Of a stretch of 33,982 bases of DNA, positions 1-33,982 are shown one piece after another. Every line of letters begins with the position of its first letter. Positions within the stretch are counted from its first letter, which is position 1. Under the pieces are notes generated by a model that did not search any database, was not told the origin of the DNA, and saw only the letters and a list, made by a program, of their open reading frames with translations. The DNA is taken from positions 1-33,982 of the IMG/VR virus record IMGVR_UViG_3300037847_003385; one strand, written 5' to 3'. The translations under genes were made by a program, and so were the position numbers. Source of the stretch: a virus.

Positions 1-99
1 GGCTCTCGCGCAGTAACGCCTCAACCAGGGACGCCAGCGATCGGCGTTCTGCCTTGGCTCTGGCCTCAAGCCTGGCCTTGAGGACCGAATTAATTCGGA
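1..99. repeat. 99-bp terminal repeat, left copy
   Basis: Bases 1-99 are identical to 33884-33982. The repeat lies inside a coding region (RHH gene) that is complete only when the ends are joined. An exact 99-bp overlap is a common k-mer length of short-read assemblers, so it most likely marks a circular or circularly permuted genome, not a packaged terminal repeat. Confidence 0.95.
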
Positions 100-130
100 C
101 AAAAAGAGCCACATTTTCAGTGTCTTCCAC
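1..130 (-). CDS. Ribbon-helix-helix DNA-binding protein, N-terminal part (gene crosses the contig ends)
   Basis: Leftward gene starting at GTG 130-128 and running off position 1; it resumes at 33883 and stops at TAG 33863-33861, giving 50 aa. GGAG (140-137) six bases upstream is a good ribosome binding site and fixes the start. The sequence has a short beta-strand-like stretch (VALFVRIN) followed by two amphipathic helices (LKARLEARAKAE and RSLASLVEALLRE), the pattern of Arc/CopG/ParD-type RHH repressors, which act as dimers on short repeated DNA sites. It heads the leftward operon and its start is 20-40 bp from a dispersed regulatory element. Inference: autoregulator or main repressor of the divergent region at 131-237. 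The family call rests on pattern only. Confidence 0.72.
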   Translation of the reverse strand, partial: MEDTENVALFVRINSVLKARLEARAKAERRSLASLVEALLRES

Positions 131-237
131 GATTATCTCCAAAAACTAACGTCTGGTACTTGTACAACAGCTATCACGGTGCTATCTGTATTGTATAGAC
201 GAACAAACACCAAACGCTAGAAACGGGAGCAAGACAG
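131..237. promoter_or_regulatory. Divergent control region between leftward and rightward operons
   Basis: A 107-bp gap between the RHH gene (leftward) and the first rightward gene. It holds one copy of the dispersed element (149-168). Rightward, TTGTAC (160-165) and TATCTG (183-188) are spaced 17 bp apart as a weak -35/-10 pair. A second word, TGTATTGTATAGACG (187-201), recurs almost unchanged as TGTATTGTAGACG (2369-2381) before the gene at 2393. On the opposite strand the same stretch reads TATACAAT, a possible leftward -10. It is probably the main regulatory switch, but promoter positions are guesses. Confidence 0.55.
149..168 (+). promoter_or_regulatory. Dispersed element copy 1 (ACGTCTGGTNNTTGTACAA family)
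   Basis: Reads ACGTCTGGTACTTGTACAAC. It belongs to a family found in seven intergenic regions of this genome and shares the CTGG-N3-TTGTA core with the iterons inside the initiator gene. Here its TTGTAC half overlaps a possible -35 box of the rightward promoter. Confidence 0.6.
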
Positions 238-585
238 ATGCTGAAGTATCAAAACAAATTCCAAATGATGGATGTCATCAAAGCCTTCGACCACATGCCT
301 CGTCAGGGCGAGCTGGACATTTATGTTGTTGGACGGGTGATGGCCGCAACAGGCGCGGGTCACCCTGGCTACGGTCACTATGAGATCGAAGTCATTGCGA
401 CCAGTCATGGCCAATATGACCTGGATGAGATTGTTCGCGTCCCATACGAGATCGGTTTGGAGCATGAAGATCGCGTCACCCTGTGGCCAGACCAGGCTCT
501 CTGGACCGACAAGGGCATTCGTGAACAGGTTCGCGATGATGTCGAAGTCCAACAGGTGGATATCAAACATGAGGCGGTGGCCTAA
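238..585 (+). CDS. Hypothetical phage protein, first gene of rightward operon
   Basis: 115 aa, start ATG with GGGAG (225-229) eight bases upstream. No family recognised. The product is soluble, acidic overall and rich in His, Asp and Val, with no membrane segment. The segment around residues 20-60 is beta-like (LDIYVVGRVMAA and YEIEVIAT) with a Gly/His-rich turn (AGHPGYGHYE). It is the first gene after the divergent control region, so it is expected early. The next gene begins 30 bp after its stop. Confidence 0.75.
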   Translation: MLKYQNKFQMMDVIKAFDHMPRQGELDIYVVGRVMAATGAGHPGYGHYEIEVIATSHGQYDLDEIVRVPYEIGLEHEDRVTLWPDQALWTDKGIREQVRDDVEVQQVDIKHEAVA

Positions 586-615
586 CGGCCCCGCCACAAC
601 CAAGGGAGACAATCA

Positions 616-1005
616 ATGCATCTGACCGACACAGAAATTCTCGACAAGCTGGTCGCGGAAATTGCTTTTGTGAGCAAGAACCCTGACAGCCGTGCAGAGA
701 AAACCGCGCATGAATACGCGGCAATGCTTCTCGATTTTGTGCAGCGCCACACAGCAAAGCAGGTTGCTGTTCACAAAAGGGTCATCGGCTTCTGGGGCTC
801 AATGCACAGCCCAACATTCGGCACCGTTGTCCGGGTACGCAATGACGGGCTGGTCCGCATTGTCTGGGACGGCGACCTGAATTTTGCCGGCTGCTACGAC
901 ATCGAAGATATCGGCCCAAACTGGTTCGACGCCGCAACCAGCAAGCCCGGCGTCTACCTTTACGAAGAACCAGCGGAAGTTGACCAACCCGTTGCCGTCG
1001 CATAA
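616..1005 (+). CDS. Hypothetical phage protein
   Basis: 129 aa, start ATG with GGGAG twelve to eight bases upstream. No family recognised. The N-terminal ~45 residues are helical (EILDKLVAEIAF...EYAAMLLDFVQ). The second half looks like a small beta-barrel (FGTVVRVRNDGLVRIVWDGD then a YDIEDIGPNWFD segment), resembling SH3/Tudor-like nucleic-acid-binding folds only in general character. The stop TAA (1003-1005) abuts a reverse copy of the dispersed regulatory element, so transcription into the recombinase may be controlled there. Confidence 0.75.
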   Translation: MHLTDTEILDKLVAEIAFVSKNPDSRAEKTAHEYAAMLLDFVQRHTAKQVAVHKRVIGFWGSMHSPTFGTVVRVRNDGLVRIVWDGDLNFAGCYDIEDIGPNWFDAATSKPGVYLYEEPAEVDQPVAVA

Positions 1006-1006
1006 T

Positions 1007-1025
1007 GTATACAACTACCAAACGT
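1007..1025 (-). promoter_or_regulatory. Dispersed element copy 2 (reverse orientation)
   Basis: On the minus strand it reads ACGTTTGGTAGTTGTATAC, matching ACGTCTGGTNNTTGTACAA at most positions. It fills the 56-bp gap between the 129-aa gene and the recombinase start at 1062, which argues against the longer in-frame recombinase start at 1005. Confidence 0.55.
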
Positions 1026-1061
1026 AACAGCAACGAACTAGATACAGTGTGGAGGGATAAC

Positions 1062-1844
1062 ATGCTGACAGAAACCAGACCAGACCACGGCGTTCCCCAT
1101 GAGGGCAGCTATGCTGCCTTCGTCCGGGTGTCTACCGACTTACAGGACAACGCCAATCAGGAGCATGGCATCAAGGCGTTCCTGAACGGCGGTGACCATA
1201 AGGTCAAATGGTTCCGCGAGGAGGGCGTGTCGTCCGGCAAGGACTGGCACCAGCGCCAGACTTTGCATGACTGCCTGAACTATTGCCGCAAGACCGGCGC
1301 GACCATGCTGATCTATACGCTGGACCGTATGAGCCGGCGCTTGTGGGAGACCCTGCGCTTCCTGGAGCAAGAGATCGACAACGGAAAGATCAAGCTGGTG
1401 GTCGTGGATGATCCGCACATGGATGAAACCACCATCACGCTCCGCGCCGCTGTCGCGCAGATTGAGCGCAAGCGCATTCAGACCCGCACCAAACAGGCGC
1501 TGCGCCGCATCAAGGACGAGATTGATGAGAAGGGTGAGTACACCACCAAAGAGGGCAGGGTGATCACCAAGCTCGGCTACCATGAAAACCTTGAGGTCGC
1601 CGGCATGAAAGGCAATGAGCGCAATACCGAGCTGGCCGACGGCCGGGCCGAGCAAATCTGGCCGGTCATCAAGATGTTCCGCGACAGTGGTTTGAGCTAC
1701 CGCGAGATCGCCCGTCGCCTGAACGATATGAATCAGCCTACGCCTACAGCAATGCGGACGCCCGACATCAGTCGGCAAACCGAATGGTACGCCAGCTCGG
1801 TCCGCAATTACGTTATCCGTATGGAAAAGAAGGGAGCGAAGTAA
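1062..1844 (+). CDS. Serine recombinase (resolvase/integrase family)
   Basis: 260 aa from ATG 1062, chosen over an in-frame ATG at 1005 because GGAGGG (1051-1056) sits five bases upstream and the longer form would code through a regulatory element. The catalytic domain shows R22-V-S24-T in FVRVSTD, with Ser24 as the likely nucleophile that forms the phosphoserine-DNA link, and the D88-R89-M-S91-R92 motif in YTLDRMSRR. A long helix (residues about 130-155, QIERKRIQTRTKQALRR) is the usual E-helix connector. The C-terminal ~80 residues (SGLSYREIARRLNDM, then W..SSVRNYVIR) match the start of the Recombinase DNA-binding domain. It is longer than invertases/resolvases (~190 aa) and much shorter than large serine integrases (450+ aa), lacking the zinc-ribbon/coiled-coil. 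It could integrate the phage, resolve multimers of a plasmid-like prophage, or invert DNA. No att or res site is evident. Confidence 0.9.
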   Translation: MLTETRPDHGVPHEGSYAAFVRVSTDLQDNANQEHGIKAFLNGGDHKVKWFREEGVSSGKDWHQRQTLHDCLNYCRKTGATMLIYTLDRMSRRLWETLRFLEQEIDNGKIKLVVVDDPHMDETTITLRAAVAQIERKRIQTRTKQALRRIKDEIDEKGEYTTKEGRVITKLGYHENLEVAGMKGNERNTELADGRAEQIWPVIKMFRDSGLSYREIARRLNDMNQPTPTAMRTPDISRQTEWYASSVRNYVIRMEKKGAK

Positions 1845-2341
1845 TGACAAAAGTTGACCAAATAGAATGGCACGATGTTCTTATTAACCCGCCGATGGGG
1901 CCTCCGGAGGATGTTGTCGAAGCCGCCTTGTTTAAGGCCTATGCCAAGGAATTATTTATCCGGGAGATGGTGGTCTACAATCATCGGCAAACTAGGATGA
2001 AGACCAAAGCACAAAGATATTTTAATTCGACGCCAAGCAGAAACGCGCTGGCCCGTGTCCTTTGCCTCGCGACATATGTCAACTCACCTTACACCAAAAC
2101 TGAGATTGCAGAGCAACTTCATGTCTCTCGCCAGACAGCCCATGACCTGGTCGAGGAGTGCCTTGCAGAAGGCTGGGCCGAGGAATGTGAGTGCTGCGCA
2201 AAGCACTACAAGGCAAGCCCTAGCTTAATTGAGGCTGGTGAAGCCTATGCCAAATTTAATTTCGACACGGTGAATAATTGCAGTGCAATCTATGCCTTTC
2301 AGGCGCTGGCATCCTATCAAAAGCTGCGTCAAGCCACTTGA
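1844..2341 (+). CDS. Winged-helix DNA-binding protein
   Basis: 165 aa from ATG 1844, which overlaps the recombinase stop by one base (TAATG) and has AGGGAG (1831-1836) upstream; an in-frame ATG at 1784 lies inside the recombinase gene. A MarR/ArsR-like winged helix-turn-helix is visible at about residues 70-120 (YTKTEIAEQLHVSRQTAHDL, followed by an EGWAEEC wing). The rest, including the C-terminal third, is not recognised. Four cysteines cluster after the HTH (CLAEGWAEECECC), possibly a metal site. The gene is richer in A+T than its neighbours, a hint of separate acquisition. Coupling to the recombinase suggests a regulator or directionality factor; this is inference. Confidence 0.82.
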   Translation: MTKVDQIEWHDVLINPPMGPPEDVVEAALFKAYAKELFIREMVVYNHRQTRMKTKAQRYFNSTPSRNALARVLCLATYVNSPYTKTEIAEQLHVSRQTAHDLVEECLAEGWAEECECCAKHYKASPSLIEAGEAYAKFNFDTVNNCSAIYAFQALASYQKLRQAT

Positions 2342-2392
2342 CATTCACAGAGGTGAACAAACCGCATATGTATTGTAGACGGAGCAATTAGG

Positions 2393-2758
2393 ATGAAACT
2401 GACCCGGAAACAAAAGCTGCAACTCAGTCCGACGGCTAGAGCCATACGCGGCGGCATGATGCGTTTCAAGCGCCGGCTTGATATCCCAATGTTTCATGCA
2501 GACCACATTGGCCAGGCTGAACAGATACTGAGTGACACGGTGGATGAGCTGAAGAGGCTCAAGCAATCGAACAGCCTGCGTGATGCGGATCGTCTTATTT
2601 ATGCTCAAGGGGCGTTGCTTGCTGCCAACAAGCGGCTGGCCGTTATGGCACCAAGTGACCCCCGCCAGCGCGGCGCTGAACACATAGTTTATGACCCTGA
2701 CCTGAAAGACGAGCGGGGCATTCTGGAAGTGTCGAAGCTGGAGAAGAACATGACGTGA
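2393..2758 (+). CDS. Hypothetical basic phage protein
   Basis: 121 aa, start ATG with GGAG (2381-2384) eight bases upstream. No family recognised. The N-terminal ~30 residues are strongly basic (KLTRKQKLQL and RFKRRLD), the middle is helical (HIGQAEQILSDTVDELKRLKQ), and a second helix follows (DRLIYAQGALLAANKRLAVM). A word shared with the divergent control region (2369-2381) precedes it, so it may have its own promoter. Its basic, helical make-up fits a small DNA-associated protein. Confidence 0.7.
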   Translation: MKLTRKQKLQLSPTARAIRGGMMRFKRRLDIPMFHADHIGQAEQILSDTVDELKRLKQSNSLRDADRLIYAQGALLAANKRLAVMAPSDPRQRGAEHIVYDPDLKDERGILEVSKLEKNMT

Positions 2759-2893
2759 CCTTTGGTGTTACTACCAGACGTTAGGTCGGGTACGAACATC
2801 ATAGGATATGTCTAGTGTTAACATCAGACCTACCCGCTGGTATCTGTTGAAAGCGGTCTGGTCGTTGTACAAAACGAAAGGGAATGAAAACAG
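2759..2893. promoter_or_regulatory. Second control region, upstream of the recombination genes
   Basis: A 135-bp gene-free stretch. It holds a partial reverse copy of the dispersed element (2769-2783; minus strand ACGTCTGGTAGTAAC), a 20-bp imperfect palindrome centred on TGTTAACA (2810-2829) and a forward copy of the element (2853-2873). TTGAAA (2847-2852) and TACAAA (2868-2873) flank the forward copy like a -35/-10 pair with a short 15-bp spacer, which would place the element in the operator position. Promoter assignment is uncertain, but the density of symmetric sites marks this as regulatory. Confidence 0.55.
2853..2873 (+). promoter_or_regulatory. Dispersed element copy 4
   Basis: Core reads GGTCTGGTCGTTGTACAAA. 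It lies 21-41 bp before the ATG of the small membrane protein gene, too close to that start to act as a -35 box itself; an operator or protein-binding role is more likely. Confidence 0.6.
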
Positions 2894-3169
2894 ATGTCTA
2901 AGTCGCGTTTGTCGCATAATGTATATTCTCCCAGTAAATACAGACACTTAGGACAGATAGACCTGACAGTACTGACAGCACAGTCTGTACAGGACAGTGT
3001 AAACAGAGCCACCCTGTTTGCGGTTTTTCAACGTAACATCTGGTCATTGATCAAGGCGGTAGGCATCGGCCTACTGATCGCCCTGGTGCTTGTCGAAATC
3101 TGGGCGCTCTTCTGGTTCCTCTGTGCGCTGGATGATGTTTGCTACGCAGCGAATACAGGGGGGCTGTGA
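2894..3169 (+). CDS. Small predicted membrane protein
   Basis: 91 aa, start ATG with AGGGA about ten bases upstream; an ATG at 2884 is closed after five codons. Residues about 52-77 form one hydrophobic span (IKAVGIGLLIALVLVEIWAL then FWFLC), with a polar N-terminus. No family recognised. The stop overlaps the exonuclease start (TGATG at 3167-3171), so the two are translationally coupled. Its first third is encoded by an unusual run of ACAG repeats (2953-3006), so the DNA may be doubly constrained. It could be an exclusion or host-interaction protein; function unknown. Confidence 0.65.
   Translation: MSKSRLSHNVYSPSKYRHLGQIDLTVLTAQSVQDSVNRATLFAVFQRNIWSLIKAVGIGLLIALVLVEIWALFWFLCALDDVCYAANTGGL
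2953..3006 (+). repeat. Cluster of seven ACAG repeats
   Basis: ACAG occurs at 2953, 2966, 2975, 2980, 2989, 2994 and 3003, i.e. seven times in 54 bp, partly as heptads (TGACAGT, TGACAGC, GGACAGT) and around the palindrome CTGTACAG (2985-2992). The later spacings alternate about 5 and 9 bp. RHH-family repressors often bind arrays of short heptads, so this may be a protein-binding array inside the gene. It could also be chance within a Q/S/T-rich coding segment. Confidence 0.4.
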
Positions 3170-4110
3170 TGCCAAAGCTGACAAAAACTGGGGAAGAGAT
3201 CGGCAGCTCGAACGGCCCGACGATCGTGCTTCACAAAAATCGGTATGGCGGCACCCGGCAGAAAGAGCTGGAGAAAACCAAGATGGCGCTGCGCGGCGAG
3301 GACTTGCCGGCAGACACGATGAACATCGAAGCCAAGCTGCGGGGGAATTTGATGGAGGGCGGTGTCGCTGACTTCGCGCTGGCTTTGCTACGCCGCATGG
3401 TCCCCGGCTCTACGTCCATAGAAATGTGGGAACCAAAAGAGCCGGCGCGTTACCTCAAGCATAGGATCGCCAGCTCTATAGATCGGATCATAGAGATCAA
3501 AGGTGAGGGCGGTGAGCTGGTTCTGCACTGGCTGGACAAGGAGTTTGTTCTTTCCGGCACCGGCATCTGCGAGATCAAGACGGATGCGTATCATGACGGC
3601 CGGCCGAAACCGGAGTGGGTCATTCAGGTCCAGCACCAGATGGTCTGCGCCGAACTGGACTGGGCGATCATTGCCTGTTTTGACCAGCATTTCAAAATGC
3701 ACTTCTATCCCGTGCTGCGTGACCAGGCGCTGATCGATGTCATGCTGAAAGCCTATGCCGAGTTTTGGCATCTTGTGGACACTGACGGTGACTACCCTCC
3801 CATCGAAGGTTCCGAGCCTGACAAGCTGGTGGACATCAGCGAGATGCTGCCGAAAACAAATCATGATTTGCAGGCAATGTGTACGGACTATCTCCGGGCT
3901 GCGGCTGAAGCAACGTCCTGGGAGAAGACCCGCAAGCAGTTACGCGAGGGCATCATCTTTGTTCTGGATTCCATGCAAGTCGAACACGCCAAGATGCCGG
4001 GCTTCATCATCAAGTCAAAGACGGTGACCAAGCCACGGCGCAAGTCAGTTGAAACTGGAGAAACCTACGAGAGCATCAGCTTCTCGGTGAAGGAAACGAA
4101 TGATGAGTGA
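3169..4110 (+). CDS. YqaJ-type viral recombinase/exonuclease (PD-(D/E)XK)
   Basis: 313 aa from ATG 3169, preceded by AGGGGG and overlapping the previous stop; a longer in-frame ATG at 3139 lies within the membrane protein gene. The PD-(D/E)XK nuclease signature can be traced: Glu63 in RGNLMEGG, Asp105 in SSIDRI, then Glu135-x-Lys137 in GICEIKTD, and a Gln-rich helix (VIQVQHQMVCAELDW). This order matches lambda-exonuclease/YqaJ proteins, which chew one strand of double-stranded DNA ends to leave 3' tails for annealing. The RecT-like gene two positions downstream is the expected partner. The last ~70 residues (after about 245) are family-variable. It probably serves replication, concatemer formation or repair. 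Confidence 0.85.
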   Translation: MPKLTKTGEEIGSSNGPTIVLHKNRYGGTRQKELEKTKMALRGEDLPADTMNIEAKLRGNLMEGGVADFALALLRRMVPGSTSIEMWEPKEPARYLKHRIASSIDRIIEIKGEGGELVLHWLDKEFVLSGTGICEIKTDAYHDGRPKPEWVIQVQHQMVCAELDWAIIACFDQHFKMHFYPVLRDQALIDVMLKAYAEFWHLVDTDGDYPPIEGSEPDKLVDISEMLPKTNHDLQAMCTDYLRAAAEATSWEKTRKQLREGIIFVLDSMQVEHAKMPGFIIKSKTVTKPRRKSVETGETYESISFSVKETNDE

Positions 4111-4324
4111 ATACGTTATCGAAGACGACATTCCTGTGCCTATCAGAGGCAACAGTCGCTGGCATTTCGTAAAACAAATGAAAGCAGGGCAGAGCTTTGT
4201 TCTTTTGAAAAAAGACCACGGTGCGGTCAGAGCCTACGCGCACAGGCAACGTCTTAAAATTGCGTCTCGGTCAATATCAGACAGTGAACTGAGAGTATGG
4301 AAACTGGAGATGAATGATGAATGA
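4103..4324 (+). CDS. Small phage protein, DUF7303-like
   Basis: 73 aa from ATG 4103 (an adjacent in-frame ATG at 4100 is equally possible); AAGGAA lies about ten bases upstream and the start overlaps the exonuclease stop. The layout, a short acidic start, FVKQMKAGQSFVL, then a basic segment and a final RVWKLE, resembles a widespread family of tiny phage proteins (DUF7303) of unknown function found beside recombination and replication genes. It overlaps the RecT-like gene by 11 bp. Confidence 0.7.
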   Translation: MSEYVIEDDIPVPIRGNSRWHFVKQMKAGQSFVLLKKDHGAVRAYAHRQRLKIASRSISDSELRVWKLEMNDE

Positions 4325-5270
4325 TAAGAAACTAACGGTCCTTGAACCGACCAACCTCACCGAGGCAATGGACTTTGCCAAGGTGATTGCACAGTCGCCG
4401 ATGGTGCCGGAAGCCTATCGCGGCAAACCGGCCAATGTCCTGGTCGCTGTCCAGTGGGGTTATGAGTTGGGCCTCGCACCGATGCAAGCCTTGCAGAACA
4501 TCTCCGTCATCAATGGCAAGCCATCGATCTGGGGTGACAGCATGCTGGCACTGGTCAAAGCGCATCCGGCCTTTCGCGGCATCAAGGAATACATGGACGG
4601 GGAGGTTGCGGTCTGCATAGTTAAACGTGCGCTGCCCAACGGCGAGATTGAAGAAACTAAGAAGACCTTTTCGATGGCCGAGGCAAAGCATGCCAAGCTG
4701 ACCGGCAAGGCTGGTGCCTGGCAGAACTATCCGAACCGGATGTTGCAGCTACGGGCGAGGGGCTTTGCCCTGCGTGATAGCTTTCCCGATGCCATCAAGG
4801 GGCTGATCACTGTCGAAGAGGCCCGTGACTACGATGCCCCCGAAAAACGTCCTCCTGTAAAGCCCGTACAAGCCCCGTCCGTATCGTCTGAGGGTGATCC
4901 TGTGCAAAACATACTAGAGGCCGTCAGTGAAGCTGAGAGCGCCAGCAATGAGGAGGTCGTTCTGCCGGCATTTATTTTGAACACACCGACCGGCAAAACG
5001 GAAACATATGGGTCACAGGATGAGTGGGCAACCAGCTACGCAGACCTGATGCTGAAGACGCGGACCTATTCTGATTGGACGCCCGAAGATCGGCGCACAA
5101 AATTGAAAGAGCTTGAAGAGTGCAACGCCGATGTCCTGGGTGAGATCGATGAAGCCTTGGCCACCGAGCTGAAGGACAAGCGGATCGCCTACAACAAGCA
5201 GTTGTCTATGGAAGCAAAGGAGGGTGACGATGAAGCACGGTCTTACGCTCAAACAAAAAGCGGTGTTTGA
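4314..5270 (+). CDS. recT: RecT-family single-strand annealing protein
   Basis: 318 aa. Two tandem ATGs (4314, 4317) follow TGGAG (4305-4309). The conserved RecT core is clear: residues about 45-85 (VQWGYELGLAPMQAL, ISVINGKPSIWGDSML) and 135-165 (GAWQNYPNRMLQLRARGFAL then RDSFPD), the segments that form the DNA-binding surface in this family. It anneals complementary single strands, here presumably the tails made by the YqaJ-type exonuclease at 3169. The C-terminal ~140 residues are acidic and variable (about 175-318), as usual for RecT proteins, where the tail contacts host SSB or other partners. Its presence in place of a phage DNA polymerase system points to recombination-assisted replication by host enzymes. 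Confidence 0.92.
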   Translation: MMNDKKLTVLEPTNLTEAMDFAKVIAQSPMVPEAYRGKPANVLVAVQWGYELGLAPMQALQNISVINGKPSIWGDSMLALVKAHPAFRGIKEYMDGEVAVCIVKRALPNGEIEETKKTFSMAEAKHAKLTGKAGAWQNYPNRMLQLRARGFALRDSFPDAIKGLITVEEARDYDAPEKRPPVKPVQAPSVSSEGDPVQNILEAVSEAESASNEEVVLPAFILNTPTGKTETYGSQDEWATSYADLMLKTRTYSDWTPEDRRTKLKELEECNADVLGEIDEALATELKDKRIAYNKQLSMEAKEGDDEARSYAQTKSGV

Positions 5271-5469
5271 TTTCATCCGGCTCTATATCAAAGCGAACGG
5301 TGTGTCGCCGTCGGTGCGTGATATTGCTGACGGCAAGATAGATGGCCAACAGGTTATGTCGCCACGCACCAGCTTGCAGTCGGTCCACCGCATGATCAAA
5401 TGCCTGGAGCAACGCGGCTGGATTCAGTCTCTGCCGGGCCAAGCCAGATCAATCACGATTTGCGACTAG
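5230..5469 (+). CDS. Stand-alone LexA-like winged-helix DNA-binding domain
   Basis: 79 aa from ATG 5230, with AAAGGAGGG (5216-5224) five bases upstream; a GTG at 5224 in the same frame overlaps that ribosome binding site and is less likely. The sequence follows the LexA N-terminal domain closely: LTLKQKAVFDFI, NGVSPSVRDIA, a recognition-helix region (SLQSVHRMIKCLEQRGWI) and the wing (GQARSI). The S24 protease/dimerisation domain of LexA is missing, so it cannot self-cleave. It may bind SOS-box-like sites or compete with host LexA, coupling induction to DNA damage; this is inference. It is the last rightward gene and converges on the leftward gene at 5466 with a 4-bp overlap of stop regions. 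Confidence 0.85.
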   Translation: MKHGLTLKQKAVFDFIRLYIKANGVSPSVRDIADGKIDGQQVMSPRTSLQSVHRMIKCLEQRGWIQSLPGQARSITICD

Positions 5470-5669
5470 CTTTTTTTGAATAGGTCGCCGTCAGCTTTCT
5501 TGACGGTGGCCTTCCCTTTTGCGTGGGCCTTCAACCTAGCGACCGCCCACTGGTGAGCTGACATCCCGGCTCGACTTCCAGAGCTATAGAAAGCCCCCAA
5601 CCCTCTGCGGTAAATGGCGTTGGCCCTACTTGCTCCAAACATATCTTGATATTTTTTTGGCGCTGCCAT
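5466..5669 (-). CDS. Small conserved phage protein with YSSGSR motif
   Basis: 67 aa, basic. It carries MAAPKKYQDMFG, AIYRRGLGAFYSSGSRAGMS and a WAVARLKAHAKGK segment, a pattern shared by tiny proteins near the lysis or packaging genes of many marine-type phages (resembles DUF5824-like proteins). Function unknown. The start overlaps the stop of the 60-aa gene by one base. Its 3' end holds CCGTCA/TGACGG inverted arms (5486-5505), which might form a weak bidirectional terminator between the convergent operons. Confidence 0.7.
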   Translation of the reverse strand: MAAPKKYQDMFGASRANAIYRRGLGAFYSSGSRAGMSAHQWAVARLKAHAKGKATVKKADGDLFKKS

Positions 5670-5851
5670 CAGGTCTTGCTCCTCTCTTTGCTGATCCTAT
5701 CCATCATGGCCGGCGTCAGCATGCCCATGCGGTAGAGCCGGCGGGTGCGTTTGATCTCGGCCCTGGTCTTGTCTGGGTCTTTCGAGCCGCGCACATACTT
5801 CGATGGCAGGCCCGACTTCTTGTCCTTCGGGACGCGCTTGAACTTTCTCAT
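5669..5851 (-). CDS. Small basic conserved phage protein
   Basis: 60 aa, highly basic (about a quarter Lys/Arg). It begins RKFKRVPKDKKSGLPSKY and continues as a helix (KTRAEIKRTRRLYRMGML). Similar short proteins sit with the YSSGSR-type protein in other podoviruses; no function is established. It overlaps the endolysin stop region by four bases and the next gene's start by one, so it is translated as part of the lysis operon. Confidence 0.68.
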   Translation of the reverse strand: MRKFKRVPKDKKSGLPSKYVRGSKDPDKTRAEIKRTRRLYRMGMLTPAMMDRISKERSKT

Positions 5852-6381
5852 GCTTGCATCAAGCCAATGGCTTGCTCCCTGGTTTCGTCATTGCGTCGGG
5901 TCCACCCAGCTCCAAACGTGTCAAAAGTTTTGAGTCGCTCATAGAACGCCTGTCGCCGGTGATACATATCTTCGATAATTACATCGGAATCGAACCCAGC
6001 AACCGCCGCCAAGGTCTTTGGGCCAATGCCGCCGTCAGCGGTTGCGCCAACCGATTTCTGTAGTGTTCTGGCTCCGCGTCCGGTGCCGGCGTTCACACCG
6101 AAATCAAAACACATCCAGTCAACTCCAGCGGGGAGCTTGTCGCAATTCATCCGGTTCCAATATTCCTGCCGGTAGATTTGTTCGACGTGGCTGTCTGGGA
6201 TGTTCTGCATCACATACTCAGTCACCTCGGCGTCCACGTCCATTGCGTCTGACAGCCACTGACCATAGACCCGCGCTGTGATACCTTTGTTAGTCATGCC
6301 ACCTGGGTCTTTAGGGTGATTGACAAAACCACCTTCGTGCTTCAACAGCCACTCCAGGCATTGCTCAAAGTTAGCCTTCAT
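5848..6381 (-). CDS. Endolysin, glycoside hydrolase 108 type muramidase
   Basis: 177 aa from ATG 6381, which overlaps the holin stop (ATGA, 6381-6378); upstream in-frame codons lie within the holin gene. The N-terminus has the GH108 signature LLKHEGGFVNHPKDPGG and TNKGIT, with Glu16 of HEGG as the catalytic acid that cuts peptidoglycan glycan strands. A second conserved block, WMCFDFGVNAGTGRGARTLQ (residues about 102-121), starts the C-terminal peptidoglycan-binding region (PG_binding_3-like: GGIGPKTLAAV). No signal peptide is visible, so it should rely on the holin-like proteins directly upstream for access to the cell wall. Length is normal for the family. Confidence 0.93.
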   Translation of the reverse strand: MKANFEQCLEWLLKHEGGFVNHPKDPGGMTNKGITARVYGQWLSDAMDVDAEVTEYVMQNIPDSHVEQIYRQEYWNRMNCDKLPAGVDWMCFDFGVNAGTGRGARTLQKSVGATADGGIGPKTLAAVAGFDSDVIIEDMYHRRQAFYERLKTFDTFGAGWTRRNDETREQAIGLMQA

Positions 6382-6752
6382 TTCTTCAGCCCCTTGATTC
6401 CGCGCAGCCCAAAGCTGGCAGCGATTGATGCGTACATGGCCCATTGAAACCAGTCCGGTGTGGTGGCCAATACCTCGAACCCACGATCTACATACGGTTG
6501 CAGGGGAGGGATGAAGCACATGGCAATGATGGCTATGAACAGGATCGTCCAGGCTTCATCCTTCCAGCTATCCTTGCTGGCCTCGGCCATGATCTTTTCC
6601 CAGCCGGCCTCATGGGTAGCCGCCACCTTCATCACCTCGGCTTCGGCCTCTGCCTTGGCCACCTTCACCCTAGACTGAGCTGCCTTTTCATCTGCCTTGC
6701 CCTTCAGCCAAGAGCCGGCAAGGTCGCCCAAGATCGGCAGAAACTGCATCAT
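6378..6752 (-). CDS. Holin, GTA_holin_3TM-like
   Basis: 124 aa. A charged Ala/Glu/Lys helix (residues about 18-60) leads to the family's characteristic SWKDEAW motif and then a membrane span (about 68-84, WTILFIAIIAMCFIPPL) and a second one (about 101-117). This arrangement matches the holin family first named from gene transfer agents of alphaproteobacteria. Holins form timed holes in the inner membrane that release the endolysin. It lies directly upstream of the endolysin with a 4-bp overlap. Confidence 0.8.
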   Translation of the reverse strand: MMQFLPILGDLAGSWLKGKADEKAAQSRVKVAKAEAEAEVMKVAATHEAGWEKIMAEASKDSWKDEAWTILFIAIIAMCFIPPLQPYVDRGFEVLATTPDWFQWAMYASIAASFGLRGIKGLKK

Positions 6753-6955
6753 TTGCCTGTCCTGCTATTCACATAAAGACCAAACCAAGCCGCGCCAGCT
6801 CCGACGATCACACTGACAAATCCGGCCTGCGCGTTGTTGGGAGCTTCGAGCCCCATAAACCAAGAGCATGTCTGGTAGAACACCACCATGTAACTCAAGA
6901 TCAGAAGCCGGGGAACAATGCGCCAAGCATCTAGGCGCTCTGGTGTCAAACTCAT
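6749..6955 (-). CDS. Small two-span membrane protein, holin-like
   Basis: 68 aa with two hydrophobic spans (residues about 13-34 and 44-62). The second, GFVSVIVGAGAAWFGLYVNS, resembles small lysis-cassette membrane proteins of other phages. It overlaps both neighbours by 4 bp, inside the lysis operon. It could be the true holin, an antiholin, or an accessory to the GTA-type holin. Confidence 0.7.
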   Translation of the reverse strand: MSLTPERLDAWRIVPRLLILSYMVVFYQTCSWFMGLEAPNNAQAGFVSVIVGAGAAWFGLYVNSRTGK

Positions 6956-7647
6956 TGGATTGCCTCCTTAATTGCGTCTAGCGTTTCTCTAAGGGTCAGC
7001 GGCGGGTCTTTGTTTGGCTCGTAGACGCATTGATAGGTTGTCGGCATCCATTCACCAGGCATGTAGCTCACCGACTCTGTGGTGTTATTGGCTCCCCGAT
7101 ACAGGCACACCCGCTGCCCTCCAATCATCTCGCAGCCGGCTAGCCGGCACGGCACATAAGTGCGCTCACTTGCCATCGCCATCCAGGCCGTTAAACCGAC
7201 GACCACAATGACGATCAGAACAGCGAAAACAATAAAGACGACCCACATGTTTTCGACCATCTCGGCCCGTTGCTTTGCTCGGAGCTGCTTCTGCCGTTGC
7301 TCTTCTTCCCTCTGCGCCTTCAGCCGCCGCTGATGTTCCTGCTTGATGCCGGCGAATGTGCCGTGGCCGAACCTCATGTCGATCAGCACCTGCATTTCAT
7401 ACAGGGCTTCCTCGGCCAGCTTCTTGTCTATGGCTTCCGACGCCGCTGATCCCAGGCTGTCGAAGTTGCTGAACCCGCTGGCCTTTTTTGCCGCCTGCTT
7501 CTGAACCTGTGAGTGGCCGGTCAGCAAGCTGTCGAGCTGGGACGCTATATCTCGAACGTCTTTAGCTGTCCCTATCGCCGACTTGATGCCATCGACACTG
7601 GCCTTGACCAGGGCTATGCCGGCCAGAGCTGTGCTTATCGGTTCCAC
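6952..7647 (-). CDS. Single-pass membrane protein with Cys-rich C-terminal domain
   Basis: 231 aa. The N-terminal half is an Ala-rich helical domain (ALVKASVDGIKSAIGTAKDV, residues 12-31) and a long charged coiled-coil-like helix (about 103-130). One membrane span follows (about 134-157, MWVVFIVFAVLIVIVVVGL), then a ~70-residue domain with four cysteines (C167, C172, C181, C207) that could form disulfides if periplasmic. No family named with confidence; similar proteins occur in lysis cassettes of marine podoviruses. The coiled coil plus membrane anchor might suggest a spanin-like role, but topology would be unusual. Overlaps the next gene by 4 bp. Confidence 0.72.
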   Translation of the reverse strand: MEPISTALAGIALVKASVDGIKSAIGTAKDVRDIASQLDSLLTGHSQVQKQAAKKASGFSNFDSLGSAASEAIDKKLAEEALYEMQVLIDMRFGHGTFAGIKQEHQRRLKAQREEEQRQKQLRAKQRAEMVENMWVVFIVFAVLIVIVVVGLTAWMAMASERTYVPCRLAGCEMIGGQRVCLYRGANNTTESVSYMPGEWMPTTYQCVYEPNKDPPLTLRETLDAIKEAIQ

Positions 7648-7818
7648 CTACCCCCTCATTAAGACCGTCAAAAGCAGCACAATGGTCGTGCCGGCGCTCC
7701 CCACAAGGACAGCTTCCAGGCGCTTCACTCGGCTCAACAGTTCAATGAACCGCTCCTGACTAAGGGCTGTCAGTGTATCCAGTTCAGCCTTAACGCTAAC
7801 GACGGTGGGCTTACTCAC
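7648..7818 (-). CDS. 56-aa membrane peptide, GTG start
   Basis: Starts at GTG 7818-7816, overlapping the TGA of the upstream 35-aa gene (GTGA), with AAGG about 12 bases upstream. The product is a coiled-coil-like helix (VKAELDTLTALSQERFIELL) ending in a hydrophobic segment (SAGTTIVLLLTVLM, residues 41-54). It resembles a small tail-anchored protein and ends one base before the 231-aa gene starts. Good gene spacing on both sides supports it. Function unknown; it may help the lysis proteins. Confidence 0.65.
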   Translation of the reverse strand: MSKPTVVSVKAELDTLTALSQERFIELLSRVKRLEAVLVGSAGTTIVLLLTVLMRG

Positions 7819-7922
7819 TTCTTCTTACCTTTCGCCTTTTTTGCCGGCGCTTTCTTCACAGCCTTTGGAGCCGGCGACGACTTGGGCTTCAGCTTCGGGT
7901 TCAAGTCATAGATGTGTGCCAT
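7815..7922 (-). CDS. 35-aa lysine/proline/alanine-rich peptide
   Basis: Starts at ATG 7922 with GGAG eight bases upstream. The N-terminus (MAHIYDLNPKLKPK) is followed by a tail of Lys, Ala and Pro (KKAPAKKAKGKKK), similar in composition to histone H1 tails. The stop overlaps the next start (GTGA). Tiny KPAKK-rich proteins of this kind are seen in other marine-type phages; none has a proven role. A dispersed regulatory element lies 36 bp upstream. Confidence 0.65.
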   Translation of the reverse strand: MAHIYDLNPKLKPKSSPAPKAVKKAPAKKAKGKKK

Positions 7923-7957
7923 CAGCTTTCTCCAGATTGTAATCAGAAACAGTTTCA

Positions 7958-7980
7958 AACGTCTGGTCATTGTACAATCA
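7958..7980 (+). promoter_or_regulatory. Dispersed element copy 5, upstream of lysis genes
   Basis: Core reads ACGTCTGGTCATTGTACAAT, one of the best copies. It lies between the 71-aa gene (stop at 7990) and the lysis operon start (7922). Orientation is opposite to transcription. On the minus strand it gives TTGTAC followed 17 bp later by a poor -10 (AACTGT), so an operator or binding site is a better reading than a promoter. Confidence 0.6.
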
Positions 7981-7989
7981 TCTCAAAAA

Positions 7990-8205
7990 TCACCACGGCC
8001 TCGCCTCGTTTAGTGTTTCTTGATCTGCATCTGACAAAACGAAAGCAGTTTCACCTGCTGCCTTGCGGCGTTCGTACTCATCGCGGTGCAAGGTTATGAC
8101 CACACTTATGTAATCGGCGTGTTCCTCGAAGAGGTTCGCATTTAGCTGTTTGTGAAGTGGAGCAAAAGAAAACACTGACGCTTCACATTCGGATTTCAGG
8201 CTCAT
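7990..8205 (-). CDS. Hypothetical protein
   Basis: 71 aa from ATG 8205, with GGAG seven bases upstream; a TTG two codons earlier (8211) is less likely. No family recognised. The product is acidic and helical, with a central beta-like stretch (YISVVITLHRDEYERRKAAG). It lies between the distal fibre gene and the lysis operon. It might be a fibre accessory or chaperone by position; this is inference. Confidence 0.6.
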   Translation of the reverse strand: MSLKSECEASVFSFAPLHKQLNANLFEEHADYISVVITLHRDEYERRKAAGETAFVLSDADQETLNEARPW

Positions 8206-8217
8206 CTTCAATCTCCG

Positions 8218-10317
8218 TTAGTTCAAATTCAAATAGCCGACGCCAGTGACCGGACCCGTGTGGGTGGCAATTGTGACTTGTTCGCCAGTAAATGAACCAG
8301 TGCTGCTACCCGCCAGGGTATAGGTTTGACCTGCGCCACTGCCTTGATAGGTCGGGTTGATGTTCAATTTTGCCGATTGAATGGCGATGCTACTGCTACT
8401 GCCGAGGTCGATTTGGATGTACCACCCGCTGTACGGGCCAGTAGCAAGGTTCCACCAACCACTCGATGTTGCGAAACTGTCGAAAGCTTTCCACGGTTCA
8501 TAGGTTCCGTAATGACCGGATGACGAAGCAACGTATGGGCTTGGGGTTGTGTTTGAACTCAGGGTCGCCGGATAGTTATTACCTGATTGGCCAAGGCTCG
8601 TGTAAAGCGATATGTCGCGTACGTAAGTCATGTTGGTAGCGCCTGTGCCTGTAAGCCGGTAATAGCGACGTATTGGGAAAGACGTTGCCGTAAAAGTTTG
8701 GGTGGCAAAATCACTTTCGAGGTCACCGAAATCTTGTGTCTTGACCCGCAAAATTAGGTTCACACCAGTCGTAGTCTGCGACCAGCTAAGAGTGTTCCCA
8801 GACTTTGTAATATTAGCGTTAGTGACAAGCGTGGTTGTATTCGTTGGGTCTCGTACTTCCGCGTAATACGCCGGCTGGTCATAGGTCCCGCTCGATGGCG
8901 TTATTGTTGCGGTACGGTTGCCAATGTAGGTGCTGCTGTCGATTGAAATCGAAGGCGCAACGGAAATGCCTAGATTGGTGTTCTGCCATTCGCCAGCCGT
9001 TGAGTTGTATTTCAGCAGGTCGTTGTTTTGTACTGACGAGATGGTGACATCACTCAAGCCGGTCAGATTGGTAGCACCACCGCCACCACCGCCTGACTGC
9101 GCCACCCATGCATAATCTGACCCATTGTAACTAAGAACCTCATTGGCACTGGCTGAACTGAGGTTTAGATGCGTGTCTACGTCCGAGTTGGCATAGCTGC
9201 CACCACTTCCGCTAGAAGCAAACGTGATAGTGTCCGTCGAAGCGTCGGTCGTAATCGTCATGTTTGACCCAGCGACATAAGTCAGGGTGTCTGTGCTACT
9301 GTCTGCAACGACGTTAGACTGCCCACTGACAGCGATGGTCTTGAAGCTGTCGCTAGCACTGCCGCCACCACCACTGCCGATACCTAAATCGGACGGGGTT
9401 ATCTTTTTGAGCACCCCGCCGTCATTTATTAGCACATGGTCCGCATCGCTTGAGCTTGTTGTCGTAGCGGGAGCATCTGCGTTGGCAGTGCCTATTAGAG
9501 TGCCAGTAACGGACGGCAGTGTGGAGGTCACGTTGCCTGTAAAGTCGGCGTGTGCAGGAGCCTTCAACCCGGCATAGTGAGCATTGCTGCTTTCACAATA
9601 CAGACGAACCTCAGACTGCGTACCACCGTTCTTCAAGTCGATAACGCCGTTGTTGAGGACTACCCCTCCTGTCTCTTCAACCACCGCTGTGCCGGTGAGA
9701 TTTGGCAGGGTGATTGTTTGGTCGCCGCTAGGAGTTGCAGCCTTCAGGTATTGGTATGTGTTATTGGAGGTGTTTCTCCATGCAACCGTGTAAGTGGGGC
9801 TATTGAGGATGTAACCAGTGTTTGAGTAAATACCGAGACTGGAGACAGTCATTTTATCGCTACCGTAAACACCAATATCGACGCCGGCATTGTTCCTCAT
9901 GTTTATATAATGTGGCTGGGTTCCCTTAGTCTGGATTGAAATCCCGTCAGTGCCGTTAACTGTGGCTGTGGTGTTACGGATAAAGAGCGTCTGTGCATCC
10001 GCGCCTACATGGTCAATGTAAGAGTTAGACCCGTCGTGATAAAACTCGAGGTCACCGCCGGTTCCTGCGATGAGCTTGTCGTTGTCAGCTAGGTCAATGT
10101 CGTTGCCATTGGATTGTAGGTCGCCGCCAAGCTCCGGGCTGGTGTCATCAACTACATCCCCACCAGTGCCAGAGATTTCCTTGATGGAATTATCCGTATG
10201 CTTCGTAAACAGCTTGGCGTCGGCGGTGTTAATCGCCAGTTCTCCCACCTCCAGGTCAGATGCGGACGGCGTGTCAGAGGCAGTGCTAGACCGCTTGAGC
10301 TTGATCGTACTTGCCAT
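8218..10317 (-). CDS. Tail fibre/receptor-binding protein with discoidin-like C-terminus
   Basis: 699 aa, AAGGAAGG upstream. Residues 1-50 (MASTIKLKRSS...GELAINTADAKLF) form a small head domain shared with the 373-aa fibre protein at 10651. The middle is low-complexity beta-structure rich in Gly, Ser, Thr and Asn, with glycine linkers at about 313-320 and 408-414 and two repeats of the LSDVTISSVQNNDLLKYN kind. Residues about 548-699 (RRYYRLTG, YEPWKAFDS, GWYIQIDLGS) look like an F5/8C discoidin fold, a sugar-binding module. It probably contacts the host surface; the head joins it to the tail through the adaptor fibre at 11789. The start overlaps the coiled-coil gene by 32 bp. Confidence 0.82.
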   Translation of the reverse strand: MASTIKLKRSSTASDTPSASDLEVGELAINTADAKLFTKHTDNSIKEISGTGGDVVDDTSPELGGDLQSNGNDIDLADNDKLIAGTGGDLEFYHDGSNSYIDHVGADAQTLFIRNTTATVNGTDGISIQTKGTQPHYINMRNNAGVDIGVYGSDKMTVSSLGIYSNTGYILNSPTYTVAWRNTSNNTYQYLKAATPSGDQTITLPNLTGTAVVEETGGVVLNNGVIDLKNGGTQSEVRLYCESSNAHYAGLKAPAHADFTGNVTSTLPSVTGTLIGTANADAPATTTSSSDADHVLINDGGVLKKITPSDLGIGSGGGGSASDSFKTIAVSGQSNVVADSSTDTLTYVAGSNMTITTDASTDTITFASSGSGGSYANSDVDTHLNLSSASANEVLSYNGSDYAWVAQSGGGGGGATNLTGLSDVTISSVQNNDLLKYNSTAGEWQNTNLGISVAPSISIDSSTYIGNRTATITPSSGTYDQPAYYAEVRDPTNTTTLVTNANITKSGNTLSWSQTTTGVNLILRVKTQDFGDLESDFATQTFTATSFPIRRYYRLTGTGATNMTYVRDISLYTSLGQSGNNYPATLSSNTTPSPYVASSSGHYGTYEPWKAFDSFATSSGWWNLATGPYSGWYIQIDLGSSSSIAIQSAKLNINPTYQGSGAGQTYTLAGSSTGSFTGEQVTIATHTGPVTGVGYLNLN

Positions 10318-10651
10318 TCTTCACAACCTTCCTTTTACGTTTTGCCTTCGGCGCTTTCAGTGCGGCCAGCTCTTCCTGTGCAGCCTGCCGGTCCGCACGG
10401 GCTTCCTTCATCCCAGCTTCAAATGCATCAGCGTTAGATTTCAGCGTTGCAAAATCAGCTTGCAGATTTTTTAGTTTTTGTTTGATGTCTTCATAGTCCG
10501 TTACCATTTCGCGGAGCTTGTTGTTCTGAAGGCCCAGCATGTTCATTTTAGTTTCGCAATCAATCAGCCGCCCAAGCAGCTCACCAAGATGCTGGTCCTG
10601 GACCTTGCACTGCACCTCATGCTCAGTGCTTGTATCGTTTAGCTCTGCCAT
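10286..10651 (-). CDS. Coiled-coil protein between fibre genes
   Basis: 121 aa. A long heptad-like helix spans about residues 20-95 (LGLQNNKLREMVTDYEDIKQ, KLKNLQADFATLK) and the tail is basic (KAKRKRKVVKNGK). The start overlaps the upstream fibre stop by one base (TAATG), and the 3' end overlaps the downstream fibre start by 32 bp, so it is tightly co-translated with both. By position it may be a fibre assembly factor or a coiled-coil connector. No family recognised. Confidence 0.72.
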   Translation of the reverse strand: MAELNDTSTEHEVQCKVQDQHLGELLGRLIDCETKMNMLGLQNNKLREMVTDYEDIKQKLKNLQADFATLKSNADAFEAGMKEARADRQAAQEELAALKAPKAKRKRKVVKNGKYDQAQAV

Positions 10652-11772
10652 TAGTACGTTCCACCGTCGATTGTTTTGAAGTCGAGGGTTTGTACAGCGT
10701 TTGCGAACACGAAGGTGTCGTCCGCAGCCAGCAGCGGCAAAGTCACCGTCCTATCTGCGGCCAATTCAGAGACAGCAAAAATGTACTGATGGTTGGCACT
10801 GGTGTCGTTGATTTGTGGCGTCGTGATGACCGGGCTATTGATCGTGGGGCTGGTCAGCGTCTTGGACTCCAAAGTCTGGGTGTCCGTCGTGCCGACAATA
10901 TCGCCGCTTGGCGCGTGTTTGCCGTCAACCATATCAGCGTTCAAATTGGTGACCTTGGTGGTCGATGTAATGACCAGCGGCGCTGTACCATCGGACTGGC
11001 TAATTTCTACCTGCCCACTGAACTTTCCAAGATTACCGATAATTTGGTTCCATCTAGTGCTGGTTGTGCCGAGTGAAGAACCCAGATGTGTGGCAGGCGA
11101 CCAACCAGCAGTTGTGAGCCTTACCTCATCATTACCTGCTAGCTTAAAGTCGATGCGGTCATCAGTGTCCGCTGTAATCGACGTATCGCCATCAGCATCC
11201 AAAATTAACTCGTTGCCGTTCATGTCCAAAGACGTGGCGACTGTACCGGATGTGATTGTTGGCGAATTGATATTGCCTTCGATGTTTGCTTTGAGCGTGG
11301 CGGTGGCATGACCTGTGCCAGAGGTGTTAAGGGTTGTGGTTGGCTCTGCCTGGTTATTGGCAAACAGGATAAACTTGCCGCTGTCGCTGGCATCCCGGAC
11401 TAGGCCGGCATATTTCGTCGTCGAGCCATCAACGTATTTGCCATAAAAACCTATATCCACGCTATCGGCGGTATTGTTGTCCGCGTAACGAACCATAGGA
11501 TCATCGACAGTGACGGTTGTCGAATTGACCTCAGTCGTCGTCCCATTCACTGTGAGGTTGCCCGTGACCGTCAGGTTGCCGCTCATGGTGTCGTTAGTAT
11601 CTGAGCGAAGGAAAGCGCCTTCACCGCCGATTACGCGGATGTTGTCCGAGGCGTCACGGTAAAAGAGTTTCTGCGTGGCTTCGGTAAAGCCCAGCTCACC
11701 CTGCGCTATATCGCTGGTAGTTGGCGCATCACTGTCTGTGGTATTGCGCTTAATTTTAATTGTGCTAGCCAT
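10651..11772 (-). CDS. Tail fibre protein
   Basis: 373 aa from ATG 11772, chosen because GGAG lies eight bases upstream and it yields the MASTIK start shared with the 699-aa fibre; an ORF start at 11808 lacks support. Residues 1-45 match that protein's head domain (GELGFTEATQKLFYRD). The rest is repetitive beta structure typical of fibres (LTVTGNLTVNGTT, TLESKTLTSPTINSPVIT). It ends in IDGGTY, almost the same terminal hexapeptide as the 222-aa adaptor fibre (IDAGTY). Probably a trimeric fibre or a sheath on the adaptor. Confidence 0.8.
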   Translation of the reverse strand: MASTIKIKRNTTDSDAPTTSDIAQGELGFTEATQKLFYRDASDNIRVIGGEGAFLRSDTNDTMSGNLTVTGNLTVNGTTTEVNSTTVTVDDPMVRYADNNTADSVDIGFYGKYVDGSTTKYAGLVRDASDSGKFILFANNQAEPTTTLNTSGTGHATATLKANIEGNINSPTITSGTVATSLDMNGNELILDADGDTSITADTDDRIDFKLAGNDEVRLTTAGWSPATHLGSSLGTTSTRWNQIIGNLGKFSGQVEISQSDGTAPLVITSTTKVTNLNADMVDGKHAPSGDIVGTTDTQTLESKTLTSPTINSPVITTPQINDTSANHQYIFAVSELAADRTVTLPLLAADDTFVFANAVQTLDFKTIDGGTY

Positions 11773-11788
11773 ATCCTTTACTCCTTGT

Positions 11789-12457
11789 TCAGTAGGTTCC
11801 GGCGTCAATCTCTTGACTGTAGACCCATGCGTCGTCAGCCGTTGAGAACTTGATTAAATCGCCGTCGGAAGGGGCCGTTGTCGGCGTTCCCTTAGTGCCT
11901 ATTGTCCCGCCTTCGGCCGGCGTAACCGCTTCGGGATTTCCTGTTGTTTCGTTGAAACTAAGAACCTTGCCCTTCCGGCTATCCTTCTCGGGAAGGGTCA
12001 TATCAATGTCGGTCGGATCAAACTTCGGTGCAGTAAGGGCGCGGCTGGCAGCTTCCTCGCGCTCAGCCATCTGCATCGTCACCGTGTCAAAATCTGCTTC
12101 CAAAGACGCAGCAGTAATGTTGCCGCCGGCGGTGTAGACGCTAGTCCGGGCCAGAGCTATGTCAGAGATGATCGTGACAACCTGGTTTTGAGTTGGCCGG
12201 TGGTCAATGCCGGCACCTGAGTCATGCCTGAACTTGACGACGCATGTGCCATCCGCAGCTATACCGTTGACGGCGCTGCCGCCGGTTGTGTCTTTAATAT
12301 CGTAATGAGTGCCTTCAGTTTTCTGCGTGCCGTCTACAAATACTTTGATGTCCGTAGTCTGGTTTGATTGAAACGCGACAGAAAACTCTTGCTGATTAGT
12401 GCTGGACACTACAGCTCGGATGCGTCTTGTCTGGTCGTTTACACTAAAGGTAGCCAT
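11789..12457 (-). CDS. T7 gp17-type tail fibre adaptor protein
   Basis: 222 aa. The N-terminal ~130 residues follow the Phage_T7_tail head domain that attaches fibres to the tail tube: TRRIRAVVSSTNQQEFSVAF, TDIKVFVDGT, HYDI, then a positively charged turn and IALARTSVYTAGGNITAASL, DFDTVTMQMAERE. Residues after about 140 are a short linker ending in IDAGTY. It lacks the long shaft of T7 gp17, so it likely serves as a docking piece for the two MASTIK-type fibres encoded just downstream. Confidence 0.88.
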   Translation of the reverse strand: MATFSVNDQTRRIRAVVSSTNQQEFSVAFQSNQTTDIKVFVDGTQKTEGTHYDIKDTTGGSAVNGIAADGTCVVKFRHDSGAGIDHRPTQNQVVTIISDIALARTSVYTAGGNITAASLEADFDTVTMQMAEREEAASRALTAPKFDPTDIDMTLPEKDSRKGKVLSFNETTGNPEAVTPAEGGTIGTKGTPTTAPSDGDLIKFSTADDAWVYSQEIDAGTY

Positions 12458-12470
12458 TTCCTAAGTCTTC

Positions 12471-12490
12471 CCTTTGGTATTTGTACATCA
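12471..12490 (+). promoter_or_regulatory. Dispersed element copy 6
   Basis: Core reads CTTTGGTATTTGTACATC, in the 36-bp gap between the 972-aa ejection protein and the fibre adaptor gene. The arms CTTTG and CAAAG (12472-12492) also form a small inverted repeat. It is weaker at the 5' end than the other copies. Confidence 0.5.
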
Positions 12491-12493
12491 AAG

Positions 12494-15412
12494 TCACTCG
12501 AAAGTCATTGTCCTGAACTCTAGGCCAGGGAACTCTTTCTTCAGCAACGCTCTGGCAGATTTGCGTCGGTTCGCTACGATCTTCGACATTTCATCATAGC
12601 GGTCGTCGTCATCCATAGTGCTGTAAACCGCGCCGGTTTCCGTAGTCGCATCGACCAGGCCATTGAGAGCGCCCAGTAAATTGTTTGTTGCGTCATAGCC
12701 AAAGTCGCCAGGCATTCTGCCCTCGCCATCTACCTCATTGGTAAGCTGGACAAAGCGGTCATATTGATCGGCGTTGAGCCGGACGCCATCCACCCGGTCG
12801 CTGTGCCGTGTAGTCACCACACCAATGCCAGTCTCCGACAGCCGGATGATCTCTAGGTCGAGCGGCGTATATTGGCCAGACTGTACCCGCACCGGGTTAA
12901 ATGTCTCATCTAGCCGGCCTTCACCCTGGGTGAGGGGTCTGCCCCACCAATCACGGTTAGGCTTGAGGTCTGCACTGAAATATGGGTTCCGAGCCTTGGC
13001 TTTCTGCAATGCGCTATAGAAGCCCTGCAAGATCATCGGTGATTCAGTGATGTAGTCGCCGCCCAGAATGTCAGGTGTGTACCCTGCCGGCAGCTTGGTG
13101 CTGCTGGCCATCGGATCGTTCAGACGCTCTAGTGTGGCCCCGAAACTCGTCTGCCCGACCAGCGGATACTTGCCATCGGTCAATGTATTTGCCGCATAGC
13201 TGGCCATGCCAAAGGTAGCGCGGTCCACATTACCAATTACATTGGTGCCGACGTTGCCACCTTGCTCACCTAAATATTTTAGAATTCTGTCAAACCCGTC
13301 TTCAGTAGTGCCTCGTCCTAATGACATTGAGGTCAATTCACTAAGACCTTGCAGGAACGGCATGTTGGTGGCGTACTCTGCGGCCGACAGTGTGTAAGCC
13401 TGAGACATCAGCATAAACATTGATGGGTCATCTTCATACCGCGCATATTCAGCCATGTCGGCCCCCATCGCCAGCATTGCTGACATCGGGTCAAATCTGC
13501 TGAAGCTCTTGAACCGATAGCTGCCGTCCTCTTGTTTGAAGCCAATAGAGTAGGGCGGGACATTGGCAGACCGGCTAACGCCTTGGCGGGTGGCAAACTC
13601 TTTGCCGAGCCGGCCAGTCACGATGATGTCATCGCCATAGTAGCCGGATGCCAGCCCGTACATCGTCATTGCCACAGTGTTGCCGACCGCCAGCTTGGCC
13701 AGCGCGTCATCGAACTCAACGCCACTGATAGGCTTATTGCCAGCCGGTAGCAGCTTGCCGCCAGGCGCGTTCTGTTTGATGTAGCGATAGATCGGCGAGA
13801 AGTTCAGTGTCCTATTGAAGGTTTGCTGCACAATGTTAGTTGGCGTATTTACAAACGGCACAACAAAACGCGCGAGAGGGAAAGATGAGATTGTTCTGGC
13901 GGCATCGCCAAAATATCCTTCCGGCGCGTTCTGGAACGTCATCTGCCGCGCTTCGTCTTTCATCATCTTGACGATGGTTTCATCAGGCTCCGTAAACATT
14001 CGCACATAGGCTTGCTCCGCTATGGCCTTGGCATCTTCGCGAGATGCACCGGCGCGTCGGGCATTCTGGTAAGCCATCTGGCTGGCACGGTAACTTTCTC
14101 GGTACAGCACCCGTCGCTGGGTAATCACCTTAAAATACTCATCCTCCGACGCTAGGAACCGGCCGGGTAGCCTGGTCGCCACGCCCAGCGTGTCAATCGC
14201 TGATTTGGAAAAGTCACCTTGAGCAAAGCCGGCAGCTATGTCAGCCAGGTTGTCTGTGCTGCCAAATGATCGCCGTGACCGCAGATCGATCTTGGACGCA
14301 AGGTCAGAGCTTTCGCCGGTGATCATCGTCTTGCTCATCAGAAGGAAGGCATCCTTCTGCGCCATCATCAAGCCGTGTGCTTCAGCTACTGCTTCGCCGA
14401 GATATCTCTGATCGCCGACCTCACCGACGCGGCCACCCAGCGTCCGCACGTTGCCAATCATGCCGGCAAGGCCACGCTCTAAGCCTGTTTGTATTTGGAA
14501 CGTCGCGTTGCCGGCGATATTAACCATGTGAGTCGTGGGGCTGGACAGTAGCGCGTTGATATATTGCTCCATCGCGAAGTCGTAGCTTTTGGCCCCGAAA
14601 CCCTTCTCGGCATACTTGGCTTTGGCTGTCGGGTTACGCAGGGTCAGCATCTGATGGAAATGGTAGTCAATGACGCCGTCGTCCATTTCGTTGACGAAGC
14701 GATCCATCTGCGCGGCGTAGTCAGCCACGTCTAGGTCTAGCTTAGATATGTTCCTAACGACTGCCAGGCCACGACCATACTCTGAGACGTTGCCAGATAC
14801 CTGGGCCGCAAGGTTGGACTGCACGGTGGCAATGAAGCGCATCCGCTTGAATATGTCCTCTTTGAGGGCGTCGGTCTTGGCCTTGGTGCCTTGGACCGCC
14901 AATGCTTCAAGCTCTTGGCCTAGCTTGATCATGCCCACGATGCCGGCCAGAACATCTTCCGGCGGCTGCACTTGGCCAGGCTTGCGGTTCATCAGCCGGT
15001 AGATAATAGGCTCATAGCCGGTGGCCTTGGCCATCTGCATCAGCTCGTCCATCGACTTGGTGTCGCGGCGCAGATAGGCAAAGACTTCTTTGTTGTTCTC
15101 TTTAATGTTGGTCAGGACCCGCTCAAGATTGAAGGCTTCATCGCCTGTCTTAAACATGATTTCGTTGAAGCTGTCCTCGCCGAATATCTCACCGATGCGG
15201 CCCAGGTCCAGCCCTTTGCTGATGCCGGCGTTCGCTTTCAGTGATTCGTTCAGCAGCTCTAGGTCTTCGTTGGGCATGGCCTTGATGACAAGGTCACCAG
15301 ACTGCGTGCGCGTCACCGTGTCGTCAGGGATGTTCTGACCATAGGTCCGCTCTTCAGCTTTGCGGGTAGCTGTGGCGAGGACATCAGCAACTTCTTTAAA
15401 GATTTTAGCCAT
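12494..15412 (-). CDS. Large internal virion (ejection) protein
   Basis: 972 aa, the longest gene. It occupies the position of T7 gene 16 (internal core protein D), between the other internal proteins and the fibres. Motifs typical of such proteins in podoviruses are present: SSPTTHMVNIAGNATF (residues about 290-305), RFLASEDEYFKVITQRRVLY, then SSFPLARFVVPFVNTPTNIV and TFNRTLNFSPIYR (about 510-545), which may insert into membranes. A short Ala/Gly-Tyr stretch after 570 (TVAMTMYGLASGYYG) is hydrophobic. No transglycosylase motif is evident, unlike T7 gp16. Expected to enter the periplasm with the DNA and help form the ejection channel. Overlaps the 754-aa gene by 8 bp. Confidence 0.8.
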   Translation of the reverse strand: MAKIFKEVADVLATATRKAEERTYGQNIPDDTVTRTQSGDLVIKAMPNEDLELLNESLKANAGISKGLDLGRIGEIFGEDSFNEIMFKTGDEAFNLERVLTNIKENNKEVFAYLRRDTKSMDELMQMAKATGYEPIIYRLMNRKPGQVQPPEDVLAGIVGMIKLGQELEALAVQGTKAKTDALKEDIFKRMRFIATVQSNLAAQVSGNVSEYGRGLAVVRNISKLDLDVADYAAQMDRFVNEMDDGVIDYHFHQMLTLRNPTAKAKYAEKGFGAKSYDFAMEQYINALLSSPTTHMVNIAGNATFQIQTGLERGLAGMIGNVRTLGGRVGEVGDQRYLGEAVAEAHGLMMAQKDAFLLMSKTMITGESSDLASKIDLRSRRSFGSTDNLADIAAGFAQGDFSKSAIDTLGVATRLPGRFLASEDEYFKVITQRRVLYRESYRASQMAYQNARRAGASREDAKAIAEQAYVRMFTEPDETIVKMMKDEARQMTFQNAPEGYFGDAARTISSFPLARFVVPFVNTPTNIVQQTFNRTLNFSPIYRYIKQNAPGGKLLPAGNKPISGVEFDDALAKLAVGNTVAMTMYGLASGYYGDDIIVTGRLGKEFATRQGVSRSANVPPYSIGFKQEDGSYRFKSFSRFDPMSAMLAMGADMAEYARYEDDPSMFMLMSQAYTLSAAEYATNMPFLQGLSELTSMSLGRGTTEDGFDRILKYLGEQGGNVGTNVIGNVDRATFGMASYAANTLTDGKYPLVGQTSFGATLERLNDPMASSTKLPAGYTPDILGGDYITESPMILQGFYSALQKAKARNPYFSADLKPNRDWWGRPLTQGEGRLDETFNPVRVQSGQYTPLDLEIIRLSETGIGVVTTRHSDRVDGVRLNADQYDRFVQLTNEVDGEGRMPGDFGYDATNNLLGALNGLVDATTETGAVYSTMDDDDRYDEMSKIVANRRKSARALLKKEFPGLEFRTMTFE

Positions 15413-17669
15413 CAGGAGCCTCCTGCGGAGGCCCGTCCGCTACTGGTCCTTGACCTCGGTATTCTTGGTTGATGTCGGCGTTTCGCGTGAATCCGTATCG
15501 CTCGGAGAAGTCTCTGTCGACTTCATCGATCCGCGCGGTGAGCTTTGAGATGAGACTGCGAACTTTCCGTTGAAGATCGGGTGATCCTGCGGAAGATGCT
15601 GCTCCGATATAATCTTCGCCATTTTTGTTAACGCTCCAATCGTTACCGACGTAGCCCTCTTGGGCATTGAACGTACCCAGTTTTACTCCAGCATCGTCAT
15701 CTAAGTCCAGTCTTTCGACAGCTTGTTTTACCAGTGCGTGGAACTCGGCATTTGTCCGAAGCATATCGTCGGAGAACCATGTGTCCTCCATTGCTTTACT
15801 GCCGTCTTTGTTCTTTCGTGCAAATGCAAAATTGATTAGGCGCACACCACCAGGCGCTGCGATCGGGTTATAATCTGTGTGGCCACTCAATTCAGCCATG
15901 ATTTCACCGAGCTGCTTTGTTTCGCGCTCTGAGAACTGTCTTCCAATCTCAATCAAGACGCCCTGAGAATCAGTCTTAGTCGCGTTGTAGAACGGTCGAT
16001 GGAAACCAACGCCGTCCTGTTTCATAACCACGCCCCGAACTGCGGCATAGGCATGCATCAAATCCAGAGCGCCTGGCTCAACCTCTCCATACTTTGTGCC
16101 GCCAGCTTTCGGGATCGCCAGCTCGGTCTGTGTGCCAGGGCTAACCTTGCCCTCAAAGTATCCTGGTGCTTCAAAGTCACCTGGCGTTGCGATGCCCAGC
16201 TCTTTGGCTACAAGGTCATTGCCGTCTTCATCAAGGAACACTTTAGAAACAGCGACGTGATATTCCTGTTGCACTTCATAGGGCGCATCAAACATCTCTG
16301 GCAAATGGTTGCCCGTGCGGCCTGGGATGCTCTCCCAGCTAATCTGTGCCTTGTTATTCAGCAGCGCGTCAGAATAATCGAAGGCAGCGTCTCCGACGCT
16401 GGTGCCTTCATCTTTTGCCTTGTTAGCCACCCAGATCGCCGCCTGAACTTGCTGTGGCTCCCAACCCAAACGATCTGCAATCCGCTTCGTTTCCTCTTCG
16501 ACAAAGGTGTATTGGGCATCGGTTGGTGAGCCGCTGTAAGCACTTCCGTCTGGGTTCTTAAATCCGAACGCCCTCATCATCCAAATATCTGCGGTAACGC
16601 CCTGTACCTTTGTCGGGTCTATTTCTCTCATGAGGTTTACATAAAAGTTATTTGTTTTGCGGCCCTCCCAGTCAGTGCCTTCAAAAACAGCTTGGACCCT
16701 TTTGCTCATCGCAGCCGGGAAGCGGCCAGTCTTTATTGGCCTGCCGGCTTTGAATTGGGCATATGCTCTTAGCGCATGATCGAAGTTAGGTTTCACGCCC
16801 GTGGTGGCCGACGTGATTGCAATCGCTTGCACCAATTTTTCTGCTTCTTCCTTGTCACCGCCGAGCGCATCCAGAATAGCTTTGCCGCTACGCTCATACC
16901 AGAAACGGCCTGCTTCACCCTCCATCGCGGCGGCTTCTAAATTCCGGCGCAGCTTGTCCAAGGCTTTTTGAGAATCAATACCAGGAGGAGCGCCTACCAC
17001 CTGACCAGACTTCCGAACCTTGCGGCCTGCGTAAGATAGCGCCTGGTCGATTGCTTTTTCCATATCGCCACCAGCGGCGAGGGTGGTAGAGCCGGCAGCT
17101 TCATCCAGCCGTGCCTGGGCAGCTTCACCCGCTTTGACCACCCCCGACCTGATCGCATCACTGCTGCCTTTAGCGACAGTGGCTGCACCTGGCAGGCTCA
17201 AGAACGATGCGCCTTCAGCGGTGTCCAGCATCATCTGCTTGTCTTCCAGGCTAAAGTCGCTGTTGTTGACGATGTCTCTGTAGAGGCCCAAGAACCGCTC
17301 GGAACCGATTGTCTCGGATATCCCCGTCATGGTGCTGGTGAAAGCGTCCAGGCGGCTCTGATCGCCGGGAAACAGTGCGCTGCCCAGACCGCCAATCAAC
17401 GACACTAGATCGCCAGGCAGACCAGCCGCGCCAGCCGCTAGGCCGGCCCCGGCACTGCCGACAGCCTTGGGCAAATCAGCCAAACCCTCTTTGATGTTCT
17501 CCATCGGTGTGCCATCGCGAACCACGCGGGGCGCATCACCACTAGGATAGAATGCCTGGCCCTCGACCCGTGGCACCTCTAACGATACGCCGCCTTCCTG
17601 AATCTTGAACTCATGGCCCAGCTCTCTGGCTTCATGGCTCTCGCGTCTGGCTTGGAACAGGTCGATCAT
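15405..17669 (-). CDS. Internal virion protein with an enzyme-like central domain
   Basis: 754 aa. Residues about 68-100 are a Gly/Ala-rich hydrophobic segment (VGSAGAGLAAGAAGLPGDLV) that could insert in membranes. Residues about 255-420 show a pattern seen in phage polyvalent proteins and in DUF7178-like domains: AITSATTGVKPNF, GRKTNNFYVNLM, GVTADIWMMRAFGF and LGWEPQQVQAAIWVANKAK. I read this as a possible helix-hairpin-helix, DNA-glycosylase-like fold, but this is tentative. The C-terminal 300 residues contain HAYAAVRGVVMKQDGVGFH and a helical end. T7 has no direct counterpart; by position it is packaged and ejected. It overlaps neighbours by 8 bp and 4 bp. Confidence 0.7.
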   Translation of the reverse strand: MIDLFQARRESHEARELGHEFKIQEGGVSLEVPRVEGQAFYPSGDAPRVVRDGTPMENIKEGLADLPKAVGSAGAGLAAGAAGLPGDLVSLIGGLGSALFPGDQSRLDAFTSTMTGISETIGSERFLGLYRDIVNNSDFSLEDKQMMLDTAEGASFLSLPGAATVAKGSSDAIRSGVVKAGEAAQARLDEAAGSTTLAAGGDMEKAIDQALSYAGRKVRKSGQVVGAPPGIDSQKALDKLRRNLEAAAMEGEAGRFWYERSGKAILDALGGDKEEAEKLVQAIAITSATTGVKPNFDHALRAYAQFKAGRPIKTGRFPAAMSKRVQAVFEGTDWEGRKTNNFYVNLMREIDPTKVQGVTADIWMMRAFGFKNPDGSAYSGSPTDAQYTFVEEETKRIADRLGWEPQQVQAAIWVANKAKDEGTSVGDAAFDYSDALLNNKAQISWESIPGRTGNHLPEMFDAPYEVQQEYHVAVSKVFLDEDGNDLVAKELGIATPGDFEAPGYFEGKVSPGTQTELAIPKAGGTKYGEVEPGALDLMHAYAAVRGVVMKQDGVGFHRPFYNATKTDSQGVLIEIGRQFSERETKQLGEIMAELSGHTDYNPIAAPGGVRLINFAFARKNKDGSKAMEDTWFSDDMLRTNAEFHALVKQAVERLDLDDDAGVKLGTFNAQEGYVGNDWSVNKNGEDYIGAASSAGSPDLQRKVRSLISKLTARIDEVDRDFSERYGFTRNADINQEYRGQGPVADGPPQEAPDG

Positions 17670-19507
17670 TGGCTGACCTCCAAGGCGTCATTGAGCTGTT
17701 TGATAAACCCGTTGATGGTACTCACGTCTGTGCCTCGAAGCGCCGGGATGCGTTCTTTGGGGTCAATTTGTTTTTGCGAAATGAAGAACCTTATCGCCCC
17801 TTCAAAATCCACATCCTCAAATGGCTCAACGCCGATCTTTTGCAGCTGTGGCGCAAGGTTGTTCAACATTGAAATGGTGCGTTTGCCAGCATTGACCTTC
17901 ATCGTGTTTTCAACGTCGGTGATCGCGCCACCTTCTTCCTCAATCAGCTCGGTTGCAATTGCAAAGGCATCGTAGTTCTGGCCAAGTTGGCGTGCTTCAG
18001 TTAGGCGGCGCTCCAGCTTGCCGCGCAGTCGCGCAAAAATCTGAGCTTTTTGGAAGTTGGGGTCAGTGTCTTTGATGGCAGTGTAGTTTGCCGGCAGCTC
18101 GAACAAGCCACGCATGAATGCGGCCGTTTCAGAGAACTCTTCGTTCTCAATCTTGTTTGCTTCACCCTGGAAATATTGGATGTCCTTGTTGCTCAAGTCG
18201 CCGTTGGCAACAGCCGCCGCCACATCATCAAATGACAGCTCGGCGCTTGATATTAGATTGACCAGGTTGCTGCGAGCGTCTGGGTCAGACACTGTCCGAC
18301 GACGGCCAGCTTCAATAAACTTCTGTTCAAGGTTGGCTGCTTCTAGCGCATCATTTTGACGAAGCGCGTCGATTGCGGTTTTGAAAGCCTCGGTGTTACC
18401 TGTACCCATTGCGGTGATCACGTCAGCTTTTAGTTGGGGCAGCGCAGCTTCAGCCTTTGCGTTAGCGTTGGCCTGTTCGTTTTCCTCAAAGTTGACCATC
18501 TCGGTCTGCATTTGCCGCAGCTCTTGGGCTATCTCTGTATTCGACATGCCCATGCTTTTCAGGAGACGCACCGAGTTTTTGACCCCAATCGGTATTTTTT
18601 CGCTGGCGATCTTATTGGACTGTACGGCCGAGATGATGCTGACCGGGTCTTTCTGAGCAAAGGTGGCATCGGTCAGGACTTGCATCGCGGCAGTCTTCTG
18701 CGTGGCGTCCATGCCGTCTTGGAAGGTCTTGATCTCTGAGCCTTCAAGGAAGGTGACTGATTTGGTGGTTTGCTCCTGCCGCTTTCTTTTTATAGCGTCC
18801 ACGCCGCCCTGGCCGGTGAGCAAATCGCCAATAGACTCAACGCTGAAAATTGTTTCATGTGCTTGCAGAAAGCTGTTTTCTAGCCGCTGATTTTCTTTCT
18901 TCACATAGGCTTCAAGATATTTGTTGTATTTGCTGTTAGCCGTGATGGCCGCTTGGGCGCGGAACTTACGCGCCACGCTAGGTGCATTCTCATCCAAGAC
19001 TGAAGCATAACCAGCATTGATGGTGTCCAAAGCAGTGGCAAAGGACTGCGGACTAAAGTCATTCACTCCATTGTCAGCGGCCAACTGAGCGCGCCGCTCG
19101 TCCGTCATGGTTTCATCATTGAGCGCAATATCGAACACCTGGGCCAGATTAGACATTCTGTTTGATGCTATAGCCGTGATTTCGTCATCAGCAATCGCTA
19201 GGGCAGCTTTGCGGACTGACCGGCCATAGACCGTGCTTTTGTCGCCCGGCAGCTCCAGCTCTTGGCCACTTTCATAGGCTTCGTTGATTTGCTGCGGTGT
19301 CGGCGCATTTGCCGCCCCGTATTCTGCGCCTTCAATCCTAGCCTTGTCGGCTGATTGCTGAAGGAAGAAGGACGACATTCTTTGCAGTGAGCTGGAGAGC
19401 TGTGACAGACCCTGTGCCTGGACGCGCTGATCGGTAAAGTCTACACGCGGGATGCGTGTGATCTGGTTGCTTTCTCTGAGCCGCATTGATGTAGGTTGCC
19501 GGGCCAT
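17666..19507 (-). CDS. Internal virion protein C-like (T7 gp15 analogue)
   Basis: 613 aa, mostly alpha-helical and rich in Ala, Gln, Asn and Glu, with helices such as LSQLSSSLQRMSSFFLQQSA near the N-terminus. It follows the small internal protein and precedes the two large ones, the same order as T7 gp14-gp15-gp16. No catalytic motif is visible. Its probable role is part of the internal core that unfolds into the periplasmic tunnel during DNA ejection. The start overlaps the stop of the 165-aa gene by one base and its stop overlaps the 754-aa start by four. Confidence 0.75.
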   Translation of the reverse strand: MARQPTSMRLRESNQITRIPRVDFTDQRVQAQGLSQLSSSLQRMSSFFLQQSADKARIEGAEYGAANAPTPQQINEAYESGQELELPGDKSTVYGRSVRKAALAIADDEITAIASNRMSNLAQVFDIALNDETMTDERRAQLAADNGVNDFSPQSFATALDTINAGYASVLDENAPSVARKFRAQAAITANSKYNKYLEAYVKKENQRLENSFLQAHETIFSVESIGDLLTGQGGVDAIKRKRQEQTTKSVTFLEGSEIKTFQDGMDATQKTAAMQVLTDATFAQKDPVSIISAVQSNKIASEKIPIGVKNSVRLLKSMGMSNTEIAQELRQMQTEMVNFEENEQANANAKAEAALPQLKADVITAMGTGNTEAFKTAIDALRQNDALEAANLEQKFIEAGRRRTVSDPDARSNLVNLISSAELSFDDVAAAVANGDLSNKDIQYFQGEANKIENEEFSETAAFMRGLFELPANYTAIKDTDPNFQKAQIFARLRGKLERRLTEARQLGQNYDAFAIATELIEEEGGAITDVENTMKVNAGKRTISMLNNLAPQLQKIGVEPFEDVDFEGAIRFFISQKQIDPKERIPALRGTDVSTINGFIKQLNDALEVSQ

Positions 19508-20004
19508 CAGCCTGTACTCGTCTGATTGCCGGTGAAGCCAAGCTCCGGATATATCTGACCAGCCTGGAAGATGCTGGTGCCTACGGTAATGAATGCCTGC
19601 TGCCGGGCTAGGCTGACCGCATTGCTAGCAGCGGTGCGCTGGATGCCGGCCTGATACTTTGACATCTCTTTGGCATACTCTGCGTTGCTCTTGGCCATGC
19701 TGAACTGGCTGACGCCTTCACGCATGTTTAGGTTTGCAATAAGGTCCGGGGTGGTGCCGGATGCAAACGGGTCCATATTGCTGGCAGCCTGCCGCGCAGT
19801 ATTAGCCGCAAGGACGCGCTCTAGATTCTTCAAAGCGGAAACGCCTTCACGTTTTGCATTCAATGCCTGGACCCGGCCTTGCAGCTCGGTTTGCTTGGCT
19901 TCGGCTCGTAGCTGGTTCGCTTGAGCTTTGCCGGCGTTGATCTGCGCCTGGGCGCTCATGACGCCGGTGATTACTGAAAGAACGGCAAGCTGTGGTCCGG
20001 CCAT
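19507..20004 (-). CDS. Internal virion protein B-like (T7 gp14 analogue)
   Basis: 165 aa. The start is hydrophobic (AVLSVITGVMSAQAQI), followed by a long Ala/Gln-rich helix (QINAGKAQANQLRAEAKQTE). This is the usual layout of the small internal virion proteins that sit between tail tube B and the larger core proteins and form the outer-membrane pore. It begins one base after the tail tube B stop region (20006). Confidence 0.78.
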   Translation of the reverse strand: MAGPQLAVLSVITGVMSAQAQINAGKAQANQLRAEAKQTELQGRVQALNAKREGVSALKNLERVLAANTARQAASNMDPFASGTTPDLIANLNMREGVSQFSMAKSNAEYAKEMSKYQAGIQRTAASNAVSLARQQAFITVGTSIFQAGQIYPELGFTGNQTSTG

Positions 20005-20005
20005 A

Positions 20006-22090
20006 CTACTGTCCTATGCTAACTTTGTAGTCGAGGGCCAAGACGGTGAAGAACACCGGCTGGCTTTGACTGATTGTGATCTGTGCGTCCCGGTCATAGC
20101 CCAGGAAGCCGGCGGTCTTTTTCACGCCCGTGAATGTCGGCACCGTTCCCGCGCCGGATAGCGGCAGGGATTGCAGCGAGACTTCACGTCCGTTCAAGGT
20201 GAGGTTCTGCGACCTATACAGAATTGGACTTATTTCAAGTATTCGTCGGCGCTGGCTCTGGACGGTGCCGGATGGCAAGCGCGGCTCAAATGGCTGTGTT
20301 CGCACTGTTACCGAGTAGGGCAGCCCGACCTCGGCATAGCTAGTCGGTGTGCCGCCGAGCGTCACCTGACCGCTGCTGACGGTCTGGTTGGGGTCCACGA
20401 TGTCATCGCGCACGATGTTGACTGTCTTGCCCTCCAGGTGGCTCAGAGAGCCGGCAGTGGCGCTTCCAGGCAGGCTCTGGTCAGGAGCGGTGGCCCCGCT
20501 GAAATACTGCACGGCTGCATCGGTGGTGCGGTCATCATCAAAGGTCTCAAGATAATATTTAGTGGCGCTATTGATCGTGCGCTTGACGATGACATAGATC
20601 GTGTCCTGATCGACGCCTACATCAGTGAACTGGCCATCTGTAGTAAAGCTGGACGGCGCAACAATCTGCTGGCCCCGGTTGATCATGAACGCCGAAATGC
20701 TGCCGGCCAAATCAGTACTAGCCGGGCGATAGCCAACAGTGTCGGTGCCATTGACGATCAGCAGCAAATCGCCCTCGGTCGTATCGGTAGCGGAACGTAG
20801 AGCCATCCGCTTGGGGTCCATAAGCAAATGCGAACTCAACAGGGAGATGTTGTTGGCCACATAACTTAGCTCGACATCCGAAAACAGCAGCTCACGCAAT
20901 GCCTTGCCGGAGCGTTGTATAAACAGGGTGCCACCCTCGGCGGCTTGCGGCCGTATGCCAACCTTGGAGCCGCGCCGGGTGGCCGACTTAATTGTGACGT
21001 TTGACGGCGTGATCGGGTCTAGATCGGCCTGGGGCAGGAAGAACTCGGCCCCCGTCGTAAATATCTGAAGGTCACGGCCGGAGCGTATGCCGGTGATCGC
21101 ATTCACCGCGTCGGTGGTCAGCGTGATCAGGAAGGCATCATCATCTAGAGATTGAGACGGCTTGAAGTTGAAGTGGTCGCCCACGACGCTGGCAAACAAG
21201 GTCGCCGGCCTAGATGCGCTGCCGCCAAAGTAAAGCCTGCCTTCATGAAAAGAACAGGTGCGCGGCCAGCCACGGGTGTTTGACCAAACATCCTCATAGC
21301 CGGTGTCGATCTCAAGGTCAGTCAGCGGTATAGCATCAGTATTGATGAATGGAATTTCTACCACCGCATCAATGTTGTTGTTTGCACGCACCGCCACGAT
21401 ACGCGCCCGACCGAATCCTTCAGGGCTTTTGAACTGAATAAATTGATCAGTCATCGACGAAAGAAACGGCGTGCCATTGCTGGTGATCGTTATGTTGCCA
21501 TCGGTGGCACTAGGCGTTGCAGTGTTTGAGCCAGTGAAGGTGGTAGTCCCAGGCGTGAACTGAACTTTAGGTATCGTCAAGCTGAGAGCTGTAGCTGTCC
21601 AGGTGGTGTTATTGGCCCCACGCTGTACCTGAAAGGGCGCAAAATTCTCATGGACAATAATGAGCGTGTCGGCGCTCTGGGTGAAATAGAGCTTGTCCAT
21701 GTCGAAATTCGACACGTCGTAGAGGGTGCCAACCGAATAATCTAGGTAATCATTGCCAGACCCGTTGATGTTGGTCAGCAGCGTCTGGTCAGCGAAAAAC
21801 CGGAACCGTATGGTTGAGGTGGTGTTTTGTGCCGAGGCTACGATCATAAAGTTCTGCGTCGTGCTGAACTCAAACGGGATCAGGACCGAGCCGTTGCTGG
21901 GGTTGTCGGCGGTGATGTCGGCAACAAATCGTAGGCCAGGACGCCGGCTGAACCCGCCCTGCGGTTCAAAGATTACATTGTCGGCAGTTTCAGCCGAGCT
22001 GTAATATTGCTGTAGGTCAATCCGGCCGCGAAGCAGCGGGTCAAGCTCACCGTTCGTGAAGCTCGACTGATATTGCTGTACCCGGCTCAT
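20006..22090 (-). CDS. Tail tubular protein B, nozzle (T7 gp12-like)
   Basis: 694 aa. The opening (QSSFTNGELDPLLRGRIDL, then NVIFEPQGGFSRRPGLRFVA) is diagnostic for podovirus tail nozzle or stabilisation proteins. The body is beta-rich with blocks such as GWPRTCSFHEGRLYFGGSAS and DDDAFLITL. It forms the distal tail tube through which DNA leaves, attaching above to the adaptor (22087) and at its rim to the gp17-type fibre. Length is usual (T7 gp12 is about 794). Overlaps the adaptor gene by 4 bp. Confidence 0.93.
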   Translation of the reverse strand: MSRVQQYQSSFTNGELDPLLRGRIDLQQYYSSAETADNVIFEPQGGFSRRPGLRFVADITADNPSNGSVLIPFEFSTTQNFMIVASAQNTTSTIRFRFFADQTLLTNINGSGNDYLDYSVGTLYDVSNFDMDKLYFTQSADTLIIVHENFAPFQVQRGANNTTWTATALSLTIPKVQFTPGTTTFTGSNTATPSATDGNITITSNGTPFLSSMTDQFIQFKSPEGFGRARIVAVRANNNIDAVVEIPFINTDAIPLTDLEIDTGYEDVWSNTRGWPRTCSFHEGRLYFGGSASRPATLFASVVGDHFNFKPSQSLDDDAFLITLTTDAVNAITGIRSGRDLQIFTTGAEFFLPQADLDPITPSNVTIKSATRRGSKVGIRPQAAEGGTLFIQRSGKALRELLFSDVELSYVANNISLLSSHLLMDPKRMALRSATDTTEGDLLLIVNGTDTVGYRPASTDLAGSISAFMINRGQQIVAPSSFTTDGQFTDVGVDQDTIYVIVKRTINSATKYYLETFDDDRTTDAAVQYFSGATAPDQSLPGSATAGSLSHLEGKTVNIVRDDIVDPNQTVSSGQVTLGGTPTSYAEVGLPYSVTVRTQPFEPRLPSGTVQSQRRRILEISPILYRSQNLTLNGREVSLQSLPLSGAGTVPTFTGVKKTAGFLGYDRDAQITISQSQPVFFTVLALDYKVSIGQ

Positions 22091-22716
22091 CTGACATCCG
22101 TTAAGAGATAATCGCCGACGACCGACGGTGTCTGACCGCCGGCATCAATGTTAGCCGCCTGACGGAAATAGCCACCTCGCAGACCTTCGGCGGCAGTGCC
22201 GAGGGCTACCGAGCGCCAATATTCTGATTTCTGGGTTTGGTCTGTTATGACTTCGGCTAAATGCCAGGCCATCTGGTAGGCCATGAGCTGCACAAAATAA
22301 GTCGGCATATTGCCTTCCGATACAGCCTTTTGATAGTCGATGTGGACCTCTGTGGCGTCGGTCATCAATACCGCCCCGCCAGCAGATGACTGCGCTATTT
22401 CCCAGTTTTTGAAGAGCGCCGCGCCGGGGCTGGAGCTGGTGCGAACTGCGCGGGGTACGCCCAAGAGCATGTCGTTTGGCAGAAGATACTGGTAGGTCCA
22501 TTCGTTCTGCGGAGTATTGCTGTCGCGCGTGAGCTGCGTCTTAGCAATGGTAAACGACCAGGGATACATGCCCAAGGTCGTGAACTTCACTTCAGTGTAG
22601 ATTGTGGAAGCAGCCGTGCCGGCAGGGGTTCCATCGGAGAACGATGAAATAGCCTCTGCGCCAAGCAGAAGCAGACCCTTATTAACGATGCTAACATCGG
22701 TATCGCCAGCGGCCAT
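22087..22716 (-). CDS. Tail tubular protein A, adaptor (T7 gp11-like)
   Basis: 209 aa. Family hallmarks include IVNKGLLLLGAEAISSFSD, YTEVKFTTLGMYPWSFTIA, and YFVQLMAYQMAWHLAEVIT. It builds the ring linking the portal to the nozzle. The start follows a GC-rich hairpin (22735-22754) and a GGTGACC stretch; the stop overlaps the nozzle gene by 4 bp. Confidence 0.92.
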   Translation of the reverse strand: MAAGDTDVSIVNKGLLLLGAEAISSFSDGTPAGTAASTIYTEVKFTTLGMYPWSFTIAKTQLTRDSNTPQNEWTYQYLLPNDMLLGVPRAVRTSSSPGAALFKNWEIAQSSAGGAVLMTDATEVHIDYQKAVSEGNMPTYFVQLMAYQMAWHLAEVITDQTQKSEYWRSVALGTAAEGLRGGYFRQAANIDAGGQTPSVVGDYLLTDVR

Positions 22717-22734
22717 AGGTCACCTCAAGGGAAG

Positions 22735-22754
22735 GGGGCCGGCGAACCGGCCCC
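22735..22754 (-). terminator. GC-rich hairpin between decoration and tail genes
   Basis: A perfect 8-bp stem (GGGGCCGG/CCGGCCCC) with a four-base loop that reads TTCG on the minus strand, a very stable RNA tetraloop. No U-run follows, so it is more likely an attenuator or RNA-processing/stability element that sets a step-down between highly expressed capsid genes and tail genes than a full terminator. Confidence 0.5.
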
Positions 22755-22761
22755 GCATTGT

Positions 22762-23043
22762 TTAGTCGCTATCAGTCTGGCTGATAGTGGTGCCGTCAGA
22801 AATATCGACCACGCCTGATGCGTTTGACACAACAGTGTGGATCGAAGACGCAAGGGTGCCGCCGGTAGAGGTTACCGAGATGATAACGTCACCGACTGAC
22901 ACATCCTCTGACACGTCGTTGAAGTAGCCAGACGCATCAATGGTTCCCACAGCGTCAGTCGTCGTATAGGTGAACAACTGAGGAGCGGTGCCTTTCTTGG
23001 CTTGGCCGCCGATTGTATTCCAGCCTGCTCGTGCAAAAGCCAT
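22762..23043 (-). CDS. Head decoration or fibre-like structural protein
   Basis: 93 aa. The start MAFARAGWNTIGGQAKKGTA then PQLFTYTTTDAVGTID and GYFND matches a small protein family found directly after the capsid gene in many podoviruses and siphoviruses, generally virion-associated. The C-terminal half is beta-rich (VGDVIISVTSTGG). It is probably a capsid cement or surface protein. It starts 12 bp after the capsid stop. Confidence 0.78.
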   Translation of the reverse strand: MAFARAGWNTIGGQAKKGTAPQLFTYTTTDAVGTIDASGYFNDVSEDVSVGDVIISVTSTGGTLASSIHTVVSNASGVVDISDGTTISQTDSD

Positions 23044-23055
23044 CTGTCAGCCCTC

Positions 23056-23907
23056 CTAGCTTTCGTCCATGACGACATCAACGATGCCATCGGTGTCGAT
23101 TGCAACTGCGCCCATTGACAACATTGCTGTTACCAGGAATGAGGTCTTTTCTGGGACGTAATTGATTTCTGTTTTCGGTGCGATACCGACAGCCACACCC
23201 AAGGCGCTGCGGTGGAACGCAAAGCCGGTGCGGTCGTTGGTGGACAGCGGCAGGCCGCCCTCATCACGGTCTCCAATAATATGGAACTGGAACCCGGTCA
23301 TCGATGTCACCTGGCCGGTAACAAGATGCTTGAGTTGGGCAAAATCTGCCGAAACTGCACGCTCATCGCCCAGCAATCCAGCCAGGTTGTTGGCGTGGAT
23401 TACAAAGTGACGATCCGTTGCCGGTACGTTTTTCGCATCCAGCGCCTTCTTGGCCGCGATGATCTTTCCCATGTTCAGGTTTGATGCGGTAGCCGAGCCA
23501 CTGGTGACCACGGTCTTAGCGACAGTAGAGCCAGCAGATGCAGCATTGAGGGCATCAATTATGATCTGGTCCTCACGGCGGCCAATGGCGTTACCCACGA
23601 CCTGTGCCAGCTCCTGACGCTCGTCAAAGTTGACTTTGGCCTGATTGAACACGTCCGAATATTCAGCGGCCACAAAATCAGTAAGCGTACAGCTTACCTG
23701 AGAAAATGCAGCGTTGATCGGCACGACATCGGTAGCAGGGGTGCGCTCAGACGCCTGACCCTTACCGACCTTCGGGAACTTGACGGTATCACCGACAACC
23801 CCGGTGCGCGTCCGCGCAGCTCCGCGAAGCACGGCAGCGGCTTGGTAAGCCTGATGCACCTCTGCTTCAAAAAGCTGAACAAACGCTGGAGAGAGATTTG
23901 TTGACAT
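23056..23907 (-). CDS. Major capsid protein
   Basis: 283 aa from ATG 23907, with GGAG eight bases upstream; an ORF start at 23934 is not supported by a ribosome site. The N-terminal segment is the expected helix (PAFVQLFEAEVHQAYQ), followed by VGDTVKFPKVGKGQASERTP and the FVAAEYSDVFNQAKVNFDER and GNAIGRREDQIIIDAL spine-helix region of T7-like HK97-fold capsid proteins. It assembles with the scaffold encoded just before it. It is preceded by its own terminator, promoter-like region and folded leader, consistent with separate high-level control. Confidence 0.9.
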   Translation of the reverse strand: MSTNLSPAFVQLFEAEVHQAYQAAAVLRGAARTRTGVVGDTVKFPKVGKGQASERTPATDVVPINAAFSQVSCTLTDFVAAEYSDVFNQAKVNFDERQELAQVVGNAIGRREDQIIIDALNAASAGSTVAKTVVTSGSATASNLNMGKIIAAKKALDAKNVPATDRHFVIHANNLAGLLGDERAVSADFAQLKHLVTGQVTSMTGFQFHIIGDRDEGGLPLSTNDRTGFAFHRSALGVAVGIAPKTEINYVPEKTSFLVTAMLSMGAVAIDTDGIVDVVMDES

Positions 23908-24056
23908 GACTGTCACTCCATTGATTGAACACACAAGATTTTCGCCTTGCGGGTTGTCGGGAGTGATCCCGGCCCTGGCTTACGCGAACGTCGCGCACGG
24001 TCTATTCCTAGACGCCAGACCGGCCCTTTCGGGTTATCAGTCAATTATTCTATGAC
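23908..24056 (-). ncRNA. Folded 5' leader of the capsid mRNA (candidate cis-regulatory RNA)
   Basis: In a gene-free 150-bp stretch, a three-way junction can be drawn by hand. Closing stem: 23971-23979 with 24014-24025 (CTGGC/GCCAG plus GGCC/GGCC, 3-base bulge). Hairpins inside: CGCGA/TCGCG (23983-23995) and GTCTA/TAGAC (24000-24013), the latter with a GGAA tetraloop on the transcript. A further hairpin, CGGGA/TCCCG, is at 23958-23971. Near-identical words AACCCGAAAGG and AACCCGCAAGG flank the fold (24035-24025 and 23955-23945). An alternative pairing (CGGTCT/AGACCG, 23998-24022) competes with the first. Function unknown; it could set capsid translation or mRNA stability. Confidence 0.45.
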
Positions 24057-24080
24057 ACACAACCTGGAGGTTGTAAATAC
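24045..24080 (-). promoter_or_regulatory. Possible capsid-operon promoter overlapped by an iteron-like element
   Basis: On the minus strand TTTACA (24077-24072) and TAGAAT (24052-24047) resemble sigma70 boxes, though the 19-bp spacer is long. Over the -35 side lies ACAACCTGGAGGTTGTA (24059-24075), a palindrome (ACAACCT/AGGTTGT) matching the initiator iterons at 15 of 20 positions (24057-24076). Its position just after a terminator and before the capsid leader supports a regulated promoter. Confidence 0.5.
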
Positions 24081-24118
24081 TCCTGCCGCTACATTTGGTG
24101 TTTGCACACAAAAATGGT

Positions 24119-24159
24119 GGAGGGGGCGGGAAAACTACAGGGAAAAACCCACCCCCTCC
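24119..24159 (-). terminator. Rho-independent terminator after the scaffold gene
   Basis: GGAGGGGGCGGG (24119-24130) pairs with CCCACCCCCTCC (24148-24159), a 12-bp stem with one mismatch and a 17-base loop. Reading leftward the stem is followed by ACCATTTTTGTG, a five-T run. It lies 28 bp after the scaffold stop and should end the terminase-portal-scaffold transcript. Confidence 0.8.
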
Positions 24160-24186
24160 AAAGTGGCCCTGACGGGCTAGGAGGAA

Positions 24187-25017
24187 TTAGTTTCCGGCGG
24201 CGTAGCGTCTCTCGAAAAGAGTTTCGACGTTGGCGCGATACCAGGTCGGATCGCTGGCGCGGGGGTCTTTCATAAGCTCCTGGACCTTGGCATCAAAGTC
24301 TTCTTTGCTCTCACCAGCCTCGGCCACGTCATTGACCGGCATCTTGGCCAAGTCACCTGTCATGGCGCGGACCTTCTGCATCAGTATCTGACCCGTGGCA
24401 GTGCCACCCCAGACATTCAGCTCCTGGCGCATCTCTTCTGAAATGATGCCCCGACGCAGCAAGCCATCGGCCCAGCCGATATTTGACTTGATGATAGCCT
24501 CAGCTTGCGGACCTAATGCTTCCATTTCGTTCTGAACATTGGTCTGCATTTCAACGCCGGCCTCACCAGCAATGCTGGTTATAGTTTCTGCCAGCTCGGA
24601 GAACGCCGCCTGGTTGATGCCGTATTTCTGCGCCCATTCGCGGTAGCTACTGACGACCGGGTCATCAGCTTCATAGCCGGCCTCGGTCAGCGCGGTCATA
24701 TCATACTCGCCATTCTCTGGCGCTTTGTGTTCGCCGTGATGAAACTTTTGCTCCAGCTCCTTCTGGCTTTTGGCCATGCCTTCTAGGTCAGGGCCGTCCT
24801 TTTCATCCCAGTGCTTACTGGGGAACCATTCGGGACGTTCATAGATGATGTCCTCATCATCATCACCGGCGGCTTCTTGCTCCGCGCCTTCAAGGTGCGG
24901 CATCGCTTCGGGTTCTTGGTTGGCCTCTTCTTCGAGCGTCACGCTGGCCATCAAACCGTCAGGAGCCGGGCTTTCAACCGGTTGTTCCTGGGGCTGCTGG
25001 TTCTCATCTTGGCTCAT
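24187..25017 (-). CDS. Scaffolding protein (T7 gp9-like)
   Basis: 276 aa, strongly acidic at the N-terminus (EQEAAGDDDEDIIYE) with the conserved start of the ordered part (RPEWFPSKHWDEKDGPDLEG, KSQKELEQKF). The remainder is helical. Such proteins guide capsid assembly and leave before DNA enters. Its place between portal and capsid genes fits. The 5' end overlaps the Bbp19-like gene by 14 bp. Confidence 0.88.
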   Translation of the reverse strand: MSQDENQQPQEQPVESPAPDGLMASVTLEEEANQEPEAMPHLEGAEQEAAGDDDEDIIYERPEWFPSKHWDEKDGPDLEGMAKSQKELEQKFHHGEHKAPENGEYDMTALTEAGYEADDPVVSSYREWAQKYGINQAAFSELAETITSIAGEAGVEMQTNVQNEMEALGPQAEAIIKSNIGWADGLLRRGIISEEMRQELNVWGGTATGQILMQKVRAMTGDLAKMPVNDVAEAGESKEDFDAKVQELMKDPRASDPTWYRANVETLFERRYAAGN

Positions 25018-25303
25018 TTGCTCTCTTTATCCTCTGTTCGATTTCACGGTAGATGCTGTTTTGTCCTTCACGCGCATAGCCAAATGATGGCTCCGCGCCC
25101 GGCACCCAGGCCGGCTGGTCTACGGTGATGGCTTTCAGATGGGCCAGCACTTTCTTGCCGGCCTCGGTGTCAAAGGTGCGTTTAAACACGATGTCGAGAT
25201 CGCGCTGTAGATTCACGTCATGAATGACAATCGGCGCATCGTCGGTCTCTAGGCCATCCCATCCGGGCGCATTGATAGACCTGATCTTGTCGGCTTGGTT
25301 CAT
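25004..25303 (-). CDS. Bbp19-like phage protein
   Basis: 99 aa with the pattern of the Bbp19 family found between portal and scaffold in podoviruses: DIVFKRTFDTEAGKKVLAHL, a PGAEPSFGYAREGQNSIY segment and a final helix (REIEQRIKRA). Function not established; possibly a packaging or head-assembly accessory. Overlaps the portal stop by 4 bp. Confidence 0.75.
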   Translation of the reverse strand: MNQADKIRSINAPGWDGLETDDAPIVIHDVNLQRDLDIVFKRTFDTEAGKKVLAHLKAITVDQPAWVPGAEPSFGYAREGQNSIYREIEQRIKRANEPR

Positions 25304-26844
25304 TCAGCTACTTCCTGCATGGGCAGCTCGACGCCTTGCGCCTGGGCTGCGGCCTGGGCGGCCTGCATCATCTGTTGTTGGATTGCTTGACGTTCCTGCG
25401 GTGTGGTGCGGAGCTGGGCCGGGATGCCGAGCTGGTCAGCCACATAATCACCGATAGCGTCCATCTTAATCAGCGTCTGGCCCATTGGTCCGAGCTGTTG
25501 GGCGATCTGCATGAACTGCAAGACCTCGTTGATCTTCTCGGCATTATTCGCCATTGCCAGTGGGCTGATCGGCACTACGGTCACTTGCAGGCCGTTTACC
25601 TTCAGCGGCAGATCGATCATGCCCATCTCGTCCATCAGCTCTAGGGTCCGGCGCACGATGGGGAACATGGTTTCACTTATGAGTCTGCCAAAGGCACTGC
25701 CCAGGTTCTGTGATAGCTCAGACAGCTTTGCGTTAATTTCCGTAGCCGACCGGGCGCTCATGTTCTCCGGTGCCAGGCTTTCATCCAGCAGCGTTTTCTT
25801 GATGTTGGTGCGAAGATCGTTGCTCACGATCTGCGAGAGGTTGGCATCGCCGGAACGGGGCAGGGGAGCTAGTGACGGGCCACGCGGCCCACCATTCGAG
25901 CTGACGCCAATGACAGCGCCCGGCACAATGCTGATCGTCTGCGGGTTCAGGACGCCGTCATCGACCGCCGTGAACACACCGCCGATAGATATGCTGGCAT
26001 TTTTTAGAGTTAATTCAACGACTTTATTCAATGTCTTAATGTCAGGTAGAGCATAGAGAACCGGCCCCCGGCCATACCGTTCATTTGACGCTTTCATGTA
26101 GCGGCTGATCACCCAGGGAAAGCTCTTGAGCTGGCGGTGTAGGATTCGATCATCGCCCTCATGGGTGACGATACAGTAATGGATCACGCCATCGATGGTG
26201 TAGGTGGCCTCAAGCAGCTCGACGTTCTCGGTCGGGTCTTCTTCATATTTTTTGACTAGGCTATCCGGGATGTTGGCATCCGGGAACTCTAGCTGGATCA
26301 GCCGAAACGGGCGCTTGAACCGGCGGTAGACGGTATCGACCGAGCCGTTTGGCCCTTCCTCGAAGGTGATGTGATAGGACGGGATCGCGGTGTAGCGGAT
26401 CGGGGTGACATCATCACCCGGCTGTATCAGCATCACTGCCGTGCCGACCGCCAGGTCTAGCAGGAACTCGCCCATCGCCAGGTCAAAGCCTGACTGGTTC
26501 ATGATGCCGAACATACGGTCAGAATAGAAATCCAGCGCCTGCTGGGCCTGGACCTTTTCGTTAGCGGGGATTTCGTTGCCCGGCTCTAGCCGGCACCAGG
26601 ACCGCTGCGGAGGGAACAGACTGGACTGGATACGGTTCGCGAACCGGGCAGTGCTATGAATCGCGGTGCTGTCGAAGACGCGCTTCATCTTGTTTTGGCC
26701 AGGGACATCGCCCTCGTAGTAGCCGTCATAGAGGTTCCGCATGGGCAGCGCATATTCATACGCTTCCTCATAAATGCTGCGCCATTGCTCTTTGTGCGTC
26801 TGAGCCTTCTTGTAGCGGCGCTTGATCTCTTTGACTTCTAGCAT
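25300..26844 (-). CDS. Portal (head-to-tail connector) protein, T7 gp8-like
   Basis: 514 aa. Diagnostic blocks are the start (RYKKAQTHKEQWRSIYEEAY, YALPMRNL), FDSTAIHSTARFANRIQSSL, GRGPVLYALPDIKTLN and LAPENMSARSATEINAKL in the helical stem. The C-terminus is Gln/Ala-rich (QQQMMQAAQAAAQAQGVELP). It forms the dodecameric ring at one vertex through which terminase pumps DNA. Length is close to T7 gp8 (536 aa). Confidence 0.95.
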   Translation of the reverse strand: MLEVKEIKRRYKKAQTHKEQWRSIYEEAYEYALPMRNLYDGYYEGDVPGQNKMKRVFDSTAIHSTARFANRIQSSLFPPQRSWCRLEPGNEIPANEKVQAQQALDFYSDRMFGIMNQSGFDLAMGEFLLDLAVGTAVMLIQPGDDVTPIRYTAIPSYHITFEEGPNGSVDTVYRRFKRPFRLIQLEFPDANIPDSLVKKYEEDPTENVELLEATYTIDGVIHYCIVTHEGDDRILHRQLKSFPWVISRYMKASNERYGRGPVLYALPDIKTLNKVVELTLKNASISIGGVFTAVDDGVLNPQTISIVPGAVIGVSSNGGPRGPSLAPLPRSGDANLSQIVSNDLRTNIKKTLLDESLAPENMSARSATEINAKLSELSQNLGSAFGRLISETMFPIVRRTLELMDEMGMIDLPLKVNGLQVTVVPISPLAMANNAEKINEVLQFMQIAQQLGPMGQTLIKMDAIGDYVADQLGIPAQLRTTPQERQAIQQQMMQAAQAAAQAQGVELPMQEVAE

Positions 26845-26996
26845 TAGTCGCCGACCTTTTTCTGGGCTTGCTTGTGAGCCTCAGTGAATGTTTTGCCCTG
26901 CTTCATAAGGCTGGTCATCAGCCGCATATGGCGCGGCGTATGGTGCTTTGAATGCTTTTTCATCGTGGTCTTCTGCCGTTTGGTCAGCTCTGCCAT
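26844..26996 (-). CDS. 50-aa basic phage protein before the portal
   Basis: Starts at ATG 26996 and ends by overlapping the portal start by one base (TAATG). The sequence begins MAELTKRQKTTMKKHSKHH and continues HMRLMTSLMKQGKTFTEAHK, a conserved pattern of tiny basic proteins that precede portal genes in marine phages. It is too short and too basic for an enzyme; it may bind nucleic acid. Gene spacing and conservation support it as real. Confidence 0.75.
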   Translation of the reverse strand: MAELTKRQKTTMKKHSKHHTPRHMRLMTSLMKQGKTFTEAHKQAQKKVGD

Positions 26997-26997
26997 G

Positions 26998-27300
26998 TCA
27001 CGCCTGCTTGTTCCGATTGCAAAAATTTCGGGCGGCTTCTACTGAACCAAAGCCCCAGGCTTTGAGAGCCAGAGCCTTACGGGTGGGCCGGCCTTTATCG
27101 TCTTTCATCGGGCCGTCCATCCCCGCAAACCTACAGGCAAATGAAACTCTTCGCGGCGAGGTGCCAGATGACAGGGGGCGCTTGAGGTTGGAGCCTTCAG
27201 TGCGCTTGAAATGCTTGCGCCCAGCTTCATTCAGGCCACCGCTGGGGTTCTGGTGGCGTTTAGCTACCATATCCCTTAGCCGTCGCTTTCTTCTTGCCAA
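26998..27300 (-). CDS. DUF6321-like phage protein
   Basis: 100 aa from TTG 27300, with AAGGAG four bases upstream; an ATG at 27270 has its only purine-rich tract too close and would give 90 aa. The family core is PSGGLNEAGRKHFKRTEGSN, SPRRVSFACRFAGMDGP, and PTRKALALKAWGFGS, which places it in a family of small basic phage proteins (DUF6321). Function unknown. It overlaps the 42-aa gene and ends one base before the 50-aa gene starts. Confidence 0.75.
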   Translation of the reverse strand: MARRKRRLRDMVAKRHQNPSGGLNEAGRKHFKRTEGSNLKRPLSSGTSPRRVSFACRFAGMDGPMKDDKGRPTRKALALKAWGFGSVEAARNFCNRNKQA

Positions 27301-27388
27301 ACTTCTCCTTGGCCGCCTTGCGAAGAGCTGTCGTCTTGCTGTTCATCTTGCTGGCCATCGGTCTCTTCTTCCCGTAGTGTCCCGGCAT
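27260..27388 (-). CDS. 42-aa basic phage peptide (MPGHYGKK family)
   Basis: Starts at ATG 27388 with GGAG seven bases upstream. The product begins MPGHYGKKRP and is then Lys-rich (ALRKAAKEKFGKKKATAKGY). Short proteins with the PGHYGKK start are common beside terminase and portal genes in other phages. It overlaps the 51-aa ORF (27276-27431) in another frame and the DUF6321-like gene by 41 bp, a rare three-gene overlap. Confidence 0.65.
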   Translation of the reverse strand: MPGHYGKKRPMASKMNSKTTALRKAAKEKFGKKKATAKGYGS

Positions 27389-27431
27389 TTTTCGGCTCCG
27401 TAAATTTTGGGTTGCGGATAAAGCGGCGCAT
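27276..27431 (-). CDS. 51-aa acidic peptide, overlaps the 42-aa gene
   Basis: Starts at ATG 27431, overlapping the stop of the 86-aa gene by one base (TGATG) with GAGGGG just upstream. The N-terminus is basic (MRRFIRNPKFTEPKNAGTL) and the rest is acidic and Gln-rich (REEETDGQQDEQQDDSSSQG). Most of it lies in a different frame over the 42-aa gene, so one of the two could be spurious. The good start signal favours translation of both. Confidence 0.5.
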   Translation of the reverse strand: MRRFIRNPKFTEPKNAGTLREEETDGQQDEQQDDSSSQGGQGEVWQEESDG

Positions 27432-27691
27432 CAGCCCCTCGGATTGCGGCCAGCGCCTAAAACATTTTTGAGAACATCACGGCTGGTATCGCCGGCGACT
27501 ACGCCGGGGGCCATCAGGTTAGCTCGGCGCGTCCGTCCGGTTCCTCTGCCCCTAGCCCTAGCCCGTGCTTTAACACGGCGGCCGGTTTCTTGTTCTTCGG
27601 CGGCCACTACTTCTTCCTGCTGCACAATATTTTCCTCTACAGCGGGTGGAGGTGGCGGTGCTGGTTTAGGCCGGCTAAAAAGGTTACCCAT
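27431..27691 (-). CDS. Proline- and arginine-rich phage protein
   Basis: 86 aa from ATG 27691; upstream in-frame codons lie inside the GNAT gene. The start MGNLFSRPKPAPPPPP is followed by an acidic segment (VEENIVQQEEVVAAEEQE) and an Arg-rich stretch (RRVKARARARGRGTGRTRR) before a short end (DTSRDVLKNVLGAGRNPRG). Similar short proteins follow terminase in other podoviruses; role unknown, though the basic stretch suggests nucleic-acid contact. Overlaps the GNAT gene by 8 bp. Confidence 0.72.
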   Translation of the reverse strand: MGNLFSRPKPAPPPPPAVEENIVQQEEVVAAEEQETGRRVKARARARGRGTGRTRRANLMAPGVVAGDTSRDVLKNVLGAGRNPRG

Positions 27692-28181
27692 CAAAGTACC
27701 TCGCATACATGTGATAGTCAGAACCGTCCGGCCCGTAATGTCGCAACAGACCTTCCTTCTGAAAATAACAGCGTTGCGCCCAGCGATCTGCCCGAACATT
27801 CGCCGAATGAACAGTGAACTGTAGCCGTTTCGTTCCCATCTTGGCGGCGGCATGCTCGAAAAATGCCAAGGATGCCCGATGCAGGGCGACGGTCTTTTTG
27901 CTGATCTCTGGCGACGGCATGAGCCACATCTCACAGTTCCCCGGCCAAAGCTGAAAAATGCCGAACTGCGCCGTAATCACGCCATTGCAGACAACCGTAA
28001 AGGCATGGCCGGCCTCGGCATAGGCTTTGAGATATTCCTTGTAACCACTCATCAGATCGATGTTGGCCCGGTCAAACTCATTCAGCTCGGCATGATACAA
28101 GTGATAGACCGACCACGGGATCACCCGGTTCCGAGGCAGGTCCATACGCATGACTGCGTTCAGCTCATCAAGCGAAAACAT
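27684..28181 (-). CDS. GNAT-like acetyltransferase family protein
   Basis: 165 aa. The fold pattern of GNAT proteins can be followed: substrate strands (FTVVCNGVITAQFGIFQLWP), EMWLMPSPEISKK, a helix (VALHRASLAFFEHAAAKMG) and the last strands (KRLQFTVHSANVRADRWAQR). The acetyl-CoA-binding Q/RxxGxG/A loop is not obvious, so activity is unproven. Proteins of this type accompany terminase genes in many T7-like phages; targets are unknown. Overlaps terminase by 14 bp. Confidence 0.78.
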   Translation of the reverse strand: MFSLDELNAVMRMDLPRNRVIPWSVYHLYHAELNEFDRANIDLMSGYKEYLKAYAEAGHAFTVVCNGVITAQFGIFQLWPGNCEMWLMPSPEISKKTVALHRASLAFFEHAAAKMGTKRLQFTVHSANVRADRWAQRCYFQKEGLLRHYGPDGSDYHMYARYFDG

Positions 28182-29688
28182 CGAAGTCTAGCACCTTGGC
28201 CTGTACCGGCTTGCCGCCCATAGGCTGCGCCCGTTTCGTCATGATCTTATGCTCCGAACCCAGCAAGCAGTAGCCGGCGGCATCCCCGACGTGTGAATGC
28301 TCATTCTTGTTGGGGCTGTCCTTGAACCGCTCCTGGCCAGCACCAATCGCCACCCGTTTGAAATGGTAGCCGCCGCCCAGGCTTTTGCGCAGGCGCATGC
28401 ACTTACGATCAATCATGAAGCCCGGCTTGCCCTCAATCAGCCGGCCCATCGGTATCGCTAGGGCTTCACGCCGGGTCCGAAACTCATTGGTCGCCGTCGG
28501 CCTAGCCAGCATGCCGTGCGTCTTCAGGTGATCAAAGGCCGTCGTCTCGAATATCTGGTCCCGCTGTTGACCGGCCGGGTCTCCCCAGATCAGCACCTGG
28601 TAGCGCGGAAAGAATGTCTCCAGCTCGGACTTCAGCATCGAACAGAACCGCTCCAGGCCCATATCGAAGCTCACCAATTCATGCAGGACATTCCAGCGCC
28701 CATTCGGTAATCGCTGGGCAAACACGGCAGCCGGCGTCAAACCAAAGTCGAGGCCCACATGGACCGGCAGATTCTCAATCGGCTCCAGGTCATCAGCCAT
28801 CATGGCATCATTGTATTCAGGCCAAACCGGCCGGCCCTCCTGAACGAACGTATATTCGCCCTTCGCATAGCACCTGATCCAGTCGAGGTTCTTGCCGCCC
28901 AGGAGCTGGTCATAGTAGCCCGTCGGCAGGTTCTTCAGGTTCTCAGCCTTCGGGTTGGTCTGCCACCATTTGCCGGCCTGGTGGGTATAGCCCTGGGCTT
29001 CAGGCATCTCCTCGGGCAGCTCCTCTAGCGGCACCTCCAAGATGCCGCCCGGCTGACGAAAGAACTCCCATTTGAACCGGCCCGTCGGCGTCTCCTTTTC
29101 AGCCAGCCGATACCACCAGTGATCATCATCACAAGGGTTCGTGTCCATGATTACACCGCGCCAGCTAGGCCCACCATCAGCCTTGGAAGGGAACCGGCCT
29201 ACGCGGTGGGTCAAGGCATCAATGATTGCCCTTGGCAGCTCTCTCGCCTCATTCACCCACGCCCCGGTCAGCTCTAAGGACAAGACCTTCCGTTGGTCCT
29301 TCGGATCATCCAGGGCCAGGAAGATCACCTCCATATCAATCCCAGCGGCCCCGTCCCTAGGCGGCAGCTTGATATGGTGCGTAATCGGCGGCGCATACTT
29401 CACCGGCCCCCACGTGGCCTCCGGCAGCAGCTCCAGCCACGTCTTCAAGGTCGTCGTTCGCAGCATCGGGTGCGTATTACGGACAATCGCAAAACGCGAA
29501 TACTTGATGCCGTCACGCGGCGAGGGACGCTGTTGTACCGCCCTCCTGAATATCTCCGCACAGCAGGCATAGCTCTTGCCGCTGCCCACTGGCCCCATCA
29601 GCCCCCGGACAAACGCATCGCTGTTAAAGAACCCGGCCACCGTCGGGGCCGAGCTAAAATCCAGTTTAAGACCCTTTGGTTGTTCCAT
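28168..29688 (-). CDS. terL: Terminase large subunit
   Basis: 506 aa from ATG 29688. The ATPase domain has Walker A GPVGSGKS (residues 32-39) and a Walker B/catalytic Glu region (SLELTGAWVNEARE). A motif III-like VIMDTNPCDDDHWW follows. The C-terminal nuclease has its acidic residues in HVGLDFGLTP, LIWGDPAGQQ and HSHVGDAAGY, as in RNase H-fold terminase nucleases. It pumps DNA through the portal and cuts concatemers with TerS. The layout is that of podovirus/Sf6-like terminases. It overlaps the TerS gene by 23 bp. Confidence 0.95.
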   Translation of the reverse strand: MEQPKGLKLDFSSAPTVAGFFNSDAFVRGLMGPVGSGKSYACCAEIFRRAVQQRPSPRDGIKYSRFAIVRNTHPMLRTTTLKTWLELLPEATWGPVKYAPPITHHIKLPPRDGAAGIDMEVIFLALDDPKDQRKVLSLELTGAWVNEARELPRAIIDALTHRVGRFPSKADGGPSWRGVIMDTNPCDDDHWWYRLAEKETPTGRFKWEFFRQPGGILEVPLEELPEEMPEAQGYTHQAGKWWQTNPKAENLKNLPTGYYDQLLGGKNLDWIRCYAKGEYTFVQEGRPVWPEYNDAMMADDLEPIENLPVHVGLDFGLTPAAVFAQRLPNGRWNVLHELVSFDMGLERFCSMLKSELETFFPRYQVLIWGDPAGQQRDQIFETTAFDHLKTHGMLARPTATNEFRTRREALAIPMGRLIEGKPGFMIDRKCMRLRKSLGGGYHFKRVAIGAGQERFKDSPNKNEHSHVGDAAGYCLLGSEHKIMTKRAQPMGGKPVQAKVLDFDVFA

Positions 29689-30076
29689 CCTTGTCTCCCG
29701 GCATGACCATCTCAATCGCTACGACCGACGGCTTGTCGATCTCTTTCTCCTGGTCCAGCAGCCCGGCAATCTTTGCCGTCATCTGTAAGACCCGGACCTT
29801 GTCGATCAGCTCGACCTCTACCTGATCACCATTCCTGGTCGGCGTGATCTTGATCTTTTTTATCGCCGATAAGGCATGCTCCGGGATGTCATCAATGTCC
29901 TTCAGACGAACTGTGCCACCCTCAATGTCCACGACATCGGTGATCTTGGAGCTGACCAGACGCAGCATCTCCTCCGCCAGCGCATCCCGGTTGTCATAGA
30001 TGATCGATGAGCCACGAAGACGCTTCCTGATCTCACCCATCACCGGCGGCGGGTGCGGTACCTTGCGCCTACTCAT
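29666..30076 (-). CDS. terS: Terminase small subunit, lacking the usual N-terminal HTH
   Basis: 136 aa. Residues about 35-110 match the C-terminal half of Terminase_2 family small subunits: SSKITDVVDIEGGTVRLKDI, DIPEHALSAIKKIKITPT, and the DKVRVLQMTAKIAGL helix, the oligomerisation and terminase-contact region. The helix-turn-helix of ~45 residues normally found before this is missing; only a short basic start is present (RRKVPHPPPVMGEIRKRLRG). Position beside TerL supports the call. DNA recognition may therefore use the basic N-terminus or another protein. Confidence 0.82.
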   Translation of the reverse strand: MSRRKVPHPPPVMGEIRKRLRGSSIIYDNRDALAEEMLRLVSSKITDVVDIEGGTVRLKDIDDIPEHALSAIKKIKITPTRNGDQVEVELIDKVRVLQMTAKIAGLLDQEKEIDKPSVVAIEMVMPGDKDGTTKGS

Positions 30077-30303
30077 GAGAACGGATCACCCTGCGGTGCC
30101 ATCTGCGGGGCCGGCTGCTGACCACCATCATCCTCAAAGGCCCGGAGCCAGACCTCACCCTTCGCATCCGGTAACGGCAACGCATCCATCTTGATGCCTT
30201 TGATCTTGTCACCGTCCATGAACACCGAACCTAGCCTGATCCAGATCGGCTTCTCTCGGCCCTCAATCTCTTTGGCCTGGACTAAATTCATTCTCTTCGT
30301 CAT
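30073..30303 (-). CDS. Small phage protein with acidic, proline-rich tail
   Basis: 76 aa, AAAGGAAG about seven bases upstream. The core (KEIEGREKPIWIRLGSVFMD, then GIKMDALPLP and EVWLRAFEDD) looks like a compact beta-fold seen in small phage proteins. The tail is DDGGQQPAPQMAPQGDPFS. A Pro/Gln/Gly linker with an acidic-Phe ending recalls single-strand DNA-binding protein C-terminal tips, but the last residue after Phe is Ser and no OB-fold can be confirmed. Its start is the first after the 158-bp gap, and it overlaps TerS by 4 bp. Confidence 0.65.
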   Translation of the reverse strand: MTKRMNLVQAKEIEGREKPIWIRLGSVFMDGDKIKGIKMDALPLPDAKGEVWLRAFEDDGGQQPAPQMAPQGDPFS

Positions 30304-30461
30304 CGCTGCTTCCTTTCATGAAAAAGCTGGAAATATTTTTGTGTGACCCCCATGTATACGCGGCGACCGGGGAGGGGGCATGGGTGCCTTTTCGCAACCC
30401 GCCCGGTCGCGCCTGCCTGACAGCGTGACCAATGACCAGGCGAACGTCTGGTTGTTGTACA
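30304..30461. promoter_or_regulatory. Gene-free stretch upstream of the terminase operon
   Basis: A 158-bp gap. It contains a 9-bp inverted repeat GCGACCGGG (30363-30371) and CCCGGTCGC (30402-30410), separated by 30 bp rich in G and C runs, and two tandem TGACCA words (30425-30437) next to a dispersed element. No clear -10 box is seen. As the region directly before TerS it could hold the terminase recognition site or a promoter; neither is proven. Confidence 0.4.
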
Positions 30462-30464
30462 TCA
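30441..30464 (+). promoter_or_regulatory. Dispersed element copy 7
   Basis: Core reads AACGTCTGGTTGTTGTACAT, the copy most like the iterons (CTGG-N3-TTGTAC in full). It overlaps the last codons and stop of the initiator gene and lies at the upstream edge of the gap before the terminase operon. Confidence 0.6.
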
Positions 30465-31373
30465 TGCTGTCTCCCGGCTCTGCTTTCTAGATATGAAATA
30501 CTGCAAGGACGTTGGTGGCTGCTTGTTGTGGCGCACCAGCCAGTCCAGCATGCGTTCGCTGTCTGCCGCAAAGCTCTCGACTGTGTAGCCTAGTGCCAAG
30601 AGCTGTGCTGCCAGTTCCTCTTGCCTGAGATCGTGCCTGAACCTGCTGCCCCATCGCTGCGCGACCGCGTGTGCGTATGTCATGCAGAGCTTCCTACATT
30701 CACTTTCTTTAATCTCTTTACATCTATTGTTAAGATGTAGGTTAGGTACAACCTGGGTGTTGTATTCTCGTACAACCTGGGTGTTGTACTGTCTCTCCTC
30801 TTGCGACAACCTGGGTGTTGTACGACTGCGATCTTTCAGTGCGCTGGTCGTCTGCTTGATGAGGGCATTTACATCCTTCTGTCGCTGCTTTGACTGCTGT
30901 CCTTTGGCCCCTTTTGCGGCCTCTTCGATGGTGCTTGCGGCGGTCTCTTGTTCTTCTTCCTCGGTCTTGTGCAGTCGTGCCGCGGCGGCTTCCACGTCTT
31001 TCAGGGACTGTGTCGGGTCATAGATCACGCGCCAGACTGCGCCCTTCTTTCCGTATGGGCGTTTGCTGTTTTCGTTCCTGACCTTCTCCAGGTATCCGAG
31101 CTCGACCAGCTTTCTGAAGTGCCTGGACACGGCTTGCTGTGACATCTCCAGGTCACGGGCGATGGTTCGTTGGTTCACCCAAAATGTGCCAGTGTATGCG
31201 GATGCATGGGCGCAGGCGTAGCATAGGATCACCATTGCCATCGGGAAGCGTGTGAAGCTGGTGTCTCTGGTGGCTCTGCCGGGTATCCAGGCTCCGGCAC
31301 CGGGCGACTGTCCGTCACCGCGTCCGTCTGGTGCGTCTCGCACTGGATCGGGTGTGAGCTTAGACTTCTGCAT
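30462..31373 (-). CDS. Replication initiator with winged-helix domain
   Basis: 303 aa from ATG 31373, GGAGG six bases upstream; the start overlaps the preceding stop. A winged HTH lies at about residues 64-100 (NQRTIARDLEMSQQAVSRHF, then a LGYLEKV wing). A charged, Glu/Ala-rich linker follows (about 124-180), then a repeat-encoded stretch (YNTQVV twice, 196-209) and a C-terminal domain (about 220-303). Phage initiators of the lambda-O type have this order (N-terminal HTH, linker, partner-binding C-terminus) and carry the origin inside the gene. Three iterons sit at 30746-30823, matching this idea. It may recruit host helicase directly. The specific partner is unknown. Confidence 0.75.
   Translation of the reverse strand: MQKSKLTPDPVRDAPDGRGDGQSPGAGAWIPGRATRDTSFTRFPMAMVILCYACAHASAYTGTFWVNQRTIARDLEMSQQAVSRHFRKLVELGYLEKVRNENSKRPYGKKGAVWRVIYDPTQSLKDVEAAAARLHKTEEEEQETAASTIEEAAKGAKGQQSKQRQKDVNALIKQTTSALKDRSRTTPRLSQEERQYNTQVVREYNTQVVPNLHLNNRCKEIKESECRKLCMTYAHAVAQRWGSRFRHDLRQEELAAQLLALGYTVESFAADSERMLDWLVRHNKQPPTSLQYFISRKQSRETA
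30746..30823. repeat. Three iterons, candidate replication origin
   Basis: Copies at 30746-30765, 30770-30789 and 30804-30823. The middle one is GTACAACCTGGGTGTTGTAC, a perfect 7-bp inverted repeat around CTGGGT; the others differ at one or two end bases. Start-to-start spacings are 24 and 34 bp. The third copy lies in a different reading frame from the first two, so the conserved unit is the DNA, not the peptide. A comparatively A+T-rich stretch (30700-30745, including AATCTCTTTACATCTATTG) is adjacent, as at many origins. Confidence 0.72.
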
Positions 31374-31375
31374 CG
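31350..31375. repeat. Direct repeat at the initiator start (pairs with 31810-31835)
   Basis: 26-bp window matching 31810-31835 at 22 positions, including AGCTTA and CTTCTGCATCG. It holds the stop of one gene and the start of the next in both places; both downstream proteins begin MQKSKLTP. Confidence 0.75.
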
Positions 31376-31833
31376 CCGGCCTCCCACCTGAATTTCAGTT
31401 GGCCGTAGATCGGTTGCCAATCTCTGTTCCCGCCGCGCTGCGTCCAGCGGTCGTGCGGTTTCACTTCACCGACAATCTTCCAGCCAGCTCCTTTGAGGGA
31501 TGCGCCGCTCTCTTCTTGTAGCGTGTAGGTCACCATCCTTGTGCCGCCCATTTGCTGCCAAATGCGCCAACAGCGTCCGTAAAGAAACGAACAGGCATTG
31601 CGCGGCGCATGATCTCTGACACACACACGGTTCACTTCAGCGGTCCAGCCGTCATCAAGTATGGCAGAAACGGGTCTGCCGACGATGGCAACGCCGACAA
31701 TCTCGTTGTTAAACAGAGCGCCGATAGAAAACTTACCGCCTTGTGTGGGCTTGTTATGCCGGTGGAAGTTGGCAACAAACTCGTTAGCCTCGCGCAACGA
31801 TATCGGCATGGGCGTCAGCTTACTCTTCTGCAT
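31360..31833 (-). CDS. XF1762-like protein (GNAT-type fold)
   Basis: 157 aa from ATG 31833. It follows the XF1762 family: PISLREANEFVANFHRHNKP, then IGALFNNEIVGVAIVGRPVS, DDGWTAEVNRVCVRDHAPRN and the terminal ASLKGAGWKIVGEVKPHD. The layout resembles a GNAT acetyltransferase with the R/N-ACS-LYG segment (NACSFLYGRCWRIWQ) as cofactor helix. Function unproven; members are common in phages. The gene is flanked by the 26-bp direct repeats and its first residues MQKSKLTP equal those of the initiator, which suggests insertion or duplication at this junction. Confidence 0.78.
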   Translation of the reverse strand: MQKSKLTPMPISLREANEFVANFHRHNKPTQGGKFSIGALFNNEIVGVAIVGRPVSAILDDGWTAEVNRVCVRDHAPRNACSFLYGRCWRIWQQMGGTRMVTYTLQEESGASLKGAGWKIVGEVKPHDRWTQRGGNRDWQPIYGQLKFRWEAGDAEV

Positions 31834-31835
31834 CG
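31810..31835. repeat. Direct repeat at the XF1762-like gene start (pairs with 31350-31375)
   Basis: Second copy of the stop/start cassette. Upstream methyltransferase-like protein ends DAEE and the XF1762-like protein ends DAEV, each followed by TAA inside the next MQKSK-coding start. Confidence 0.75.
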
Positions 31836-32371
31836 GTGATCCATTCGATGACGGGTGCCGGCAGTGCCAGGCGTGACTTGACGACGTGCAGCCGGTCCCA
31901 AATGAACCAGGCATATGCTGTGGTGCCGGTGCTGGTCTGGTCCTGATCGCCGCGCCAGATCGTCAGGCGGTGGCTGAATACATGGATACGGGCGGGTGGG
32001 TGCTTGCTGAACAGCCTCTGGTAGCGTCCTACGCCCTCCAGGAAGGACAGTCGCAGCAGATAGGCATGCTTGGTGCATCCGAGATGTATGGCGTGGCTGA
32101 TGAAGTTCTCGGCCAGTCTGTATGGCGGGTTGGTGATCAGGTGATCAGCCTGGCGTGTTTGCTCCAGGAGGAAATCGATGCCGGGCGGGCAATATCCGTA
32201 GTCGTTCAGATCGGAACAGATGGTTTCGATGCCTTGCCGGCGGCAGACATTTGCCAGTGCGCCATTGCCGGCGGCTGGTTCCCATATGGTTGGCCCGAAG
32301 GATTCACGGCGCAGCAATGCCCTGGTTGCCTCGGGCGGTGTCGGATAGAAGTCGTCCTTATGTCTTGTCAT
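31820..32371 (-). CDS. DNA adenine methyltransferase-like protein
   Basis: 183 aa from ATG 32371; earlier in-frame residues overlap the zinc-ribbon gene out of frame. The order is DDFYPTPPEATRALLRRE, motif I-like IWEPAAGNGALANV (residues about 27-41), a substrate strand with acidic end (ICSDLNDYG) and motif IV TNPPY (about 79-83), as in N6-adenine methyltransferases. It is short, with no obvious target-recognition domain. It could protect phage DNA from host restriction or mark the origin. Overlaps the zinc-ribbon gene by 14 bp. Confidence 0.82.
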   Translation of the reverse strand: MTRHKDDFYPTPPEATRALLRRESFGPTIWEPAAGNGALANVCRRQGIETICSDLNDYGYCPPGIDFLLEQTRQADHLITNPPYRLAENFISHAIHLGCTKHAYLLRLSFLEGVGRYQRLFSKHPPARIHVFSHRLTIWRGDQDQTSTGTTAYAWFIWDRLHVVKSRLALPAPVIEWITDAEE

Positions 32372-32594
32372 CGATCTCTTCCGGCAGCTCGACGTACCCT
32401 TTGCCTTCGCACACTGGGCATTGTCCGTATCCGGTCGTGATGTCACCGCCTCGGATGTAGTCCGGCACGGTGACCTCGACCTCGCATTCGCCTTGTGCAT
32501 CGCAGTGTTCGCACTCCAGCACCTCGCGCCATTCGCCTGGCACGGTCGAGATGCGAACCCTCCGATCGGGAATGCTGCTAAAGCCTCTAGCCAT
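32358..32594 (-). CDS. Small zinc-ribbon protein
   Basis: 78 aa with two CxxC pairs (CEHCDAQG and CPVCEGKG), each followed by a Gly, as in DnaJ-type zinc knuckles. Between them is a beta-like stretch (VEVTVPDYIRGGDITTGYGQ). It may bind nucleic acid or stabilise a partner protein. Its start overlaps the HNH gene stop by one base (TAATG). Confidence 0.72.
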   Translation of the reverse strand: MARGFSSIPDRRVRISTVPGEWREVLECEHCDAQGECEVEVTVPDYIRGGDITTGYGQCPVCEGKGYVELPEEIDDKT

Positions 32595-33244
32595 TAGTTA
32601 TCGTTGGTCGATACGAGGCCGAGGGCAGGGTGCTTGAAGACGTGCCGGCGGTGATAATCCATGAATTCATCACGCGCCCTGGCTGCATCCAGGAATGCCT
32701 TGCGTTGCCGTCTATGCTCACGCTCTGCAAAGCTACCCTTTGGGTGCGCGACCTTGGGCGGCACGAACATTGGCTTGATCTTGCATTTGTCGCCGCCGTT
32801 GCGCCATGCGCGCATCCACTCTTCACCAAACGCAATGTAGAGCTGGTCATTGTAAATAGGGCCAAGCACCTCGCCGATCTTCGATGAGATCATCAGCAAC
32901 CCCTCTGGGTCGAACGAGATGAAGCCTTTGTCGAAGAGCTGGTCATGGTCGCCGCGCAGCAGCAGGCCGTTGGCTTCGTGCAGGGCTTCAGCTTCATTCG
33001 CGCAGTGTCGCAGTGGCTTGATGTGACTAGCGACCAGGTTGATGCGGGAGCCGGTTATCTGGCAAACCCGCTGCTTTTTGCGGAGCTGCTTTCTGAACGT
33101 CGTCCGCAGCTTTTTCTGTTCGCTGTCGGTCAGTGACTTCGCGTAGGCGGTGACCAGTCCCTTGTCAGGATTGTCTGCGCCCCATCTTTTCAGCTCTGAT
33201 TCGAGTGTGTTTCCGGCATCAAGTCTACGCATTGCCGCCACCAT
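32594..33244 (-). CDS. HNH endonuclease-like protein
   Basis: 216 aa from ATG 33244 (an ATG at 33232 is also possible). The centre follows the HNH_2 pattern: VCQITGSRINLVASHIKPLR, then EANGLLLRGDHDQLFDKGFI, with the paired His/Asn/His-Asp positions expected of the metal site. The N-terminal ~60 residues are basic and helical. Such proteins may nick or cut DNA near cos or replication sites, or be mobile. The place in a replication operon favours a role in DNA processing. Overlaps the DnaA-like gene by 20 bp. Confidence 0.78.
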   Translation of the reverse strand: MVAAMRRLDAGNTLESELKRWGADNPDKGLVTAYAKSLTDSEQKKLRTTFRKQLRKKQRVCQITGSRINLVASHIKPLRHCANEAEALHEANGLLLRGDHDQLFDKGFISFDPEGLLMISSKIGEVLGPIYNDQLYIAFGEEWMRAWRNGGDKCKIKPMFVPPKVAHPKGSFAEREHRRQRKAFLDAARARDEFMDYHRRHVFKHPALGLVSTNDN

Positions 33245-33698
33245 TCAGCTCTGACTTCAGCTTGTCGTATGTGAAGCGCAGGGCATGGTCAGTTTCCATG
33301 CGTTCCCTAGCGCGGTTGCAGCCATGCCAGATCGTGCTGTGGTCACGGTTCATGGCCTTGCCGATTTGCATCAGGCTCTGGTGGCTGAGTTCATAGGCCA
33401 GCAGGAACATGAGGTGACGCCACCGGGCGAGGGCATGCTTGCGGCCACGGCCCAGCATCACCTCGGTGGGGATGTCTGCCTCTCGGCTGACGGCTATGAC
33501 AATGGCTTTGACCGATACGCTCTGGGCGATATCTCCGAGATTTTCGTGCCGGGGTACAGAGCTTCGACTAGCTTCTTCTTGAGCTTGTAAACGTCCGTTT
33601 TGAACCCCTTCACGTCCTCCACTATTTGGCACCCAACTTGGCCGGCGGGTCCGCTCTGAGAAGTATCGAAATATCGAAAGTCCGGTAGGTAGTCGCAT
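33225..33698 (-). CDS. DnaA domain IV-like DNA-binding protein
   Basis: 157 aa from ATG 33698 with GGAG seven bases upstream; a GTG at 33722 and one at 33632 are alternatives. Residues about 70-145 match DnaA domain IV: VKAIVIAVSREADIPTEVML, GRGRKHALARWRHLMFLLAY, and the signature RDHSTIWHG that reads the DnaA box. There is no AAA+ ATPase. The first ~60 residues are Arg/Ser-rich and overlap the DUF1064 gene over 205 bp, so their sequence is probably overprinted and poorly constrained. It may bind DnaA-box-like sites or block host DnaA. Confidence 0.75.
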   Translation of the reverse strand: MRLPTGLSIFRYFSERTRRPSWVPNSGGREGVQNGRLQAQEEASRSSVPRHENLGDIAQSVSVKAIVIAVSREADIPTEVMLGRGRKHALARWRHLMFLLAYELSHQSLMQIGKAMNRDHSTIWHGCNRARERMETDHALRFTYDKLKSELNGGGNA

Positions 33699-33871
33699 AT
33701 TTTCACTCCATTGATTTCGCACCTGATCCGGGGATGGATTTCGAGGTGGCTGATTTCCCCGGCTTCAAGGCGGGGTTTGAGTGTGTGGAGGTAGTGCTTG
33801 GCCTCGGCCTGGCTGTCGAAGACGTGGCCGTCCAGCTCCACCTTCTTGTTTCGGAACTTGCTAGGCGGCAT
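33494..33871 (-). CDS. DUF1064 protein (predicted nuclease fold)
   Basis: 125 aa from ATG 33871 (a GTG at 33874 is adjacent). The family pattern is clear: PPSKFRNKKVELDGHVFDSQ, AEAKHYLHTLKPRLEAGEIS, LEIHPRIRCEINGVKICDYL, then PDFRYFD and VEDVKGFKTDVYKLKKKL. The ordered acidic and Lys residues (E/D..DF..E-x-K) fit a PD-(D/E)XK nuclease fold, and phage members are suspected junction or repair nucleases. Its start overlaps the RHH stop by 11 bp; its 3' half overlaps the DnaA-like gene in another frame. Confidence 0.82.
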   Translation of the reverse strand: MPPSKFRNKKVELDGHVFDSQAEAKHYLHTLKPRLEAGEISHLEIHPRIRCEINGVKICDYLPDFRYFDTSQSGPAGQVGCQIVEDVKGFKTDVYKLKKKLVEALYPGTKISEISPRAYRSKPLS

Positions 33872-33982
33872 CACGATCTGCCAGGCTCTCGCGCAGTAAC
33901 GCCTCAACCAGGGACGCCAGCGATCGGCGTTCTGCCTTGGCTCTGGCCTCAAGCCTGGCCTTGAGGACCGAATTAATTCGGA
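33861..33982 (-). CDS. Ribbon-helix-helix protein, C-terminal part (continues at 130)
   Basis: The other end of the gene described at 1-130, with TAG at 33863-33861. It overlaps the DUF1064 start (33871). The segment from 33884 to 33982 repeats bases 1-99, so only 33861-33883 adds new sequence (the end of the second helix, ADRDAA). Confidence 0.72.
   Translation of the reverse strand, partial: RINSVLKARLEARAKAERRSLASLVEALLRESLADRDAA
33884..33982. repeat. 99-bp terminal repeat, right copy
   Basis: Exact copy of bases 1-99; see the left copy. Joining the copies gives a 33,883-bp circle. Confidence 0.95.

Follow-up and report, generated by a model that had tools for sequence, protein, structure and literature searches.

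A conserved, covarying RNA with twin internal loops upstream of phage capsid genes

Results

Genes and signals around the capsid leader

The stretch of DNA analysed here, called the window throughout, comprises positions 1–33,982 (33,982 nt) of IMG/VR virus record IMGVR_UViG_3300037847_003385 and carries on its minus strand a T7-like head module in the order terminase, portal, small ORF, scaffold, capsid and tail genes. The scaffold (capsid assembly) gene lies at 24187–25017 (minus strand; Pfam PF05396, E 1.8e-16) and the major capsid protein gene at 23056–23907 (minus strand; phrog_3437, E 4.9e-49), and the leader described below lies in the gap that separates the scaffold stop (24187) from the capsid ATG (23907). 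The program-called capsid ORF begins at a GTG at 23934; the Shine-Dalgarno sequence (GGAG, 23916–23919, minus strand, 8 nt upstream of the ATG) and the homologues put the start at ATG 23907.

The placement given in a first-pass annotation of this locus holds: the leader lies downstream of a terminator and a promoter and upstream of the capsid ATG. The terminator between the scaffold and capsid genes (24160–24110, minus strand) was read from the sequence as TGGAGGGGG...CCCCCTCCA followed by CCATTTTTG, and a shorter portion of it was detected by a terminator scan. The capsid promoter (24077–24049, minus strand) consists of a −35 sequence TTTACA at 24077–24072, a 17-bp spacer and a weak −10 sequence CATAGA at 24054–24049, with the predicted +1 at 24042. 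An inverted repeat, ACAACCTCCAGGTTGT, at 24059–24074 lies between the −35 and −10 sequences and is retained as ACAAGCTACAGCTTGT or ACAAGATGGGTCTTGT in relatives; it looks like an operator for a late-promoter repressor. None of the window ORFs scanned was recognised as a phage RNA polymerase, and host RNA polymerase therefore probably transcribes the leader.

Elsewhere in the window, a serine recombinase and RecE/RecT-like genes are found at 1005–5270, and a T7-like podovirus with such genes and no detected phage RNA polymerase is probably a temperate phage. A gene for a Mom-like DNA modification protein adjoins that of a DNA methyltransferase at 31360–32500. Between the small gene that follows the capsid gene and the tail genes lies a hairpin with a UUCG loop on a perfect 8-bp stem of G and C (22735–22754; minus strand GGGGCCGGUUCGCCGGCCCC), which may bound or protect a short capsid mRNA.

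Anatomy of the leader RNA

The 149-nt minus-strand segment 23908–24056 has a folding energy of −56.8 kcal/mol, far from the −41.3 ± 3.8 kcal/mol of dinucleotide shuffles (z −4.07; 0 of 200). Covariance model R1, described below, has its sole strong match in the window here, a 94.1-bit match at 23938–24042 (minus strand) that runs from helix P1 to just beyond a conserved GGCG, and we refer to this structured leader as the twin-loop RNA. The fold supported by covariation spans 24042–23951, all on the minus strand. In element 1 (24042–24018), P1 (GACUG 24042–24038 with CGGUC 24022–24018) encloses P1a alone, the latter reading CCC(GAAA)GGG at 24033–24024; between the two helices lie the loop strand AUAA (24037–24034) and a single opposing C (24023). 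A middle three-way domain (24017–23976) follows, comprising P2 (UGGC/GCCA), P2a, GUCUA(GGAA)UAGAC at 24013–24000, whose loop is a GNRA tetraloop, and P2b, CGCG(ACGUU)CGCG at 23995–23983. Element 2 (23975–23951) is built from P3 (GGG 23975–23973 with CCC 23953–23951), an opposing C (23972), P3a, CGGGA(UCAC)UCCCG at 23971–23958, and the loop strand ACAA (23957–23954). Just 3' of it stands the GGCG (23946–23943), at least 90% conserved in alignment A1 (see below), and a GCG/ACGA motif follows element 2 in 145 of 191 leaders (76%) as against 13% in shuffles. The stem-loops originally proposed for this segment, at least four and one of them with a GGAA tetraloop, are recovered on the minus strand as P1a, P2a, P2b and P3a, and the two near-identical 11-mers noticed at the same time, GATAACCCGAAAGG and GACAACCCGCAAGG, are present and hold the two copies of the internal loop.

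Relatives and distribution

Because a DNA-level search of phage genomes gave no match, relatives were collected by capsid-anchored protein searches, which returned 80 loci with 66–91% identical capsids and then more distant sets, for a total of 221 distinct leaders. Group I, which includes the window, has AYAA-type loops and is described by covariance model R1; group II, which includes the cultured Methylophilales phage MEP301, has CNNA-type loops and is described by model R2. R1 gave no match at E 0.1 to the group II members tested. R2 matches the group I member L031 at the correct place (26 bits, E 0.0005), and the prophage-like locus L427 is matched by both models, which supports common descent of the two groups.

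The RNA is present in many marine, freshwater and soil phages and was found only ahead of the capsid gene. When 2.9 million viral contigs were searched for a 21-mer from the RNA, all 36 exact matches fell 103–115 nt upstream of a capsid ATG. The complete MEP301 genome has a single copy, as does the window, where no second copy was found elsewhere. A Vibrio phage with a 41% identical capsid has a 69-nt gap upstream of its capsid gene and no such leader, and this capsid fold therefore does not depend on the RNA. HTVC010P matches R1 weakly (24 bits, E 0.007), as does HTVC034P (22.8 bits), but the HTVC010P match falls across an annotated ORF and its element 2 parse is unconvincing, and it was left out. 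A convincing pair of elements is absent from the Vibrio phages, EXVC031P, EXVC032P, ZCVPP1 and Dunaliella virus SI2.

Several database records deserve mention in their own right. The locus tags of Pelagibacter phages EXVC031P and EXVC032P (L085 and L419; OQ414635.1 and OQ414636.1) appear to be swapped between the two records. Dunaliella viridis virus SI2 (L083, HQ332136.1) is listed with an algal host, and its capsid is 44% identical to that of the window phage, which suggests that SI2 is a bacteriophage. Two capsid relatives with new twin-loop types lie in long bacterial contigs, L431 in Pelagibius litoralis DSM 21314 (NZ_JAAQPH010000002.1) and L427 in a Hyphomicrobiales MAG (JAIXTP010000026.1), and these loci are probably prophages.

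A sigma70-like −10 box ends 4–8 nt upstream of P1 in 35 of 52 group I representatives and in 23 of 30 from group II. In the window P1 begins about 7 nt past the −10 box, and the capsid mRNA thus probably starts with this RNA. The promoter geometry puts the predicted +1 on the opening base of P1 in group I and group II alike.

Covariation

Covariation among homologous capsid leaders, which the first-pass annotation had proposed as a check along with the folding energy, is strong in both groups. In alignment A1, produced by MAFFT with no fitting to the structure, 90.3% of cells are paired versus 76.3% after shuffling, 27 of the 30 pairs show double-sided changes, and shifting the partner by one to three columns lowers pairing to 33–44%. 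The corresponding figures are 93.2% of cells and 30 of 30 pairs in the model-fitted alignment A3 (64 group I sequences), and 93.4% and 20 of 23 pairs in the group II alignment A5. Run without a supplied structure, RNAalifold arrives at P1, P1a and the 4x1 loop between them for group I and for group II. A tree-aware test (our own script in the style of R-scape, with 20 null alignments) found 17 of 30 pairs significant in group I and no significant pair beyond the structure. For group II the figures are 6 of 23 and one pair beyond the structure, which is probably an extension of P1a. The leader is a real, conserved and covarying structured RNA.

The support is distributed unevenly over the helices. 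P1 has double-sided changes in 5 of 5 pairs and 100% of cells paired in A1, and on the tree four of its five pairs are significant, as are one of three in P1a and four of five in P3a. P3 shows double-sided changes in all three pairs in A1 and is not significant on the tree (best E 0.35, borderline). The three-way junction from which the first-pass annotation took its description survives in part: the P2a and P2b arms covary strongly, but the P2 closing helix, while conserved, barely covaries (one of four pairs in A1, none significant on the tree), and the domain is reduced or absent in some relatives (L037, L048) and is consequently not the core of the RNA. The 9-bp long-range stem thought to enclose the whole does appear in the predicted minimum-energy alternative, but its tested part, CCGGUC/GGCCGG, shows no covariation and 122 of 500 shuffles were as good.

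Two copies of one internal loop

The two elements obey a common grammar. Element 1 reads [P1]-AYAA-[P1a]-C-[P1'], with the long loop strand on the 5' side, and element 2 reads [P3]-C-[P3a]-AYAA-[P3'], with the strands swapped relative to element 1 and the long strand on the 3' side. A two-element grammar parser accepts 88% of 214 distinct leaders and, at equal score, 0.4% of 2140 shuffles; when run without the loop motif it picks mostly AUAA, ACAA, CATA and their relatives unaided, and when loop size is left free each element independently prefers exactly 4x1. As judged by these sequence comparisons, the core of the RNA and the universal feature of the leaders is one 4x1 internal loop used twice, rather than a three-way junction.

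Loop-strand types differ across lineages (AYAA, CNNA, AYAC, NCUAA) and are matched inside one RNA. The loop class of the two elements is concordant wherever it could be classified, with 27 I/I leaders, 19 II/II and none mixed, a further 19 having an unclassified parse. Additional joint changes were read by eye in relatives from bacterial assemblies: ACAC/ACAC in L427, AUAC/ACAC in L432, and ACUAA with CCUAA, each facing a two-base opposite strand, in the Pelagibius locus L431. Independent joint changes of the loops are few, about three or four. That both loops change in step between lineages is as expected if one co-evolving protein binds both; an invariant partner such as a metabolite, RNA polymerase or the ribosome would not be expected to permit it.

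The Shine-Dalgarno sequence and competing folds

The competing alternative helix reported earlier is confirmed. It pairs UCACUCC (23966–23960, minus strand), formed by the P3a loop and 3' strand, over 7 bp with the Shine-Dalgarno region GGAGUGA (23919–23913). Across group I, the P3a loop plus 3' strand is more complementary to the Shine-Dalgarno sequence of the same leader than to that of any other leaders taken for comparison (p 0.0005–0.005 with two redundancy cut-offs), and clade-specific complementary pairs are seen (UCACUCC/GGAGUGA, UUACUCC/GGAGUAA, AUACUCC/GGAGUAU). For six other leader segments in group I, complementarity to the own Shine-Dalgarno sequence was not significant. The P3a strand of group II shows no such trend (p 0.43–0.59), so that an off state of this kind is not universal.

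The predicted minimum-energy fold of the window leader (−58.5 kcal/mol) hides the Shine-Dalgarno sequence, and the conserved fold (−47.3 kcal/mol) lies 11 kcal/mol higher. The conserved-fold prediction frees the Shine-Dalgarno sequence only in part (mean unpaired in group I 0.48 vs 0.28) and, in the window, leaves it largely base-paired to different partners. A conserved fold ranked above the minimum by the energy model is typical of switches with a bound state and is suggestive here, nearest-neighbour energies ignoring tertiary contacts.

Discussion

The reading we favour, at somewhat less than even odds (roughly 0.45), is that the leader acts in cis, from the 5' end of the capsid mRNA, as a protein-responsive translational switch whose conserved fold frees the Shine-Dalgarno sequence; its partner, sign and function we infer. 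Both loops would be bound by a protein of the phage, probably dimeric, for which scaffold or capsid protein is the simplest choice, and binding would hold the conserved fold, in which P3a is closed, the Shine-Dalgarno sequence is released from P3a and the capsid is translated. Without bound protein, in the window's group, the P3a 3' strand would pair with the Shine-Dalgarno sequence and keep translation low. The P1 helix, anchored at the predicted +1, would probably also shield the mRNA 5' end. We judge the sign to be 'on' because the Shine-Dalgarno sequence is freer in the conserved fold. The scaffold protein is a candidate partner. Of the two functions suggested at the outset, a translational control site is favoured by the group I Shine-Dalgarno complementarity and the capsid-only location, and an mRNA-stabilising leader also fits, since P1 starts at the predicted +1. 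A broader proposal, that a widespread RNA family couples capsid translation to an assembly protein, with a scaffold or capsid dimer reading two strand-swapped loops and turning translation on while protein and RNA co-evolve, is one we put forward tentatively, as having a real if minority chance of being right.

In a first alternative the leader would be mainly a 5'-end stabiliser, with P1 burying the first nucleotides and shielding the most-used phage mRNA from decay and no switching taking place. In its favour, P1 opens at the predicted +1 in group I and group II alike, a dedicated promoter downstream of a terminator serves the capsid mRNA, and 5'-terminal stem-loops are described as stabilising E. 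coli mRNAs in work cited in PMC3997798. A stabiliser needs no conserved loop sequence, however, and leaves unexplained both the joint change of the two loops and the presence of element 2 some 70 nt inside the transcript; we consider it unlikely, yet a serious alternative. The same loop evidence that argues for a switch would serve equally for a site of autogenous repression, at which excess capsid or scaffold protein would bind the twin loop and lower translation, and the autoregulation of T4 gp32 and gp43 is a classic precedent (PMC3014915). Against this, element 2 ends 31 nt upstream of the Shine-Dalgarno sequence in the window, so that bound protein would not simply cover it, and the Shine-Dalgarno sequence is freer, not hidden, in the conserved fold. 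We regard such repression as rather less probable.

An antiterminator RNA of the HK022 put kind, which would bind RNA polymerase and let it read a long late operon, would agree with the predicted start at the first base of P1, with the pair of hairpins that carry internal loops, with the roughly 15 kb of late operon downstream and with the lack of a phage RNA polymerase among the window ORFs scanned; it is nevertheless improbable, as the RNA occurs only before the capsid gene and once each in the window and MEP301, downstream terminator-like sites are not enriched, and the loops vary between lineages where a polymerase contact should stay fixed. A metabolite riboswitch with two copies of one aptamer would account for two identical pockets and, in group I, for a possible expression platform, but the pocket sequence varies between lineages while remaining matched within one RNA, there is no Rfam match and no metabolic gene is controlled, which makes this very improbable. 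A packaging RNA like the phi29 pRNA, raised by the three-way junction, was rejected since the RNA can do without its middle domain and is not followed by a separate transcript end, and no tRNA-like or tmRNA structure was found.

A conserved, capsid-only RNA would offer a direct and testable way into how head assembly is controlled post-transcriptionally in phages that are very common in marine, freshwater and soil environments; the balance of capsid to scaffold is usually explained by gene order and promoters. The twin loop, strand-swapped and changing in step at both sites, is an unusual and clean case of one recognition module used twice per RNA, and the cultured phage MEP301 and the probable prophage in the cultured Pelagibius litoralis DSM 21314 are possible study systems. 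The first-pass annotation placed the leader outside known RNA families, and so it proved: Rfam 15 at gathering threshold gave no match for the window or for 20 diverse relative loci, and a relaxed search of the window returned only an unrelated miRNA model at 21 bits. The twin-loop RNA thus adds a family absent from Rfam. A literature search, with most subscription journals outside its reach, found no description of it.

Among known systems, the T4/RB69 gp43 (DNA polymerase) operator is a leader hairpin about 40 nt upstream of the start codon with a UAAC loop and a selected CAAC variant (PMC3014915). It resembles the present RNA as a phage mRNA leader motif, the twin-loop core being A[U/C]AAC, but is a single hairpin loop bound by DNA polymerase, whereas the twin-loop motif consists of two internal loops before a capsid gene, each flanked by covarying helices; none of the ORFs scanned was recognised as a T4-type polymerase. 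The HK022 put RNA acts on RNA polymerase at early promoters (PMC9378689). Compared by description, the two RNAs are of similar size class (about 70 nt for put and 105 nt for the twin-loop RNA), have their start, a predicted one for the twin-loop RNA, at a phage promoter and contain two hairpins with internal loops, and they differ in that the twin-loop RNA is found only before the capsid gene. Stabilisers of the ompA class share with it a paired 5' end whose stem lies within a few nucleotides of the predicted +1, but conserved twin internal loops and Shine-Dalgarno complementarity are foreign to that class.

Glycine and guanidine-II riboswitches carry two copies of one aptamer in one leader and so likewise present one recognition site twice, but the twin-loop copies are strand-swapped and their pocket sequence drifts between lineages rather than being near-invariant. 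The P22 scaffolding protein autoregulates its own gene post-transcriptionally, and we know of no RNA element of the twin-loop kind from that system. P22 differs in acting on the scaffold gene itself; if the switch reading is correct, in both cases an assembly protein would tune the synthesis of an assembly gene after transcription.

Follow-up and report, generated by a model that had tools for sequence, protein, structure and literature searches.

A likely replication origin inside the initiator gene of a marine phage from an almost uncultured family

The iterons of the bacteriophage lambda origin are interrupted palindromes, and we know of no DnaA box beside them. They are followed by an AT-rich tract and reside in the middle of the gene for the initiator, lambda O; two iterons together with the adjoining tract make up the minimal unwinding unit (PMC7466680). 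In plasmid initiators of the pSK41 RepA_N type the origin boxes are central in rep, where they encode a linker that is dispensable and connects the winged-helix N domain to the C domain (PMC5703833). The N domain of the Rep protein from plasmid pPR9 belongs to pfam13730 (HTH_36), and the block comprising N domain and origin differs from that of pSK41 as a unit (PMC5703833). Here, we describe a locus in a virus record of 33,982 bases (the whole stretch analyzed, referred to as the window) that by analogy appears to work like the lambda O and pSK41 RepA_N origins, while matching the profile of neither family. Judged from sequence, it points to a marine phage with a likely origin inside its initiator gene, as in lambda, that is, a system of an already known kind in an almost uncultured family.

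The putative initiator gene (30462-31373, minus strand) encodes 303 amino acids and is identified by HTH_36 (8.4e-10; 38.8 bits, exceeding the curated cut-off of 25) and by PHROG 270, 391 and 428 (replication initiation, 1e-10). The window protein and its relatives match the 'replication initiation' or 'O-like' families PHROG 270, 391, 428, 345 and 678 with E-values down to 1e-10, a likeness that consists of sequence matches, the family names being annotations. An AlphaFold2 (AF2) model predicts an N-terminal winged helix, a disordered linker and a C-terminal helical domain. The winged-helix DNA-binding domain (31008-31262, minus strand; about residues 38-122) has a MarR-like fold according to the HTH_36 match, the AF2 model and structure matches, and it contains the recognition helix SQQAVSRHFRKL of the QQ class (31107-31142, minus strand; residues 78-89). 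The C-terminal helical domain (30468-30707, minus strand; residues 223-302; pLDDT about 78-86) is a candidate for binding a partner, helicase or primase. Structure matches of the initiator indicate a winged helix and nothing more specific, and a sequence search against the PDB returned nothing informative. The Rep N-terminal domain structures 4pt7 and 5kbj align to the window winged helix with Z scores of 8.1 (4pt7) and 7.4 (5kbj), values that many unrelated winged helices reach as well. At an E-value of 0.1 the window initiator matched neither Phage_rep_O (PF04492, the lambda O family), which the same profile library does find at 5e-14 in locus L180, nor the RepA_N domain, and we therefore file it in neither family. 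It shares its Pfam family, HTH_36, with the N domain of pPR9 Rep, and its sites lie in the linker-coding middle of the gene as in RepA_N initiators, which are, however, of plasmid and not of phage origin. Just upstream, the initiator gene is adjoined by genes for a Mom-like DNA modification protein (31360-31914, minus strand; PHROG 1384, 2e-40) and a DNA methyltransferase (31820-32500, minus strand; PHROG 799, 6e-58).

Three copies of the 20-bp partial palindrome ACAACACCCAGGTTGT are located inside the initiator gene, 24 and 34 bp apart. Iteron 1, the first in gene direction, is found at 30804-30823, iteron 2 with perfect 7-bp arms (GTACAAC/GTTGTAC) at 30770-30789 and iteron 3, 24 bp from iteron 2, at 30746-30765 (all given on the plus strand). 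All three share the 16-bp core ACAACCTGGGTGTTGT without a mismatch; with up to three mismatches allowed it has four matches, where 0.25 would be expected, and four matches did not arise in any of 100 shuffles. The iterons start in gene frames 2, 2 and 1, iteron 1 differing in frame from the other two, and are translated as YNTQVV twice and as RTTPRLS once. When synonymous codons were shuffled with the amino acid sequence and the codon pool of the gene kept constant, three sites arose in one of 20,000 trials. An earlier note on this DNA had described three near-identical partial palindromes of this length, read in two frames and not explicable by protein repetition, and all of these statements hold. 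Iteron 3 adjoins an AT-rich tract (30695-30739) that directly abuts the iterons on their 3' side, has a GC content of 24%, represents the joint lowest 45-bp window of the record and is a candidate unwinding element. The lambda O-like layout that had been proposed thus stands as regards iterons followed by an AT-rich tract in the initiator linker, but does not extend to a Phage_rep_O profile match. Iteron sequence and number (two to three; in the window, two of them form a pair 24 bp apart) also differ from lambda. In the AF2 model the residues encoded by the iterons are part of the linker that joins the winged helix to the C-terminal helical domain and is modeled with low confidence (residues 138-218). 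Since the iterons sit where the gene encodes this predicted disordered linker, the DNA signal would place little burden on the protein.

Five close relatives (87-96% identity) were found by protein similarity, and five full-length genes, the window included, were compared. All 30 columns of the half-site arms (ACAAC and GTTGT) are invariant, as compared with 10 of 18 columns in the six-base centers and 222 of 325 in the 150-base flanks. Where the residue is unchanged, the third codon position is conserved in seven of seven cases inside the arms versus 131 of 227 outside. That the iterons are kept as DNA, and not as protein, inside the gene of their own initiator is strongly supported.

The family was followed further with a pattern of two half-site pairs 24 bp apart, a scan for single sites being too unspecific for use. 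This pattern occurs at 32 viral loci, nearly all in a gene for a winged-helix initiator; the matches in L129 and L154 lie in structural genes and are probably due to chance. Initiators found in this way are as little as 22% identical to that of the window, and N..VV....N..VV is invariant in their otherwise barely alignable linker, a trace of the iterons that is circular if taken alone, as the alignment had been chosen by the pattern. The family was therefore searched anew by protein profile. Clustering of the matches and the window at 80% identity resulted in 31 clusters, which is a lower bound of family size as protein-based scans find only contigs sharing short peptides. In these clusters, about 62 ACAAC/GTTGT palindromes (counted with spacers of 6 to 8, plus two of deviating length) are present in 30.2 kb of initiator gene versus three in 195.7 kb elsewhere, while permuted half-sites yielded none or one, or eight for one overlapping permutation. 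Across the family the iterons make use of all three reading frames. The spacer between half-sites amounts to 6, 7 or 8 bp, is constant among the copies within one gene and lineage-specific, and follows the winged-helix tree with four changes, as compared with a minimum of six and a mean of 9.9 in 300 shuffles. The 60 bp located 3' of the last iteron have a mean GC content of 31% versus 56% for the gene and are lower in each of the 27 measurable clusters. Cluster L277 (ten loci) comprises a homologous initiator without recognizable iterons. Among plasmid records there is one weak match.

Many relatives differ from what is known of lambda in that a perfect DnaA box accompanies the iterons. In most of those found by pattern (initiator genes of L127-L153) the box TGTGGATAA precedes the first iteron by 20-55 bp and is usually the sole exact copy in its record. 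About half of the clusters found by protein have a DnaA box near the iterons, and their initiator genes harbor 16 exact boxes versus a mean of 0.155 for shuffled 9-mers. The window record does not contain an exact TTATCCACA box anywhere, and in its close relatives no DnaA box accompanies the iterons. The gene block of the window initiator also includes, upstream, a gene for a protein that consists of DnaA domain IV only (33225-33722, minus strand; PF08299, 6.8e-15). This protein also occurs in the close relatives and in the L145/L150 lineage and has no match among phage isolates. It is possibly related to the loss of the DnaA box in the window lineage; a strict anticorrelation of protein and box is rejected, as the L145/L150 lineage has both.

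Taken together, we consider it highly probable (about 0.86) that the repeats are the iterons of the phage's origin, located within the coding sequence of the initiator that would bind them. As to binding, dimer stoichiometry, melting, partner recruitment and firing of the origin, we infer the following course. Each ACAAC-N6-GTTGT palindrome would be read by a winged-helix dimer of the initiator, the two half-sites facing the same side of the DNA at a distance of about one helical turn. Two or three such dimers would assemble on the iterons, the AT-rich tract beside them would melt, and the C-terminal domain of the initiator may then recruit the host replisome.

The initiator might instead use the sites as operators, repressing or regulating its own gene or operon, with the origin located elsewhere. 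Its fold does resemble dimeric repressors of the MarR type, and one orphan consensus palindrome, ACAACCTGGAGGTTGT, is situated between the scaffold and capsid genes, upstream of the latter (24059-24074, plus strand). The iterons, however, lie in the middle of the gene, not at a promoter, and there is no promoter-like match at 30400-31500. An origin is in keeping with the AT-rich tract 3' of the sites in every measurable cluster and with the nearby DnaA boxes of about half the clusters, and in related records sites are nearly absent outside the initiator gene. The orphan, which may be real or a chance occurrence, is absent from eight relatives carrying that capsid gene, and six near-complete relatives do not contain dispersed sites; the extra site seen in G008, G010 and G016 is at another place. 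An idea of dispersed operators is thus rejected. The 'dispersed intergenic sites' of the earlier note come down to this one further half-site pair, and the suggestion built on them, an initiator that also acts as a transcription regulator, finds no support. Altogether, we regard an operator function with the origin elsewhere as improbable.

Returning to origin iterons bound by their own initiator, relatives whose recognition helix differs in a residue have different half-sites at the corresponding position of the gene. In an exploratory set, helices beginning with [ST]QQ go along with the half-site ACAACC (45/45). Among helices beginning with [ST]RQ, those in which position 7 is K or R go along with GCAACC (14/14) and those in which it is N with GGACACT (19/19). 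Helix and half-site class agree in all 78 assignable rows of this set, after the viewing of which the classes had been defined; two further genes remained without assignment. The rule, fixed beforehand, was then applied to ten further genes that did not closely match earlier ones, eight of them in the commonest class. Nine were concordant, none was discordant and one remained unassigned, in a set that is not fully independent, since one member, L412, shares 95% DNA identity with a gene of the earlier set. The helix switched independently five times on the tree, two of these switches being on well-supported branches; both are concordant, a number too small for a significant sign test. Because the recognition helix, which covaries with the half-site across the family, predicts the half-site class, the initiator's own winged helix is, on sequence grounds, very probably the reader of the iterons. 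In L435 (helix SRQAISNQ), the iterons, if any, are outside all three half-site classes.

The same observations bear on two further readings. RNA hairpins in the initiator mRNA, serving stability, translation or termination, would be in keeping with palindromic repeats whose two arms change together between lineages. However, the arms are invariant, without so much as a change to G-U, in the five full-length genes from the window group, the half-site class goes with the recognition helix of the initiator and no terminator-like site was seen, such that we attach very little probability to hairpins. Equally remote is the notion that the sites are read by another DNA-binding protein, for example a phage LexA-like repressor. 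The window does encode a LexA-type DNA-binding protein (5224-5469), but the cut-off of that family is reached in only seven of the 31 records, and a LexA-like repressor is therefore not the general reader; the 32-35 kb records G008, G011, G014, G019 and G028 have iterons and no match to it, and the site class covaries with the helix of the initiator. Least credible of all is repetition at the protein level, a tandem NxxVV motif without selection on DNA, for although most copies share one frame and read NLEVV or NTQVV, this is contradicted by copies in other frames in several lineages (all three frames being used), by the third positions retained inside the arms and by the rarity with which synonymous shuffles yield sites.

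As the likely origin iterons and their probable reader belong to one gene, changes at this single locus can alter origin specificity. It is conceivable, albeit doubtful, that recognition helix and in-gene iterons form one inherited unit that switches specificity as a block, the origin specificity of uncultured phages being readable from the initiator sequence alone, and that, in addition, the window lineage dropped the DnaA box while carrying a DnaA domain IV-only protein that could occupy host DnaA boxes and leave the phage origin free of DnaA control. The absence of the box in the window lineage together with the DnaA domain IV protein of the phage poses a concrete question on dependence on host initiation. 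The locus provides an origin candidate for an aquatic phage group with almost no isolates, origins could be annotated across metagenomic phages, and a few substitutions would suffice for binding assays based on the helix-to-half-site rule.

The single distant isolate match among 50,697 phage records is Methylophilales phage MEP301, the gp55 protein of which is the nearest isolate homologue (33-37% identity across the winged helix when relatives of the window protein are used as queries). Its connector protein is 58% identical to that of the window. With 201 residues gp55 is shorter than the window initiator, and it is annotated as hypothetical; the MEP301 genome does not contain such iterons, and we found neither an origin nor an initiator described in the corresponding paper (PMC8024684).

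Similar sites were also noted outside the family. Matches to the 24-bp pair in genome collections were discarded, as they mostly represent an interspersed repeat of Obscuribacter-type MAGs that lies between genes and is apparently unrelated to phage origins; about 45 ACAAC-N6-GTTGT pairs with 24-bp spacing, most of them intergenic, are spread across two MAGs, Obscuribacter and a cyanobacterium (L157-L214). A viral contig with 67% GC (L134) has ACAACCGTAGRGTTGT three times within a gene at 1362-2225 (plus strand), together with two perfect DnaA boxes; the product of this gene has no family match, and an AT-rich flank is lacking. In L180 from a Clostridia MAG (216-908, minus strand), a true Phage_rep_O protein is encoded by a gene that itself harbors ACAAC-N6-GTTGT iterons 24 bp apart with an AT-rich flank.
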